Below, in pieces: positions 1 through 58,738 of a DNA stretch of 58,738 nucleotides. Below the pieces are notes generated by a model. That model made no database searches. It saw only the letters and a list, made by a program, of their open reading frames with translations, and was not told the origin of the DNA. The stretch is from Actinomycetota bacterium (GTDB lineage: Bacteria > Actinomycetota > Acidimicrobiia > IMCC26256 > PALSA-555). Within the stretch, counting starts at the first letter, position 1, and each line of letters begins with the position of its first letter. Location of the stretch: NCBI GenBank assembly GCA_016870595.1, contig VGBI01000005.1, positions 1 to 58,738 of the forward strand, read 5' to 3'. The position numbers were made by a program, and so were the translations under genes.

Positions 1-31
1 TCCGCCCGGCCTGGGCGGGGAGAGGGCCCGA

Positions 32-37
32 TAGGCT
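32..37 (+). promoter_or_regulatory. -10 hexamer, leaderless promoter of the NUDIX gene
   Basis: TAGGCT lies 6 nt before the ATG at 44, so transcription should begin at or next to the start codon. No ribosome-binding site is seen. Confidence 0.55.
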
Positions 38-43
38 CACTCC

Positions 44-871
44 ATGACCCCCGCGTCCGAGGAGCAGCCGCACGCGGCAATTCCGGATGGGCCGCACGCG
101 GCAATTCCGGATGGGCCGCACGCGGCAATTCCGGATGGGCCGCACGCGGCAATTCCGGATGGGCCGCACGCGGCCGGTCGAGACGCGCCGCACGCGGTCG
201 CGGCGTCGGACCTCCTGCGCTGGGCCGAGACGCTGTCGGCGATCGCCCGGACCGGGATGGGCTTCACCCAGAGCCTCTACGAGCGCGAGCGGTTCGAGGA
301 GGTGCTCAAGGTCGCGGCCGACATCCGCTCGGCCGCGGTCGAGGAGGCCGAGGCCGACGCGATGTTCGAGGAGTGGCTCTCGACCGTGGGCGAGGGCGTG
401 GCCGGGTACGTCACCCCGAAGATCGCGGTGGCCGCGATCGTCGCCAACGCCGACAAGGAGATCCTCCTCACCCAGCGGGCCGACTCCGGCGTGTGGCTGT
501 ACCCGGTGGGCTGGGCCGACGTGGGCTACTCGCCGGCCGAGGTGGCGGTGAAGGAGGTGCTCGAGGAGACCGGCATCGAGGTCGAGGTCGAGGCTCTCAT
601 CGGCTGCTTCGACGGGCTGCGTCTCGGCTTCGCCCGCCTCCCCATGTACTCGCTGCTCTTCCACTGCCGGATCGTCGGCGGCGAGCTGCAGGGCCATCCG
701 CTCGAGACGCGTGCCGTTGGCTTCTTCCCCCGCGAGGCGCTCCCGTGGCCGCTGGCCGGCGCGGGCCGCTGGCTCGAGACCGCGTTCGCGGCGATCGACG
801 GCGAAGGCCGGGCCTGCGACTTCGACCCGCCCCGCACCCCGCCGTGGCGGGGCGGGATCGCCACGCACTGA
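44..871 (+). CDS. NUDIX hydrolase with N-terminal octapeptide repeats
   Basis: This is a 275-residue NUDIX pyrophosphohydrolase, expected to cleave a nucleoside-diphosphate-linked substrate with Mg2+. The NUDIX box is near residues 168-188 and ends in KEVLEETG, with Lys replacing the usual Arg. Before it, residues 57-110 resemble the alpha-helical NUDIX N-terminal domain seen in YjhB-like hydrolases. Residues 9-56 are unusual: six octads starting with PHA, the first four identical (PHAAIPDG). The family normally lacks this tail, which is probably disordered. The ATG at 44 follows a leaderless-type -10 element. The substrate cannot be read from sequence. Confidence 0.85.
   Translation: MTPASEEQPHAAIPDGPHAAIPDGPHAAIPDGPHAAIPDGPHAAGRDAPHAVAASDLLRWAETLSAIARTGMGFTQSLYERERFEEVLKVAADIRSAAVEEAEADAMFEEWLSTVGEGVAGYVTPKIAVAAIVANADKEILLTQRADSGVWLYPVGWADVGYSPAEVAVKEVLEETGIEVEVEALIGCFDGLRLGFARLPMYSLLFHCRIVGGELQGHPLETRAVGFFPREALPWPLAGAGRWLETAFAAIDGEGRACDFDPPRTPPWRGGIATH
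68..163 (+). repeat. Four perfect 24-bp tandem repeats inside the NUDIX gene
   Basis: Four identical in-frame 24-bp units each encode PHAAIPDG. Two decayed units follow, to about position 211, encoding PHAAGRDA and PHAVAASD. The units use GCA, ATT and GAT codons that are rare in the surrounding sequence, and identity at third positions points to recent expansion. Confidence 0.95.
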
Positions 872-881
872 CCCGGGTCGG

Positions 882-1403
882 CTAGGCGGGAGTGAGCTCC
901 GTCATCGTGAACAGCGGACGGAGCTCGACCCCGATCTCGGCGAGCGCGGCGGGCCCGCCGGACTCGCGGTCGATGACGCACAACGCGTGCTCGACGATCG
1001 CACCACGCTCGCGCAGATCGCCGCACGAGATCACCACCTGACCGCCCGAGGTCACGACGTCCTCCACCACCGTGAGGCGCCGCCCCGCGATCTCGGTGCC
1101 CTCGGCGAGCTGACAGGTGCCGTAGGTCTTGGCCTCCTTGCGCACGAACAGCGCCGGGATGCCGGTCACCTGTGACAGCATCGTGGCGAGCGGCACGCCG
1201 CCGAGCTCGAGTCCGGCCAGCAGCTCGGTCCCGGTGGGCACGGCCGCCGCCATGGCCTCGGCGATCGCGCGCAGCAGCGTCGGATCGCTCTCGAACCGGT
1301 ACTTGTCGAAGTACTGGTCGGAGACCGCACCCGAGCGCAGGGTGAAGGTCCCGGTCAGGTGGCTGACGTCGTAGATCGCGCGGGCCAGGTCGTCACGGTT
1401 CAC
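882..1403 (-). CDS. pyrE: Orotate phosphoribosyltransferase
   Basis: This 173-residue enzyme joins orotate to PRPP to give orotidine 5'-phosphate in de novo pyrimidine synthesis. The PRPP-binding loop VVEDVVTSGG is at residues 112-121, and FVRKEAKTYG is the conserved lysine-rich loop. A longer frame exists upstream, but I chose the GTG at 1403 because GGAGGAG precedes it at good spacing and OPRTs normally start close to this point. Its start overlaps the end of the upstream gene by 11 bp on the same strand, so the two are probably co-transcribed. Confidence 0.93.
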   Translation of the reverse strand: MNRDDLARAIYDVSHLTGTFTLRSGAVSDQYFDKYRFESDPTLLRAIAEAMAAAVPTGTELLAGLELGGVPLATMLSQVTGIPALFVRKEAKTYGTCQLAEGTEIAGRRLTVVEDVVTSGGQVVISCGDLRERGAIVEHALCVIDRESGGPAALAEIGVELRPLFTMTELTPA

Positions 1404-1911
1404 GGGGTGCTCCTCCGATGGGGGCCTGCAGCTCCTCGAGCAGCAGCGCCACGATGGACACGGCACCCCGGGACCGCTCCCAGGTGCTGCCGATGCGGGC
1501 GTGGTCGACGAGCCCGGACGCATCGGGCGCCAGCGCCAGCGTCGCGGTGGCCGCCGCGGTCAGGGGGGCCGGCTCGACCGGCTCGTCCACGGCGTAGCAC
1601 TCGAGTCCGTCCCACAGGGAGGTGAGCGGACGGCGTTCGCCCCCGAGAGGGAGCGACGCCGGGTCGGCCCCGGCGGCGAGCTGCCCGGTCACCTCGTCCC
1701 AGAGCTCGTACGGTCCGATCCCCGCCGGTGGGCGGAACCCGCTCACCGGGTGCAGCCGCCACTCGAGGGTCACGGCGCCGGGGCCGGTGTCGGTGAGCCA
1801 GGTCTGGGTGCCGTTGACGTAGCCGTCGACCGGCGGTCCGAGGTGCGCGTCGAGTGCGGCGACGAGCGCAGGGGAGATGCGCCAGACCGTGGTGGCGGTG
1901 TGGGCGCTCAT
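1393..1911 (-). CDS. Conserved hypothetical protein upstream of pyrE
   Basis: I do not recognise this 172-residue protein. It is soluble in appearance, with no signal peptide or membrane segment, and is rich in Ala, Pro and Trp. The ATG at 1911 was chosen over a GTG nine codons earlier (1938); neither has a strong ribosome-binding site, and a TACACC hexamer lies upstream. The last 11 bp overlap pyrE, which suggests one transcript. No function is proposed. Confidence 0.7.
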   Translation of the reverse strand: MSAHTATTVWRISPALVAALDAHLGPPVDGYVNGTQTWLTDTGPGAVTLEWRLHPVSGFRPPAGIGPYELWDEVTGQLAAGADPASLPLGGERRPLTSLWDGLECYAVDEPVEPAPLTAAATATLALAPDASGLVDHARIGSTWERSRGAVSIVALLLEELQAPIGGAPREP

Positions 1912-1972
1912 CGGACGATCACGGGTGTAGTCGAGCACACGACCGGGGCCATCGGGGGAATCGGGGGCGGCC

Positions 1973-1978
1973 TAGGAT
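1973..1978 (+). promoter_or_regulatory. -10 hexamer of the WS/DGAT stub and lipoprotein pair
   Basis: TAGGAT lies 6 nt before the GTG at 1985, the spacing of a leaderless transcript. Confidence 0.5.
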
Positions 1979-1984
1979 CCCGCC

Positions 1985-2197
1985 GTGTCCTGGGACCGGC
2001 TGTCCGTCGCCGACGGCACGTTCCTGGCCCTCGACGATCCCGTCACCCCGATGAACATCGGGACGATCATCGTCTTCGACGGCGACGCGCTCCGCGACGA
2101 CGCCGGGCGCATCCGGATGGACCTGATCCGGGCCCACGCCGCGGGCCGGATGCACCTGGCCGCCCTCCGCTCGGACCTCGGGGCGTCACCGGAGTGA
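1985..2197 (+). pseudogene. N-terminal stub of a WS/DGAT acyltransferase
   Basis: The 70 residues match the first part of wax ester synthase/diacylglycerol acyltransferases: the pattern DRLS.AD..FLALDD..TPM.IG parallels the intact protein at 2759 (DRLTGVDAGFLALERLETPM). A full protein has about 470 residues; the catalytic HHxxxDG region and all later parts are missing, and no continuation is seen in another frame. The stub keeps an apparent promoter and a start codon. Its stop codon overlaps the next start (GTGA), so it may survive only to deliver ribosomes to the lipoprotein gene. It is a remnant by comparison, not a recognised small protein. Confidence 0.7.
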
Positions 2198-2736
2198 GCG
2201 CGCCCCCGACGACGACCGCGCCCCGGCGCGCCCACGCCCGCCGCCGGACCGGTGCGGTGGCGGGGCTGCTCGGGGTGGTGGCGGCGGCGGTGGCCCTGGG
2301 CGCCTGCGGCGGTGACGCCCCGCCCCGCCGCTCGTTCGCGGCCCTGACCACCGAGGCCGAGGCGATCTGCGCCGACGGGGCGGCCCGGGCCGAACGCCTC
2401 CGCGCCGATGCGCAGCCGGGCGCGCGCGGCGGCGCCGCGGCTCGGGAGATCGCCGCGACCCGGGCGGCGCTGCGGACCCAGGTCGACGGCTTCCGCCGCC
2501 TGCGCGGCCCCGAGGCCACCGACGCGCAGGTCGCCGATCTGGTCCGGCACCTCGAGTCGGCCGACGAGGGGCTCGCCGTGATCGAGCGCGCGGCCGCACG
2601 CGACGACCTCACCGTCGACGAGGCCGTCCGCTCCCGCCCGGCCGTCGTCGGGCGGGTGAACCGGGCCTCGGCCCAGGCCGCCGACGAACTGGTCGCCCTG
2701 GGCTGGCTCGGTTGCGTGGGCCTCGGCGGCGGCTGA
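2194..2736 (+). CDS. Small secreted lipoprotein of unknown function
   Basis: This 180-residue protein has an Arg-rich N-terminus, a hydrophobic stretch at about residues 19-34 and a lipobox ALGAC, so it should be processed by signal peptidase II and anchored to the outer face of the membrane. The mature part is Ala/Arg/Glu-rich and probably helical, with two later cysteines (in EAICADG and near the C-terminus) that could form a disulfide. The GTG at 2194 overlaps the stop of the WS/DGAT stub. Similar unnamed lipoproteins are common in actinobacteria; no function is assigned. Confidence 0.7.
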   Translation: MSAPPTTTAPRRAHARRRTGAVAGLLGVVAAAVALGACGGDAPPRRSFAALTTEAEAICADGAARAERLRADAQPGARGGAAAREIAATRAALRTQVDGFRRLRGPEATDAQVADLVRHLESADEGLAVIERAAARDDLTVDEAVRSRPAVVGRVNRASAQAADELVALGWLGCVGLGGG

Positions 2737-2746
2737 CGGGCTGGCC

Positions 2747-2752
2747 TAGCCT
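2747..2752 (+). promoter_or_regulatory. -10 hexamer of the intact WS/DGAT gene
   Basis: TAGCCT lies 6 nt before the GTG at 2759, a leaderless arrangement. Confidence 0.55.
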
Positions 2753-2758
2753 GCGGGG

Positions 2759-4195
2759 GTGCGCGGTCACGACCGGCTGACCGGGGTCGATGCGGGGTTC
2801 CTGGCGCTCGAGCGGCTCGAGACCCCGATGCACGTGGGCGCGCTCGCGATCCTCGACGGCGAGCCGTTCTTCGATTCCGACGGGCGCTTCCGGCTCGCCG
2901 AGGTGCGCAGGCTCGTCGCGTCCCGCCTGCACCGGCTGCCCCGCTTCCGGAAGCGGGTCTGCGACGTCCCCTTCGGGATCGGCCGTCCCGTCTGGGTCGA
3001 CGACGACCGCTTCGACATCGGCTACCACGTCCGACTCACCGCGCTCCCGCGGCCGGGGTCACGCGAGCAGCTGCTCGCGCTGTTTGCGCGGGTCGAGGCC
3101 CAGATGCTCGACCGCACCCGGCCGTTGTGGGAGCTCTGGTTCGTGGAGGGCCTGGAGGACGGTCGCGTCGCGTTGATCCAGAAGACCCACCACGCGCTCG
3201 TCGACGGGGTGTCGGGGGTCGACGTCGCGACGGTGCTGTTCGACTTCACCCCCGAGCCGGTGGTCCCCGAGCCGGCGGCGCCCGAGCCGCCCCCGTGGTC
3301 ACCGGCACCGACGCCGTCGGCGTCGCAGCTGCTCGTCGACACCGTGGTGGAGGAGATCGGTGACCTCCTGGCGCTCGGGCACGGGATGGCCGCAGTGACC
3401 TCGGTGCCGGGCCGGGCGTGGGCCCGGGCCGGCGATCTCGCGCGGGCCGCCGCCACCTTCGCCGAGGGTCGGCTGCTCGCGCCGCGGCTCAGCATCAACC
3501 GACCGGTCGGACGGCACCGCACCTTCCTCGGCGTGCGCGTGCCCCTCGACGACGTGCGGGCTGTGCGCCGGGACCTCGGCGGCACGGTCAACGACGTCGT
3601 GCTCGCCGGCGTGGCGGGCGGGCTGGCCCGCTTCCTCGGGTCACGGGGTGAGCTGCGGGCCGGCCTCACGGTGAAGGCCATGTGCCCGGTCTCGGTGCGG
3701 GCCGACGACGAGCACCTCGCGCTCGGGAACCGGGTCTCGGCGCTGGTGGTGCCGTTGCCGGTCGGGGAGCCCGACCCCCGGGCCCGGCTCGCGGCGGTGC
3801 GGGACGCGACCGCCGACCTGAAGGAGCGCCACCAGGCCGTGGCGGCCGAGGCGCTGTTCGGGCTCACCCAGTACGTCGCGCCCACCCTGCTCGGGCTCGC
3901 CGCCCGGGCCGCCCACCACCAGGTCTTCTTCAACCTGGTGAGCACGAACGTGCCCGGCCCCCAGGTCCCGCTCTACTGCATGGGCGCCCGGATGCGCGAG
4001 GCGTACCCGATGGTCCCGTTGGCCCGGAACCTGGGCATCGGGATCGCCATCCTCTCGTACTGTGGAATGCTGCACCTCGGGATCCTCGCCGACCGCGATA
4101 CCTTCCCCGACCTCGACGTGCTCGCCGACGGGATCGTCGACGCCTTCGCCGAGTTGCGCGCCCTCACCGACAATTCCGGAGCCGACGACCAGTGA
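2759..4195 (+). CDS. WS/DGAT-type O-acyltransferase
   Basis: This 478-residue bifunctional wax ester synthase/diacylglycerol acyltransferase family protein is expected to transfer acyl groups from acyl-CoA to fatty alcohols or diacylglycerol at the membrane, making storage lipid. The catalytic HHxxxDG motif is at residues 144-150 (HHALVDG). Length and the C-terminal stretch NVPGPQVPLY fit the family. The stop codon overlaps the start of the amidase gene (GTGA). Two other copies flank it, a stub before and a frameshifted copy after, so this is the only apparently functional copy here. True substrate is unknown. Confidence 0.9.
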   Translation: MRGHDRLTGVDAGFLALERLETPMHVGALAILDGEPFFDSDGRFRLAEVRRLVASRLHRLPRFRKRVCDVPFGIGRPVWVDDDRFDIGYHVRLTALPRPGSREQLLALFARVEAQMLDRTRPLWELWFVEGLEDGRVALIQKTHHALVDGVSGVDVATVLFDFTPEPVVPEPAAPEPPPWSPAPTPSASQLLVDTVVEEIGDLLALGHGMAAVTSVPGRAWARAGDLARAAATFAEGRLLAPRLSINRPVGRHRTFLGVRVPLDDVRAVRRDLGGTVNDVVLAGVAGGLARFLGSRGELRAGLTVKAMCPVSVRADDEHLALGNRVSALVVPLPVGEPDPRARLAAVRDATADLKERHQAVAAEALFGLTQYVAPTLLGLAARAAHHQVFFNLVSTNVPGPQVPLYCMGARMREAYPMVPLARNLGIGIAILSYCGMLHLGILADRDTFPDLDVLADGIVDAFAELRALTDNSGADDQ

Positions 4196-5625
4196 GCGCC
4201 CTTCCCGAGCGGTTCTGGGCCGACGACGCCTGGGTGCTCGCCGATGCGGTGCGGGCCGGGTCGGTGCGGGCCGTGGACCTCCTCGACGGCGTGCTCGACC
4301 GCATCGCCACCGTCGACCCCGCCCTCAACGCCGTGTGCTTCGTCGATCCCGCCGGCGCCCGGGCCGCGGCCGAAGCGGTCGACGCCCGGATCGCCCGGGG
4401 TGAGGATCCCGGCCCGCTCGCCGGGCTGCCGATCGGGGTGAAGGAGCTCACGCCGGTCGCGGGCTGGCCCGAGACCCACGCCTCGCTCGTCTACGCCGAC
4501 CGCGTCGCCGCGCACGACGACACCGAGACCGCGCGCCTGCGCGCGGGCGGGGCCGTGCTCGCCGCGCAGACCACGGCATCGGAGCACGGGTCGGTGAGCT
4601 TCACCAACACCCCGCTGCACGGCGTCACGCGGAACCCGTGGTCGCTCGACCACACGCCGGGCGGCTCGTCGGGGGGTGCCGCCGCCGCGGTGGCCGCGGG
4701 GATCTTCCCGGTGGCGACGGCGGGCGACGGGGGCGGGTCGATCCGCATCCCGGCGGCGTACTGCGGCCTGCTCGGGATGAAGGTCACGTACGGGCTGATC
4801 GGCCGGGGGCCGGGCCCGTTCAACTCGTCGTTGACCCCGGTGCGGGGACCGATGGCGCGTTCCCCCCGCGACGCCGCCCGCTACCTCGACGTCGTCACCG
4901 GGCCGACCCTGACCGACCCCACCTCGCTGCCCAAGCCTGCGGCGTTCGAGCCCGGGCTCGGGTCGGGCGCGGCGCAGGAGGGCCTGCGGGGCCTGCGGGT
5001 CGCGTGGACCGACGCGCTCGGGGGCTTCGCCGCGGAGCCCGCGGTGGCCGCAGCGGCCCGGGAGACCGCCGAGGCCCTGGTCGACGCGGCGGGCATGGAG
5101 TGGGTCGACGTCGCGGTCGACTTCCCCCGTCCCGGGATGAGCTGGGGCCTGCTCTCCTCGCTCGACGACATGGCTTGGCACATGGACGCAATCGCCGACC
5201 GCCTCGACGACGTCACCCCCGTCTACCGGCTCGCCTACGAGTCGGTGCGCGCAATGCGCCCCGACGTGCTGCTCAAGGCGATCCGGCGCCGGGCCGAGCT
5301 GTGCGCAGCGTCGGCCGCGCTCTTCGAGGCGGTCGACCTCCTCCTCACCCCGACGACGCCGACCCCGGCGTTCGCGGCCGAAGGGGCGCTCACCGGGACG
5401 CTCAACGGCGAGGAGGTCACGCTGTTCGGGCTGTCGGCCGCGTTCACCGCCCCGTTCAACGTCACCGGTCAGCCGGCCTGCTCGATCCCCGCCGGGACCG
5501 TCGCCGGACTGCCGGTCGGTCTCCAGGTGGTGGCGCCCCGCCACCACGACGCCCACTGCCTCGCAGCCGGCGCCGTGGTGGAGGCGGTCCGACCGTGGCC
5601 CCGCCTCGCGCCACCCCACGACTGA
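4192..5625 (+). CDS. Amidase signature family hydrolase
   Basis: This 477-residue protein belongs to the amidase signature family, which uses a Ser-cisSer-Lys triad to hydrolyse amide bonds. Candidate residues are Lys84 (GVKE), Ser159 in GGSSGG and Ser183 in GDGGGSIRIPA. The GTG at 4192 overlaps the stop of the acyltransferase gene. It lacks GatB/GatC-like neighbours and has the C-terminal layout of stand-alone amidases rather than the tRNA amidotransferase subunit GatA. The substrate is unknown; placement between two WS/DGAT genes suggests a lipid or acyl-amide, which is inference. Confidence 0.85.
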   Translation: MSALPERFWADDAWVLADAVRAGSVRAVDLLDGVLDRIATVDPALNAVCFVDPAGARAAAEAVDARIARGEDPGPLAGLPIGVKELTPVAGWPETHASLVYADRVAAHDDTETARLRAGGAVLAAQTTASEHGSVSFTNTPLHGVTRNPWSLDHTPGGSSGGAAAAVAAGIFPVATAGDGGGSIRIPAAYCGLLGMKVTYGLIGRGPGPFNSSLTPVRGPMARSPRDAARYLDVVTGPTLTDPTSLPKPAAFEPGLGSGAAQEGLRGLRVAWTDALGGFAAEPAVAAAARETAEALVDAAGMEWVDVAVDFPRPGMSWGLLSSLDDMAWHMDAIADRLDDVTPVYRLAYESVRAMRPDVLLKAIRRRAELCAASAALFEAVDLLLTPTTPTPAFAAEGALTGTLNGEEVTLFGLSAAFTAPFNVTGQPACSIPAGTVAGLPVGLQVVAPRHHDAHCLAAGAVVEAVRPWPRLAPPHD

Positions 5626-5645
5626 TCGCCCCGGAGGATCCGTTC

Positions 5646-7060
5646 GTGCCGTCCCTGCCGCCCCGCCGCCTGTCGGCCGCCGACACCATCCTGTCCATGC
5701 TCGACGACCCGTCGGTGCCCTTCTGCGTCGGCGCGGTCCTCCGCCTCGAGGGCGCGACGCTCCTCGACGCCGAGGGACGGATCCGGCTCGCGTTCGTGCG
5801 CGAGATGTCCGACGCCACCCTCCACCACCGCCCGCTGAACCGCTGCATCCCCGTGGACGTCCCCGGTGGGGTGGGGCGACCGGTATGGGTCGAGGACCCC
5901 GAGTTCGCGATCGCCGACCACGTGACCGCCGCGACGTTGCCGGAGCCGACCGAGGCCGCGCTGTGGCGCGCGGTGGAGGACTTCCTCGGCGCGCCGTTCC
6001 CGGACGGCCGTCCCCGCTGGGGGACCGGCTCCTCACCGGCCTCCCCGACGGCGACGTCGCCCTGGTGGTCAAGACGCACCACGCCATGGTCGACGGCATG
6101 GGCGGGCTCGGCGCCCTCGGTCGGCTCGTGACCCTCACGCCCGAGTTCGAGCCGCCCGAGCCCCCCGAGCCGTGGGACCCGGCGCCCCTCCCGAGCGGGA
6201 CCGCGCTCGTGACCGCCGCCCTGCGCGACCAGGGTCGGGCCCTGGCCCGGCTCGGCCGCACCGCCGGTTGGGCCCTGCGGGCGCCCCGGGCCGCCGCCGC
6301 CGAGGCCCGCCGGGCCGTGCAGACGGTGCGGGCCCTCAACGCCGGTCTGGTCGGACCCGACGACCCCCTCGGCCTGACCCGCCCCACGGGGCCGCGACGC
6401 CGCCGGGTCGCAGGCACGGTCGCGCTCGACGACCTGCGCGCGGTGCGGGCGGCCTTCGGGGGCACGGTCAACGACGTGCTCGTCGCCGTCGCGGTCGGGG
6501 GCGTGCGCCGGGTCCTCGTCGGCCGGGGCGGGCCGCCACCCGACGCGACGCTGGCGGTGAGCTGCCCGGTGTCCACCCGGGCGGTCGACGACACCGGCCC
6601 GGGGAACCGGGCCACGGGCCTGGCGATCCGGGTCCCGCTCGGGCCCGCCGACCCGGTGGCGCGACTGGCGGAGGTCGTGGCCGCGACCGGAGCGGCCAAG
6701 CAGGCCGAGACGGCCCGCCTCCTCCAGCGCCTCGTCGAACTGGGCGACGTGGCCCCACCCGCGCTCCTGCGCCGGCTGGCCCGACGGCTCCGGCAGGCGG
6801 GATCGCAACTGGTCGTGTCGAACCTCGTCGGGCCCCCCGTGCCGGTCTGGCTCGTCGGGGCGCGGGTGCGTGCCCTCGTCCCCTTCGCCCCGCTCCCGGG
6901 CGCGGGCGGGATCGTCATGGTCGCGTTGAGCTACGACGGCGTGGTCGGCATCGGGGTCACGGTCGATCCCGACACGGTGCCCGACCCCGACGCGTTCGTC
7001 GCCGGTATGTACGCCGAGCTGGCCGACCTCGTCCGGGCCGCCGGGGAGTCCCCCCGGTAG
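5646..7060 (+). pseudogene. WS/DGAT-type acyltransferase broken by a single-base frameshift
   Basis: Two frames together make one WS/DGAT protein of about 471 residues. Frame one runs from the GTG at 5646, with GGAGG 8 nt upstream, to FPDGRPRW. The second frame continues with GDRLLTGLPDGDVALV and the catalytic HHAMVDG. The change occurs at a run of five G at 6019-6023; a sixth G restores one frame (tgg ggg gac cgg). The total length, 1415 nt, is one short of a multiple of three. As it stands, the product ends before the active site or lacks its N-terminus. A sequencing or assembly error in the homopolymer is as likely as a real mutation. Confidence 0.85.
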
Positions 7061-7063
7061 TCT
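7058..7063 (+). promoter_or_regulatory. -10 hexamer overlapping the upstream stop codon
   Basis: TAGTCT lies 7 nt before the GTG at 7071. Its first three bases are the TAG stop codon of the preceding acyltransferase frame. Confidence 0.5.
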
Positions 7064-7070
7064 CCCGGCC

Positions 7071-8261
7071 GTGACCGCCCCGGCGCCGCGTCCCCCCAAG
7101 CAGGAGCAGGAGCCGGCGTCGGAGGAGGTCACCGAGATCGCCCCCGGCGTGATCCGGATGCAGCTGCCGATCTGGATGCCGGGCCTGGGCCACGTGAACA
7201 TGTACGGGCTGCTCGACGACCGCGGGCTCGCGGTGGTCGACCCGGGCCTCCCGGGACCGTCGTCGTGGAAGGCGCTCAAGGCCCGGCTCAAGACGGCCGG
7301 GTTCCGGGTCCGCGACATCCACACCGTCATCGTCACCCATTCGCACCCCGACCACTTCGGGGGTGCGGGCCGCATCCGCAAGGAGTCCGGGGCCGAGCTG
7401 ATCGCGCACCGGGCCTTCACCACGTGGTCGCTCGAGGAGTCGCGCCGGCGCAACGAGCTGCCGAGCGAGCAGGAGGCGCTCGAGGCCGAGCGCATCGCCG
7501 CGGCCGCGGCGCAGGCGCTCGACGCGTGGGACGACGTCGGCATCCCGACCGTGGGCGACCACACCGACGACGTCACCGGCGACCCGCTGCGTGATGACCC
7601 CACCCCGGAGCTCACTGCCCGGTCGGTGCCCTGGGGTGGCGAGACCCCCTGGGGCGGGTCGCGCCATCCGATGCCCAAGCTGTCGCGCCGCATGGTGATC
7701 CGGGCGATGAAGCTGCTGTTCGCGCCGCCCGATCCGACCCGGCGGGTCCGGCACGCCGAGCGGGTCACCCTCGCCGGGCGCGAGTGGGTGAGCGTTCACA
7801 CCCCGGGCCACACCGTCGACCACCTGTGCCTCTACGACCCCGAGCACGGGCTGCTCATCTCGGGCGACCACGTGCTGCCGTCGATCACGCCCCACATCTC
7901 CGGGGTGGGCAACGGCGCCGACGCGCTGCACAGCTACATCCAGACCCTCGACCTCGTCGCCGCGCTCGACGGCGTGCGCCTCGGGCTGCCCGCCCACGGC
8001 CACCCCTTCGCCGACGTCCCCGGGCGGGTGGCCGCGATCAAGGAGCACCACGAGGAGCGCATGGAGCAGCTCGCCGCGGCGTCGGTGGCGGTGGGCCCGG
8101 CCACGGTGCAGGCCCTGTCCCACGAGATCTTCCCCCGCAAGCACTGGGGGGTCATGGCCGAGAGCGAGACCTTCGCCCACCTCGAGCACCTCGTCAGCGA
8201 GGGCCGGGCCGAGCGCTGGACCGAGGGCGGCGCCCTCGTCTACCGGATCGCCGCGGCGTAG
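7071..8261 (+). CDS. Metallo-beta-lactamase fold hydrolase
   Basis: This 396-residue MBL-fold protein carries the zinc-binding signature THSHPDH (His90, His92, Asp94, His95), with further metal-ligand candidates in HTPGHT and PAHGHP. The C-terminal 100 residues fit the helical extension found in glyoxalase-II/LACTB2-like enzymes. A long insertion of about 100 residues after the HxHxDH motif is rich in Glu, Arg and Ala. Many reactions are possible (thioester, lactone or phosphodiester hydrolysis), so no substrate is given. It heads a run of three hydrolase-type genes and starts with a leaderless GTG. Confidence 0.85.
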   Translation: MTAPAPRPPKQEQEPASEEVTEIAPGVIRMQLPIWMPGLGHVNMYGLLDDRGLAVVDPGLPGPSSWKALKARLKTAGFRVRDIHTVIVTHSHPDHFGGAGRIRKESGAELIAHRAFTTWSLEESRRRNELPSEQEALEAERIAAAAAQALDAWDDVGIPTVGDHTDDVTGDPLRDDPTPELTARSVPWGGETPWGGSRHPMPKLSRRMVIRAMKLLFAPPDPTRRVRHAERVTLAGREWVSVHTPGHTVDHLCLYDPEHGLLISGDHVLPSITPHISGVGNGADALHSYIQTLDLVAALDGVRLGLPAHGHPFADVPGRVAAIKEHHEERMEQLAAASVAVGPATVQALSHEIFPRKHWGVMAESETFAHLEHLVSEGRAERWTEGGALVYRIAAA

Positions 8262-8264
8262 CCT
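8259..8264 (+). promoter_or_regulatory. -10 hexamer overlapping the upstream stop codon
   Basis: TAGCCT lies 6 nt before the ATG at 8271. The TAG is also the stop codon of the MBL-fold gene. Confidence 0.55.
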
Positions 8265-8270
8265 GCGGGG

Positions 8271-9602
8271 ATGACCCGAGTCGAGGATCCCGAGGCGACC
8301 GATCTCCTCCAGCAGCTGATCCGCAACGCCTGCGTCAACGACGGCACCCCGGCGTCGGGCCAGGAGCTTCGCAGCGTCGACCTCCTCCAGCAGTACCTGG
8401 GCACCGCCGGTCTCGACGTGCAGCGGTTCGAGCCCCAGCCCGGACGGGCCAGCCTCCTCGCCCGGATCGAGGGGAGCGACCCCACGGCGCCCACCCTCAT
8501 GCTCATGGGCCACACCGACGTCGTGCCGGTCAACCCCGACGGCTGGAGCCGGGACCCGTTCTCGGGCGAGGTGGTCGACGGGATGGTGTGGGGCCGGGGT
8601 GCCGTCGACATGCTCAACCTCACCGCCACCCAGGCCGTGGCCTTCCGGCGCCTCGCCGACTCGGGGTTCACGCCCCGCGGGACGCTGCTGTACCTGGCGG
8701 TCGCCGACGAGGAGGCGCTCGGCACCTGGGGGGCCCGCTGGCTCGTGGACCACGAGTGGGACGCGGTCGCCACCGACTACGTGCTCACGGAGTCGGGTGG
8801 GTTCCAGATGCCCACGCCGACCGGGCCCCGGCTGCCGGTCATGGTCGCCGAGAAGGGCACGTTCTGGTCGAAGCTCCACGTGCACGGCACGCCGGGGCAC
8901 GGCTCCCAGCCGTTCCGCACCGACAACGCGTTGGTCACCGCGGCCGAGGTCGTGCGCCGGATCGCCGAGTACGCGCCGGCCGCGCAGATGGGCGAGGTGT
9001 GGCGCCGGTTCGTCGAGGGGATGGGCTACCCGGCCGAGGTCTCCGAGGCGTTCCTCGACCCGGCCGCGATCCGCGACTTCTGCGCGACCCTGCCGGTGGG
9101 TCTCGGGCGGCTGAGCCACGCCTGCACCCACACCACGTTCTCGCCCAACGTGATCCACGGCGGGACCAAGACCAACGTGATCCCCGACCACGTGGAGCTC
9201 GAGGTCGACATCCGCACCCTGCCGGGCCAGACCGGCGACGAAATCCGGGCGATGCTGCGCGAGGCGCTGGGCGACCTCGCCGACGCGGTCGAGGTGGAGT
9301 CCAACGACGACCCGTCGACGGCATCGCCGATCGACACCCCGCTGTGGGACGCGCTGCAGACCGTGACCGGCCGGATGGTCGCCGACTCTGCCCTGGTCCC
9401 GTTCCTGATGGTGGGTGGGACCGACAACCGCTTCTTCCGGCGGGCGGGCTCGGTCGGGTACGGGTTCGGACTGTTCTCGCAGCGCCTGAAGTTCGAGGAC
9501 TACGCCACCATGTTCCACGGCAACGACGAGCGGGTCGACGTCGAGTCGCTCGCCCTGTCCACCCAGCTGTGGCAGGCGGTGGCCGAGGAGCTGCTCGGAT
9601 GA
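8271..9602 (+). CDS. M20-family metallopeptidase
   Basis: This 443-residue protein is an M20/ArgE/DapE-type dinuclear zinc peptidase or deacylase. Metal ligands are visible in GHTDVVP (His81, Asp83), in GRGAVDM (Asp113) and in the catalytic DEEALGTWG. The middle (about residues 200-320) is the dimerisation domain typical of M20 enzymes. Members of this branch often act as carboxypeptidases on dipeptides or N-acyl amino acids; which one cannot be told. Its stop overlaps the next start (ATGA), linking it to a SnoaL-like protein. Confidence 0.88.
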   Translation: MTRVEDPEATDLLQQLIRNACVNDGTPASGQELRSVDLLQQYLGTAGLDVQRFEPQPGRASLLARIEGSDPTAPTLMLMGHTDVVPVNPDGWSRDPFSGEVVDGMVWGRGAVDMLNLTATQAVAFRRLADSGFTPRGTLLYLAVADEEALGTWGARWLVDHEWDAVATDYVLTESGGFQMPTPTGPRLPVMVAEKGTFWSKLHVHGTPGHGSQPFRTDNALVTAAEVVRRIAEYAPAAQMGEVWRRFVEGMGYPAEVSEAFLDPAAIRDFCATLPVGLGRLSHACTHTTFSPNVIHGGTKTNVIPDHVELEVDIRTLPGQTGDEIRAMLREALGDLADAVEVESNDDPSTASPIDTPLWDALQTVTGRMVADSALVPFLMVGGTDNRFFRRAGSVGYGFGLFSQRLKFEDYATMFHGNDERVDVESLALSTQLWQAVAEELLG

Positions 9603-10027
9603 GCGGCGCGGCCGAGGCGATCCGCAACCACTGCCGGTTCTGGAACGCGATGGACAAGGCGTCGTGGCTCGCGCTCTTCGCCGACGACATCGAGTACGAG
9701 GACCCGCCGGGCACGGTGGCGAGCCGCGGGGTCGAGGTGATGTCGACCCACGCCTGGGACGGCGCGTTCACGGCGGTGAAGCGCTGGATCCTCGAGCCGG
9801 TCAAGATCATCGAGTGCGGCCGTGAGGCGCAGGTCTACATGCGCAACCACGGATCCGTTGACGGGCTCCCGGTGTGCGTCGAGAGCATCGAGCTCTGGCG
9901 GGTCGACGAGACCGGTCGGGTCGACCTGATCCGCGCGTTCTGGGAGCCTCCGCAGGACCCGGCGATTCACGCCCACCTCGCAGTGGCGGGGTGGGCGGGT
10001 GGGACCGGGGATCCCGCCGACGCCTGA
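9599..10027 (+). CDS. SnoaL-like/NTF2-fold protein
   Basis: This 142-residue protein has the alpha+beta cone-fold pattern of the SnoaL/steroid delta-isomerase superfamily: an N-terminal helix with HCRFWNAMD, then LFADDIEYEDPPG, and C-terminal strands ending in ELWRVDETGRVDLIRAFWEPP. Such proteins are isomerases, dehydratases, cyclases or non-catalytic binders. The ATG at 9599 overlaps the stop of the M20 gene, so translation is coupled. No catalytic residues can be assigned with confidence. Confidence 0.72.
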   Translation: MSGAAEAIRNHCRFWNAMDKASWLALFADDIEYEDPPGTVASRGVEVMSTHAWDGAFTAVKRWILEPVKIIECGREAQVYMRNHGSVDGLPVCVESIELWRVDETGRVDLIRAFWEPPQDPAIHAHLAVAGWAGGTGDPADA

Positions 10028-10057
10028 CGCCGGCGCGCCGCGGACGGACCGGCGGCC

Positions 10058-11650
10058 TCAGGCGTCGGACGCGCCGACGGTCCCGACCGGTGCCGGGTCG
10101 GGGAGGTGCGGGCCCCGGGTCAGGCCGAGCACGGCGAGCACGGCGACCACGGCCATGGCGATCCCGAGGCCCTGGAACACCAGCTGGGTGGCGTCGGCAA
10201 AGTCGAGGCGCACGGCGGCGAGGACCTGGTCGGCCTTGGGGCCGGCCTTGGCGAGGAACGACTTCGAGGCACTCCCCCCGCCGCTGCCGTGCAGGGACGC
10301 CGCGATGCTGTCGGCCTGGGCCTTGGGGATCCCGAAGCCGGCGAGCGAGTCCTCGAGGCGCGTCCGCAACCTGCTCGCGAACACGGTGCCGACCACGGCC
10401 AGTCCGACCGCGGCACCGAGGTTGCGCACGGTCTGGGTGACCCCCGTCGCCTCCCCGAAGTTCTCGGCCGGCACCTGGTTGATCGCGTCGGTGTTGGCCG
10501 AGCCGATGACCAGGCCGACGCCGAGTCCGGCCACGACGATCCAGGGCCACTGGGTGTTCTCGGTGAGACCGGGGAGCCGGGCGGCCCAGGCGAAGAACCC
10601 GGCGGCGCCGAGCACCCCGCCCCAGACCGCGGCGCGCCGGGCCTGGCCGCGGTCGAGCCACTTGCCGCCGATGACCGCACCGGGCGCGAACCCGGCGAAG
10701 AAGGTGAGCAGGTACAGGCCAGTGTTGCTCGCCGTCCAGCCGAGCGAGACCTGCGCGTAGATGCTGGCGAAGAAGAACAGCGGGATGAACGCGGCCGACG
10801 CGAAGAACAGGATCAGGTTCTGCATTGCGAAGGTGCGGTTCTCGAAGAACCGGACCCGGATCAGCGGGTCGGGGCGACTGCGCTCCACCTCGAGGAAGAT
10901 CCCGAGCACCACGACGCCGCCCACGAGACAGGCGAGGGTGCGCAGGTCCGACCAGCCCCAGGTCGACGACTGCTGCAGGCCCGCGACCACGGCCCCGGCC
11001 CCCACGGCGATGAGCGCCGCGCCGACCAGGTCGATCGGCTCCCGGCGCCGCTGGTTGTCGACCCCGGCGACGAAGGTCAGGACCAACCCGACGATCGCGA
11101 CGGGGACGTTGACGAGGAAGATCCAGCGCCACGAGATCTCGAGCAGGTAGGCGCCGACGAAGGGGCCGATCGACGTCAGGCCGCCGGTGACCGCGAAGAA
11201 GCGGGCCACGGCGGAGCCGCGCTGCTCCGTCGGAAAGGCGTGCAGCACGACCGCGAGGGCCGCGGGGAACAGCAGTGCGGCCCCGGCCCCCTGCACGATG
11301 CGGAACCCGACGATCCAGACGTCGGCGCCGGTGCCCTCGGCTGTGAGGCCGCAGGCGACGGACGCCCCGATGAACACCAGGGTGCCCACCACCACCATCG
11401 TGCGGTGGCCGATGACGTCGGCGAGCCGCCCGCCGAGGGCGAAGAAGGCCGCGAGCGAGACCAGGTACCCCGACACCACCCACTGCAGCCCGGTCGACGA
11501 CAGTCCGAGCCCCCGCTGGATGTCGGGGGCGGCGATCGACACGATCGTCATGTCGATGAAGGTCATCGCGACCACGACGACCATCGCGACGAGCACGAGG
11601 CCGCCGCGGTCGCGCCCCGTCGTGGACTCGGTGCTGGTGGTGCTGGTCAT
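10058..11650 (-). CDS. DHA2-family (EmrB/QacA) MFS exporter
   Basis: This 530-residue protein is almost wholly hydrophobic with helices consistent with the 14-helix DHA2 drug/H+ antiporter group. Motif D1 appears in TFIDMTIVSIAAPDIQ, motif A in GGRLADVIGHR, and the motif C-like helix follows. It should export hydrophobic compounds at the expense of the proton gradient. The ATG at 11650 was chosen because GGGGGG sits just before it and the TM1 region follows properly. A TetR/MarR partner is not present next to it; the closest promoter-like hexamer is at 11694-11699. Confidence 0.9.
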   Translation of the reverse strand: MTSTTSTESTTGRDRGGLVLVAMVVVVAMTFIDMTIVSIAAPDIQRGLGLSSTGLQWVVSGYLVSLAAFFALGGRLADVIGHRTMVVVGTLVFIGASVACGLTAEGTGADVWIVGFRIVQGAGAALLFPAALAVVLHAFPTEQRGSAVARFFAVTGGLTSIGPFVGAYLLEISWRWIFLVNVPVAIVGLVLTFVAGVDNQRRREPIDLVGAALIAVGAGAVVAGLQQSSTWGWSDLRTLACLVGGVVVLGIFLEVERSRPDPLIRVRFFENRTFAMQNLILFFASAAFIPLFFFASIYAQVSLGWTASNTGLYLLTFFAGFAPGAVIGGKWLDRGQARRAAVWGGVLGAAGFFAWAARLPGLTENTQWPWIVVAGLGVGLVIGSANTDAINQVPAENFGEATGVTQTVRNLGAAVGLAVVGTVFASRLRTRLEDSLAGFGIPKAQADSIAASLHGSGGGSASKSFLAKAGPKADQVLAAVRLDFADATQLVFQGLGIAMAVVAVLAVLGLTRGPHLPDPAPVGTVGASDA

Positions 11651-11693
11651 GACCCCCCGATCGCCGACACCATCGGTACTGGTGCCGAGGCGC

Positions 11694-11699
11694 ACCGTA
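11694..11699 (-). promoter_or_regulatory. -10 hexamer of the MFS exporter gene
   Basis: TACGGT on the minus strand lies about 43 nt upstream of the ATG at 11650, leaving a leader of roughly 37 nt. No clear -35 is seen. Confidence 0.35.
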
Positions 11700-11731
11700 G
11701 CCCAGGCGGGCTCGGGCGGGCGGGGGATGGT

Positions 11732-12634
11732 TCAGTCGCCCCGCAGGCCGCGCAGGTACTGCTCGAGCTCGTCGGCGATCTCGTCGCCGGTGGGGAGCTC
11801 CTCGCCCCACGCCGGGGGCTCGTCGGCGGCCTCGTCGTCGAAGCGGGCCTCGAGGCGCTCGACGTAGCCCCGGATCTCGTCGTCGCCGGCGGCGACCTCG
11901 TCGACCTGCTCGCGCCAGCGGGCCACCGTCCGCTGCACCCGGCTGAGGTCGAGGGTGATGCCGGTGAGGCGGACGAACCGGTCGAGGATCGCCGCGCTCG
12001 CGGGCGGGTTGGGCGGCGACGCGATGTAGTGCGGCACCGGTGCCCACAGCGAGACCGACGGGATCCTGGTGTTCCCGCACTCGTCGTGGATGACCCCGAC
12101 GATCCCGGTGGGGCCCTCGTAGCGTGACGGCTCGAGCGAGAGGCGGGCGATGAGCTCGGGGTCGGTGGCGGTGCCGGTGACCCGGACCCGGCGGCTGTGC
12201 GGGACGTCGGCGAGGAGCGCGCCGAAGGTGACCAGCATCTCGCAGCCGGTCCGGCGGTGGACGTCGAGCACGGCGGCGCTGAACGACTTCCAGCGGTACG
12301 AGGGCTCGATCCCCTGGAGCACGACGAGGTCGCGCTCGGGGAAGCGGGCGACCCAGAACGTGGTGGTCGGCCACACGATCGAGCGGGTGACGCCGTCGAC
12401 GAGCTCCACGTGCGGGCGCCGACTCTGGAAGTCGGTGTGGGCCTCGGGATCGATGTGCGCGATGCGCTCGGCGCCGCCGTGGCGGGCGAGGTAGGCGGCG
12501 GCGAACGTCGCCGCGTCGGCGGCGTCGTTCCAGCCCTCGAACGCGGCGACCATCAGCGGCCTGCGCAGCGTTCCCGGGTCGTCCTCCCAGACCAGCCCGT
12601 GGTCGGTGATGGGGTCGGGCTCTGCGGGCGTCAC
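11732..12634 (-). CDS. PAC2-family protein
   Basis: This 300-residue protein belongs to the PAC2 family (proteasome assembly chaperone 2-like), found in nearly all actinobacteria. Recognisable parts are MVAAFEGWNDAADAAT near residues 28-43, the segment LQGIEPSYRWKSF, and SLWAPVPHYIASPPNP. The bacterial role is not firmly known; archaeal and eukaryotic relatives help assemble the proteasome core. The acidic C-terminal tail (residues 245-300) is rich in Glu and Asp. The GTG at 12634 overlaps the stop of the CoA-transferase gene, and a TAGGGT hexamer 6 nt before it could also drive a leaderless transcript. Confidence 0.85.
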   Translation of the reverse strand: MTPAEPDPITDHGLVWEDDPGTLRRPLMVAAFEGWNDAADAATFAAAYLARHGGAERIAHIDPEAHTDFQSRRPHVELVDGVTRSIVWPTTTFWVARFPERDLVVLQGIEPSYRWKSFSAAVLDVHRRTGCEMLVTFGALLADVPHSRRVRVTGTATDPELIARLSLEPSRYEGPTGIVGVIHDECGNTRIPSVSLWAPVPHYIASPPNPPASAAILDRFVRLTGITLDLSRVQRTVARWREQVDEVAAGDDEIRGYVERLEARFDDEAADEPPAWGEELPTGDEIADELEQYLRGLRGD

Positions 12635-13875
12635 CTCTCCACCCTAGATGGGCCACCGGGATCTGCGGCCGGGGTTCCGGTGGCGCCGGACCTGTGCAGG
12701 GCCGCGATCTCGTCGGGGCTGAGGCCGATCTCGGCGAGCACCTCGTCGGTGTGCTCCCCGAGGCGGGGGGCGCCCCGCCGCACCGACACCTGGGCGTCGT
12801 CGAACTGCATGGGGGCGCAGGCGAGCCGGGCGCTTGGGTGCCCGGGGTGGGGGGCGAGGTAGCCGTTGGCCACGACCTGGGGGTCGTCGATCACCTCGAG
12901 CGGCGACGCGAGCGCCGAGAAGATCGTGTCCTCGGCCCCGAGGCGGTCGCGCAGCTCGGCCAGGGTGCGGGTCGCGATCGCCTCGGAGACCCGGGCCTGG
13001 AGCTCGGCGGCGTGGGCGGCCCGGGCGGCGGTGTCGACGAAGCGGGGGTCGTCGATCAGCTCGGGGAACCCGAACGCCCGGCAGGCTGGGGCCCAGTGGC
13101 GGGGGTCGTCGATCATGCCGAGCATGAGCCAGCGCCCCTCGGCGGTCTTGTACGCGCCGACGAGCGGGTTCGACCGGACGGTGCCGGCGCCCATCTTGTC
13201 GGGGTCGCGGCGGAGCACCGTGGTGGCGGTGAGGTCGACGCCCAGCTGCCAGACCGCGAAGTTGAGGAGCGAGACGTCGACGACCATGCCCTGCCCGGTC
13301 CGCTCGCGGTGGAACAGCGCGGCCGCGATCCCGCCCGCGAGCATCGCCCCGCTCGGCGCGTCGCCCATCGCGCCGCGCTGCATCACCATCGGGCCCTCCT
13401 CCGGGGTAAGGATGTGCCCGAGGCCGCCGCGGCCCCAGTACGACACCGAGTCGAAGCCACCTTCGTCGGCGTCGGGACCCTGCTGGCCCTGGCCGTGCCC
13501 CTTCGCGTAGACGAGGCGGGGGTTCACCGCCCACAGGTCCTCGGGGTTCGTGCGCAGCTTGGCCCGGGCCGACGGCAGGAAGTTGGTGATGAACACGTCG
13601 GCGTCGGTGACGAGCCGGTCGAACGCCGTCCGCCCCGCCGCGACGCGCAGGTCGAGCACGATGCCCCGCTTGTTGCGGTTGTAGAGCTCCCAGAGGAAGT
13701 TGTAGTCCCCGGTGTCGGCCACGAACCCCGCGCCCATGATGGCGCGCAGGGGGTCACCCGTCGGCCGCTCGATCTTCACGACGTCCGCGCCCCAGTCGCC
13801 CAGCACCGCCGCGCAGCTGGGCACGAACCCGTGCTCGGCCAGCTCCACGACCTTGATCCCCTCGAGTACCCGCAT
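12631..13875 (-). CDS. CaiB/BaiF-type (family III) CoA-transferase
   Basis: This 414-residue protein is a family III CoA-transferase, moving CoA between carboxylic acids through an aspartyl-CoA intermediate. Typical stretches are the start MRVLEGIKVVELAE, GADVVKIERPTGDPLR, NRNKRGIVLDLR and GQGMVVDVSLLNFAVWQ. The frame is open for another 145 codons upstream, but the ATG at 13875 gives the family's usual N-terminus. Close relatives act on carnitine, formyl or bile-acid CoA esters, or serve as racemases; the substrate is not readable here. The end overlaps the PAC2 start by 4 bp. Confidence 0.88.
   Translation of the reverse strand: MRVLEGIKVVELAEHGFVPSCAAVLGDWGADVVKIERPTGDPLRAIMGAGFVADTGDYNFLWELYNRNKRGIVLDLRVAAGRTAFDRLVTDADVFITNFLPSARAKLRTNPEDLWAVNPRLVYAKGHGQGQQGPDADEGGFDSVSYWGRGGLGHILTPEEGPMVMQRGAMGDAPSGAMLAGGIAAALFHRERTGQGMVVDVSLLNFAVWQLGVDLTATTVLRRDPDKMGAGTVRSNPLVGAYKTAEGRWLMLGMIDDPRHWAPACRAFGFPELIDDPRFVDTAARAAHAAELQARVSEAIATRTLAELRDRLGAEDTIFSALASPLEVIDDPQVVANGYLAPHPGHPSARLACAPMQFDDAQVSVRRGAPRLGEHTDEVLAEIGLSPDEIAALHRSGATGTPAADPGGPSRVER
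12641..12646 (-). promoter_or_regulatory. Possible internal -10 hexamer of the PAC2 gene
   Basis: TAGGGT on the minus strand ends 6 nt before the GTG at 12634, within the last codons of the upstream CoA-transferase gene. Confidence 0.4.
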
Positions 13876-13976
13876 CCCGATCCCCCTCGGTGGTCGCCGC
13901 GCGTCGCGTTGCGTCGTGTGGTGTCGCGCGGAGTCTCGCAGACCGAGGGTCCGGTCCGCCCGGGGGCGATCCTCGC

Positions 13977-13982
13977 TAGGGT
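13977..13982 (+). promoter_or_regulatory. -10 hexamer of the ClC gene
   Basis: TAGGGT lies 10 nt before the ATG at 13993. The leader, if any, is only a few nucleotides. Confidence 0.45.
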
Positions 13983-13992
13983 CGGCCTCGGG

Positions 13993-15518
13993 ATGGATCC
14001 GCACGCGCAACCGGGAGCGCCGCGTCGCGGCCGGGGGCGTCTGCCCTCGGGCGACGACCTGCGTCGCCTGCGGGCGCGGGGGACCCGGGTCCTCGTGCTG
14101 GCCGCGCTGACCGGCGTCCTGGTGGGGCTCGCGGTCGCCGCGTTCGAGGCGGTCGCCGGCGAGGTGCTGCTGCACCGGACGCTCGCGCTCCCGGTCGGCC
14201 TCCAGGTCGTGGCGCCGGCCGTGGGCCTCGTCCTCGCGTGGGTGGTCCTGCGCTCCCTGGGTCGGGGGACCACCCCGGCCACCTCCGACGACGTACTGGT
14301 CGCGTACCACCGTGACGGCGGGATCATGGCCCTCGACCAGGTCCCGGGGAAGATGCTCGGGGCGACCGCCACCCTCGGCGCCGGTGGGGCCATGGGCTTC
14401 GAGGGACCGTCGATCTACCTCGGTGCCGCGATCGGATCGCTCGTGCGCCGCTGGTTCCCGCGGTCCTTCTCGGCCGAGGACCAGCGGACGCTGCTCGTGG
14501 CCGGCGCCGCCGCCGGGGTGGCGGTCATCTTCCAGGCGCCCGCGACCGGAGCGGTGTTCGCGCTCGAGGTGCCCTACCGCGAGGACAGTGCGGCGGCCGC
14601 AGCGGTGCCGGCGGTCATGGCCGCAGCGGCGTCGTACCTCACGTTCACCGTCTTCTTCGGGCTCGAGCGCCTCCTGCCCCTCGGGGGCCCGACTCCACCG
14701 CTCGACCTGCGCAGCCTCGGGGGAGCACTGGTGATGGGATCCTGGCCGGGTTCGGGGCCCGCCTGTTCGCCGGAGTCCTGCGCCGGGCCAAGACCGCCCT
14801 GCTCGGCGTGCCGGCCTGGGCCCGGCTGGCGGGCACCGGCGCCGGCCTGGCCCTCGTCGGCGGGGTGACCTGGGCGGTCTACGACGGGCCGCTGTCCCTC
14901 GGGCCCGGCTTCGGCGCGATCGACTGGACCGAGGGGCTGCGCCGACCGCTCGGGCTCGTGGTCCTGCTGCTCGTCGTGCGGGCGGTGGCGACCACGCTCA
15001 CCCTCGCGGGGGGTGGGGTCGGCGGCCTCTTCATCCCGTTGTTGGTCGAGGGCTGGCTCCTCGGCACGGCGGTCGAGGTCGTCGTCGGCGGCGACACGAT
15101 GCTGTTCCCGGTCATCGGGGCTGCGGCCTTCCTCGGGGCCGGGTACCGGACCCCGATCGCCGCAGTGGTGTTCGTCGCCGAGGCCACCGGGCGCCCCGGC
15201 TTCGTCGTGCCGGCGTTCGTCGCGACCGCGGTGGCCCAGTTCGTCATGGGCGACGTCTCGGTGAGCACCTACCAGCTCACCCGCCGGGTCGATCTCGTCA
15301 CCCGGCGCGACCGTCGATCCGTCGTCGATACGTGCACGGCGCCGCCTCCCGACCTCGCCCCCGACGCACCGGAGGTGCCGGCGACGGCCACGGTCGGCGA
15401 CGCCCGCCGGGCCCTGGTCGCGTCTGGTGCGCCCTACGTGGTGGTGCGCGACGGCACGACCGTGGTGGGCGTGGTCACTCCCGGGACCGTCCTTGCGCTG
15501 GAGCCGCCCCCGGAGTGA
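13993..15518 (+). pseudogene. ClC-family chloride channel/antiporter, frameshifted
   Basis: Two frames together encode a ClC-family protein of about 508 residues. The first frame holds TM segments and the conserved GFEGPS (the gating Glu region). After LGGALVMG at about 14736 the frame changes, and the remainder continues in the other frame from ILAGFGARLFAG through GGGVGGLFIPL and GYRTPIAAVVFVAEATG to a CBS-like tail ending VVGVVTPGTVLALE. A single missing G in the GGG at 14736-14738 explains it (atg ggg atc ctg); total length is one short of a multiple of three. A sequencing error is possible. Its 3' end converges on the FluC genes 12 bp away. Confidence 0.85.
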
Positions 15519-15530
15519 GCCTGCCCGGGA

Positions 15531-15911
15531 TCACCACGCACCGACGACGGCCAGGCCCAGCGCCGCGGCACCGACGCTCGTGACCACGCTGCCGACCGCG
15601 TACGCGGTCGCGAGGTGGAGGTGTCCGTCGGTGGCCCGGCGCACCGTCTGGTCGGCGTAGGCGGAGAACGTCGTGTAGGCGCCGAGGAACCCGGTGCCGA
15701 TCACCGTGCGCACGTCGGGGTCGAGGCCGTGCGCGAGCGCGAGCCCGACCACGACCCCGAGGGCGAGCGATCCCGAGGCGTTGACGAGCAGGGTGCCGAA
15801 CGGGGTCACCGTCGGCCGGTACCGGTGCACCGCCCACTCGAGCGCAAAGCGGCACGGGGCCCCCATCGCGGCCGCCGCGGCCACGAGGAGTCCGAGGGCG
15901 ACGTCGTTCAC
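15531..15911 (-). CDS. crcB: FluC/CrcB fluoride channel subunit 1
   Basis: This 126-residue protein is a FluC-type fluoride exporter with four hydrophobic helices. The signature stretches are FGTLLVNASGS and GAYTTFSAY, the latter matching the phenylalanine-box and central sodium-site region. FluC channels are dual-topology dimers that let F- leave the cell. Two non-identical genes here overlap by 4 bp, the arrangement known for heterodimeric FluC. In this copy the conserved GAFTTFST is changed to GAYTTFSA. No fluoride riboswitch is seen upstream. Confidence 0.92.
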   Translation of the reverse strand: MNDVALGLLVAAAAAMGAPCRFALEWAVHRYRPTVTPFGTLLVNASGSLALGVVVGLALAHGLDPDVRTVIGTGFLGAYTTFSAYADQTVRRATDGHLHLATAYAVGSVVTSVGAAALGLAVVGAW

Positions 15912-16336
15912 GGCGCCCGAGTTCCGCCGCGCGCCCGCGCGCCGATCTGGCCGACCCGGTGCCCGGCCACGACGGCGGCGATCCCCGCGACCACGCTCAC
16001 GGTGGCATTGGCGAGCGCCAGCCCCGGACGCCCCGAGCGGCCCAGGCGCACGACGTCGACGGCGAGGGTCGAGAACGTGGTGAAGGCGCCGAGGGCCCCG
16101 ACGCCGAGGACGAGGCGGAGTCGGTGGTCGGGGGTGCTCCGGCGGGCGAGGACGGTGAGCAGCGCCCCGAGCAGGAACGCGCCCACGACGTTGATCACGA
16201 GCGTGGTCGTCGGGAAGGCGTTCGGGGCGGTCGGGAACGCCCGACCGAGCCCGTAGCGGGCGAGGCCGCCCACGGCGCCGCCTGCCGCGACGAGGGCGAG
16301 GGCCCCGGCGGAGAGTGGATGGGGCTCGGGGGTCAC
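15908..16336 (-). CDS. crcB: FluC/CrcB fluoride channel subunit 2
   Basis: This 142-residue protein is the second FluC protein, with the canonical GAFTTFSTL and FPTTTLVINVVGAF motifs and a conserved Arg in GGLARYGLGR. It ends in a basic tail (residues 132-140). The GTG at 16336 lies 7 nt downstream of the stop of the phosphotransferase gene, so all three genes may share a transcript. It presumably pairs in antiparallel orientation with the protein at 15531 to form the two-pore channel. Confidence 0.92.
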   Translation of the reverse strand: MTPEPHPLSAGALALVAAGGAVGGLARYGLGRAFPTAPNAFPTTTLVINVVGAFLLGALLTVLARRSTPDHRLRLVLGVGALGAFTTFSTLAVDVVRLGRSGRPGLALANATVSVVAGIAAVVAGHRVGQIGARARGGTRAP

Positions 16337-16343
16337 CCGAGGG

Positions 16344-17396
16344 TCATCCGCGCAGGGCCCGGATCTCCGAGCGGTCGGCCAGGTCGAAGGCGGCGTCGAG
16401 GAGTCGGGTGACCATCTCGCCCATGCGGTCGAAGCCCTCGCCGACGGTCTTGCCCATGAGGAAGCGCGCGTTGATGCCCTCGAGGATGACCGCCAGCTTG
16501 TAGAAGGCGAAGACGATGTAGAAGTCGAGGTCGCCGAGGTCGCGTCCGGTGGCGCGCGCGTACCGGTCGACGACCTCGTCGATGGTGATGAAGCCGGGAA
16601 GCCCCGACGCACCGCCCGTGGTGAGGGGCGGACCGTCACCGGCGTCCCAGTGCACCCAGTACACGAGGAACAGCCCGAGGTCGGTGAGCGGATCGCCGAG
16701 CGTCGACATCTCCCAGTCGAGCACCGCGACGATCTCCGGCCGGTCGGGTGCGAGCATGGTGTTCTCGAGCCGGTAGTCGCCGTGGACGATCGCGGCCGGA
16801 CCCGAGGTCGGGAGCGCGGCATGGATGCGCCGGGCCAGCTCGTCGATCTGGGGGAGGTCCCGGGTCTTGTTCGCCGCCCACTGGGTCCCCCACCGGGCGA
16901 CGTTGCGGGCGAGGAAGCCGTCGGGACGACCGAAGTCGCCCAGCCCCACTGCGTCGGGATCGATCCCGTGCAGCGCAGCGAGCACGTCGATCAGCGCGTG
17001 GGACACCGCCCGGGCGTCGCCGGCCGGGAACGCAGCGAGCTCATCGGTCGAGCGCACGACGCGACCCTCGACCCGGTCCATCACGTAGAAGGGGGCACCG
17101 ATGGCGGCGTCGTCGGTGCACAGCGCCCGGGTCACGGGGACGGGGACGGCGGTGCCCTGGAGGGCCGACATCACGCGGTACTCGCGGCCCATGTCGTGGG
17201 CGGTCGCGAGCACGTGGCCGAGCGGCGGGCGTCGCACGACCCAGTCGTGGACCCCGTCGGTGACGTGGTAGGTGAGGTTCGACCGTCCGCCTGCGATCAG
17301 CGACGCGCGCAGGGCGCGGTCACCGGCGCCGGCCACGTGCCCGACGAGGAAGCCCCGGAGGGCGTCGAGGTCGAGACCGTCCGGCGAGGTGGTCAC
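16344..17396 (-). CDS. APH-like phosphotransferase family protein
   Basis: This 350-residue protein has the kinase-like fold of the aminoglycoside phosphotransferase/choline kinase group: IVHGDYRLENTML contains the catalytic loop Asp, and AVLDWEMSTLGDP carries the metal-binding Asp. It belongs to the subgroup often linked to acyl-CoA dehydrogenases in actinobacteria (FadE36/ACAD10-like N-terminal domains), thought to phosphorylate hydroxy-acyl substrates, not antibiotics. It starts with GTG 8 nt after a TACAGT hexamer. The stop is next to the FluC pair. The substrate is not determined. Confidence 0.85.
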   Translation of the reverse strand: MTTSPDGLDLDALRGFLVGHVAGAGDRALRASLIAGGRSNLTYHVTDGVHDWVVRRPPLGHVLATAHDMGREYRVMSALQGTAVPVPVTRALCTDDAAIGAPFYVMDRVEGRVVRSTDELAAFPAGDARAVSHALIDVLAALHGIDPDAVGLGDFGRPDGFLARNVARWGTQWAANKTRDLPQIDELARRIHAALPTSGPAAIVHGDYRLENTMLAPDRPEIVAVLDWEMSTLGDPLTDLGLFLVYWVHWDAGDGPPLTTGGASGLPGFITIDEVVDRYARATGRDLGDLDFYIVFAFYKLAVILEGINARFLMGKTVGEGFDRMGEMVTRLLDAAFDLADRSEIRALRG

Positions 17397-17404
17397 GCCG
17401 GGGG

Positions 17405-17410
17405 ACTGTA
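17405..17410 (-). promoter_or_regulatory. -10 hexamer of the phosphotransferase-FluC unit
   Basis: TACAGT on the minus strand lies 8 nt before the GTG at 17396, leaderless-type spacing. Confidence 0.5.
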
Positions 17411-17439
17411 AACGGTCCCGGGCGGAGCCGGGACGCCGG

Positions 17440-17787
17440 TCAGGCGACCCGGGGCTCGCGCGGGGCCACGGGCGACCCGTCGCCCTTGGGGTACCGGGCG
17501 ACCCGGCCCACGGGCATGTCCACCCGGAAGCCGGCCGCGGCGCGGTCCTCCTCGGACTCGCCCCCCCAGAAGCCGTACTCGCGGTGCTCGCGCGCCCACC
17601 GGCGGCAGGGGTCGAGCACGTCGCAGCCCTGGCAGATCGCCCGAGCCCGGGCCTCGCGCAGGAGGCGGGTCTCGGGGCGCTCGCCGGCGGGGGCGAAGAA
17701 GAGATCGGTCTGTCCGGCGCAGGATGCGTCGCCGGCCCAGGTCAGCGGACCGGTGGCAAGAAGACTCGAGACGGTCTCGGCCGCCAC
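17440..17787 (-). CDS. WhiB-family iron-sulfur transcriptional regulator
   Basis: This 115-residue Wbl protein has the four cluster cysteines Cys23, Cys52, Cys55 and Cys61 (C-x28-C-x2-C-x5-C), the beta-turn GFWGGES and a short basic C-terminal region. Wbl proteins bind a [4Fe-4S] cluster, sense redox or NO, and regulate transcription with the primary sigma factor. They are confined to Actinomycetota and their phages, which helps to place the organism. The GTG at 17787 follows a strong GGAGGAG. The upstream leader can form a long hairpin. Confidence 0.95.
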   Translation of the reverse strand: MAAETVSSLLATGPLTWAGDASCAGQTDLFFAPAGERPETRLLREARARAICQGCDVLDPCRRWAREHREYGFWGGESEEDRAAAGFRVDMPVGRVARYPKGDGSPVAPREPRVA

Positions 17788-17828
17788 GGGCTCCTCCAGG
17801 TGAGTGTCGGGGTCGGGTGATGGGGTGG

Positions 17829-17881
17829 TCCGAGCGGCGACGGGTGGGCGCCGGGGGGAGGTCGGCCCCCGGCCGCTCGGA
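17829..17881 (-). promoter_or_regulatory. Long hairpin in the whiB leader
   Basis: A perfect 10-bp inverted repeat (TCCGAGCGGC at 17829-17838, GCCGCTCGGA at 17872-17881) encloses a second G/C inverted repeat. On the minus strand an AAGATT hexamer (17888-17893) with TTGGAC 19 bp upstream would start transcription near 17881, so the whiB mRNA would begin with this hairpin. The rest of 17882-18047 holds a small CGATGG/CCATCG inverted repeat (17930-17944) and no gene. Confidence 0.4.
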
Positions 17882-18047
17882 TGATGAAATCTTGACCCAG
17901 ACCCAGCAATCTGTCCAACGCACCGTTACGATGGCAACCATCGCTCACGACGATGCTCGGTCCGAGCCGGCGCCGGACCGCTCCCGACCGTGACCGACGA
18001 GCGTGACCGCCGACCGAACACCCCCGACGAGCGAGGAACGACGCGCC

Positions 18048-18992
18048 ATGGAGCTCCGCCATCTCGACGCCGTGCTCGCCGTGGCCGAGGAGGGATCGTT
18101 CACCGCGGCGGCCGACGTCCTGTCGACGGTGCAGTCGAACGTCTCGGAGCAGGTGCGCCAGCTGGAGGCCGAGCTCGGGGTCGAGCTGTTCGTCCGGAGC
18201 CGACGGGGGGCCGAGCCGACCGACTGCGGCGAGGTCGTGCTCGAACGGGCGCGCCGGATCCGCCGGGAGCTCGACTCCCTGCGGGCCGACCTCGCGATGC
18301 TCGAGGGGCTCGAGGTGGGAACCGCGAGCTTCGGGGTGGTGGGCACCGCGAGCCGGTGGCTCGTCCCCCAGCTCGTGGCCGACCTGCGGCGCCGGGCGCC
18401 CGGGGTGCAGCTGCGCATCGTCGAGGGCGCGTCCGAGCGTCTCGCCGCCGAGGTGCTCGCCGGCGACCTGACCCAGGCGTTGATCACCGAGCCGGTGCCC
18501 GACCGGCGCCTCGAGGCCGAGACCGTGCTCGAGGAGACCCTCGTCGGCGTGGCGCCGACCGGGCGCTCGCTCGGACGCGGTCCGGTCGGGCTGGCCGAGC
18601 TCAGCGCCCTGGGCCTGGTGCTGCCCCCGGCGACCAACCCGCTGCGCTCCGAGATCGAGGCGGTGGCCGCCCGGCTCGGTATCGCGCTCGACGTCGTGCT
18701 CGAGGTGGAGGGCATCCGGCTCGTGGTGGACCTGGTCACCGCCGGGGCGGGCGCCTCGGTCCTGCCCGAGACCGCGTTGCCCGAGCAGCTCGACGGCGTC
18801 CGGGTGGTCCGCATCGCCGGACTGCCCCCCCGGCGCCTGGCGCTGATCCGGTCGCGTGACGCCTACCTCTCGATCGCCGACCGGGCCGTGCGCGACGAGG
18901 CGCTGCGCATGATGGCCCGCCGTCGGACCCCGGTCCGGAGCCGCCGGGCCCGGGGCGCCACCGGGGGATCCACCCCGGCCCCCGGGCCGTAG
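18048..18992 (+). CDS. LysR-family transcriptional regulator
   Basis: This 314-residue protein has the LysR winged helix-turn-helix at residues 1-60 (MELRHLDAVLAVAEEGSF, then QSNVSEQVRQLEAELGVELF) and a periplasmic-binding-like effector domain. The frame opens earlier, but the ATG at 18048 follows GAGGAA and gives the standard N-terminus. It is divergent from whiB with about 260 bp between. The C-terminal 25 residues are Arg/Gly/Pro-rich and extend beyond the usual family end. The target genes and ligand are unknown. Confidence 0.88.
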   Translation: MELRHLDAVLAVAEEGSFTAAADVLSTVQSNVSEQVRQLEAELGVELFVRSRRGAEPTDCGEVVLERARRIRRELDSLRADLAMLEGLEVGTASFGVVGTASRWLVPQLVADLRRRAPGVQLRIVEGASERLAAEVLAGDLTQALITEPVPDRRLEAETVLEETLVGVAPTGRSLGRGPVGLAELSALGLVLPPATNPLRSEIEAVAARLGIALDVVLEVEGIRLVVDLVTAGAGASVLPETALPEQLDGVRVVRIAGLPPRRLALIRSRDAYLSIADRAVRDEALRMMARRRTPVRSRRARGATGGSTPAPGP

Positions 18993-18995
18993 TCG

Positions 18996-19001
18996 TAGTC
19001 T
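18996..19001 (+). promoter_or_regulatory. -10 hexamer upstream of the LapA-like gene
   Basis: TAGTCT would start a transcript near 19008 with a leader of about 60 nt before the ATG at 19068. Confidence 0.4.
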
Positions 19002-19067
19002 CCCCACGGTGCGAGGCAGATGCGCCGCACCGTCTTGAGTTGCACCACAGCACCGAGGGGGGTCGCC

Positions 19068-19286
19068 ATGGCCGAGGCCACGTCCGGACGCTCGTTCTCG
19101 ACGAAGCAGATCGTCGCCGCCGTACTCGTCGTCGTCCTGGTGATCCTCGCGATCGTGAACGCCGGCAAGGTGGAGATCGATCTGGTGTTCACCAAGGTGA
19201 CGGCGCCGCTGTTCCTGGTGATCGTCGGCTCGGCCGTGATCGGTTGGGTCGTCGGGTGGTTCATGGGCCGCAACCGCGGCGACTGA
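19068..19286 (+). CDS. Small LapA-domain (DUF1049) membrane protein
   Basis: This 72-residue protein has two membrane helices joined by a short NAGKVEIDLVFTKVTAPLF segment, the pattern of LapA/YciS (DUF1049) proteins that act in envelope assembly in other bacteria. The ATG at 19068 is preceded by GAGGGGGG. The end GWFMGRNRGD is basic and likely cytoplasmic. It is flanked by LysR and by a convergent PAP2 gene 12 bp away. The role in actinobacteria is not known. Confidence 0.7.
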   Translation: MAEATSGRSFSTKQIVAAVLVVVLVILAIVNAGKVEIDLVFTKVTAPLFLVIVGSAVIGWVVGWFMGRNRGD

Positions 19287-19298
19287 CGACCCGGCGGG

Positions 19299-20126
19299 TC
19301 AGGCAGCGGGGAGCGGGCTCGGACGCGGGCCCCGGCCCGCCCGGGTGAAGCGACGGGCGAGCACGAACCCGACGAGCAGGGTGAGGAAGCCCCCGACCGC
19401 ATCGAGCACGAAGTGGTTGCCGGTCAGGACGATCGCCACCACGGTGCACGCCGGGTAGAGGATCGCGAGCGCCCGGGTCCAGCGCCGGCGCAACCGGGGG
19501 ACCAGCGCGCACGCGCACCACAGGGCCCACGCGCAGTGCACGCTCGGCATCGCGGCGTACTGGTTGGAGATCCGACTCACCGCACCCGAGTTGAACGACC
19601 AGAACGTGGGATAGCGCGCCAGCGTGTCGACGTACCCGTACGAGGCGGGGAGCAGCCGCGGGGGCATCAGCGGCCAGAGCGTGAAGCCGATGAGCGCGAG
19701 CGCAGTGGTCACGGCGAGCACGTTGCGCCACAGCGGGTAGTCGTCGGGCCACCGGGCGAACAGGAAGACCATCACGCCGATGGTGACGATGAAGTGGAAG
19801 GAGCCGTAGAAGTAGTTGGCGGCGATGATGATCGGCTTGACACCGAGCGCGAGGTCCTGGACGCGCTGCTCGAAGTGGATCCCCAGGAACTCCTGCACGT
19901 CGATGATGGCGCGGGCATTGCGGAACGCGGTGGCGACGTCGCCCTCGTTGGAGTTCCGGATCGCCGTGTATACGAGGTAGAAGAGCCCCATCAGGAGGAT
20001 CTCGCCCCACCAGTAGATGACCGATCCGTCGGCGAGCACCCGGGCGCCGGGCAGGCGTCGGCGGTGGGGCACCCGGGTGTCGGACCCGGTCGTCGACGGC
20101 CCTCCGGTCGCCCCCGGCCCCGTCAC
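19299..20126 (-). CDS. PAP2/Aur1-like membrane phosphatase or phosphotransferase
   Basis: This 275-residue membrane protein has the PAP2_3 (Aur1/Ipt1-type) signature: SYGYVDTLARYPTFWSFN, then QYAAMPSVHCAWALW and GNHFVLDAVGG, where the two His and the Asp form the phosphate-transfer site. Relatives make inositol phospholipids or dephosphorylate lipid carriers; in actinobacteria such proteins can work on phosphatidylinositol-based lipids. The GTG at 20126 overlaps the stop of the upstream YbhN-like gene (GTGA), so both are co-translated and both concern lipids at the membrane. Confidence 0.85.
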   Translation of the reverse strand: MTGPGATGGPSTTGSDTRVPHRRRLPGARVLADGSVIYWWGEILLMGLFYLVYTAIRNSNEGDVATAFRNARAIIDVQEFLGIHFEQRVQDLALGVKPIIIAANYFYGSFHFIVTIGVMVFLFARWPDDYPLWRNVLAVTTALALIGFTLWPLMPPRLLPASYGYVDTLARYPTFWSFNSGAVSRISNQYAAMPSVHCAWALWCACALVPRLRRRWTRALAILYPACTVVAIVLTGNHFVLDAVGGFLTLLVGFVLARRFTRAGRGPRPSPLPAA

Positions 20127-21184
20127 CGGTCGCCCGATCCCGGTCGGGCGCCCGCCGGCGCGCCCGCATCCGTGGCCAGGGTCGGGGTCCCGGTCGGGTT
20201 CCCGCTCGGGTCCCCGGTGCGCGACCGCCGATGGCCGACGGCGAAGGCGGGCGCCCCCAGGAGGCTCACGAGCAGGGTCATCCCGTACCAGAGCAGACCG
20301 ACCGCCACCGCCCGACCGGTCGGGACGCCGAGCGGGTGGAAGAGGAACGCGAGCAGCCCTTCGCGCACGCCGAGGCCACCGATCGTGATCGGGACGACCT
20401 GCACCATCGCGACCGCGGGGACGTAGGCGAGGACCGAGGCGTTCGGGATGCGCACGTCGACGACGTGGAACGCGCAGTAGACCGATCCCACCACCACGAG
20501 CTGGTAGGCGAGGGCGGCCAGGAGGACCATCGCCGCGTCGCGGGGCGAGCGCCGCAACCGGTCCACGCCGACGTGGACCGCACCGATCGCGCGCATCCAG
20601 TTGTCGTGGTCGGCGAAGCGTCCGGCGGCGCGCGGATGTCCGGCCAGGAACAGCACCGCACCGAGGACGACGAGCGTGGCCACCGCGACGAGCACCGCGA
20701 CGAGGCTGCGCGACTCGTCGAGCAGGCTCGGCATCGCGACGAAGCCCGCCACGACGAGCACCGGCAGGATCACGAAGCCGGTGAGCCGCTCGAGGATCAC
20801 CGCCGCGAACGCATCGGTGGTGTTGCCGATGTCGGCCGACGACCGGCTCACCCGGAGGACGTCACCCCCGACGGTGGACGGCAGTGGGTTCCCCACGAAC
20901 TGGCCGGCGAGGTAGTGCTTGGTGAGGGTCCGCAGGCGGACCGAGTACCCGAACACGGTCAGGACCCGCTGCCACCGCCAGGCGGCGAGCACGAAGCTCC
21001 CCGCCATGAGCCCGACCCCGGCCACCAGGAAGGCCCACGTCCCGTTGGTGTGGTGGTCGGGGACGAAGCCGCCGAAGTCGATCTTGGTGACCAGCACCGA
21101 CAGGAGTGCGGCACTCACGAGGAGGCGCAGCCACACCCGCGTCCGCGGGTGCCGGCGCGCCCGGGGCTGCTCGCCTCCCGCCAT
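20123..21184 (-). CDS. YbhN/AglD-type flippase-like membrane protein
   Basis: This 353-residue protein fits the lysylphosphatidylglycerol synthase transmembrane family (UPF0104). Conserved motifs are GNPLPSTVGGDVLR, ILERLTGF and GGLGVREG. It has about eight membrane helices and no aminoacyl-transferase domain, so it is not MprF. The family includes candidate lipid-carrier flippases and glycolipid-assembly proteins. It is the first gene of a two-gene unit with the PAP2 protein. The ATG at 21184 sits 6 nt after a TAATCT hexamer. The last 30 residues are Pro/Gly-rich and probably disordered. Confidence 0.82.
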   Translation of the reverse strand: MAGGEQPRARRHPRTRVWLRLLVSAALLSVLVTKIDFGGFVPDHHTNGTWAFLVAGVGLMAGSFVLAAWRWQRVLTVFGYSVRLRTLTKHYLAGQFVGNPLPSTVGGDVLRVSRSSADIGNTTDAFAAVILERLTGFVILPVLVVAGFVAMPSLLDESRSLVAVLVAVATLVVLGAVLFLAGHPRAAGRFADHDNWMRAIGAVHVGVDRLRRSPRDAAMVLLAALAYQLVVVGSVYCAFHVVDVRIPNASVLAYVPAVAMVQVVPITIGGLGVREGLLAFLFHPLGVPTGRAVAVGLLWYGMTLLVSLLGAPAFAVGHRRSRTGDPSGNPTGTPTLATDAGAPAGARPGSGDR

Positions 21185-21189
21185 CCCCG

Positions 21190-21196
21190 TAGATTA
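21190..21196. promoter_or_regulatory. Overlapping divergent -10 hexamers
   Basis: The heptamer TAGATTA contains TAGATT on the plus strand (21190-21195) and TAATCT on the minus strand (21191-21196). The minus hexamer is 6 nt from the ATG at 21184 (leaderless); the plus hexamer would give a leader of about 50 nt to the GTG at 21250. Confidence 0.5.
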
Positions 21197-21249
21197 GGAG
21201 GAGCCGAGCCTTCTCGGTCCGGCGCCGTGGTGGGTTCGGGGAGGGAGCC

Positions 21250-22083
21250 GTGCGGGTTCGGGTCGACGACGGGGTCGAGCTCGCCGTCACGGTGCACGGC
21301 GCCGGGCCCCCGCTCCTGTGCGTGCACGGGTTCGGGGGCGCGAAGGAGGACTTCGCCGACCACCTCGAGCGGCTCGGCACCCGGGCCCGGGTCGTCCTGG
21401 TGGACCTGCGGGGCCATGGCGACAGCGGCGGCCCCGCCGACCCGGCCGCGTACTCGCTCGACCGGTGTGCCGCCGACCTCTGGGCCGTCGCCGACGCGCT
21501 CGGGCTCGGACGGGTGCGCCTGCTCGGCCATTCGATGGGGGGCATGGTCGTCCGGCGCATGGCCGTCACCGCACCCGATCGCGTCGACGCCGTGGTGTTC
21601 GAGAGCACGGCGGCCGGTCCGCCCCGTGGCCTCGAGCCCGACCTGGTGGACCTCGGTGCCGCGCTCGCGCTCGAGGACTTCGCCGCGCTCAAGGCCGTCC
21701 TGGACGAGGCCCGGGTGCTCGGGACGCCCGCGTACGAGCGCCTCCTGGCCGACCGCCCGGGCTTCACCGACTACGTCGACGGCAAGTGGGCCCGTCTGGT
21801 GCCGGCCATGTGGTCGGCGCTCGCCCCGGCGATCGCGCGCGAGCCCGACGCGACCCACGAGGTCCGCGCGATCGCGTGCCCCGTCCTCGTGATCGTCGGG
21901 GCGCTCGACGCGGTCTTCCTCGACGCATCGACCGCGATCGCCGCGGCCGCCCCCGACGCCCGACTCGTGGTCGTCGCCGACGCCGGGCACCACCCCCACT
22001 TCGAGGACCCCGAGGCCTGGTTCGTCGCGCTGGCGACGTTCCTCGACGGTCTCGCCGAACCCGAGGGAGCCGATCCGTCATGA
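21250..22083 (+). CDS. Alpha/beta hydrolase
   Basis: This 277-residue alpha/beta hydrolase has oxyanion loop VHGFGGAKEDF, nucleophile elbow GHSMGGM, an acid in VGALDAVF and the catalytic His in ADAGHHPHFEDP. It resembles small ester/lactone hydrolases such as 3-oxoadipate enol-lactonase but lacks their specific signature, so the substrate stays open. GGAGGG precedes the GTG at 21250. The stop overlaps the start of the ThDP enzyme (ATGA), which suggests that the two act in one pathway. Confidence 0.85.
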   Translation: MRVRVDDGVELAVTVHGAGPPLLCVHGFGGAKEDFADHLERLGTRARVVLVDLRGHGDSGGPADPAAYSLDRCAADLWAVADALGLGRVRLLGHSMGGMVVRRMAVTAPDRVDAVVFESTAAGPPRGLEPDLVDLGAALALEDFAALKAVLDEARVLGTPAYERLLADRPGFTDYVDGKWARLVPAMWSALAPAIAREPDATHEVRAIACPVLVIVGALDAVFLDASTAIAAAAPDARLVVVADAGHHPHFEDPEAWFVALATFLDGLAEPEGADPS

Positions 22084-23723
22084 CCGACACGCCCGCCGCC
22101 CCGGCCGGTCTGTTCGCCACGCGCGTCCTGCGGGCCCATGCGGTCGACACCGTGTTCACGCTCAACGGTGGGCACCTGTGGCCGCTCTACGACGGCTGCG
22201 TCCAGGAGGACGTCCGCCTCGTCGACACCCGCCACGAGCAGACCGCCGCGTTCGCGGCCGAGGGGTGGGCGAAGGTCACCCGACGGGTCGGGGTCGCCGC
22301 GCTGACCGCGGGGCCGGGAGTGACCAACGGGGTGAGTGCCCTCACCAGCGCGTGGATGAACGGCTCGCCGGTGTTCGTGGTGGGAGGTCGGGCGCCGGTC
22401 GGGCGGTGGGGGCAGGGATCACTGCAGGAGCTCGACCACGTGCCGATCGTGGCACCGATCACCAAGTACGCCGCCACCGCGACCACGGCCGACCGCGTGG
22501 CCGCCGAGTTCGACACCGCGTTGCGCGCGGCCCGGTCGCCGCACCGGGGTCCGACCTTCGTCGACGTGCCGCTCGACGCGTGGGGCCCGGCCACTGCGCC
22601 GGCTCCGGTGCCGCCCGCCGCTCCCGCCGCCGGTACCGCCCCCGACCCGGACGCGGTGGCGGCGGTCGCAGCCCGGATCGCGGCCGCCGAGCGTCCCGTG
22701 CTGATGCTCGGCGGCGACGTCTACTGGGCCGGGGCCGAGGGCGCCGTGCGGGTCCTGCTCGAGGAGGGCGAGCTGCCGGCCTTCGTCAACGACATGGGGC
22801 GCGGGCTGATCCCGGCCGATCATCCCCACGCCTTCGCCCGGGCCCGGGGACTCGCCTTCGCCGAGGCTGACCTGGTGGTGGTGCTCGGGACCCCGCTCGA
22901 CTTCCGGCTCGGCTTCGGCCGCTTCGCCGCCGCCGACGTCGTCCACGTGGTGGACGCGCCCGACGGGATCGCGACCCATGCGCCGCTCGCGGGTGCGGTG
23001 GCCGGTGACCTCGCCCGGGTGATCGGAGCCCTCGCCGAGCAGGTCCCGGCCCGGACCCCGGCGTCGGCCCGCAGTGCGCGCGTGGCCTGGCGGGAGCGCC
23101 TGCGCGCCACCGAGCAGGCGGCCCGGGCCGGCGACGCCGCCCGCCTCACCTCGGCCGCGACCCCGATCGACCCGGTCCGGGTCTACGGCGAGCTGGCGCC
23201 GCGGCTCGACCGTGACGCGATCGTCATCGGCGACGGCGGCGACTTCGTCTCGTACGCCGGCCGCTACGTCGACACGTTCGTCCCGGGTGGCTTCCTCGGC
23301 CCGGGCCCCTACGGCTGCCTCGGGTCCGGCTTCGGCTACGCGCTCGCCGCCGCCACCGCCTTCCCGGACCGCCAGGTGGTGCTGCTGCTGGGTGACGGCG
23401 CGATCGGCTTCGGGCTCGGCGACCTCGACACCCTCGCGCGCCACGGGGCGAACGTGGTGGGGATCGTGGGCAACAACGGCATCTGGGGACTCGAGAAGCA
23501 CCCGATGCAGCGACTGTTCGGGTACGACGTGGCCTGCGACCTCGTGCCCGGGACCCGCTACGACCGGGTCGCCGCCGATCTCGGCTGCCACGGCGAGCTG
23601 GTGCGGACGCCCGAGGAGATCGGACCGGCGCTGGACCGGGCCTTCGCCCACGCCGGCCCGGCCCTGGTCAACGTGCTCACCGACCCCGACGACGCCTACC
23701 CGCGGTCGAGCAACCTCGGCTGA
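22080..23723 (+). CDS. ThDP-dependent enzyme of the acetolactate synthase/2-hydroxyacyl-CoA lyase group
   Basis: This 547-residue protein has the three-domain plan of ThDP decarboxylases. The catalytic Glu is in DTRHEQTAAFAAEGWAK, and the cofactor motif GDGAIGFGLG, ending in GNNGIWG about 25 residues later, binds Mg-ThDP. It resembles mycobacterial IlvG-like and oxalyl-CoA decarboxylase/2-hydroxyacyl-CoA lyase proteins more than the biosynthetic IlvB; no regulatory subunit gene is nearby. The reaction (C-C cleavage or ligation on a 2-oxo or 2-hydroxyacyl compound) cannot be settled. It is translationally coupled to the alpha/beta hydrolase and abuts the convergent thioesterase gene with no gap. 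Confidence 0.85.
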   Translation: MTDTPAAPAGLFATRVLRAHAVDTVFTLNGGHLWPLYDGCVQEDVRLVDTRHEQTAAFAAEGWAKVTRRVGVAALTAGPGVTNGVSALTSAWMNGSPVFVVGGRAPVGRWGQGSLQELDHVPIVAPITKYAATATTADRVAAEFDTALRAARSPHRGPTFVDVPLDAWGPATAPAPVPPAAPAAGTAPDPDAVAAVAARIAAAERPVLMLGGDVYWAGAEGAVRVLLEEGELPAFVNDMGRGLIPADHPHAFARARGLAFAEADLVVVLGTPLDFRLGFGRFAAADVVHVVDAPDGIATHAPLAGAVAGDLARVIGALAEQVPARTPASARSARVAWRERLRATEQAARAGDAARLTSAATPIDPVRVYGELAPRLDRDAIVIGDGGDFVSYAGRYVDTFVPGGFLGPGPYGCLGSGFGYALAAATAFPDRQVVLLLGDGAIGFGLGDLDTLARHGANVVGIVGNNGIWGLEKHPMQRLFGYDVACDLVPGTRYDRVAADLGCHGELVRTPEEIGPALDRAFAHAGPALVNVLTDPDDAYPRSSNLG

Positions 23724-24110
23724 TCAGTCCCCACCGGCGGCGCGCTCGAGGAAGCGGTCCCGCTCCACGCTCACCCGGGTGATGCGGCCGGCGGCGACGA
23801 GACCGTTGCCGTCGGTGACCGCGACGCGGAACGTGAGGCGACGCCCCTCGACCGCCTCGAGCGTGGCCTCGGCCCGCACGACGGCGCCGGGCACCGTGGG
23901 CGCGAGGTGGTCGAGCTGCACGCGGTACCCGACGGTGGTGGCGCCGGGCGTGAGCGCGCCGTCGAGCGCGCGCACGGTGGCCTCCTCGGCGAGGGCGACC
24001 ACCCGGGGGGTCGCGAGCACCGCGACGTCACCCGAGCGGGCCGCGACGGCGGTGTCGGCGTCGGTCACCTCGAGCGTGACGACAGCGGAGAGACCGGGCC
24101 GGGGCGCCAT
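23724..24110 (-). CDS. Hotdog-fold thioesterase of the FlK type
   Basis: This 128-residue hotdog-fold protein keeps Thr34, Glu42 and His68 with the same spacing as the catalytic residues Thr42, Glu50 and His76 of fluoroacetyl-CoA thioesterase FlK. Surrounding segments (LATPRVVALAEEAT and LDHLAP) fit the family. Most members of this family in non-producers hydrolyse ordinary acyl-CoA or have unknown substrates, so fluoroacetate is not claimed. The gene is monocistronic and leaderless. Confidence 0.8.
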   Translation of the reverse strand: MAPRPGLSAVVTLEVTDADTAVAARSGDVAVLATPRVVALAEEATVRALDGALTPGATTVGYRVQLDHLAPTVPGAVVRAEATLEAVEGRRLTFRVAVTDGNGLVAAGRITRVSVERDRFLERAAGGD

Positions 24111-24116
24111 GGGGCG

Positions 24117-24122
24117 AGCCTA
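24117..24122 (-). promoter_or_regulatory. -10 hexamer of the thioesterase gene
   Basis: TAGGCT on the minus strand ends 6 nt before the ATG at 24110. Confidence 0.55.
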
Positions 24123-24192
24123 GGCGCGCCCCGGTGTCGCCACTGGAGCGGACCGGGTCGGGGATCCGGTCATCATCGGGCCGGGGAGCCGG

Positions 24193-24198
24193 TAGAAA
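24193..24198 (+). promoter_or_regulatory. -10 hexamer of the tldD-pmbA operon
   Basis: TAGAAA lies 7 nt before the GTG at 24206. It decides the start against an earlier in-frame start at 24134. Confidence 0.45.
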
Positions 24199-24205
24199 TG
24201 GTCCC

Positions 24206-25618
24206 GTGCACGAACGCGACGCAAGCGCCCTGATCGACCGCGACGTGGTCGAGCGCACGCTCGGCGTCGCACTCGCGCGGGGTGGCGACTTCGCCGAGGT
24301 GTTCGCCGAGGACCGGGCGGGCGTCACCGCCCGGCTCGACGACGGCCGGGTCGAGGAGCTGTCCTCGGGCCGGAGCCGCGGCGTCGGGATCCGGGTGGTG
24401 CGGGGGGAGACGACCGGCTTCGCGCACACGGCCGACTGCTCCGCGGCCGGCCTCGCCGCCGCGGCCGTCGCCGCCGCGGCCGCGGCGACCGAGTCGGGTG
24501 GCGCGGGGCGGATCGCCGCGCTCCCCGACCGTCCGGTCGGCCCGGGTCCCCGGGCCGGGGTCCTGCCGGGCACCGTGGCCAAGGACGCCAAGGTGGCGCT
24601 GCTCGAGCGGGCCGACGCCGCGGCGCGTGCCCGCAGCGGCTCGATCCGCCAGGTGAGCGCGGCCTACGCCGACGGGCGTCGCCGCATCCTGGTCGCCAAC
24701 TCCGACGGCGTGTTCGCCGAGGACGACCAGGTCCGGACCCGCTTCACCGTGACCTGCGTGGCCGAGGGCGACACCGGCCTGCACACCGGCACCGAGTCGC
24801 CGGGGCGGACCGTGGGCTTCGAGCTCTTCGACGACGTCGACCCCGAGGAGGTCGCGCGTGTCGCCGCCGACCGTGCGCTCGCGCTCCTGCGGGCCCGGCC
24901 GGCCCCGTCGGGTCGCCTCCCGGTGGTGCTCAAGCGTGGTGCCGGTGGGGTGCTGTTCCACGAGGCCTGCGGGCACGGCCTCGAGGCCGACCTCGTGCGC
25001 CGCGACTCCTCGGTGTTCCGGGGCCGCGTCGGGGAGATGGTCGCCTCACCCCTCGTGACGCTGGTCGACGACGGGACCTACGGACGCGAGTGGGGGACCT
25101 TCGCCATCGACGACGAGGGCACACCGGCGCGCCGCAACGTCCTGATCGACCAGGGCGTGCTCACCGACTACATCTGGGACCTGGTCCGGGCCCGGGCCGC
25201 CGGCCGACCGAGCAGCGGCAACGGGCGGCGCGAGACGTACCGGCACCTGCCGATGGTCCGGATGACCAACACCTACCTCGTGGCCGGGGCCGACGACCCC
25301 TCCGACATCATCGCCGACACCGAGCACGGGCTCTACTGCGCCGCGCTCGGGGGCGGGCAGGTGAACACCGCCACCGGCGACTTCGTGTTCGGGGTGACCG
25401 AGGCCTACCTCATCGAGCACGGGGAGATCACCGAGCCGGTGCGGGCCGCGCAGCTCATCGGCAACGGGCCCGAGACCCTCTGCCTGGTCGACGCCGTGGG
25501 CAACGACTTCGACACCTGGGCCGGCACCTGCGGCAAGGACGGCCAGGGGGTCCCGGTGTCGGCGGGCCAGCCCACGCTGCGGGTGGCCGAGCTCACCGTC
25601 GGCGGCACCGCCTCGTGA
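24206..25618 (+). CDS. tldD: TldD-type metalloprotease subunit
   Basis: This 470-residue protein is the catalytic half of the TldD/TldE heterodimeric protease, which unfolds and cuts small peptides such as microcin B17 precursors and the CcdA antitoxin in E. coli. The zinc site is HEACGHGLEADLV (HExxxH). The GTG at 24206 gives the normal N-terminus and follows a leaderless -10. The stop overlaps the start of the partner gene (GTGA). In actinobacteria the natural substrates are unknown, and no RiPP precursor gene is seen next to it. Confidence 0.9.
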   Translation: MHERDASALIDRDVVERTLGVALARGGDFAEVFAEDRAGVTARLDDGRVEELSSGRSRGVGIRVVRGETTGFAHTADCSAAGLAAAAVAAAAAATESGGAGRIAALPDRPVGPGPRAGVLPGTVAKDAKVALLERADAAARARSGSIRQVSAAYADGRRRILVANSDGVFAEDDQVRTRFTVTCVAEGDTGLHTGTESPGRTVGFELFDDVDPEEVARVAADRALALLRARPAPSGRLPVVLKRGAGGVLFHEACGHGLEADLVRRDSSVFRGRVGEMVASPLVTLVDDGTYGREWGTFAIDDEGTPARRNVLIDQGVLTDYIWDLVRARAAGRPSSGNGRRETYRHLPMVRMTNTYLVAGADDPSDIIADTEHGLYCAALGGGQVNTATGDFVFGVTEAYLIEHGEITEPVRAAQLIGNGPETLCLVDAVGNDFDTWAGTCGKDGQGVPVSAGQPTLRVAELTVGGTAS

Positions 25619-26979
25619 GCGAGGCCGCGCCCGATCTCGAGGCGGTCGTCGCGGCCATCGCCGATCGGGCCGCGCCGGGCGAGCAGGTGGAGGCGTACGC
25701 CAACCACTCGGTCGAGACCGACGTGAAGGTCCACGGGGGAGCGGTCGAGGAGCTCACGGTCGCCGAGAGCGGCGGGGTGGGCGTCCGTGTCGTCGTCGAC
25801 GGACGCCTTGGTTACGCCTGGGTCGGATCGCTCGCCCCCGACCTGGTCGCCGGGGTGCTCGACGAGGCCCGGGACAACGCGCGGTTCGCCGCACCCGACC
25901 CACACAACGACCTCCCGACCGCGGCCGACGCCGTCGGGGTCGACGTCGCGTCGCTCGACCTCTGGCGCGACGAGTGCATCACGGTCCCCACCACCGAGAA
26001 GGTCGCACTCGCACTCGCGCTCGAGCGGATCGCGGCGGGGCTCGACCCGCGGGTCCGGGGGGTGGAGTCGGTGCACTACGGCGACGCCGCCGCCCGGTCG
26101 GCGGTCGCGAGCTCGCTCGGGGTGCGGGCGTCGTCGCGCCGGACGGTGAGCTCGTGCAGCGTGAGTGCCCTGGCCGGGGAGGGCGACGGCACCCGGACCG
26201 GCTCCGGGTTCTCGGTGGGCCGCACCCTGGCCGACCTCGATCCCGACCGGGCCGCCCGCGACGCCGTGACCCGGGCGACCCGGCTGCTCGGGGCCGCTCC
26301 GGTGACGTCGCGTCGCGTCCCGGTCGTGTTCGACCCGCTCGTCACCCGGTCGCTGCTCGGGATCCTCGGGGCCGCGGTCAACGGCGAGGCGATGAACAAG
26401 GGTCGGTCCATGTTCCTCGGTCGGCTCGACCAGCCGGTGGCGGCCGCGTCCGTGACCCTGGTCGACGACCCGACCGACGCGCGCGCCTCGGGCGCGGCGC
26501 CCTACGACGCCGAGGGCATCCCCACGCGCCGCAACCCGCTGATCACCGACGGGGTCCTGTGCGGCGTGCTGCACAACACCGCGACCGCTCGGCGGGCCGG
26601 GGTCGCAACCACCGGCTCGGCGGTGCGGGCCGGCTACGCGTCGCCTCCTGGTGTCGGGGCCCGTGCGCTCGCGCTGGCCCCGGGGCCGCGGAGTCCCGAC
26701 GAGATCCTCCGCATCGCCGGCGACGCGTTCTTCGTGCAGTCGGTGAGCGGCCTGCACTCGGGCACCAACCCGGTCAGCGGCGACCTGTCGCTCGGGGCCG
26801 AGGGGCTCTTGATCCGCGACGGCGAGCTCGCCGACCCGGTCCGCGGGGTCACGATCGCCTCGACCGTCCCGCGCATGCTGCTCGACGTGGTGGCGGTCGG
26901 GTCGGACCTCACCTGGTTGCCGGGCGCCGCGGCCGGGCTCACGCTGCTCGTCGGGGAGATGGCGCTCAGCGGCGCGTGA
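25615..26979 (+). CDS. pmbA: TldE/PmbA-type protease partner subunit
   Basis: This 454-residue protein is the TldE/PmbA partner: it has the same fold as TldD but lacks the HExxxH metal site. Family stretches include AESGGVGVRVVVDGRLGYAW and GEAMNKGRSMFLGRLDQPV. The GTG at 25615 overlaps the stop of tldD. The 3' end overlaps the convergent SAF-domain gene by 14 bp. Together with TldD it should form the cytoplasmic protease chamber. Confidence 0.88.
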   Translation: MSEAAPDLEAVVAAIADRAAPGEQVEAYANHSVETDVKVHGGAVEELTVAESGGVGVRVVVDGRLGYAWVGSLAPDLVAGVLDEARDNARFAAPDPHNDLPTAADAVGVDVASLDLWRDECITVPTTEKVALALALERIAAGLDPRVRGVESVHYGDAAARSAVASSLGVRASSRRTVSSCSVSALAGEGDGTRTGSGFSVGRTLADLDPDRAARDAVTRATRLLGAAPVTSRRVPVVFDPLVTRSLLGILGAAVNGEAMNKGRSMFLGRLDQPVAAASVTLVDDPTDARASGAAPYDAEGIPTRRNPLITDGVLCGVLHNTATARRAGVATTGSAVRAGYASPPGVGARALALAPGPRSPDEILRIAGDAFFVQSVSGLHSGTNPVSGDLSLGAEGLLIRDGELADPVRGVTIASTVPRMLLDVVAVGSDLTWLPGAAAGLTLLVGEMALSGA

Positions 26980-27619
26980 GCGCGCCGGGGACCACCGCCT
27001 CCTCGGGCGGGACGACGGCGAGGAACAGCCGCCCCCGGGCCGCCGCCGTGGCCAGCGCCGCGGCGCCGGCCTCGTCGACGAGCAGCGTCACCGAGGCGCG
27101 ATCGGCGGCGATGACGATGGCGCCCGCGGTCGCGACCTGGGCCCGTCCGGGGACGCTCCCCGTCGGATCGACGCTGCGCTCGGGGGCGAGGTAGACGTCC
27201 ACCGGGGTTCCGGGTCGGGGCCGCAGGCCGCCGTCGACCTCGATCCGCACCGCCCGGGTCCCGGCGGGAAGCCCGGCGGCGAGGCCCCGGCGGCCGCGCG
27301 CCGCAAGGTGGCTGCGGTGCAGGTACCCGCCCGCGACGACCGGGACCCGCACGACCCGACCCCGCGCCCGGGCCGGTCCCCGCACCACCCCGGCGGGGAG
27401 CTGGGACGCATGGACCCGGCGGGTGGTGAGGTCGGCACCGGTCACCGTGGCGCCGAGCGGGAGGTCGGTCCGGGCGACCGCCACGGCGACCGGGGGGCCG
27501 AGCCGGGCCGCCCGCCGGCGCAGGGCCGTGAGGTCGTCGACCACGACGGCGGCGCTGGTGGCGGCCAGCAGGGCTGCAGCGGCCCACAGGCCCAGGACTC
27601 GGGGGGAGCGTCGGAGCAT
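26966..27619 (-). CDS. SAF-domain protein, CpaB/RcpC-like
   Basis: This 217-residue protein has one N-terminal membrane helix (about residues 9-26) and a SAF-type domain with ARTDLPLGATVTGADLTTRRV, the pattern seen in CpaB/RcpC, the Flp-pilus assembly protein, and in related actinobacterial proteins. A second, RcpC-like part follows with DVYLAPE. No other pilus gene is in the window, so a pilus role is inferred only from the family. The ATG at 27619 was chosen because the hydrophobic segment follows it. Its end overlaps pmbA tail-to-tail by 14 bp. Confidence 0.65.
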   Translation of the reverse strand: MLRRSPRVLGLWAAAALLAATSAAVVVDDLTALRRRAARLGPPVAVAVARTDLPLGATVTGADLTTRRVHASQLPAGVVRGPARARGRVVRVPVVAGGYLHRSHLAARGRRGLAAGLPAGTRAVRIEVDGGLRPRPGTPVDVYLAPERSVDPTGSVPGRAQVATAGAIVIAADRASVTLLVDEAGAAALATAAARGRLFLAVVPPEEAVVPGALTRR

Positions 27620-27704
27620 CGACCCGCCTTCCGGGAGACGCGGCAGCGCCGCGGGGACGGGGAAGGCGGGGGAGTGGACGGGCGGCGGTGCCCGGGCCCG
27701 ACGG

Positions 27705-28064
27705 TCAGTCGGACGACGAGGAGCCCGAGGACGAGCCCGACGAGGAGCCCGACGACGAGGACCCCGACGAGGAGCCCGACGACGACCCCGACGACGAGGA
27801 CCCCGAATCCGACGACGATGACGAGGAGGAGCCCGACGCCGACGACGACGAGGAGGACGACGACGACCCCGACGACTTCTTCCCGGAGCGGTTGTCGGTC
27901 TTGTAGAAGCCCGAGCCCTTGAGCACGATCCCGGCCGGGCTGAGCACCTTCGAGAGCTTGCCCCCGCAGCCACCGGCGTGACGGGTCTTGGGCTTCTCGT
28001 CGAACGACTGCCAGATCTCGAGCTCGTCGCCGCACTTGGCACAGCGGTACCGGTAGGTGGGCAT
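27705..28064 (-). CDS. ruc: Ruc-like redox-regulated chaperone (FmdB-family zinc ribbon)
   Basis: This 119-residue protein has an FmdB-type N-terminal zinc ribbon (MPTYRYRCAKCG, Cys8 and Cys11) and a Ser/Gly-rich disordered tail from about residue 65 to 119. That layout matches mycobacterial Rv0991c (Ruc), a chaperone activated by oxidation of its zinc cysteines and working with DnaK. Only one cysteine (Cys33) remains in the second ligand pair; His29 may be the fourth ligand. A CIRCE element overlaps the predicted transcription start, as expected for a gene of the HrcA heat-shock regulon. GAGG precedes the ATG at 28064. galU and moeA follow on the other side, as in mycobacteria. Confidence 0.82.
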   Translation of the reverse strand: MPTYRYRCAKCGDELEIWQSFDEKPKTRHAGGCGGKLSKVLSPAGIVLKGSGFYKTDNRSGKKSSGSSSSSSSSSASGSSSSSSSDSGSSSSGSSSGSSSGSSSSGSSSGSSSGSSSSD

Positions 28065-28127
28065 GGGTCCTCGGATCCCCTGGGTGGTGGGCAGATGGCG
28101 GTCGGGTACCGGGCGGGAGGTCGCGTG

Positions 28128-28154
28128 CTGGCACTCCCACCGGGCGAGTGCCAA
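28128..28154. promoter_or_regulatory. CIRCE element (HrcA operator)
   Basis: CTGGCACTC-N9-GAGTGCCAA matches the CIRCE inverted repeat bound by the heat-shock repressor HrcA. It sits directly after a minus-strand -10 (28154-28159), so HrcA should repress the Ruc gene. It lies about 60-95 bp before plsY on the plus strand and could touch that promoter too. Confidence 0.9.
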
Positions 28155-28159
28155 CCCTA
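28154..28159 (-). promoter_or_regulatory. -10 hexamer of the Ruc gene
   Basis: TAGGGT on the minus strand would start transcription near 28147, inside CIRCE, giving a leader of about 83 nt to the ATG at 28064. Confidence 0.55.
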
Positions 28160-28212
28160 CCCCGACCGGCCGAGGGGCTCGCCCCGGGGTCGCTCCCGGG
28201 CGGGGGATGGCC

Positions 28213-28218
28213 CACAAT
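28213..28218 (+). promoter_or_regulatory. -10 hexamer of plsY
   Basis: CACAAT lies 6 nt before the GTG at 28225, supporting that start for plsY over in-frame ATGs upstream. Confidence 0.45.
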
Positions 28219-28224
28219 GGGGCC

Positions 28225-28839
28225 GTGACCTGGATCCTCGCCCTCGTCCCCGTGGCGTACCTGCTCGGGACCTTCCCCAGCGCCGGGCTCGTGGCCCGCC
28301 GGGCGGGCATCGACGTCACCCGGTCGGGCTCGGGCAACCCCGGGGCGTCGAACGTGGTGCGGCTCATGGGCTGGAAGGCCGGGGTGCTGGTCTTCGTCCT
28401 CGACGCAGCCAAGGGCGCGATCGCCGCCGGGGCCGGCCTCGCGATCGACGGCCACCGGGGGGCGTGGATCCTCGGGGTTGCCGCCGTGGTCGGCCACGTG
28501 TTCCCGGTGTGGCGGCGGTTCAAGGGCGGGCGCGGGGTGGCCACGGGCGGCGGGGTGTTCGTGGTCCTCTACCCGATCGTGACCCTGGTGCTCGCCGTGG
28601 TCTGGGTCGCCATCGCCCGGGGCCTGCACAAGGCCTCGGTCGCGTCGCTCACCGTCGCGGTGCTCGCGCCCGTGACGGTGATCGTGCTGGGTGGCAGCCT
28701 CCTCGACGTCCTCATCGTCACCGCCGTGGCCGTGCTCCTGATCGGCCGCCACCTCCCCAACCTGCGCCGTCTGGTCCGGGGCGAGGAGCACGGGCTCGCA
28801 CAGCCGACCGCGCCCGACGACGACGCCCCCGAGACCTGA
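28225..28839 (+). CDS. plsY: Glycerol-3-phosphate acyltransferase PlsY
   Basis: This 204-residue integral membrane enzyme transfers an acyl group from acyl phosphate to glycerol-3-phosphate, the first step of phospholipid synthesis. Conserved motifs are RSGSGNPGASNVVR, the loop GHVFPVWRRFKGGRGVAT and the C-terminal GRHLPNLRRL. The GTG start gives the normal short N-terminus MTWILALVPVAYLLGT. The last 20 residues are acidic and not part of the fold. It is divergent from the Ruc gene and upstream of galU. Confidence 0.93.
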   Translation: MTWILALVPVAYLLGTFPSAGLVARRAGIDVTRSGSGNPGASNVVRLMGWKAGVLVFVLDAAKGAIAAGAGLAIDGHRGAWILGVAAVVGHVFPVWRRFKGGRGVATGGGVFVVLYPIVTLVLAVVWVAIARGLHKASVASLTVAVLAPVTVIVLGGSLLDVLIVTAVAVLLIGRHLPNLRRLVRGEEHGLAQPTAPDDDAPET

Positions 28840-28846
28840 CCGGGGG

Positions 28847-28852
28847 TAGCGT
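28847..28852 (+). promoter_or_regulatory. -10 hexamer of galU
   Basis: TAGCGT lies 6 nt before the ATG at 28859. Confidence 0.5.
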
Positions 28853-28858
28853 CGCGGC

Positions 28859-29740
28859 ATGGGTTCGGTCCGCAAGGCAGTGCTCCCCGCAGCGGGGCTC
28901 GGCACCCGGTTCCTCCCCATCACCAAGAGCATCCCCAAGGAGATGCTCCCCCTCGTCGACAAGCCGGCGATCCAGTACGTGGTGGAGGAGGCCGTGACCG
29001 CGGGCATCACCGACGTGCTCGTGATCACCGGCCGCGGCAAGGGGGCGATCGAGGACCACTTCGACCGCAACGTGGAGCTCGAGCAGGTGCTGGAACGATC
29101 GGGCAAGCACGCGCTGCTCGCCGAGGTCGCCGCCACCGACCAGCTCGCCGACGTGCACTTCGTCCGCCAGCACGAGGCCCTCGGCCTCGGCCACGCAGTC
29201 TCGGTGGCCGAGCCGCACGTGGGGGGCGAGCCCTTCGTGGTCATGCTCGGCGACGACATCATGGTCGACGACGCCGCGCTGCTCACCCGCATGCTCGCGG
29301 TGCACGAGGAGACCGGCGGGTCCGTGCTCGCGGTGCTCGAGGTGACCCGTGAGGAGATCAGCGCCTACGGCGCGCTCACCGCGGAACCGGTGCGCGAGGG
29401 CGTGGTGCGGGCCCGGGGCGTGGTCGAGAAGCCCGCACCCGACGATGCCCCGTCCACCCTGGCGGTGATCGGCCGCTACGTGTTCACCCCCGGCATCTTC
29501 GACGCGCTGCGCGAGACCTCGCCGGGCGTGGGCGGGGAGATCCAGCTCACCGATGCCATCGGGATCCTGCTCGAGCGCGAGCCCGTGTACGGCGTGATCT
29601 TCCGCGACGGTCGCTACGACGCGGGCAAGAAGGTCGACTTCCTCCGGGCCAACATCGAGCTCGGTCTCGCCCGCGACGACCTGCGCGACGAGATCGAGCA
29701 GATGCTGCGGGTGCTCGTCCGCGACCGCGGCCTCACGTAG
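28859..29740 (+). CDS. galU: UTP-glucose-1-phosphate uridylyltransferase
   Basis: This 293-residue enzyme makes UDP-glucose from UTP and glucose-1-phosphate, feeding cell-wall and polysaccharide synthesis. The nucleotide-binding motif GLGTRFLPITKSIPKEMLP is near residues 14-32. Other family stretches are QHEALGLGHAV and VMLGDD. The next gene, moeA, starts 10 nt after its stop, and in mycobacteria galU is likewise followed by moeA1. Confidence 0.95.
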   Translation: MGSVRKAVLPAAGLGTRFLPITKSIPKEMLPLVDKPAIQYVVEEAVTAGITDVLVITGRGKGAIEDHFDRNVELEQVLERSGKHALLAEVAATDQLADVHFVRQHEALGLGHAVSVAEPHVGGEPFVVMLGDDIMVDDAALLTRMLAVHEETGGSVLAVLEVTREEISAYGALTAEPVREGVVRARGVVEKPAPDDAPSTLAVIGRYVFTPGIFDALRETSPGVGGEIQLTDAIGILLEREPVYGVIFRDGRYDAGKKVDFLRANIELGLARDDLRDEIEQMLRVLVRDRGLT

Positions 29741-29750
29741 GCGGTCGGCT

Positions 29751-30962
29751 GTGCCGTTGGTGCCGCTCGAGGAGACCCGCGACGCGATCCTCGCCGCAGT
29801 GCCGCGCCTCCCGGTCGTGACCGTGCCGCTCGCCGACGCGGTCGGCCTGGTGCTGGCCGCCGACATCGTGACCGCCGAGCCGGTGCCGCCCTTCGCCAAC
29901 ACGGCCATGGACGGCTACGCCGTCCGCGCCGCCGACACCACCGGCGCGTCCACCGGTGCGCCGGTGCGCCTGGCCGTGGTCGACGACCTGGCCGCGGGTC
30001 GGGCCCCGGAGATCCCCGTCGGTTCGGGCGAGGCGATCCGCATCATGACCGGTGCGCCGATGCCCGTCGGGGCCGACGCCGTGGTCATGGTCGAGCGGAC
30101 CGCCCGCGACGGCGACGACGCGGTGCTGATCCAGGCGGCGGCGACGGCGGGCGACAACGTCCGGCTCCCGGGGGGCGACCTCGAGGCGGGCCAGACCGTG
30201 TTTCGGGCCGGCACCGTCATCGGCCCGGCCCACGTGGGCGTGCTCGCCAGCGTCGACGCCGCCGAGGTGCCCGTGCACCGTCGGGTCCGGGTCGGGGTGC
30301 TGTCGACCGGCGACGAGCTGGTGGAGCGGGGCCCGCTCGGCGCCGGGCAGATCCGCGACTCCAACCGCCCCATGTTGCGTGCGCTCGCCGCCGCCGCGGG
30401 CGCCGAGGTCGTCGATCTCGGCCTCGCCCGCGACGACGAGGCGGTGATCGTCGCCACCCTCGAGGACGCGTTCGCCCGCTGCGACGCCGTGCTCACGAGC
30501 GGCGGCGTGTCGGTGGGGGAGTACGACTACGTGAAGGCCGCGCTCGACCGGTTCGGGGTGCTCGAGTGGCGCCAGGTCGCGATCAAGCCGGCCAAGCCGC
30601 TCGCCTTCGGGGTGGTGCGGGGCGTCCCGGTGTTCGGCCTCCCCGGCAACCCGGTGTCGTCGCTCGTGAGCTTCGAGCTGTTCGCCCGCCCTGCGCTCCT
30701 GGCGATGATGGGATACGCCGAGTGCCGGCGTCCGGAGGTCGTCGCCCGGGCCGGGCACGCCTTCACCCGCCGGACCGACGGCAAGGTCCACCTCGACCGG
30801 GTCCGGGTCACCTGGACCGACGGGGGGTACGTCGCCGAGCGCACCGGCCGTCAGGAGTCCAACGTGCTCTCGGCCACCGCCGCGGCCGACGGCCTCGCCC
30901 TCGTCCCCGACGGCGACGGAACCGCCGAGGGCGACCCGCTCACCGTGATGCTCTTCGTCTGA
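29751..30962 (+). CDS. moeA: MoeA/gephyrin-family protein (molybdenum insertion or Glp)
   Basis: This 403-residue protein has the MoeA four-domain plan: AMDGYAVR near residue 45, RIMTGAPMPVGADAVVMVE, then the MPT-binding domain with STGDELV, SGGVSVGEYDYVK and VFGLPGNPVSSLV, and a C-terminal beta domain. MoeA inserts molybdate into molybdopterin. In Corynebacteriales the copy next to galU is Glp, a gephyrin homologue that binds FtsZ and the membrane receptor GlpR instead. The synteny allows either role here, and moaA and moaC follow directly, which favours cofactor synthesis. Confidence 0.88.
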   Translation: MPLVPLEETRDAILAAVPRLPVVTVPLADAVGLVLAADIVTAEPVPPFANTAMDGYAVRAADTTGASTGAPVRLAVVDDLAAGRAPEIPVGSGEAIRIMTGAPMPVGADAVVMVERTARDGDDAVLIQAAATAGDNVRLPGGDLEAGQTVFRAGTVIGPAHVGVLASVDAAEVPVHRRVRVGVLSTGDELVERGPLGAGQIRDSNRPMLRALAAAAGAEVVDLGLARDDEAVIVATLEDAFARCDAVLTSGGVSVGEYDYVKAALDRFGVLEWRQVAIKPAKPLAFGVVRGVPVFGLPGNPVSSLVSFELFARPALLAMMGYAECRRPEVVARAGHAFTRRTDGKVHLDRVRVTWTDGGYVAERTGRQESNVLSATAAADGLALVPDGDGTAEGDPLTVMLFV

Positions 30963-31024
30963 GCCACCTGCGGTCTGCGCCCCGGGGTGCCGGTGGGCCG
31001 GGCCGCCTCCGCCGCCGGGTCGCC

Positions 31025-31030
31025 TAGCCT
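31025..31030 (+). promoter_or_regulatory. -10 hexamer of moaA
   Basis: TAGCCT lies 9 nt before the ATG at 31040. Confidence 0.45.
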
Positions 31031-31039
31031 GATGGGCCC

Positions 31040-32086
<1,047 letters not shown>

Positions 32087-32096
32087 CCGGGTTCGG

Positions 32097-32102
32097 TACA
32101 CT
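32097..32102 (+). promoter_or_regulatory. -10 hexamer of moaC
   Basis: TACACT lies 8 nt before the GTG at 32111, so moaC may have its own leaderless transcript besides read-through from moaA. Confidence 0.4.
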
Positions 32103-32110
32103 CCCGGGCC

Positions 32111-32617
32111 GTGCCCCCCTCGGAGTTCACCCACCTCGACCCGCTGGGTCGGGCCCGGATGGTCGACGTCACCGCGAAGGAGACCACCCACCGGCGGGCG
32201 GTCGCCCGCTGTCGCGTCCACATGGAGCCCGAGACCGCCTCGCGGATCGCCTCGGGTGCGATCACCAAGGGTGACGTGCTCGCGGTGGCCCGGGTCGCGG
32301 GCATCCAGGCGGCCAAGCAGACGTCGAACCTGATCCCCCTGTGCCACCCGCTCCTCGTGGGGTCGGTGTTCGTGAACTTCCAGATCGAGGAGCGCCACGT
32401 CGAGGTGGAGGCCCACGTCGACACCGTCGACCGCACCGGCGTGGAGATGGAGGCCATGACCGCCTGTGCCGTCGCCGCCCTCACGATCTACGACATGTGC
32501 AAGTCGATCGACCGGGGGATGCACGTCGGCGAGCTCGCCCTGTGGGAGAAGACCGGGGGCCGGTCGGGCACGTACCGGCGGGATCCCGACGCCGACCCGG
32601 GACGTTTCGACCGCTGA
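32111..32617 (+). CDS. moaC: Cyclic pyranopterin monophosphate synthase MoaC
   Basis: This 168-residue enzyme converts the MoaA product to cyclic pyranopterin monophosphate. Conserved parts are SNLIPLCHPL, DRTGVEMEAMTAC and AALTIYDMCKSIDRGM, which hold the active-site residues at the hexamer interface. The normal length and full set of motifs suggest a working enzyme. It is 24 nt downstream of moaA. Confidence 0.95.
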   Translation: MPPSEFTHLDPLGRARMVDVTAKETTHRRAVARCRVHMEPETASRIASGAITKGDVLAVARVAGIQAAKQTSNLIPLCHPLLVGSVFVNFQIEERHVEVEAHVDTVDRTGVEMEAMTACAVAALTIYDMCKSIDRGMHVGELALWEKTGGRSGTYRRDPDADPGRFDR

Positions 32618-32687
32618 ATTCGGCCTGCGGGGCGGCCACGGCAGCCCCGGGTGGGCCCCGGTCCCCCCCGGGGTGCCCCACCGTTGG

Positions 32688-32837
32688 TACTCTGACCATG
32701 CCAGCGAGATCCCCAGGGGTCTCGCTTCGCTGTTGTCCGGCACCGTCCGGGCATCGGCGGTGACACTGTCGACGGAACGGGAACGACCACGGATGAGTGA
32801 CCACGGGGGCACGACCGAGCGGGACGGGATGGCGTAG
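32688..32837 (+). promoter_or_regulatory. Promoter and structured leader before the GlpR-like gene
   Basis: TACTCT (32688-32693) would start transcription near 32700. A tight hairpin follows at once: GCGAGA at 32704-32709 and TCTCGC at 32720-32725 flanking CCCC/GGGG. A second hexamer, GACACT, is at about 32762-32767. The leader ends with a 14-codon ORF (32793-32837, starts MSDHGG) whose stop is 2 nt before the GTG at 32840. The remaining upstream sequence from 32618 holds no gene. Confidence 0.4.
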
Positions 32838-32839
32838 CC

Positions 32840-33493
32840 GTGGCCGTCCTCGTGATCCTCGTGCTCGCCCTCCTCTGGGGCGCCGTGCTCGTCCCGCCGA
32901 TCCTGCGCTCCCGCAGCTCGAGCGGGCGCTTCGGCATGTCCGACTTCACCGACGGTCTGCGCTCGCTCGGCGAACGGGCGACCCACTCGCGCCCGCCCGT
33001 CGGTGGCCCGGCGTTCGGGGGACCGGTGCTGCACGGCCCGGTGGGGCAGTCGCCGCTCGGGACCGGGCCCGGCCCCGTCGGCCCGTGCTCGGGCTACGCC
33101 GCGCCCTACGGCGGTGCCCCCTCCGGCGGTGCCCCCTCCGGCCCGATGCCGCGCCGGGCGCCGCTGCCCGTGCCGACCCCGTTCGGACCCGTCGGTCCGG
33201 GGATGTCCCCGATGCAGCGCCGTCGTCGCAACGTGCTGATCGTCCTCGGGAGCGCCGTCGGGGTGACGCTGATCCTGGCGATGGCGACGCAGCTGATCCT
33301 GCTCTACCTGCTCCTCGTCGTCGCCCTGGGTGCGCTGGGGGGCTACTGCTACCTGCTCGTGCAGTTCCGGAACCGCAGCACCATCGGGCGGGCCGCGCCG
33401 ATGCAGCACGTCGTCGTGTCGCCGGCCGCGCCGGCCGACGAACAGGCCCGGCCCGTCGACAACGTCATCCTGCTCCGCCGCAACGTGAGCTGA
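32840..33493 (+). CDS. Membrane protein resembling the Glp receptor GlpR
   Basis: This 217-residue protein has one N-terminal helix (residues 2-21), a conserved-looking stretch FGMSDFTDGLRSLGERA (32-47), a long Gly/Pro-rich linker (50-125) and two more helices (131-150, 152-174). That topology, and the place just downstream of a galU-moeA block, resemble GlpR, the membrane receptor that ties the gephyrin-like Glp to FtsZ in Corynebacteriales (Rv0996 lies in the same region in M. tuberculosis). Sequence identity cannot be measured here, so the name is a proposal. The C-terminal tail is probably cytoplasmic. Confidence 0.5.
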   Translation: MAVLVILVLALLWGAVLVPPILRSRSSSGRFGMSDFTDGLRSLGERATHSRPPVGGPAFGGPVLHGPVGQSPLGTGPGPVGPCSGYAAPYGGAPSGGAPSGPMPRRAPLPVPTPFGPVGPGMSPMQRRRRNVLIVLGSAVGVTLILAMATQLILLYLLLVVALGALGGYCYLLVQFRNRSTIGRAAPMQHVVVSPAAPADEQARPVDNVILLRRNVS

Positions 33494-33531
33494 CCGGCCT
33501 GCCGCGCCGGCGGCCGGGGCCCGGAGCGGCA

Positions 33532-33556
33532 CCGGTGCGGGGCGGGGGTGCACCGG
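33532..33556 (+). terminator. Possible hairpin terminator after the GlpR-like gene
   Basis: CCGGTGC and GCACCGG form a perfect 7-bp stem with an 11-nt G-rich loop, 39 bp after the stop codon. There is no T run, so it is only a candidate. Confidence 0.3.
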
Positions 33557-33567
33557 GAGCCCGCTGC

Positions 33568-33573
33568 TAGATT
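33568..33573 (+). promoter_or_regulatory. -10 hexamer of the tRNA gene
   Basis: TAGATT lies 11 nt before the first base of the mature tRNA. Confidence 0.5.
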
Positions 33574-33584
33574 GCGCATCCCTT

Positions 33585-33658
33585 GGGGGTGTAGCTCAGC
33601 CCGGTAGAGCGCTACGTTCGCAACGTAGAAGTCGTGGGTTCAAGTCCCATCACCTCCA
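33585..33658 (+). tRNA. tRNA-Ala (anticodon CGC)
   Basis: The 74-nt cloverleaf closes fully: a 7-bp acceptor stem GGGGGTG/CACCTCC including the G3-U70 wobble pair that defines alanine tRNAs, a D-stem GCTC/GAGC, an anticodon stem CTACG/CGTAG with loop TTCGCAA, and a T-loop TTCAAGT. The discriminator base is A; CCA is not encoded. It reads the GCG alanine codon, which is common in this GC-rich genome. Confidence 0.97.
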
Positions 33659-33761
33659 CGTCACCGGCCTTCGGGGGCGCTCGACCACCGTCACCGGTCG
33701 GGACCCCGCAGGTCGGTCACGGCCTCGGACGCGAGGCCGGACGCCGAACCGGGGGCGCGAC

Positions 33762-34298
33762 GTGCGGATCACCATGGTGCTGGAGCGCCCGGAGCAGCTG
33801 TTCGTCGCCGATCCGCCGCTGCCGACGTCGCCCGCCTACAACCGCTTCACCGTCGAGCCCGCGCTGGCGGTCGTGCGGCGGGAGGCGTGGCGGATCCGGG
33901 CCCACCACGAGGTCGTGCTCGACGTGGTGCTCCCCGCCGAGCAGGTGCACGACGCCCTGGCCGACGAGCTCACCGGAGCGGCCCGCCGGTGGATGGCCGT
34001 GGCCGACGAGATCGACGCGTCGGAGGGCGAGGCGGCGACCGTGCTGGGGCGCCGGAACCTCCTCCCCGCCGTCGGGCTGTTCGCGGGCCTGACCCTTGTC
34101 AGCGTGCTCGTGCTCGCGCTGGCCCGGGCCACCGACGAGCTGTTCGTGCGGGTCGTGGGCCAGGGTCTCGGGGTCGCGGCGTGGGTGGTGCTGTGGACCC
34201 CGGTCGAGCGGATCAGCCGCTACCGCCTCGACCGGGTGTCGCGTGCCCGCGGGGCCCGGGCGCTGGCCCGCTGCACCGTGGAGGTCCGGGCCGCCTGA
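33762..34298 (+). CDS. Hypothetical two-helix membrane protein
   Basis: I do not recognise this 178-residue protein. An acidic and helical N-terminal part (to residue 100) is followed by two hydrophobic helices (about 106-124 and 131-149) and a basic C-terminal tail, so both ends probably face the cytoplasm. The GTG at 33762 or the ATG four codons later could be the start. A strong hairpin follows its stop codon. Confidence 0.6.
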   Translation: MRITMVLERPEQLFVADPPLPTSPAYNRFTVEPALAVVRREAWRIRAHHEVVLDVVLPAEQVHDALADELTGAARRWMAVADEIDASEGEAATVLGRRNLLPAVGLFAGLTLVSVLVLALARATDELFVRVVGQGLGVAAWVVLWTPVERISRYRLDRVSRARGARALARCTVEVRAA

Positions 34299-34301
34299 TC
34301 G

Positions 34302-34335
34302 CCCCGATTCACCGGACGGGGCGGTGAATCCGGGG
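34302..34335 (+). terminator. Strong hairpin between two genes
   Basis: GATTCACCG (34306-34314) pairs perfectly with CGGTGAATC (34322-34330) around a 7-nt loop; CCCC and GGGG extend it past one bulged C. It starts 3 bp after the stop codon of the gene at 33762. Without a T run it may be a terminator or, since a TACGGT hexamer abuts it, an operator. Confidence 0.45.
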
Positions 34336-34347
34336 TACGGTCCTGGT

Positions 34348-34375
34348 TGTGGGCCGCCCCCGCTTGGGGGACAAT
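34348..34375 (+). promoter_or_regulatory. Promoter of the amidohydrolase-hydrolase-dehydrogenase unit
   Basis: TTGTGG (34348-34353), a 17-nt spacer and GACAAT (34370-34375) form a standard promoter. The leader contains a hairpin, CGGGCCG/CGGCCCG (34381-34399), and GGAGG at 34416-34420 before the ATG at 34429. An alternative -10, TACGGT, is at 34336-34341. Confidence 0.4.
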
Positions 34376-34428
34376 CGCCCCGGGCCGATTCCCGGCCCGT
34401 CCGCACGACCCCACCGGAGGCAGCGACC

Positions 34429-35598
34429 ATGACCGTCCTCGACCCCGCCCCGATGCGCGTCATCGACGCCGACTCGCACATGTCGGAGCGCCACGACCTG
34501 TGGACCCGCCAGGCGCCGGCCTCGCTGCGGGACCGCATGCCCTACGTCGCCGAGGTCGACGGTGCGATGTCGTGGGTGGTGGAGGACCGCGTGATCAGCG
34601 GCGCCGTCGGTGGCTGCGTCATCGACCGCGACGACAACAAGATCACCCTGGTCGACGTGTTCGACGGCTGGGACCACAGCCGCAACCACCCGGCAGCCGC
34701 CGACCCGGTGGCCCGGGTCGAGCATCTCGACCGCGTGGGGATCTCGAACCAGATCGTGTTCCCCAACGCGCTCGGGATCGGGGGCGACAAGCTCACCGAC
34801 GCGGTGCCCGACCCCGCGCACCGGCTGCTGCTGCTGCAGATGTTCAACGACCACAACGCGGAGATCCAGGCCGGGTCGGCCGATCGTCTGCTGCCGCTGT
34901 CGGTGATGCCGGCGTGGAGCGTCGAGTCGTGCGTGGCCGAGGCCGAGCGGGCCGCCACCCTCGGCTTCCGGGGCGTCAACATGACGTCCGACCCCCAGGA
35001 CCAGGGCGCCCCCGACTTCGCCGACCGGGCGTGGGACCCGTTCTGGGAGGCGTGCGCCTCGCTGCAGCTCCCGGTGCACTTCCACATCGCGACCAGCGCG
35101 ACCGCGATGAGCTACTTCGGGACCTACCCGTGGGCTTCGCACGACGAGAACACCAAGCTCGCCATCGGCGGCACCCTGCTGTTCGTGGGCAACGCCAAGG
35201 TCGTGGTGAACATCCTGTGCGCAGGGATGCTGGAGCGCTACCCGGACCTCAAGATCGTCTCGGTCGAGAGCGGGGCGGGCTGGGTGCCGTTCATCCTCGA
35301 GGCGCTCGACTACGAGATGGCCGAGAACGCCCCGGAGCGGCTCGAGCAGTTCTCGATGCTGCCGTCGGAGTACTTCCGTCGCCAGATCTACGCCACCACG
35401 TGGTTCGAGCGGAAGAACATCGACTCGCTGGTCGCGGCGATCGGCGCCGACAACCTGCTGTTCGAGACCGACTTCCCGCACCCCACCTGTCTGCACCCCG
35501 ACCCGGTCGGGACGGCCGACGTGAACCTGCGGGGGATCCCCGAGGCCGACCGGCGCAAGATCATGGGCGAGAACGCGGCCAAGCTCTACCGCGTCTGA
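34429..35598 (+). CDS. PF04909-type amidohydrolase
   Basis: This 389-residue protein belongs to the amidohydrolase-2 family of TIM-barrel metal enzymes that include decarboxylases and hydratases of aromatic or cyclic compounds. The first metal motif appears as DADSHMSE near residue 13, a further His in VHFHIAT, and the C-terminal acid in FETDFPHPT. GGAGG precedes the ATG at 34429. It leads a plus-strand unit with an alpha/beta hydrolase and a semialdehyde dehydrogenase, suggesting ring or chain degradation. A paralogue lies at 41594-42760. Confidence 0.85.
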   Translation: MTVLDPAPMRVIDADSHMSERHDLWTRQAPASLRDRMPYVAEVDGAMSWVVEDRVISGAVGGCVIDRDDNKITLVDVFDGWDHSRNHPAAADPVARVEHLDRVGISNQIVFPNALGIGGDKLTDAVPDPAHRLLLLQMFNDHNAEIQAGSADRLLPLSVMPAWSVESCVAEAERAATLGFRGVNMTSDPQDQGAPDFADRAWDPFWEACASLQLPVHFHIATSATAMSYFGTYPWASHDENTKLAIGGTLLFVGNAKVVVNILCAGMLERYPDLKIVSVESGAGWVPFILEALDYEMAENAPERLEQFSMLPSEYFRRQIYATTWFERKNIDSLVAAIGADNLLFETDFPHPTCLHPDPVGTADVNLRGIPEADRRKIMGENAAKLYRV

Positions 35599-35633
35599 CC
35601 CACCTCCCCTCCGAGCGACGAGGAGCGCCCACG

Positions 35634-36500
35634 GTGCCGAGCACGACGGTCGACGGTCTGGCGATCGCCTACGAGATCATCGGTGACACCGACGGCCGGC
35701 CGTGGGTGATCACCCCCGGTGGTCGGTTCAGCAAGGACACGCCCGGCGTGCGCGAGCTGGCGGAGGTGCTGGCCGCGCGGGGCCAGCGGGTCTTGATCTG
35801 GGACCGGCCCAACACGGGGGCGTCCGACGTCTGCTTCCGGGGTGCGTCGGAGTCCGAGATGCAGGCCGACGTCCTCGCCGGCCTCCTGCGTGCCCTCGAC
35901 TTCGGACCGACGGTGATCTTCGGCGGGTCGGGCGGGGCCCGGGTCTCCCTCCTCGCCGCGGCCCGCCACCCCGACGTGACCGAGCGCCTGGCGATGGTGT
36001 GGGTGAGCGGTGGGGTCTACGGCCTGATCAACCTCGGCGTCGTGTACTGCGGCGAGCCGATCCGGGCGGCGTGGACCGGGGGCATGGAGGCGGTGGTCGC
36101 GCTCCCTGCGTTCGAGGAGGTCCTGGCCCGCAACCCGCGCAACCGTGACCTCCTGCTCGCGCTCGACCCGCAGGAGTTCATCGCCACGCTCGAGCGCTGG
36201 ATGATCGTGTACTGCCCCGACGCCGGCTCGCTGATCCCCGGGATGAGCGACGCCGAATGCCGCGCGCTCACCGCGCCGACCCTGATCTTCCGCAGCGGTG
36301 CGAGCGATCCCCACCACCCGCGGGTGACCACCGAGCAGCTGCACGCGCTCGTCCCCGGGTCGGAGCTGGTCGAGCCGCCGTGGCCCGACGACGAGTGGAA
36401 CCGCCGGAGCCAGGCGGCCCAGGCCGGTGAGGGCGCGCTGTTCGAGCGGTGGCCGCTGCTCGCGCCGCAGCTTCTCGGCTGGGCCGGGACCACCCGGTGA
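35634..36500 (+). CDS. Alpha/beta hydrolase
   Basis: This 288-residue alpha/beta hydrolase has the nucleophile elbow FGGSGGAR, the strand-loop LIWDRPNTGAS and a late His candidate in SDPHHPRV, although the acid and His are not fully clear. It resembles C-C or ester hydrolases used in catabolism of ring-cleavage products. The GTG at 35634 follows AGGAG. Its stop overlaps the start of the dehydrogenase gene (GTGA), so the two are expressed together. Confidence 0.8.
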   Translation: MPSTTVDGLAIAYEIIGDTDGRPWVITPGGRFSKDTPGVRELAEVLAARGQRVLIWDRPNTGASDVCFRGASESEMQADVLAGLLRALDFGPTVIFGGSGGARVSLLAAARHPDVTERLAMVWVSGGVYGLINLGVVYCGEPIRAAWTGGMEAVVALPAFEEVLARNPRNRDLLLALDPQEFIATLERWMIVYCPDAGSLIPGMSDAECRALTAPTLIFRSGASDPHHPRVTTEQLHALVPGSELVEPPWPDDEWNRRSQAAQAGEGALFERWPLLAPQLLGWAGTTR

Positions 36501-38014
36501 CCGACGCCAGCCGGACCCTCGTCCCGCACTGGATCGACGGCCGGGAGGCACCGAGCGCGACCGGGGCGGCGCCGACCCGCACCGGTGAGGTCTACGACCC
36601 CGCCACCGGCCGGGTGGTCCGCCACGTCGCCTTCGCCACCGCCGCCGACGTCGACGCCGCGGTCGCGGCGGCGACCCGGGCGTTCCCCGCCTGGCGTGAC
36701 GCCTCGCTCGCCGAGCGGGCCCGCACCCTGTTCCGCTTCCGCGAGCTGATGGCGGCCCGGGCCGACGTGCTCGCCGACGCGATCACCGCCGAGCACGGCA
36801 AGACCCGCAGCGACGCCCAGGGCGAGGTCGCTCGCGGCCTCGAGGTCGTGGAGTTCGCCTGCGGGATCCCCCACCTGCTCAAGGGCGGCTACTCCGCCCG
36901 GGCCACGTCGCAGGTCGACGTGCACTCGCTGCGCCAGCCCCTCGGGGTGGTCGGCATCATCAGCCCGTTCAACTTCCCGGTGATGGTGCCGTGCTGGTTC
37001 TTCCCGATCGCGGTCGCGACGGGCAACACCGTCGTCTGCAAGCCGAGCGAGAAGGACCCGTCGCCCCTGCTGCTCGTCGCGCGCCTGTGGGCCGAGGCCG
37101 GGTTGCCCGACGGCGTGTTCAACGTGGTCCACGGTGACGCCGAGGCCGTCGACCGTCTGCTCGAGCACCCCGACGTGCGGGCCGTGTCGTTCGTGGGCTC
37201 CACCCCGGTGGCCCGGCACGTGCACGCCACCGCGAGCGCAGCCGGCAAGCGGGTGCAGGCGCTCGGGGGCGCGAAGAACCACATGGTCGTGCTTCCCGAC
37301 GCCGACATCGACCTCGCCGCCGACGCCGCGGTCAACGCCGGGTTCGGCTCGGCCGGGGAGCGCTGCATGGCGATCTCGGTCGTGGTCGCGGTGGGGTCGG
37401 TGGCCGATCGCCTCGTGCCCGCGATCGCCGAGCGGATCGGGGATCTGCGGGTCGGGGACGGCCGCACCGACCCCGACATGGGTCCCCTCGTCACCGGTGC
37501 GCACCGTGACCGGGTGGTGGGCTACCTCGACGCTGGGGTCACCGCGGGCGCCACGCTCGTCGTCGACGGGCGTCGGCACGCCGTCGACGGCGACGCGAGC
37601 GGCTTCTGGCTCGGGCCGACCCTGTTCGACCACGTGCAGCCCGACACGGCGCTCTACCGCGACGAGATCTTCGGTCCCGTGCTCTCGGTCGTGCGGGTCG
37701 GGACCTACGACGAGGCCCTTGCGTTGGTGAATGCGGGTGCCTACGGCAACGGCACCGCGATCTTCACCAACGACGGTCGGGCGGCGTCACGGTTCGAGCG
37801 TGAGGTCGAGGTCGGAATGGTCGGGATCAACGTCCCGATCCCGGTGCCGATGGCCTACTACTCGTTCGGTGGCTGGAAGGAGTCGCTGTTCGGCGACCTC
37901 CACGCCCACGGCACCGACGGGGTGCAGTTCTTCACCCGGGGCAAGGTCGTCACGACGCGTTGGCTCGACCCGCGCGACGGCGGCGTCGACCTCGGCTTCC
38001 CCCGCACCGACTGA
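36497..38014 (+). CDS. mmsA: CoA-acylating methylmalonate-semialdehyde dehydrogenase type enzyme
   Basis: This 505-residue aldehyde dehydrogenase shows the marks of the methylmalonate-semialdehyde branch: QPLGVVGIISPFNFPVMVP, the segment ALGGAKNHMVV where other ALDHs carry a catalytic Glu, and GSAGERCMAIS with the nucleophile Cys290. Such enzymes turn methylmalonate or malonate semialdehyde into propionyl- or acetyl-CoA with NAD+ and CoA, in valine, thymine or inositol breakdown. Here it probably ends the pathway of the local hydrolase cluster. GTG start, overlapping the previous stop. Confidence 0.9.
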   Translation: MTDASRTLVPHWIDGREAPSATGAAPTRTGEVYDPATGRVVRHVAFATAADVDAAVAAATRAFPAWRDASLAERARTLFRFRELMAARADVLADAITAEHGKTRSDAQGEVARGLEVVEFACGIPHLLKGGYSARATSQVDVHSLRQPLGVVGIISPFNFPVMVPCWFFPIAVATGNTVVCKPSEKDPSPLLLVARLWAEAGLPDGVFNVVHGDAEAVDRLLEHPDVRAVSFVGSTPVARHVHATASAAGKRVQALGGAKNHMVVLPDADIDLAADAAVNAGFGSAGERCMAISVVVAVGSVADRLVPAIAERIGDLRVGDGRTDPDMGPLVTGAHRDRVVGYLDAGVTAGATLVVDGRRHAVDGDASGFWLGPTLFDHVQPDTALYRDEIFGPVLSVVRVGTYDEALALVNAGAYGNGTAIFTNDGRAASRFEREVEVGMVGINVPIPVPMAYYSFGGWKESLFGDLHAHGTDGVQFFTRGKVVTTRWLDPRDGGVDLGFPRTD

Positions 38015-38060
38015 CGGCCCGCCCCCTCGTCCGCCGGATCGTCGGTCCGCCCGTCCGGTC

Positions 38061-38975
38061 TCAGCGGCTGGGCACGGCCCCGAGGTCGCGCACGCTTGCG
38101 CGCAGTGCGGCGGTGAGGACGGCGAGTCCGGGCCCGGGTGCGCCCGAGGGCCGGAGGAGCGCGACCTCGAGGCGGGGCCGGGGTCCGGCGATCGGGACGG
38201 TCACCAGCCCGCGCCGCACGTACTCCGGCGGCGACAGCGTCGACCACAGCGCGAACGCCTCGCCGGCGAAGATCGCCCGGGGCAGGTAGCCCCGGTCGCG
38301 GGGCAGGGGCAGCACGTCGGGGGTGAAGCCCGCCTCCCGGCACGCACCCACCACCGCGTCGTACATCCCCGGGCTGTGCTCGCGGGGCGTGAGGAGGACG
38401 GGGATCCCCGCGACCTCGTGGAGGCCGACCGTGGACCGCTGGGCCAGCGGGTGGGTCTCGGCGATCATCAGGTCGGCGGTCCCGACGTGCACGACCTCGA
38501 CGTGCAGCTCGGGCAGTGGGGGCGGTGCGAGCACGACCCCGGCGTCGAGCTCGCCGGTGCGGATCCGGTCCACGATGTCGGGCACGGTCGTCTCGGTCGC
38601 GCCGAAGTCGACCCCGGGGTGCTCGCGTGCGAAGCGCTCCTCGAGCGCGGGGAGCACGCCGAAGACCAGCGCCGGGCTCACCCCGATCCGCAGCCGGGTC
38701 GGGATCCGGGCTGCGATCGTCACCATGCGCTGCCAGCCGTCGTCGACGCGCTGCAGCAGGGCCGTGGCCTCGGTGACGAGATCGCGGCCGAGCGGGGTGA
38801 GCGTGACCTGTCGGGTGGTGCGGGTGAACAGCGGTGCGCCGAGCTGGTCCTCGAGCCGGCGGACCCGGTCGGTGAGCCCCTGCTGGCTCAGGTGGAGCCG
38901 GTGGGCGGCACGCGTGAAGCTGAGCTCCTCGGCCACGGCGAGGAAGGCGCGCAGGTTCCGGAGATCGGGCTCCAC
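38061..38975 (-). CDS. LysR-family transcriptional regulator
   Basis: This 304-residue LysR protein has its winged helix-turn-helix at residues 1-62 (RNLRAFLAVAEELSFTRAA, LSQQGLTDRVRRLEDQLG), and a substrate-binding domain after residue 90. It resembles regulators of aromatic or carboxylic acid catabolism. It is the last gene of the minus-strand unit that contains an esterase, a deacylase and an amidohydrolase; being co-transcribed with them, it may be autoregulated. The GTG at 38975 lies 9 nt after the esterase stop. Confidence 0.9.
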   Translation of the reverse strand: MEPDLRNLRAFLAVAEELSFTRAAHRLHLSQQGLTDRVRRLEDQLGAPLFTRTTRQVTLTPLGRDLVTEATALLQRVDDGWQRMVTIAARIPTRLRIGVSPALVFGVLPALEERFAREHPGVDFGATETTVPDIVDRIRTGELDAGVVLAPPPLPELHVEVVHVGTADLMIAETHPLAQRSTVGLHEVAGIPVLLTPREHSPGMYDAVVGACREAGFTPDVLPLPRDRGYLPRAIFAGEAFALWSTLSPPEYVRRGLVTVPIAGPRPRLEVALLRPSGAPGPGLAVLTAALRASVRDLGAVPSR

Positions 38976-38984
38976 GGCCCCGGC

Positions 38985-39878
38985 TCAGCCCGTGACCCGG
39001 GCGACGAAGGCGGCCATCTCCTCCACGGCCTGCACCGCCTCGGGGAACGCCGGGTAGCTGGTCTGCCACACGTGCGGCATCCCCTCGTACACCGAGTGGG
39101 TGACGTCGACGCCCGCAGCGCGCGCGGTCTCGGTGATGCGCACGGAATCGTCGAAGAGGGTCTCGATGCTGCCGTTCAGCACGAGCAACGGTGGCATCCC
39201 CGTCCAGTCGCCGAACACCGGCGACGCGATCGGGTCGCGCGCGTCGTGACCGGCGAGGTAGAGCCCGGCGGCTTCATCGGCACTGGTGCGCCCGAACAGC
39301 TTGTCGGTCTCCGCGTGGCGGGTGTACGAGTCGGCGGAGTTGGTGAGATCGACCCAGGCCGAGAGCAGGATTCCCCCGGCGGGGAGCGGCAGGCCGTCGC
39401 GTCGCGCGGCGAGGAGCAGCGACGCCGTGAGCCCGCCGCCGGCGGAGTCGCCCCCAGCCACGATCCGACCGGGCGCAACGCCCTGGTCGAGGACCCAGCG
39501 GTAGGCGGTGACCACGTCGGTGACCGCGGCGGGGAACGGGTGCTCCGGTGCGAGCCGGTAGTCGACGACGAGCACGCGCGCCCGCAGCGCTGCGGCGAGG
39601 TGCGACCCGTGCGCCCGGTACGACTGGGCCGAGCACATGCGGAAGCCGCCGCCGTGGAAGTAGAGCACCCAGGGGTCGTCGTCACCCCCGGCGCGCGTGC
39701 ACAGGACCGCGCCGACCCCGTGGGCGTCGACCGGCTCGGCCGAGGTGCCCTCGGCGAGCGGGAGCGCGCCCATCGACGCCTCGATCCGGTCCCGTAGCTC
39801 CTGCAGCGACCCCGGCGGGGGCGGGGGCGGGTTGGCCGCCATCTTCCGCTGGAACTCGAGGAACTCGGCGCTCGGCAT
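38985..39878 (-). CDS. HSL-type esterase
   Basis: This 297-residue alpha/beta hydrolase of the hormone-sensitive-lipase family has the oxyanion motif YFHGGGF, nucleophile elbow GGDSAGGG, and the catalytic Asp/His in NGSIETLFDDS and EGMPHVWQ. It hydrolyses small acyl esters. The N-terminal FQRKMAANPPPPPPG is a proline run typical of a flexible lid. GGGGGAG precedes the ATG at 39878. It lies 49 bp downstream of the deacylase gene on the same strand. Confidence 0.9.
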   Translation of the reverse strand: MPSAEFLEFQRKMAANPPPPPPGSLQELRDRIEASMGALPLAEGTSAEPVDAHGVGAVLCTRAGGDDDPWVLYFHGGGFRMCSAQSYRAHGSHLAAALRARVLVVDYRLAPEHPFPAAVTDVVTAYRWVLDQGVAPGRIVAGGDSAGGGLTASLLLAARRDGLPLPAGGILLSAWVDLTNSADSYTRHAETDKLFGRTSADEAAGLYLAGHDARDPIASPVFGDWTGMPPLLVLNGSIETLFDDSVRITETARAAGVDVTHSVYEGMPHVWQTSYPAFPEAVQAVEEMAAFVARVTG

Positions 39879-39927
39879 GGTCTCCCCCTCGGTCGCCCGA
39901 CCGGATGATCATGCCACCCCGTCGGGC

Positions 39928-41610
39928 TCAGAGCACCGTGCCCGGGGTGGCGCCGGTCCAGACGCCGTCGTCGAGGAGGCGGATGCCGTTCACGAACGTG
40001 GCCCGGTACCCGGTGGCGTCGACGACGAACCGCGCGGCCCCGGCGGGGAGGTCGTAGACCAGGCGGGGGGCCCCACCCGACGCAAGGGCGTCCCGGTCGA
40101 TGCAGCACAGGTCGGCGGCCATTCCGGGCGCCAGCAGCCCCCGGTCGGTGAGGCCGGTCGCGCGCGCCGGGATGGCGGTCAGGCGGGCGACCGCGTCCTC
40201 GAGGCACAGGACGTCGGGCACCCATTCGGTGAGGAGTCGGGTGGTGTAGTCGGCGCCGCAGTACGACAGCAGGTGCGCCCCGCCGTCGGACGAGCCGGCC
40301 ATGGTCAGCGGCGAGCGGATCATCCGCTCCGTGGCGGCCTGCCGTTCGGGGGACGACGGTCGGGCGACGACGAACTGCGTGGCCAGACCGTCGGCGAGCG
40401 AGAGGTCGAGAAAGGCGTCGAGCGGGTCACACCCCATGGCGTCGGCCACCTCGGCCACCGAGCGGTCGACCCATTCACCATGGCGAGGGTCACCCACCGT
40501 CTCGATCCGGACCCCGGTCCAGGCGAAGACGAACGAGCGACCGCGGGGATCGGCGATCTCGGCCCGCATCCGGGACCGGACCTCGGGGTCGCGGAGCCGG
40601 TGGTCCCGCTCCACCGGCGCCAGGGTGAGGGTGTCCCGGAACGAGGGCATCTCGTCGAAGAGGAACGTGGAGCCGAGGGTGAAGTGGGCCCCTTGGCGGT
40701 TGGTGGCGAACATCGGGTGGAGCTCGAGACCCTCGGCCCCGGCGGCTTCGGCGAACTCCAGGCTCCGCGACCAGCCGTCGGGGGCATGGGGCATGCTCGT
40801 GAGCGTGTTCAGGTGGACCGGTCGTCCGGCAGCGCGCGCCATGGAGAGGATCAGCGCGCGGTCGTCGTCGTCGTAGCCCGTGAGGAACGACCGGGGGATG
40901 AACTCGATCGACCCCCGCCCGAACTCGGCGAGCACCCCGGCGAGGGCGATGAGCTCCTCGGGCGCCGCGTGGTTCGACGGGACCCCCCGCCCGTCGTGCG
41001 CGACGTGGAGCTCGAGCTGGGACGAGGTGAACCCGATCGCGCCCTGGGTGAAGGCCGCCCGCACGAGATCCTGCATCGCTGCGATCTCTTCCGGGGTGGC
41101 GGTGCGCTCGGAGGCGGCATCGCCCATCACGAACCGGCGGATCGCGCAGTGCCCGACGTTGGCGCCGACGTTCACCCCGATCCGCCCCGAGAGCCCGGCG
41201 AGGAAGTCCCCGAAACCACCACCGCGCCAGGGCACACCCTCGGCCAGTGCGTCGGGCGCCATTCCCTCGACCCGGCTCAGCATATGCAGCAGCCAGGACA
41301 CGTCCTCGGGTCGGGCCGGCGCGAGCGTGAACCCACAGTTCCCGGTGAGCAGGGTGGTCACGCCGTGCCACGATGCCGGTGAGGCAGTCGGATCCCAGTG
41401 CAGCTGCGCGTCGTAGTGGGTGTGGACGTCGATGAACCCGGGGGTCACGAGGAGGCCATCGGCGTCGAAGATCTCGGCGGCACCGTCAGTCCAGCGTCCG
41501 ACCCCGACGATGCGGCCGTCACGGACGGCGACGTCGGCGGTCCGGGCCGGGGCGCCGGTCCCGTCGACGACGGTGCCGCCTTGGATCAGCAGGTCACAGG
41601 TCGAGGCCAT
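39928..41610 (-). CDS. N-acyl-D-amino-acid deacylase family amidohydrolase
   Basis: This 560-residue protein belongs to the D-aminoacylase branch of the amidohydrolase superfamily. It has the N-terminal composite beta domain (LLIQGGTVVDGTGAPAR), the metal motif DVHTHYDAQLHWDP, the Cys ligand stretch GNCGFTLAP, and SSDGGAHLL near the C-terminal Asp ligand. Family members remove acyl groups from N-acyl-D-amino acids or hydrolyse related cyclic amides. The ATG at 41610 overlaps the end of the upstream amidohydrolase by 17 bp, indicating tight co-expression. Confidence 0.88.
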   Translation of the reverse strand: MASTCDLLIQGGTVVDGTGAPARTADVAVRDGRIVGVGRWTDGAAEIFDADGLLVTPGFIDVHTHYDAQLHWDPTASPASWHGVTTLLTGNCGFTLAPARPEDVSWLLHMLSRVEGMAPDALAEGVPWRGGGFGDFLAGLSGRIGVNVGANVGHCAIRRFVMGDAASERTATPEEIAAMQDLVRAAFTQGAIGFTSSQLELHVAHDGRGVPSNHAAPEELIALAGVLAEFGRGSIEFIPRSFLTGYDDDDRALILSMARAAGRPVHLNTLTSMPHAPDGWSRSLEFAEAAGAEGLELHPMFATNRQGAHFTLGSTFLFDEMPSFRDTLTLAPVERDHRLRDPEVRSRMRAEIADPRGRSFVFAWTGVRIETVGDPRHGEWVDRSVAEVADAMGCDPLDAFLDLSLADGLATQFVVARPSSPERQAATERMIRSPLTMAGSSDGGAHLLSYCGADYTTRLLTEWVPDVLCLEDAVARLTAIPARATGLTDRGLLAPGMAADLCCIDRDALASGGAPRLVYDLPAGAARFVVDATGYRATFVNGIRLLDDGVWTGATPGTVL

Positions 41611-42760
41611 AGAGCGCGCTCGCGTTGAGCCCGTAGAGGCCGATCCGTTCGGCTTCCGGGAGATGGTCGTTGCGCGCGCGCAACTCGTCCACCACACCCG
41701 GATACTTCGCATCGTTGTGCGGGAAGTCCGAGGCCCAGACGAAGCGGTCACCACCGGCGATCGCACCGAGCGCTCCCGGGGTGCGCTCACCCGGGTCGAA
41801 GCTGATCCAGCACTGACGCTTGAAGTACTCCTCGGCGGTGAGCGACATCGGCGCCGCGGTCCAGGCGTAGCTCTCCTCGAACTCGTTGAGCCGGTCCATC
41901 CAGTGGGCGATCCACCCGCCGCCACTTTCGAGCACCGCGACCTTCAGGCCGGGGTGGCGCTCCAAGACGCCGCCGTACGTGAGGTTCGAGAGGGTGATCA
42001 TCTGGTCGACCACGGGGATCAGGGCGTGGTGGGTCCCGGGTGCCATCCACGGCCCGACGCCGCGAGCAGCGCCGGGCATGTCGGACGAGCCGGTGATGTG
42101 GAGGCCGAGGGGCAGACCGGTCTCTTCCAACGCCTCCCACACCGGGGTGTAGACGAAGTCGTGGAAGGGCACGCCGAGGTAGGCGTTCGGGCGTACGAAT
42201 GACCCGACGAGGCCGAGCTCGGCGATGCGTCGGGTCTCCGCGGCGGCGGCGACCGGGTCCTGCATCGGCAGGGCACCGGTGCCCTTCAACCGCTCGGGGG
42301 CCGCCGCGCACCATTCGGCGATCCAGTCGTTGTAGATCCGGCATGACCAGACGGCGAGCTCGGGATCCTGGATCCCGCCGAGCTTGAGGCCGAGTCCCGG
42401 GTACATCACCGAGACGTCGATGCCCTCGGCGTCGAGCACCTTGACCCGCTCGTGCGGATCGAAGCCGGCCGGGTTGAGGTCCTCGTAGTGGCGGCCCCGT
42501 CCGAAGTCGTCGAAGCCCTCGCCGGCGTTGCCGAGCCCGGCGAGGCCCCGCTCGGTGACCACCGACCCTTCGATCGTGCAGACGTCGAACCCGGTCTCCT
42601 CGTTCCACCGGACCCGCAGCCCACGCTCGGAGAGATGGGCGGGCAGACCGTTCTCCCAGAGGTCCGGGGGTTCGCAGACGTGGCCGTCGGCGTCGACGAC
42701 CAGATCGGCGGTGCGGCGGCCGGGGTCCCCGGCGACGGATGAGGTCATGTCGGCGATCAT
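41594..42760 (-). CDS. PF04909-type amidohydrolase
   Basis: This 388-residue protein is a second amidohydrolase-2 family member. Metal-site stretches are VVDADGHVCEP near residue 20, LGLHITGSSDM, and WASDFPHNDAKYPG at the C-terminus. It starts a four-gene minus-strand unit (deacylase, esterase, LysR). The ATG at 42760 is chosen; a second ATG four codons later is equally possible and no ribosome-binding site decides it. Close relatives include uncharacterised actinobacterial hydrolases often linked to steroid or aromatic breakdown. Confidence 0.82.
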   Translation of the reverse strand: MIADMTSSVAGDPGRRTADLVVDADGHVCEPPDLWENGLPAHLSERGLRVRWNEETGFDVCTIEGSVVTERGLAGLGNAGEGFDDFGRGRHYEDLNPAGFDPHERVKVLDAEGIDVSVMYPGLGLKLGGIQDPELAVWSCRIYNDWIAEWCAAAPERLKGTGALPMQDPVAAAAETRRIAELGLVGSFVRPNAYLGVPFHDFVYTPVWEALEETGLPLGLHITGSSDMPGAARGVGPWMAPGTHHALIPVVDQMITLSNLTYGGVLERHPGLKVAVLESGGGWIAHWMDRLNEFEESYAWTAAPMSLTAEEYFKRQCWISFDPGERTPGALGAIAGGDRFVWASDFPHNDAKYPGVVDELRARNDHLPEAERIGLYGLNASALYGLDL

Positions 42761-42822
42761 GCGTCGATGATCCGGTCCCGACGGCACGGAGGCAAGACCG
42801 TGCCAGTTATCAAACCCTGGAC

Positions 42823-42828
42823 TAGGGT
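42823..42828 (+). promoter_or_regulatory. -10 hexamer of the integrase gene
   Basis: TAGGGT lies 6 nt before the GTG at 42835. Confidence 0.5.
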
Positions 42829-42834
42829 GCGGGT

Positions 42835-43809
42835 GTGCCGCTCGCGCCGCGGACCCAGGCGGCGTACCGGGCCGACTGGAACGATTTCGTAGCTTGGTGC
42901 GCCCGCCGTCGGGTGCGACCCCTGCCGAGTCCGCCCGCGCGTGTGGCGGCCTACCTCGACGAGATCGCGACGACACGACGGGTCGCCACGGTCCGCCGGC
43001 GCCTCGCTGCGATCCGTGTGGCCCACCTCGACGCCGGCGTCGCATCGCCGACTGATGCCGATGTCGTGCGCGCCGCCGTCTCACGAGCCGCTTGGCGCAG
43101 TCGTCACGCCGTCACGACCGCGATGCCGATTTCGGTGCAGGACCTCCGCCGGATCTCACGTGCGATTCCGGCGACGACCGGTGGATGCCGTGACCGTGCC
43201 CTGATCCTCGTCGGGTACGGCGCAGCGCTCCGCCCCGGGGAGCTGGTGGCGTTGCGGGCCTCCGACGTCGCGGTGACCCGCAGGGGTCTGCGGATCGAGA
43301 CCCGACGGGGGACGGTGTCGGTGCCACCCGGCTCGGCCCCCGAACTCTGCGCGGTGCGGGCCTGGCGGGAGTGGGCCGCCCGAGTCGATCTCGGATCGGG
43401 CCCCGCGTTCCGGAGCGTGGATCGTCACGGCCGGGTGGGGCGCGTCGCGCTGGGCGAGCATGCGGTGCGCCGCGTCGTTCGGCGCGCCGCTGCCGCCGCC
43501 GGGCTCGATCCGACGCGGTTCCAGGGGCTCTCGCTGCGCCGGGGTATGGTCTCGGCCGCCGCCGAGGCCGGGGTGAGCCGCCGGGTGATCATGCGTCAGA
43601 CCGGCCACAGAAGCGATCGACTGGTGCGGGACTACGTCCGGGCCCGAGCCGGCCCGCTCAGGTCCGCAGCAACCGGGCCACCGCCTGCATGGCCTCGTCG
43701 ACCATGTCGGTCTCCTCGGCGTGGCCGTCACGGCCCCGGGCGTGGGTCACGCAGTGTCGGACGTGCTCGTCGAGGAGCCCGAGGGCCACGCTCTGCAATG
43801 CCCGGTTGA
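42835..43809 (+). CDS. Orphan tyrosine recombinase lacking the conserved box-II His
   Basis: This 324-residue protein has the SAM-like N-terminal DNA-binding domain and the tyrosine-recombinase catalytic domain: Arg133 (ALRPGE), Arg235 (LRRG), His258 (QTGHRS) and the nucleophile Tyr267 (RDYVR). The His expected three residues before Arg235 is Leu232 (GLSLRRG where GHSLRRG is usual; CTC instead of CAC), so activity is doubtful. The last 57 residues after Tyr267 are Arg/Gly/Pro-rich, and the final 152 bp run antisense through csoR, suggesting that the original stop codon was lost. No att sites, transposase or phage genes are seen nearby. Confidence 0.82.
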   Translation: MPLAPRTQAAYRADWNDFVAWCARRRVRPLPSPPARVAAYLDEIATTRRVATVRRRLAAIRVAHLDAGVASPTDADVVRAAVSRAAWRSRHAVTTAMPISVQDLRRISRAIPATTGGCRDRALILVGYGAALRPGELVALRASDVAVTRRGLRIETRRGTVSVPPGSAPELCAVRAWREWAARVDLGSGPAFRSVDRHGRVGRVALGEHAVRRVVRRAAAAAGLDPTRFQGLSLRRGMVSAAAEAGVSRRVIMRQTGHRSDRLVRDYVRARAGPLRSAATGPPPAWPRRPCRSPRRGRHGPGRGSRSVGRARRGARGPRSAMPG

Positions 43810-43942
43810 CGGAGGCGATCTGGGTCAGCACGTCGATGCAGTAGGCGTCGGCATCGATCATGCGCTGGAGCCCGCGCACCTGTCCTTCGATCCGGCGGAG
43901 CCGGGCCTGGTAGTCGTCCTTGGCGATCGAGTAGCCGCGCAC
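43658..43942 (-). CDS. csoR: CsoR-family copper-sensing repressor
   Basis: This 94-residue helical protein keeps the Cu(I) ligands Cys35, His60 and Cys64 with the spacing of M. tuberculosis CsoR (Cys36, His61, Cys65). CsoR binds operator DNA without copper and releases it when Cu(I) binds. The GTG at 43942 is 1 nt after the copA stop, so it is the last gene of the copper operon and should repress its own transcription. The 3' part overlaps the integrase gene on the other strand by 152 bp. Confidence 0.92.
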   Translation of the reverse strand: MRGYSIAKDDYQARLRRIEGQVRGLQRMIDADAYCIDVLTQIASVNRALQSVALGLLDEHVRHCVTHARGRDGHAEETDMVDEAMQAVARLLRT

Positions 43943-43943
43943 G

Positions 43944-46310
43944 TCAGTGCTCCTGGGAGTGGGGTGGGGTGAGGGCGGGGGTGGGGGTGGGGCTGAGGGC
44001 GTCGGTCCCGGTGATCGACCGGAACCGGCGTAGCCGGAGGCTGTTGGTGACCACGAACACGCTGCTGGCTGCCATGGCCGCGCCGGCGATCAGGGGATCG
44101 AGCAACCCGGCCGCGGCGAGGGGGAGCGCGGCGACGTTGTAGGCGAACGCCCAGAACAGGTTCCCCTGGATCGTGCGCAGCGTGCGGCGGGACAGTCGGA
44201 CCGCATCGGCGGTGCCGCGCAGGTCGGTGCGGACCAGGGTGATGTCGGCGGCGGCGATGGCGACGTCGGTGCCGCTCCCGAGCGCGAGGCCGAGGTCGGC
44301 CTGGGCGAGCGCAGCGGCGTCGTTCACGCCGTCGCCGACCATCGCCACGACGCGGCCGTCGGCCTGCAGGTCGCGCACGAGCGCGATCTTGTCGGCCGGG
44401 AGCAATCCGGCGACCACGTCGTCGATGCCGACCTCGGCGGCCACGGTCCGCGCGGCGCGCGCGTTGTCGCCCGTGGCCAGCACGGGGTGCAGCCCGAGGT
44501 CGCGCAACCCTGCGACGGCCGCCGCGGCGTCGTCCTTCACGGTGTCGGCCAGCACGAGCACGCCGTGGAACGTACCGTCCCAGCCGACCCCGATGGCGGT
44601 GTGCCCTCGCGCCTCGGCTGCGTCGATCGCGGCGTGCCCCGGGTCGGGGACGGTGCACGACCGGTCGGCGAGGAACGCCGGGCGCCCGGCGACCACGCCG
44701 TGACCCTCCACCGTCCCGGCGACCCCGAGCCCGGCGGTCGCGGTGAAGTCGGTGACGGGTGCGGGATCGAGGCCCCGGGCCCGGGCGGCGTCGGCCACGG
44801 CCCGGCCGACGGGGTGCTCGCTGGCGGCCTCGACGCCCGCCGCGAGGCGCAGCACGGTGTCGGCGGGGACGGCGCCGGTCCCCACGACGTCGACGAGCCG
44901 CATGCGGCCCGTGGTGACCGTGCCGGTCTTGTCGAGCACGACGGTGTCGATCCGGCGGGTCGACTCGAGGATCTCGGGACCCGCGATCAGGATGCCGAGC
45001 TGGGCGCCGCGCCCGGTGCCGACCAGGAGCGCGGTCGGGGTGGCGAGGCCGAGCGCGCAGGGGCAGGCGATGATGCACACCGCGACCGCAGCGCTGAACG
45101 CGGTGGGCGCGCCGGCGCCGGCTCCGAGCCAGAAGCCCAGCGTCGCCCCCGCGAGCAGGAGCACCACCGGCACGAACACGGCGGAGACCCGGTCGGCCAG
45201 GCGCTGCACCGGGGCCTTGCCGGTCTGGGCCCGGGTCACGAGCCGGGTGATCTGGGCCAGGGCGGTGTCGGCGCCGACCCGGGTGGCCCGCACGACGAGC
45301 CGGCCCCCGGCGTTCACCGTCGCCCCGGTGACCGCGTCGCCGGGGCCGACCTCCACCGGGACCGGCTCTCCCGTGAGCAGGGAGGCGTCGATGGCCGAGG
45401 TGCCCTCCTCCACCACGCCGTCGGTGGCGACCTTCTCGCCGGGCCGGACGACGAAGCGGTCGCCGACGACGAGGGCGTCGACCGGGGCCGGGACCTCGAC
45501 CCCGTCGCGCAGGACGGTGACCTCCTTGGCGCCGAGCTCAACGAGCGCGCGCAGCGCGGCGCCGGACCGGCGCTTGGCCCGGGCCTCCAGGTACCGGCCG
45601 GCCAGCACGAGCACGGTCACCCCGGCCGCGACCTCGAGGTAAATCTCGTCGGTGCCCGCGCTGCGTGAGAGCGCGAGCGAGGGCTGCATCCGCATCCCGG
45701 GGTCGCCGGCGTCGCCGAGGAACAACGCGACGAGCGACCAGCCGAAGGCGGCGAGCGTCCCGATGGAGATCAGGGTGTCCATCGTCGCCTCGCCGTGGCG
45801 GAGGTTGGCCCACGCGGCGCGGTGGAACGGCCACGCGCCCCACACCACGACCGGCGCGGCGAGGGTCAGCGAGAGCCACTGCCAGTGGTCGAACTGCAGG
45901 GCGGGGATCATTGCGAGCAGCACCACGGGCACCGTCAGTGCGCCGGTGATCACGAGTCGGTGGCGCAGTGCAGCGGTGGGGTCGGGTGTGCCGGTCGGTG
46001 CATCGCCGGCGTCGGCGGCCGTGGTCCCGGGCGTGGGGAGCGGGTGGGCGTGGTAGCCGATGGCCTCGACCGCGGCCACCACGGTGGCGACGGCGTCGGT
46101 GGCGGACCCCGGGGAGCCGTCGGGCCCGGGGGTCGGGTCGGGGAGCTCGACGTGGGCGCGCTCGGTGGCGAAGTTGACCGAGGCGACCACGCCCGGGAGG
46201 TCGTTGAGCCGCTGCTCGATGCGCGCGGCGCACCCGGCGCAGGTCATCCCCTCGATCGCGAGGTCGACCGTCGCCGGGCCGGCCGGCGCAGGGCCGGGTC
46301 CGGGGGTCAC
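43944..46310 (-). CDS. copA: Copper-exporting P1B-type ATPase CopA
   Basis: This 788-residue heavy-metal ATPase has one N-terminal HMA domain with GMTCAGC (Cys24, Cys27), the membrane metal site ACPCALGL, the phosphorylation motif [18 protein letters not shown] and the hinge [10 protein letters not shown]. The CPC motif places it among Cu+ pumps, which export Cu(I) from the cytoplasm. csoR follows, a 54-residue gene precedes and overlaps it (GTGA). The GTG at 46310 was chosen because it just precedes the HMA domain. Confidence 0.95.
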
Positions 46311-46471
46311 CGGTCGCCCCCGGTGTCGGCGTGCGGGGCGGTGCCGTGGGCGGGCGGTCGGGCCGGGTCCGACCTCCCGATCGGACCCACGGCGGCACCG
46401 GCGGCGTACCCGACCCCGAGCGCGCCGAGGAGGCCGAGGGCGAAGACGGCGAGGCGGGTGCGGGTCCGCAC
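46307..46471 (-). CDS. 54-residue membrane or secreted protein of the copper operon
   Basis: This small gene has a strong GGAGGAG before the GTG at 46471 and a stop that overlaps the copA start (GTGA), so it is very likely translated. The product has a basic N-terminus (RTRTRLAVF), one hydrophobic helix (residues 8-29) and a short polar tail with His42 and His47. It resembles the signal-anchor part of larger actinobacterial proteins found before copA, but here it stops soon after the helix. It may be a copper-linked membrane peptide or a truncated remnant. Confidence 0.6.
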
Positions 46472-46539
46472 GGGGCTCCTCCGGGTCGTGGGGTCGGTCG
46501 GGGACGACGGCCGCCGTCCGGCGGTCTGCCGTTGTCGAC

Positions 46540-46562
46540 AGAATACCCCCCCACCCTATATT
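46540..46562. promoter_or_regulatory. Copper-operon promoter with G/C tract, candidate CsoR site
   Basis: On the minus strand TATTCT (46540-46545) would start the copper operon about 62 nt before the GTG at 46471. Next to it lies a run of seven C (plus strand) flanked by ATA and followed by ACCCTATA. CsoR operators contain such G/C tracts beside AT-rich ends, but a clear ATACCC-GGGTAT dyad is absent, so the operator call is weak. TATATT on the plus strand (46557-46562) could also act as a -10. Confidence 0.35.
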
Positions 46563-46615
46563 CCACCCCCCGCCCGGCCCCGTCGGTCCCGTGGACGGAG
46601 GGGCGACCCCGGTCC

Positions 46616-46621
46616 TATGCT
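46616..46621 (+). promoter_or_regulatory. -10 hexamer of the SRPBCC gene
   Basis: TATGCT lies 7 nt before the GTG at 46629. Confidence 0.5.
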
Positions 46622-46628
46622 CCCGCCC

Positions 46629-47102
46629 GTGGACCCGACCAAGTACCGACACACCGAGACCGTCGCCGTGGCCGCGAGCCCCGAGGCTGTCTACGCCCTC
46701 GTCTCCGACATCACCCGCATGGGCGAGTGGAGCCCGGTCTGCACCGGCGGTTCGTGGACCGACGACGCCCGCACCACCTTCGTCGGCACGAACGACACCG
46801 GCACGATGCAGTGGGAGACCCACTGCCGGGTCGAGGTGGCCGACCCCGGGCGGGAGTTCACCTTCGTCATGGCCGGCTTCACCGGCGACCGTGACCTTGC
46901 GCGGTGGTCCTACACCATCACGCCGACCGCAGACGGGTGCGAGATCTCCGAGCACTGGTCGATCCTGCCCGAGTACCCCGGCTTCATCGGCCCGCTGATC
47001 GGCGACCGGCCGGTCGAGGACTACCTCGACGAGACGATGGGCCGGACCCGCGAGGGGATGGCCGAGACCCTGGCCCGGATGAGGGCCGTCGCCGAGGCCT
47101 GA
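46629..47102 (+). CDS. SRPBCC-fold protein
   Basis: This 157-residue protein has the START/SRPBCC helix-grip pattern: [29 protein letters not shown] is the usual N-terminal strand and helix, with two later strands and a long C-terminal helix. Members bind lipids, polyketides or other hydrophobic ligands; some are cyclases. It is monocistronic, leaderless, and divergent from the copper operon. Its stop codon abuts the convergent apt stop without any gap. Confidence 0.8.
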
Positions 47103-47630
47103 TCAGACCGTCAGCACGGTCGTCACCGGCACGCCGATCCCGGCGAGTTCGGCGCGCCCACCGAGGGCGGTGAGCTCGAGCAGCACCACCACCCCGAGCA
47201 CCTCGGCGTCGAACCGGCGGGCGAGCGCGCACGCAGCCAGCGCGGTCCCGCCGGTGGCGAGGACGTCGTCGACCACGACCACCCGGTCGGCCGCGCCGAG
47301 CGCGTCCCGGTGGACCTCGAGGGTGCCGGTGCCGTACTCCAGCTCGTAGGTGTGGGCGTGGGTGTCCCACGGGAGCTTGCCCTGCTTGCGCACCGGGACG
47401 AGGGGCAGGTGGCGGTCCCGCGCGACCGGCGCGGCGAACAGGAAGCCCCGGGCGTCGATCGCGACCACTGCGGTCGCACCGGCGGGCACGGCGCCGGCCA
47501 TCCGGGTGGTGGCGTCGGCGAACGCCCCGGGGTCGGCCAGCAGCGGGGTGACGTCACGGAAGGTCACCCCGGGAGCGGGGAAGTCGGGCACGGCCCGGAT
47601 GCGGGCCGCGAGGTGGTCGGGTCCCTCCAC
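47103..47630 (-). CDS. apt: Adenine phosphoribosyltransferase
   Basis: This 175-residue purine-salvage enzyme converts adenine and PRPP to AMP. The PRPP loop VVVVDDVLATGGTA is at residues 117-130; IDARGFLFAAPVA and VPVRKQGKLPWDT are further APRT marks. The GTG at 47630 follows AAGGAG. In other actinobacteria apt often lies near relA and secDF; that context is absent here. Confidence 0.92.
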   Translation of the reverse strand: MEGPDHLAARIRAVPDFPAPGVTFRDVTPLLADPGAFADATTRMAGAVPAGATAVVAIDARGFLFAAPVARDRHLPLVPVRKQGKLPWDTHAHTYELEYGTGTLEVHRDALGAADRVVVVDDVLATGGTALAACALARRFDAEVLGVVVLLELTALGGRAELAGIGVPVTTVLTV

Positions 47631-47673
47631 GCCGGTGCTCCTTCCGAGGGGGATCGGCGGGACCGTACCCGAC

Positions 47674-47708
47674 GCCGGGTGCCGGGTGCCGGGTGCCGGG
47701 TGCCGGGT
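47674..47708. repeat. Five tandem copies of a 7-bp unit
   Basis: GCCGGGT is repeated five times without mismatch between the divergent apt and P450 genes, 10 bp before the P450 -10 hexamer. A related CCGGGG follows. Confidence 0.9.
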
Positions 47709-47717
47709 CCGGGGTGC

Positions 47718-47723
47718 GACACT
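47718..47723 (+). promoter_or_regulatory. -10 hexamer of the P450 gene
   Basis: GACACT lies 6 nt before the ATG at 47730. The (GCCGGGT)5 array occupies the region where a -35 would be. Confidence 0.4.
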
Positions 47724-47729
47724 GGGGGT

Positions 47730-48974
47730 ATGGAGATCAACGACGAGCGCGGCAGCATCTTCATCTCGCCGACGGCGTACGCCGATCAGGCCCGCTGGCA
47801 CGCGGTGGCCGACGAGCTGCGTCGGGACGCCCCCGTGCTCCGGGTGGAGGCGGAGGGCTACAGCCCCTTCTACGTATTGACCCGCCACGCCGACGTGTTC
47901 GAGGTGTCGCGCCGCAGCGACCTGTTCCACAACACCCGCAAATCGGTGATCGGGCCCGACGCCAACTTCGCCTTCCTCACCTCCCTCGGCATCGAGCCCA
48001 AGACCCTGATCCACATGGACGGGGTCGAGCACCGGGACCACCGCCACGTGACCAACGACTGGTTCAAGCCTGCGGCGGTCAAGGGTCGTCAGAGCGACAT
48101 CGACGCCATCGCCGACGAGTTCGTCGACCGGCTCGCCGACTTCGGGGGCACCTGTGACTTCGCCCGCGACATCGCGGTGCCGTTCACGCTGCGGGTCATC
48201 ATGAGCATCTTCGGCATCCCCCGCGACGACGAGCGGCTCATGCTCGAGCTGACCCAGGGGATCTTCGGGGCCGCCGACCCCGAGTACTTCGGCGACGTCG
48301 GCGACCCGCTCGAGTACCTCACCGGCACGATCGCCCGCTTCGACGACTACTTCGCCGCCCTGACCGAGGAACGGCGGGCGCATCCGACCGGCGATCTCGC
48401 CACGGTCATCGCCAACGGCGAGATCGACGGATGCCCCATGGAGCGCCACGCCCGGCTCTGGTACTTCATCATCGTGGCGACGGCCGGACACGACACGACC
48501 TCGTACGCGCTGTCGGGCGGGATGGAGGAGCTCCTCCGCCACCCCGACCAGATGGCTGCGCTCGCCGCCGATCCCGGCCTCGCGACGAACGCCGCCGAGG
48601 AGATGATCCGCTGGACCTCGCCGGTGCGGTCGTTCCTCCGCTACGCGCAGGCCGACACCGAGATCGACGGCGTCCCGATCGCCGCCGGGGATCGGGTGCT
48701 CCTCTCGTACCCGGCGGCCAACCGCGACGACGCCGTGTTCGTCGATCCGATGCGCTTCGACATCAGGCGGCCCGACGCCGAGAAGCTGATCTCCTTCGGG
48801 CTCGGGGTGCACTACTGCCTCGGATCGCAGTTCGCCCGGCGGGAGGTCCGCACCATGCTGCCCAAGGTGCTGGAGCGGGTGTCGTCGATCGCGCTCGACG
48901 GCGATCCGGTGTGGGCCGAGGCGGCATTCGTCGGCGGCGTGAAGCGCCTGCCGATCCGCTACACGCTGCGCTGA
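47730..48974 (+). CDS. Cytochrome P450
   Basis: This 414-residue soluble P450 has the I-helix motif AGHDTT, the K-helix EMIR (ExxR) and the heme loop FGLGVHYCLG with the thiolate Cys363. It hydroxylates a small hydrophobic substrate with electrons from a ferredoxin; no ferredoxin gene is adjacent. The sequence resembles actinobacterial P450s of the CYP125/CYP142/CYP124 type in length and motif spacing, but subfamily cannot be assigned by eye. It converges with the SnoaL-like gene, 19 bp away. Confidence 0.93.
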   Translation: MEINDERGSIFISPTAYADQARWHAVADELRRDAPVLRVEAEGYSPFYVLTRHADVFEVSRRSDLFHNTRKSVIGPDANFAFLTSLGIEPKTLIHMDGVEHRDHRHVTNDWFKPAAVKGRQSDIDAIADEFVDRLADFGGTCDFARDIAVPFTLRVIMSIFGIPRDDERLMLELTQGIFGAADPEYFGDVGDPLEYLTGTIARFDDYFAALTEERRAHPTGDLATVIANGEIDGCPMERHARLWYFIIVATAGHDTTSYALSGGMEELLRHPDQMAALAADPGLATNAAEEMIRWTSPVRSFLRYAQADTEIDGVPIAAGDRVLLSYPAANRDDAVFVDPMRFDIRRPDAEKLISFGLGVHYCLGSQFARREVRTMLPKVLERVSSIALDGDPVWAEAAFVGGVKRLPIRYTLR

Positions 48975-48993
48975 GCGCGGGCCGACCCGACGA

Positions 48994-49392
48994 TCAGTCG
49001 CGTCGGCCCATCGCCGCGCGCCCGCCGGCGGGGGGCAGGTCGTGGACCCGCTGCACGTACAGGTGCATCCGGGTGATGCGGTCGTCGGCGTCGACGTCGA
49101 ACACGATCACCTCGGGGGTCCGCCGGAGCGTGCCGTCGACCTCGTACTCCTCGGTGACCTCGGCGACCGCGTGCCCGTCGGTGGCGAAGACCCGTTCGGT
49201 CACGAGGCGGTAGGCCGCCCCGAGGGTCGGTACGACGTCGCGCAGGAAGGCGACGTACTCGGCGGCCGAGGTGATGTGGTCGCCGTACGGGCCGATCCGA
49301 TGGAAGTCGGTGGGGGAGAAGCAGGCGGCGAGCCCGTCGAAGTCTCGGGCGTTGTAGCGGTCGAGGAAGCGGGTGGCGGCGGCGACGGTCAC
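48994..49392 (-). CDS. SnoaL-like/NTF2-fold protein
   Basis: This 132-residue protein has the cone-fold pattern of the SnoaL superfamily: FLDRYNARDFDGLAACFSP at the N-terminus and VIVFDVDADDRITRMHLYVQ near the end. Enzymatic role is uncertain. The GTG at 49392 overlaps the stop of the MazG-like gene. The tail after residue 115 is Gly/Pro/Arg-rich. It is a different subfamily from the SnoaL-like protein at 9599. Confidence 0.75.
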   Translation of the reverse strand: MTVAAATRFLDRYNARDFDGLAACFSPTDFHRIGPYGDHITSAAEYVAFLRDVVPTLGAAYRLVTERVFATDGHAVAEVTEEYEVDGTLRRTPEVIVFDVDADDRITRMHLYVQRVHDLPPAGGRAAMGRRD

Positions 49393-49697
49393 GGGGCGGC
49401 TCCCGGGGTCGGGTCGGGGCAGGCGCAGGGGGTCGCCGCGCAGCGCGGGCACCCGTCCGCGTAGCGGGCGAAGGCCTCGGCGAGGGAGCAGTCGAGCTGG
49501 TTGGCCAGCGACGCCAGCCAGGCCAGGACGTCGCCGAGCTCGTGGAGCTGCTCGGCCCGGGTGCCCTTGCGGGCCGCCTTGGCCAGCTCGCCGACCTCCT
49601 CGGCCAGCCAGGCCACCGTTGCGGGCACGCCCCGGTCCCGGTCCCGGTCGCCGTAGACGGTGGCCATGCGGGCCTGGACGGCATCGAGGTCGGTCAC
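49389..49697 (-). CDS. MazG-like nucleotide pyrophosphohydrolase with a Cys-rich tail
   Basis: This 102-residue protein has the all-alpha NTP pyrophosphohydrolase motif EEVGELAKA followed by HELGDVLAWLA, the EExxE/ExxD metal site of MazG-like enzymes that hydrolyse nucleoside triphosphates, often non-canonical ones. The C-terminus CPRCAATPCACP carries four cysteines in two pairs, unusual for MazG-like proteins and suggesting a bound metal. It lies beside the zinc locus. Leaderless: TACGCT is 7 nt before the GTG at 49697. Confidence 0.82.
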   Translation of the reverse strand: MTDLDAVQARMATVYGDRDRDRGVPATVAWLAEEVGELAKAARKGTRAEQLHELGDVLAWLASLANQLDCSLAEAFARYADGCPRCAATPCACPDPTPGAAP

Positions 49698-49704
49698 GGT
49701 CCGG

Positions 49705-49710
49705 AGCGTA
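49705..49710 (-). promoter_or_regulatory. -10 hexamer of the MazG-like/SnoaL-like pair
   Basis: TACGCT on the minus strand ends 7 nt before the GTG at 49697. Confidence 0.5.
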
Positions 49711-49766
49711 GGACGGTGGCGCGCCCGTCGCGCGACGCACCGGATCCACGACCCGCCGGGAGCCGC

Positions 49767-49787
49767 TACAATGAAAATGATTCCTGA
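49767..49787. promoter_or_regulatory. Zur-like box over the zinc importer promoter
   Basis: TGAAAATGATTCCTGA (49772-49787) matches the left part of the actinobacterial Zur consensus TGAAAATGATTTTCA and directly follows the -10 hexamer TACAAT (49767-49772). A zinc-loaded Zur bound here would block transcription of the znuA-type operon. Confidence 0.7.
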
Positions 49788-49818
49788 AATGCTCCTGCGC
49801 CGATCCCGGAGCTCCGCG

Positions 49819-50844
49819 ATGTCCCGTCCCCGCCGTCCCATCGTCCGAGCGACCGTCGCCGCTGCGGCCGTGGCGGTCGCCGCCGTGGGCGCCGGGATCC
49901 CGGCCGGGGCCCAGTCGGGCGGCGCGACGGTGCAGGCCGTCGCCGCCTTCTACCCGCTCGCCTGGGTGCTCGAGCAGGTCGGGGGCACCCGGGTCGCGGT
50001 GACCAACCTGACTCCGGCGGGGGCCGAGCCCCATGACCTGGAGCTCACCCCGAAGCAGCGTGACGCGATCGACGACGCCGATCTCGTGGTGGTGATGGGG
50101 TCGGGTTTCCAGCCCGCGTTGGAGGAGGCCGCCGCGACCCGTCGGGCGGGCACGCTCGCGCTACTGGCCCGACTGCCGATCACCGGCGCCGGCCAGAAGG
50201 TGGCCGACGAGCACGAGGACGACAAGAAGCACAAGGACGAGAAGAAGCACAAGGACGAGAAGAAGCACAAGGACGAGAAGAAGCACAAGGACGAGGCGGC
50301 CCACGCCGAGGAGGGACTCGATCCCCACGTCTGGCTCGACCCGACGCTGATGCAGGCGATCGTCGACGAGACGACCGCAGCGCTGGTCAAGGCCGACCCG
50401 TCGGGTCAGGCCACCTACAACGCGAACGCCACCGCGCTGAAGGCTCGGCTGCGCGCGCTCGACGGCCGTTTCCGGACCGGCCTGGCGAACTGCCCCCGCA
50501 CCCTGATCGTGACCTCACACGACGCGTTCGGCTACCTCGCGGCGGCCTACGGCCTCCAGCAGGAGGGGGTCGCCGGGCTCTCACCCGACGAGGAGCCCAA
50601 CCCGAAGCGCCTCGCAGCGCTGACCGACCTGGTGCAGAAGAAGGGCGTCACCACGATCTTCACCGAGGAGTTGGTGTCGCCGCGGATCGCCCGGACCTTG
50701 GCCCGGGAAGCGGGTGGACTGAAGACCGCGACCCTGAATCCGCTCGAGGGGCTCACGCCCCGTGAGGTCGCCCGGGGCGACGACTACGAGCGGGTGATGG
50801 ATCGGAACCTGGCGACGCTGCGGACGGCGCTTGGCTGCCGCTGA
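49819..50844 (+). CDS. znuA: ZnuA-like zinc-binding protein with a His/Lys repeat loop
   Basis: This 341-residue cluster A-I (ZnuA-type) substrate-binding protein delivers zinc to an ABC permease. Candidate zinc ligands are His72 (EPHDLELTP), His170 (HVWLDP), His234 (SHDAFGYL) and an acid in FTEELVSP; Cys225 and the C-terminal Cys can form the ZnuA disulfide. Residues 131-163 are a charged loop with four KKHKDE repeats, in the place of the His-rich loop. The signal peptide ends PAGAQS with no lipobox cysteine, unlike most Gram-positive binding proteins. The ATG at 49819 is preceded by GGAG; ATGs at 49771 and 49789 overlap the -10 or Zur box. Confidence 0.9.
50224..50295 (+). repeat. Four perfect 18-bp tandem repeats in the znuA-type gene
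   Basis: Each in-frame 18-bp unit encodes KKHKDE. Perfect identity, including third positions, suggests recent expansion or gene conversion. Confidence 0.95.
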
Positions 50845-51580
50845 TGACGGCGCCGGCGCTCCGAGCCTGCGGCGTCTGCGTCCGGTACGGCGAGCGCACG
50901 GTGTTGCGGGACGTGAGCTTCGAGGTGTGGCCCGGAGAGGTGGTCGCGGTCATCGGGCCCAACGGCTCAGGGAAGTCGTCGCTCTCAAGGCGCTCGTGGG
51001 ACTCGTCAGCCACGCCGGGTGCGTGGAGATCCATGGTCGGGAGTGTCATCACCGGACCCATCGCCTCGGAGCCGCCTACATCCCCTAGCGGGCGGACGTC
51101 GACCTGGCGTTCCCGATCAGCGTCCGGGAGATGGTGGCGCTCGGGCGGCGGCCGTTCCGCCGGTGGCACCGTCGTGCGACTCCGGCCGACCACGATGCGG
51201 TCGACGGGGCCCTCGATCGGGTCGGGCTGGTCGGCTTCGGCCGACGACCGCTCGGGACCCTGTCAGGAGGAGAGCTCCAGCGAGCCTTTCTCGCGCGGGC
51301 GATCGCCCAGGAGGCCGAGATCCTCCTGCTCGACGAGGCGCTCAGTGGAGTCGACCAACCCCGGACCGAGGCCATGCTCATGCTCCTCGACGGCCTCGCT
51401 CGTGACGGAACCACCGTCCTGATCGCCACGCACGACCTGGCCCTGACCCGTCGGCGGTTCGGGCGGTGCCTCGCGGTCAACGGTCGGCTCGTGGCTGATG
51501 GCGTTCCGTCGAGATGCCTGGAAGGTGCGCCCCTGGAAGCCACCTTCGGGACTGGTCTCATCCCGCGTGAGGCGGCCTGA
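50844..51580 (+). pseudogene. znuC: ZnuC-type ABC ATPase with a frameshift and an amber codon
   Basis: The parts of an ABC ATPase for metal import are all present but in two frames. Walker A ([10 protein letters not shown]) is in the frame of the ATG at 50844. After about 50983 one base is missing, and the second frame continues with [12 protein letters not shown]. That frame meets TAG at 51086-51088 exactly where YIPQ is expected, so the Q-loop Gln codon CAG has become TAG. Beyond it are [23 protein letters not shown] and the H-loop IATHD. Total length, 737 nt, is one short of a multiple of three. Two independent lesions argue for a real pseudogene, unless both are sequencing errors. Confidence 0.85.
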
Positions 51581-51581
51581 A

Positions 51582-52463
51582 GTGTTCGACTGGTTGCTCG
51601 ATCCCTACTCCTCAGGCTTCATGGTGCGCGCCTTGGGCGCTGCGGTGATCGTCGGCGTGTTCGCCCCCGCCGTCGGAGTCTGGATCGTGCTGCGGCGACT
51701 GTCCTACCTGGGCGACGCAATGAGCCACAGCGCGCTCGGCGGCGTTGGGATCGCCCTGCTCCTCGGATTGGGGGTCACGGTCGGTGCGCTCGCTGCGGGC
51801 GTGGTGGTCGCCCTGCTGATCGGGGCGCTGAGCGCCCATCCCCGCCTGCGCGAGGACTCGGTGATCGGAGTGGTGGAGACTGCGCTCTTCGGCATTGGAG
51901 TGCTCGTCATCAGCCGGAATAGTTCGTCGCTCGGGGTGAGTCTCGACAGTTTCCTCTTCGGGCAGATCCTCACCGTGGACGAGACCGATATCGTGGGGAA
52001 TCTGGCCCTAATGATCATCGGCCTGACGGCGCTCGGACTTCTCTTCTCCGATCTCCGAGCGGCGACCTTCGACCCGGTACACGCCGCGCTGGTCGGTGTC
52101 CGGGTCGGCCCGCTGCGTGTCGCGCTCCTCATGCTCCTCGCGATCGCGATCGTGGTCAGCCTGCAGACGGTGGGTCGGCTGATGAGTATCGCGATGCTGG
52201 TCACCCCGGCGGCGGCCGCCCGCTTGATCACCGACCGGCTTCGGACCATGACGCAGGCCGCCGTCGGGATCGGTGTGGCGTGCGCGTTCGTCGGCCTCAC
52301 GGCGAGCTACCACCTGTCGACCCCGCCGGGAGCCACGGTCGCGCTCGCGACCGTGGCGGCACTGATCCTCACGTTCATGGCGACGATCCCGCGCCGGACT
52401 CGCCATCGCCACGCAGCACCGGATCCCGACGGCGGTTTCCTCGGCGCCTCGGCGACCGCCTGA
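51582..52463 (+). CDS. znuB: ZnuB-type ABC permease
   Basis: This 293-residue ABC-3 family permease has about eight membrane helices and begins with FDWLLDPYSSGFMVRAL, close to ZnuB/MntB proteins. Other marks are LRRLSYLGDAMSHSALGG and SIAMLVTPAAAARL, the latter near the ATPase-coupling loop. The GTG at 51582 is 1 nt after the stop of the broken ATPase. The coding sequence looks intact. It uses somewhat more A/T-rich codons than most genes of the window. Confidence 0.9.
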   Translation: MFDWLLDPYSSGFMVRALGAAVIVGVFAPAVGVWIVLRRLSYLGDAMSHSALGGVGIALLLGLGVTVGALAAGVVVALLIGALSAHPRLREDSVIGVVETALFGIGVLVISRNSSSLGVSLDSFLFGQILTVDETDIVGNLALMIIGLTALGLLFSDLRAATFDPVHAALVGVRVGPLRVALLMLLAIAIVVSLQTVGRLMSIAMLVTPAAAARLITDRLRTMTQAAVGIGVACAFVGLTASYHLSTPPGATVALATVAALILTFMATIPRRTRHRHAAPDPDGGFLGASATA

Positions 52464-52475
52464 GCTTCCCCCGGC

Positions 52476-53516
52476 TCAGGCGGTCGCCTGGGTGCCCGGA
52501 TCCGCCGGCCGCCCCTGCGTGCCGTCGAACCGGGCGCCGAGGAGTTGGCCGGTGTCGGTCCCGACGAGGAGGTCTCGAGAACCCGGACGCCAGGCGACGG
52601 TCGAAGCCGCGAAACCCGGAGCGACCACGGCGACGGGCTCGGAGCCCCGCCGGTGCTCCCAGACCAGCACGCCGTCTCCGGTCGCCGCAGCGAGGAGATC
52701 GCCGTCCGGGGAGAAGGTGACGGCGCGCGTCCCGTGCTCGAACCCGGTGAGCGCCTTCGGGGTGGTGCCACGCGGACCCCGACCGGCGAAGTCCCAGAGG
52801 GTCACGTCGGCGATGCTCCCGACGGCGAGGTACCGGGAGCTGGGGCTCCAGGCCAGTGCCGTGATCTTGTTCGGGTAACCGGTCATCTGCATGTCGTCTC
52901 CCGACCAGAGTCTCCACACGTGGACGCTGCGATCCTGATTCCCGGCTGCCACCCACTTGCCGCTCGGCGCGACGACGAGCCGGAGGAGGGATCCTTTCCA
53001 GTCGAAGTGGGCGACGGCGGCATCGGCCTCACGACCAGGTTCGAACCACCGGGGCCCGCCGTAGCACGCGACACCGACCCGTCGGCTGTCGAAGGACCAT
53101 GCCAGGTCCGTCACGGTGCTCGGCAATCGTGGGTAGGTCCGCACGGTCTCGGCATCGCCGTGGCGTACACCGAGGATCCGACCGGCCCCCATTGCGAGCC
53201 AGGCGCCGTTCGGTGACCAGGCCACCGCCCCGATCCAGTCGGGCTGCTCCCACACCACCTGCGTGTGGCCGGGTGGCTCCCAGGTCCGGACCCGGCCGTC
53301 CTGGCCGGCTACGGCGAGGCGCGGTGCACGCGGCGACCAGGCGAGGGCGGTCGCGCCGAGCGGGTGGGCCGGGAGCTCCGCGACCGGTGTGCCGGTGCAG
53401 CCGATCACGCGAACCCTGCCCGACAGTGAGGCCGCGGCCGCATGGTCACCGGTGGCGTCCCACGCCACCGCGGTCACGTAGTCGTCGAGTTCTTGCGCCC
53501 AGAGAATGTCGACCAT
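52476..53516 (-). CDS. WD40-repeat protein of the zinc locus
   Basis: This 346-residue protein consists of seven or eight WD40-type blades, recognisable by VTAVAWDATGD, TALAWSPRAP, IGAVAWSPNGAW, TVTDLAWSFDS, LVVAPSGKWVAAG, ITALAWSPSSRYL, VTFSPDGDLLAA and AWRPGSRDLLVG. No enzyme domain is fused. It starts (ATG at 53516) 17 nt after the stop of the COG0523 GTPase gene and should be on the same Zur-controlled mRNA. A beta-propeller of this kind normally serves as a protein-binding platform, so it may partner the GTPase or a zinc client; this is inference. Confidence 0.82.
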   Translation of the reverse strand: MVDILWAQELDDYVTAVAWDATGDHAAAASLSGRVRVIGCTGTPVAELPAHPLGATALAWSPRAPRLAVAGQDGRVRTWEPPGHTQVVWEQPDWIGAVAWSPNGAWLAMGAGRILGVRHGDAETVRTYPRLPSTVTDLAWSFDSRRVGVACYGGPRWFEPGREADAAVAHFDWKGSLLRLVVAPSGKWVAAGNQDRSVHVWRLWSGDDMQMTGYPNKITALAWSPSSRYLAVGSIADVTLWDFAGRGPRGTTPKALTGFEHGTRAVTFSPDGDLLAAATGDGVLVWEHRRGSEPVAVVAPGFAASTVAWRPGSRDLLVGTDTGQLLGARFDGTQGRPADPGTQATA

Positions 53517-53533
53517 GACTGCGGTCACGGCAC

Positions 53534-54538
53534 TCAGGCGATACACGCAGCGAAGGACCGTTCGAGCTCGGCGCGATCGAGGTTGCGTCCGATGAAGACG
53601 AGGCGGTTCGTCCGGTCCTCGTCGGCGCGCCAAGGTCGGTCGGCCTGACTGTCGAAGAGCATGTGCACCGCTTGGAAGACGTGCCGACGGTCATCGCCCC
53701 GAATGGCGAGAATCCCCTTCGTCCGGAACACATCGACCGCCTGCGTGGAAAGGAAGGTTCCGAGCCAGTCGTTGAGCCGCTTGAGATCGACCTCGCCGGG
53801 GAGCTCGATGGCGACGCTGGTGACCGACAGGTCGTGTTGGTGGTCGGTCGAGGTGAGGAACGCAGGATCCAGGTCGAGGGCCCGAGCAAGGTCAAATCCT
53901 CCGATCCCGAGCACCTGGTCGAGGTCGACGTTCGCGTGCTGTGCGCGCATCATCCCAGCCAGGGGGTTGATGGCGCGGAGGCGTTGTTCGAGTTCGTCGA
54001 GTGCGTCGGAGTCGACGAGATCCGTCTTGTTCACGATGATCCGGTCGGCGAACGCGATCTGCTCGAGTGCCTCGTTCTCGATGCCTTCTGGGCGTGTCTC
54101 GTCGAGATGGGTCAAGACGTGCCGAGCATCGATCACCGTGATGATCGCGTCCAGGGACAACTGTGACGCGACCTCCTCGTCGACAAAGAACGTCTGAGCG
54201 ACCGGTGCGGGATCAGCGAGCCCGGTGGTCTCGATGATGATCGCGTCGAAGCGGTCTCGTCGCTTCATGAGGTTGCCGAGAATCCGGATGAGGTCACCCC
54301 GCACCGTGCAGCAGATGCATCCGTTGTTCATCTCGAAGATCTCTTCGTCGGCCTCGATCACGAGCGCGTCGTCGATGCCGATCTCCCCGAACTCATTCTC
54401 GATCACGGCAATCCGACGGCCGTGCTGTTCGGTGAGGATCCGGTTCAGCAAGGTGGTCTTCCCCGCCCCCAGGAATCCGGTCAGGACGGTGACGGGCACG
54501 CGTGTTTCGAGGTCGGTCGGATCGTCGTCGGTCGGCAT
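53534..54538 (-). CDS. COG0523 (CobW-like) GTPase, candidate zinc metallochaperone
   Basis: This 334-residue GTPase of the COG0523/ZNG1 group has Walker [12 protein letters not shown] at residues 21-31, the metal-binding CxCC motif in [11 protein letters not shown] (Cys74, Cys76, Cys77), NKTD for guanine and a C-terminal CobW_C domain. Zur-regulated members insert zinc into client enzymes during zinc limitation. A Zur-like box lies 21-37 bp upstream of the ATG at 54538. It is co-transcribed with the WD40 gene, and opposite to the importer operon. Confidence 0.92.
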
Positions 54539-54558
54539 GGGTGCCCTCGTTTCAGGAA

Positions 54559-54575
54559 TGAGAATGATTTTATTA
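54559..54575. promoter_or_regulatory. Zur-like box upstream of the COG0523-WD40 operon
   Basis: TGAGAATGATTTTATTA shares the core TGAnAATGATT with the box at 49772. On the minus strand it overlaps AT-rich -10 candidates (TAAAAT, TAATAA), unusual in this GC-rich DNA. The position fits repression of the GTPase operon by Zur. Confidence 0.65.
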
Positions 54576-54642
54576 GAGAATCCGTCGCCCAGCCAGCCCG
54601 TGCCGGCCCCGGACCGCCGTCGACGGTCGCGACGGGACTCGG

Positions 54643-54648
54643 TAGGTT
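54643..54648 (+). promoter_or_regulatory. -10 hexamer of the cupin gene
   Basis: TAGGTT lies 6 nt before the GTG at 54655. Confidence 0.55.
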
Positions 54649-54654
54649 CGGGCT

Positions 54655-55029
54655 GTGGAGCCCCGCATCGTGCCCGTTGACGAGTCCGCCGAGTTCGCCA
54701 CCGAGGAGCGCTGCTGGATCCTCGAGTGGTGGAACGACCCCTCGGACCCCGCCGTCTCGGTCGCCCGGGCGCGTGTGGCCCCAGGAGTGACCACGGCCCG
54801 GCATCGCGTGTCGGTCGACGAGCGGTACGTGATCCTCGCGGGCCGGGGTGCGATGCACCTCGGCGACCGGCCGTCCACGACGGTGGGCCCGGGTGACGTC
54901 GTGGTGATCCCGGCCGGCGTGCCGCAGCGCATCACCAACACCGGGACCGACGATCTCGTCTTCGCCTGCGTGTGCACCCCCCGGTTCCGGCCCGAGGTCT
55001 ACAAGGCGCTGCCGGAGGCCCGTGCCTGA
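54655..55029 (+). CDS. Single-domain cupin
   Basis: This 124-residue cupin has the two cupin motifs in [23 protein letters not shown] and [17 protein letters not shown]. Only part of the usual metal ligands is present: a His and Glu in the first motif, and Gln in place of the second-motif His, so metal binding may be weak. It could be an isomerase, dioxygenase or a binder; no function assigned. It is leaderless. It ends close to the next gene, whose chosen start is 91 bp further. Confidence 0.8.
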
Positions 55030-55120
55030 GGGGCCCGCCCCACCTTCCGGCCTGGCCGGCCCGCGGTCGGGCGTCGCGCCGCCCCCGGTACCCTCGGCGC
55101 TCGCCCACGAAAGGCCACCC

Positions 55121-56062
55121 GTGCGCCGTCGTCCCGTCCTCCTCACGACCGTGCTCGCCGTCGTGCTCGCGACCGGACTCCTCGGTGCGACCGCGGGCCC
55201 GGCCGGGGCTGCGGCCGCGCTCGACGGGGTCACCGTCACCGGCGACGCCACCGGGAAGCCGGCACTGACGGCGTCGTGGCCGGTCCGGGCGTCGGCCTCC
55301 GTCGCCGAGGTCCGCACCAAGGGGACCGGCGCCAAGACGGCCAAGGGCGACCGCCTCTCGGTCGACTACCTCGTGGTGAACGGTCGCACCGGTGAGGAGC
55401 TCGAGACCTCGTACGGCACGACGCCGGTCCGCCTCGACCTGGCCAAAGGAACCACGCCCGCCCTGGTCGACGCGCTCACGGGAACGACGGTCGGGAGCCG
55501 GGTGCTCGTCGCGGTCGCCCCCGAGGACGGTCTCGCCCGCAACGCCGCGTCGGTCGGGCTGCGCAAGGACGACACCGTCCTGTTCGTGATCGACGTCCGG
55601 GGGATCTCGACCCCGCTCGAACGGGCCACCGGCACTGCGGTCGCCCCGCCCGCGGGTTTCCCGACCGTGACCCTGGCCAAGAACGGTGCGCCCACGGTCA
55701 CCGTGCCGAAGACCGCCGCCCCCACCGGACTCGTCGCCGTCCCGTTGATCGAGGGCACCGGTCCCGTGGTCCAGGCTGGCCAGACCATCGACGCGCGCTA
55801 CACGGGTGTCATCTGGGACACCGGCAAGGTCTTCGACTCGACCTGGGCGAAGAAGAACCGGGGTCGGGTCGTTGCGTTCGAGATTGGGACCGGCTCGGTC
55901 ATCGACGGCTGGGACCAGGGGCTCGTCGGCCAGAAGGTCGGCTCCCAGGTGCTGCTCGTGATCCCGCCCGCGCTGGGCTACGGCCCCGGCGGGCAGCCCG
56001 CCTCGGGCATCGAGGGAACCGACACCCTCGTGTTCGTGGTGGACGTCCTCGGCGTGTCGTGA
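55121..56062 (+). CDS. Exported protein with two FKBP-type domains
   Basis: This 313-residue protein has a signal peptide (residues 1-29, ending AGPAGAAAA) and two FKBP-like prolyl isomerase domains. The first (about 50-165) is degenerate; the second (about 205-313) has the canonical DTGKVFDSTW, SVIDGWDQGLVGQKVGSQVLL and PPALGYGP, so it is probably active. The frame opens at 55022, but the GTG at 55121 follows AAAGG and starts directly at the signal peptide. Such proteins assist folding of exported proteins. No lipobox, so it may be secreted. Confidence 0.85.
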   Translation: MRRRPVLLTTVLAVVLATGLLGATAGPAGAAAALDGVTVTGDATGKPALTASWPVRASASVAEVRTKGTGAKTAKGDRLSVDYLVVNGRTGEELETSYGTTPVRLDLAKGTTPALVDALTGTTVGSRVLVAVAPEDGLARNAASVGLRKDDTVLFVIDVRGISTPLERATGTAVAPPAGFPTVTLAKNGAPTVTVPKTAAPTGLVAVPLIEGTGPVVQAGQTIDARYTGVIWDTGKVFDSTWAKKNRGRVVAFEIGTGSVIDGWDQGLVGQKVGSQVLLVIPPALGYGPGGQPASGIEGTDTLVFVVDVLGVS

Positions 56063-56086
56063 GCGCCGAGCACCAGCGCGTCGTGG

Positions 56087-56782
56087 TCAGGCGAGGGTCG
56101 TCCGCAGGAATTCGCACGCCTCGGACCAGCACCGCGCGCTGAGCTCGAGGTCGAGCGTGCCCAGCGTGTCGTACGGGTTCATGAACGCGTGGCCCGACCC
56201 GGGGTGCACCGTGACGGCGACGTCCTTGCCCAGGGCGCGCAACCGGGCCTCGAGGTCGCGGGCGGCCGCGGGTGGGAAGAAGTCGTCGTGCTCGGCCATG
56301 TGGCCGCGGACCACGGCGGTGAGCCCCGACCAGTCGGGCTCGTCGCCGGGGCCGGGGAACCCGTAGAACGGCACGGCGGCCCGGACGACGTCGCCCCGGT
56401 CGGCGGCGATCCGCCACGTGAGCATCCCGCCCATGCAGAAGCCCATCACGCCGACGCCGGAGCCGGTGACCGCCGGGTGGGCGACGAGGAAGTCCACCGC
56501 GCCGCGCATGTCGCGCGCGGCCCGCTCGGGGGGGAGCGTGGTCATGAGGTGCGCGGCCTTGTCCATCTCGGTGTGGGCCGCGACCTCGCCGTGGTAGAGG
56601 TCGGGGACGAGGGCCACGAACCCGGCGGCACCGAGGCGCTCGGCGAGCTCGAGGATGCCGGGGTCGAGCCCCCACCACTCCTGGATCACGAGGACGCCGG
56701 GTCCGGCCCCGGCCGGCGGCACCACGAGGAAGCCGTCGGCGGTGGCACCGTCGCCGCAGGGGAAGGTCACGGTCTCGGCCAT
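56087..56782 (-). CDS. Dienelactone hydrolase family protein
   Basis: This 231-residue protein has the dienelactone hydrolase triad: Cys in GFCMGGM, an Asp in AEHDDFFPP and His in GSGHAF. The family hydrolyses dienelactone in chlorocatechol degradation, though many members act on other lactones or esters. The conserved QEWWGL near residue 34 is intact. It is a single-gene unit, leaderless, and divergent from the GNAT-like gene. The role here is not known. Confidence 0.88.
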   Translation of the reverse strand: MAETVTFPCGDGATADGFLVVPPAGAGPGVLVIQEWWGLDPGILELAERLGAAGFVALVPDLYHGEVAAHTEMDKAAHLMTTLPPERAARDMRGAVDFLVAHPAVTGSGVGVMGFCMGGMLTWRIAADRGDVVRAAVPFYGFPGPGDEPDWSGLTAVVRGHMAEHDDFFPPAAARDLEARLRALGKDVAVTVHPGSGHAFMNPYDTLGTLDLELSARCWSEACEFLRTTLA

Positions 56783-56788
56783 GGCCGA

Positions 56789-56794
56789 ACCGTA
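56789..56794 (-). promoter_or_regulatory. -10 hexamer of the dienelactone hydrolase gene
   Basis: TACGGT on the minus strand ends 6 nt before the ATG at 56782. Confidence 0.5.
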
Positions 56795-56832
56795 GCGGGC
56801 GGTCCGACGGGCCGGCCACGGTCCCGGTGCGC

Positions 56833-56838
56833 GATGCT
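56833..56838 (+). promoter_or_regulatory. -10 hexamer of the GNAT-like gene
   Basis: GATGCT lies 6 nt before the GTG at 56845 and favours that start over the GTG at 56827. Confidence 0.4.
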
Positions 56839-56844
56839 GCCGTC

Positions 56845-57903
56845 GTGCCCGCCGACGACATCGTCATCCGGCTCCTCGGTCCCGGCGAGGCCGACGTCGT
56901 GGTCCACGCGATCCGCTCGGCGTACGGGGACTCCTACGACGTGGCGTGGTGCTACGACCCGGTCGAGATCGCCCACCGGCTCGCCCACGGCCAGTTGGTC
57001 TCAGCCGCCGCGTTCACGGCGTCGGGCGACCTCCTCGGCCACGCCGCCCTCACCCGTCACGACCACGACGACCAGGTGGTGCACGCCGGCCAGGCGGTGA
57101 GCCTGCCCGAGGCCCGGGGTCACCACGTGTTCACCCGGGTCAAGTCGCACCTCGCCGACTGGGCCCGGGCGCGCGGCATCCTCGGCATCTTCAGCGAGGC
57201 GACCGCCGCCCACCCGTACAGCCAGAAGGCCAACCTCGACCTCGGTGCCACCGAGACCGGCATCCTCCTCGCCTGGATCCCGGCCACGGTGGCGAACGAC
57301 GCCGCCACCCTGACCGCGCCGGTGCGGGCGTCGGTGGTGCTCTACCACCTGCGGACCAACCCGGCCCCGGCGCACCCCGTGTACGCACCGGCCCGCCACC
57401 GCGACGTGATCCACGCGGTGCTCCACCACGGGGGGCTGCGCGGCCGCCTTGCCGATGCACCGGCCCGGACGAAGGTCCCGCCCCACTCCCGCGTGCACGC
57501 CGAGGCGCTGACCACGCACAACACGGTGATCCTCCACGTCGAGCAGATCGGCACCGACCTGGCGACGGTGCTGACCGAGCAGCGCGACGCCCGTTTCGCC
57601 CGCGGCGTCGACATGGTCTTCGTCGACCTGCGGCTCGACCAGCCCGCCACCGGACTGGTCGGCGACGAGCTCGCCGACGCCGGCTTCGGCTTCGCCGGGA
57701 TCTTCCCGAGCCCCCAGCACCGCGGCGAGAACCTGCGCCTCCAGGCCCTGCGGCCGGGGCTCGTGGTGAGCGCGGCCGACGTCGCGGTGGCGTCCGACCA
57801 CGGACGGGCCCTGCTCGACCACGTCCTCGCCGAGCAGGAGCCCCCGAGCGCGACCGCCTCCGCGTCCGGCGTCGTGCCCGGCCCGGCGCCCGGCCCGGCG
57901 TGA
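56845..57903 (+). CDS. GNAT-fold protein with an unassigned C-terminal domain
   Basis: The first 150 residues of this 352-residue protein resemble a GNAT N-acetyltransferase (EARGHHVFTRVKSHLADWAR in the acetyl-CoA loop position, then IFSEATAAHPYSQKANLDLG). The remainder (about 160-335) contains a second alpha/beta region, with FVDLRLDQPATGLVGDELADAGF and FAGIFPSPQH near the end, that I do not recognise with certainty and that could be a second GNAT-like half. The C-terminal 20 residues are Pro/Ala-rich. The substrate is unknown. It overlaps the next gene (GTGA). Confidence 0.65.
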   Translation: MPADDIVIRLLGPGEADVVVHAIRSAYGDSYDVAWCYDPVEIAHRLAHGQLVSAAAFTASGDLLGHAALTRHDHDDQVVHAGQAVSLPEARGHHVFTRVKSHLADWARARGILGIFSEATAAHPYSQKANLDLGATETGILLAWIPATVANDAATLTAPVRASVVLYHLRTNPAPAHPVYAPARHRDVIHAVLHHGGLRGRLADAPARTKVPPHSRVHAEALTTHNTVILHVEQIGTDLATVLTEQRDARFARGVDMVFVDLRLDQPATGLVGDELADAGFGFAGIFPSPQHRGENLRLQALRPGLVVSAADVAVASDHGRALLDHVLAEQEPPSATASASGVVPGPAPGPA

Positions 57904-58738
57904 GGTTCTCGGTCGTCGTCCCGAGCTACGGCGCGCTGGGGGATCCCGGCGCGATGGCGGCGTGCATCGACGCGGCCGAGGCCCTCGGGTTCGAGGGGGC
58001 GTGGTTCGCCGACCACGTCGCGCTGCCCGACTACGCGACGCCGGTCCTGGCGCCCCCCATGCTCGACCCTCTGGCGGCGTGCGCGTGGGGCCTCGGGCGC
58101 ACCACCCGCCTGCGGTTCGGGACCGACGTCCTCGTCGCGCCGTACCGGCCGCCGCTGGTGCTCGCCGCACTCGCCGGGTCCCTCGCCCGCCTGTCGGGGG
58201 AGCGCCTGGTCGTCGGGATCGGGGTGGGCTACCTCGAGGGCGAGTTCGCCGCGCTCGGGCTCGACCCGGCCGACCGGGGTCCGTGCACCGACGAGGTGCT
58301 CGACGTGCTGCGGGCCAGTTGGGCCGGGTCGGGTCCGGTCGCGCACCCGGGTCCCCGCTTCGCCTTCCAGGGCGTGCACCCGGTGGGCACCCCTCCGGGC
58401 GGGTTCGCGCCCGGGGCCGTGCCGCTCTGGGTGGGGGGCAACGCCGGGGTCGCGCTCCGGCGGGCGGCCCGGGCGGGCGACGGCTGGCACCCGCTGTTCC
58501 CGACCCCCGAGGCCTACGCCCGGGGTCGGGCCGCGATCGAGGCCGAGCGGGCCCGCCGGGGCCGCACCGGGCCGTTCACCTGGTCGTACAGCGCGGCGGC
58601 GACCCGCATCCCCGACCGACCGGCCCCACGATCGGGCGCGCCGTCACCGTCGGTCCCGGCCGGGGCGGCGGCGGCCCTGACCCGGCCCGAGTTCGGGTAC
58701 GCCCCGGCTCCGCCGACCGCCTCGGACGGGCGGCCCCG
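57900..58738 (+). CDS. F420-type luciferase-like oxidoreductase, cut by the window edge
   Basis: At least 279 codons are open from the GTG at 57900 to the window end without a stop. The product starts MRFSVVVPSYGAL and has LLM-class flavin/F420 oxidoreductase motifs: LGFEGAWFADHVALPDY, VLVAPYRPPLVLA, SGERLVVGIGVGYLEGEF and LWVGGNAGVALRRAAR. Family members use coenzyme F420 to reduce or oxidise small substrates in actinobacteria. The start overlaps the stop of the GNAT-like gene. From residue 230 on the sequence is Pro/Ala-rich, which is less typical; a frameshift near the edge cannot be excluded. Confidence 0.85.
   Translation, partial: MRFSVVVPSYGALGDPGAMAACIDAAEALGFEGAWFADHVALPDYATPVLAPPMLDPLAACAWGLGRTTRLRFGTDVLVAPYRPPLVLAALAGSLARLSGERLVVGIGVGYLEGEFAALGLDPADRGPCTDEVLDVLRASWAGSGPVAHPGPRFAFQGVHPVGTPPGGFAPGAVPLWVGGNAGVALRRAARAGDGWHPLFPTPEAYARGRAAIEAERARRGRTGPFTWSYSAAATRIPDRPAPRSGAPSPSVPAGAAAALTRPEFGYAPAPPTASDGRP

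What the first reader, a model, noticed from the sequence alone, without database searches (positions are those of the whole stretch)
27705..28159. CIRCE element controls a Ruc-type redox chaperone gene
The sequence shows CTGGCACTC-N9-GAGTGCCAA directly at the predicted start of transcription of an FmdB-type gene with a Ser-rich tail. In M. tuberculosis Ruc (Rv0991c) is a heat-shock co-regulated, oxidation-activated chaperone. The same regulation in a non-mycobacterial lineage, with galU and moeA also nearby, suggests an old and conserved HrcA-Ruc link.
Basis: partly seen in the sequence, partly recalled or inferred. Interest (0 to 1): 0.6.

Follow-up and report, generated by a model that had tools for sequence, protein, structure and literature searches.

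The report
HrcA-controlled Ruc-like chaperone gene in Acidimicrobiia
A stress gene for a small zinc-binding protein, probably a helper that stops damaged proteins clumping, carries the same on/off switch as the main heat-shock chaperone genes; this was known in the tuberculosis bacterium and is shown here to be widespread in actinobacteria, with a changed metal-binding site in this group.

Summary
A perfect CIRCE operator (28128-28154) lies 66 bp upstream of an FmdB-family gene (27705-28064, minus strand). In its genome, CIRCE cores without mismatch also precede groES, groEL (two) and hrcA. The hrcA gene is present but cut by a contig end, so a domain search misses it. The site is conserved: 27 of 33 fmdB genes in the same order (class Acidimicrobiia) carry it, against about 0 for permuted operators, and so do lineages across Actinomycetota including Streptomyces, Micromonospora, Amycolatopsis and Mycobacterium. 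It is rare in Chloroflexota (3 of 251). The HrcA-ruc link itself is not new: it was shown in M. tuberculosis (PMC7448276). Two things differ here. First, the promoter is a G-n-TANNNT -10 box whose last base is the first base of CIRCE, not the GGAAT-N18-GTT (SigH/SigR-type) promoter found overlapping CIRCE in mycobacteria and many Streptomyces. Second, the zinc site is Cys-Cys-His-Cys: the third of Ruc's four cysteines is histidine, in 31 of 34 proteins of this order and in none of 233 others. HrcA repression is therefore well supported by comparison; 'oxidation-activated' cannot be carried over without a test.

The parts
28128..28154 (-). CIRCE operator (inverted repeat, 9-bp spacer), presumed HrcA binding site
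   Evidence: Perfect core; conserved in 27 of 33 same-order fmdB upstream regions
28154..28159 (-). -10 box TAGGGT (TANNNT) sharing its last base with CIRCE
   Evidence: TANNNT at this register in 25 of 27 same-order CIRCE-fmdB promoters against 0.65 expected from random windows (max 4); column profile
28065..28127 (-). Rest of the 5' leader between operator and start codon
   Evidence: Inferred from the -10 position
27705..28064 (-). fmdB/ruc-like gene, 119 aa: zinc ribbon C8, C11, H29, C33, then a Ser/Gly-rich tail
   Evidence: TIGR02605 48.9 bits (cut-off 31.3); PF09723 39.9 bits (cut-off 34.4); sequence
28228..28839 (+). plsY (glycerol-3-phosphate acyltransferase), divergent neighbour
   Evidence: PF02660 144 bits; divergent to fmdB in 40 of 41 same-order loci
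28859..29740 (+). galU-type nucleotidyltransferase
   Evidence: PF00483
29751..30962 (+). moeA
   Evidence: PF03453, PF00994 and PF03454

Best explanation
In unstressed cells HrcA binds the CIRCE at 28128-28154, which overlaps the -10 box and start of transcription of the fmdB/ruc-like gene, and blocks RNA polymerase. On heat or other protein-damaging stress HrcA loses activity and the gene is switched on together with groES, groEL and hrcA, the other CIRCE genes of this genome. The product is a small zinc-ribbon protein with a disordered Ser/Gly tail that probably acts as a holding chaperone. Shown by sequence: operator, promoter register, co-regulated set, conservation, presence of hrcA. Inferred: HrcA binding, heat induction, chaperone activity. 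Its activation by oxidation is uncertain because one of the four switch cysteines is a histidine.
For: Perfect CIRCE at fmdB. The genome's CIRCE-like sites with a symmetric, mismatch-free GCACTC/GAGTGC core are at fmdB, groES, groEL (two) and hrcA, that is, chaperone genes and hrcA. The hrcA start is present on contig C82 (TIGR00331 E 9e-22 over 53 residues), identical in those residues to an intact same-genus HrcA; 38 of 40 same-order genomes have HrcA. CIRCE at fmdB in 27 of 33 same-order genes, 26 with at most one core mismatch against a permuted-operator mean of 0.03. It occurs in 12 families of the phylum sample, 41 of 145 genes against a null mean of 0.23, and in named Streptomyces, Micromonospora, Mycobacterium, Amycolatopsis, Arthrobacter, Conexibacter and Acidimicrobiia. 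CIRCE stays with fmdB where plsY is absent, so fmdB is the target. In M. [quoted passage not shown]
Against: No binding or expression data for this lineage. hrcA is truncated by the assembly, so an intact gene is inferred from relatives. Six of 33 same-order genes lack the site. The third zinc ligand is His, not Cys, so function cannot be read straight from Ruc.
Confidence: 0.88

Rival explanations
1. The operator serves plsY, or both divergent genes, rather than fmdB alone.
For: It lies between the two genes, about 74 bp from the plsY start; plsY is the divergent neighbour in 40 of 41 same-order loci.
Against: Outside Acidimicrobiia the site stays with fmdB although plsY is absent (only 3 of 119 named loci have plsY nearby), and the conserved -10 box reads toward fmdB.
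Confidence: 0.12
2. Chance inverted repeat.
For: With up to 3 mismatches, 22 of 100 shuffles of the window had at least one match.
Against: The match has no mismatches, and permuted operators are essentially never found upstream of fmdB.
Confidence: 0.01
3. The protein is not a chaperone: a Cys-Cys-His-Cys zinc ribbon with a disordered tail that acts as a stress-induced regulator or metal protein.
For: FmdB proteins were first annotated as putative regulators (own knowledge); the ligand change is specific to this order.
Against: Co-regulation with groES and groEL; same locus (galU and moeA neighbours) as mycobacterial ruc; conserved N-terminal domain and Ser-rich tail.
Confidence: 0.2

Closest known systems
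M. tuberculosis Ruc (Rv0991c) and its HrcA/SigH-controlled promoter (PMC7448276)
   Same: FmdB-type N-terminal zinc ribbon, disordered hydrophilic tail, CIRCE overlapping the promoter, co-regulation with groES and groEL; galU and moeA as divergent neighbours in Mycobacterium loci
   Different: C8, C11, H29, C33 instead of four cysteines (C8, C11, C29, C32); G-n-TANNNT -10 box instead of GGAAT-N18-GTT; CIRCE perfect here, while ruc sites of the likely mycobacterial genomes have one changed base in the left arm (CTAGCACTT)
HrcA/CIRCE regulon of groESL and hrcA-dnaJ operons
   Same: Operator sequence, 9-bp spacer, position over the promoter
   Different: Target here is fmdB/ruc-like, which is not part of the textbook regulon outside mycobacteria
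Hsp33 (redox-regulated chaperone, four-cysteine zinc centre)
   Same: Analogous idea of a zinc centre controlling a holding chaperone (comparison made in PMC7448276)
   Different: Not treated as the same family; homology not tested here

Membership tests
HrcA regulon (CIRCE) | TTAGCACTC-N9-GAGTGCTAA-type operator (A/G allowed at position 3) over the promoter | tested here: met
HrcA regulon (CIRCE) | HrcA encoded in the genome | tested here: met
   N-terminal 60 residues at a contig end; PF01628 itself not found because the contig ends there; intact in 38 of 40 order genomes
HrcA regulon (CIRCE) | HrcA binding and derepression by heat | not testable with these tools
   Needs binding assay and RNA measurement
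FmdB family (TIGR02605, CxxC_CxxC_SSSS) | Score over the curated cut-off | tested here: met
   48.9 bits against 31.3
Ruc (redox-regulated chaperone) | Four zinc-binding cysteines in two CxxC pairs | tested here: not met
   C8, C11, H29, C33; the second CxxC is missing in 31 of 34 same-order proteins
Ruc (redox-regulated chaperone) | Disordered hydrophilic C-terminal tail | tested here: met
   Tail after residue 60 is 44 Ser and 10 Gly of 59 residues, (composition only)
Ruc (redox-regulated chaperone) | Oxidation releases zinc and activates chaperone activity | not testable with these tools
   Needs purified protein
SigH/SigR-type promoter of ruc | GGAAT-N18-GTT overlapping CIRCE | tested here: not met
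   Absent in the window; the motif test found it in 1 of 27 in the order; present in Mycobacterium loci, and by reading the alignments in many Streptomyces loci

The most novel reading that the evidence does not exclude
In this order of Acidimicrobiia the Ruc-like protein has become a heat-induced (HrcA and housekeeping-type promoter) chaperone with a Cys3His zinc centre whose oxidation threshold differs from four-cysteine Ruc or is lost, so that thermal control has replaced redox control at both the gene and the protein.
Probability: 0.35. Interest if true: 0.55.

Novelty: new variant of a known kind. Interest (0 to 1): 0.4.

Why it matters
It indicates that Ruc belongs to the HrcA regulon well beyond mycobacteria, including non-pathogenic laboratory genera such as Streptomyces where the link can be tested easily, and it offers a natural Cys-to-His variant with which to ask which cysteines of Ruc form the redox switch.

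Tried and rejected
PF01628 in the own genome found no HrcA; explained by a contig break, not absence. The idea that fmdB operators carry a specially weakened left arm (GCAGTC, 11 of 27) was weighed: groES has it in 3 of 28 (Fisher p 0.014, related sequences not independent), and hrcA operators carry the mirror form in several genomes, so it is a lineage half-site variant more than an fmdB-specific device. An origin shared with Chloroflexota is not supported: 3 of 251 genomes with a strict pattern. No Rfam family in the leader. Downstream SAF-domain gene as operon partner: found only in the same genus among the loci held. Papers joining FmdB and CIRCE: none in the open library; HrcA regulon searches outside Mycobacterium gave nothing on Ruc in the titles and abstracts listed.

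Full report
What is there. The window holds CTGGCACTC-CCACCGGGC-GAGTGCCAA at 28128-28154, the only match in the window to the CIRCE arms even with three mismatches allowed, and it has none. On the minus strand its core ends 66 bp before the ATG of a 119-residue FmdB-family protein (28064 to 27705; TIGR02605 48.9 bits against a cut-off of 31.3; PF09723). On the other side plsY, galU and moeA run divergently.

The organism and its HrcA regulon. One same-order genome (G329) has a contig of the same length, and the same gene position, as a record titled Acidimicrobiia bacterium KatS3mg009 (L356), so the window is from the class Acidimicrobiia. A whole-genome scan found CIRCE sites with a mismatch-free GCACTC/GAGTGC core at five places: fmdB, groES (C50), groEL twice, 32 bp apart (C39), and hrcA (C82).

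Conservation. In the same order, 27 of 33 fmdB upstream regions carry the operator with at most two core mismatches and 26 with at most one; 119 permuted operators gave on average 0.03. In a phylum sample ranked by similarity to the window protein, 41 of 145 carry it with at most one mismatch (null mean 0.23, maximum 3), in 12 families. The sample favours proteins like this one, so the fraction is indicative. Whole families have none (for example f24, 0 of 12; f38, 0 of 9; f61, 0 of 9). In Chloroflexota a strict pattern finds 3 of 251 genomes, two of them already known from the first scan. By my reading of the tables, the phylum-sample genomes with the site all have HrcA except the window genome (contig break) and one fragmented genome, G287; since 265 of 297 have HrcA anyway, this is consistent rather than strong.

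Which gene. plsY is the divergent neighbour in 40 of 41 same-order loci but in only 3 of 119 named loci, while the operator stays with fmdB. galU lies 0.7-0.9 kb away, divergent, in many Mycobacterium and Pseudonocardiales loci too, with moeA behind it, so this is most likely the same ancestral locus as mycobacterial ruc.

Promoter. Aligned on CIRCE, the same-order promoters conserve only G at -7, T at -5, A at -4 and the first T of CIRCE upstream of the operator, that is G-n-TANNNT whose last T is the first base of the operator; 25 of 27 have TANNNT in this register against 0.65 in random windows. No -35 element emerged within 45 bp. In Mycobacterium the register test finds GGGAAT-N18-GTT overlapping CIRCE, in keeping with the published overlap of SigH and HrcA sites in M. 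tuberculosis; in many Streptomyces loci GGAAT-N18-GTT can be read in the printed alignments although the stricter GGGAAT test missed most of them. So repression by HrcA is shared, but the activating sigma factor appears to differ.

Protein. M. tuberculosis Ruc has four cysteines that bind zinc; oxidation releases zinc and activates the chaperone, and C8S,C11S or C29S,C32S variants are active without oxidation (PMC7448276). The window protein has C8, C11, H29 and C33. Of 267 distinct FmdB proteins read here, 31 lack the second CxxC and have a histidine at its first position; all 31 are in this order, 3 order members keep CxxC, and none of the 233 others lacks it. A Cys3His site can hold zinc, but the second disulfide cannot form, so redox activation must be tested, not assumed. 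The Ser/Gly tail is a family trait.

Verdict. The regulatory claim is well supported and extends a known link; the redox claim is open. I rate it a new variant of a known kind, of moderate interest.

Noticed in passing
G000:C39:8065-8119: Two CIRCE sites 32 bp apart upstream of groEL, about three helical turns.
   Followed up: partly
L207-L234, upstream of hrcA in the same order: hrcA operators share a spacer of the form CGGTA..AT that could hold a -10 box, so CIRCE would straddle the promoter there.
   Followed up: no
Same-order fmdB, groES and hrcA operators (loci L016-L028, L181-L265): A recurrent one-arm variant GCAGTC (or its mirror GACTGC): 11 of 27 at fmdB, 3 of 28 at groES, several at hrcA.
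   Followed up: partly
G000:C17:31467-31724 and most same-order genomes: A second, divergent Cpn10 (GroES-like) match besides groES.
   Followed up: no
window 26966-27619: SAF-domain (CpaB/RcpC-like) gene downstream of fmdB on the same strand, found only in the same genus among the loci held.
   Followed up: partly
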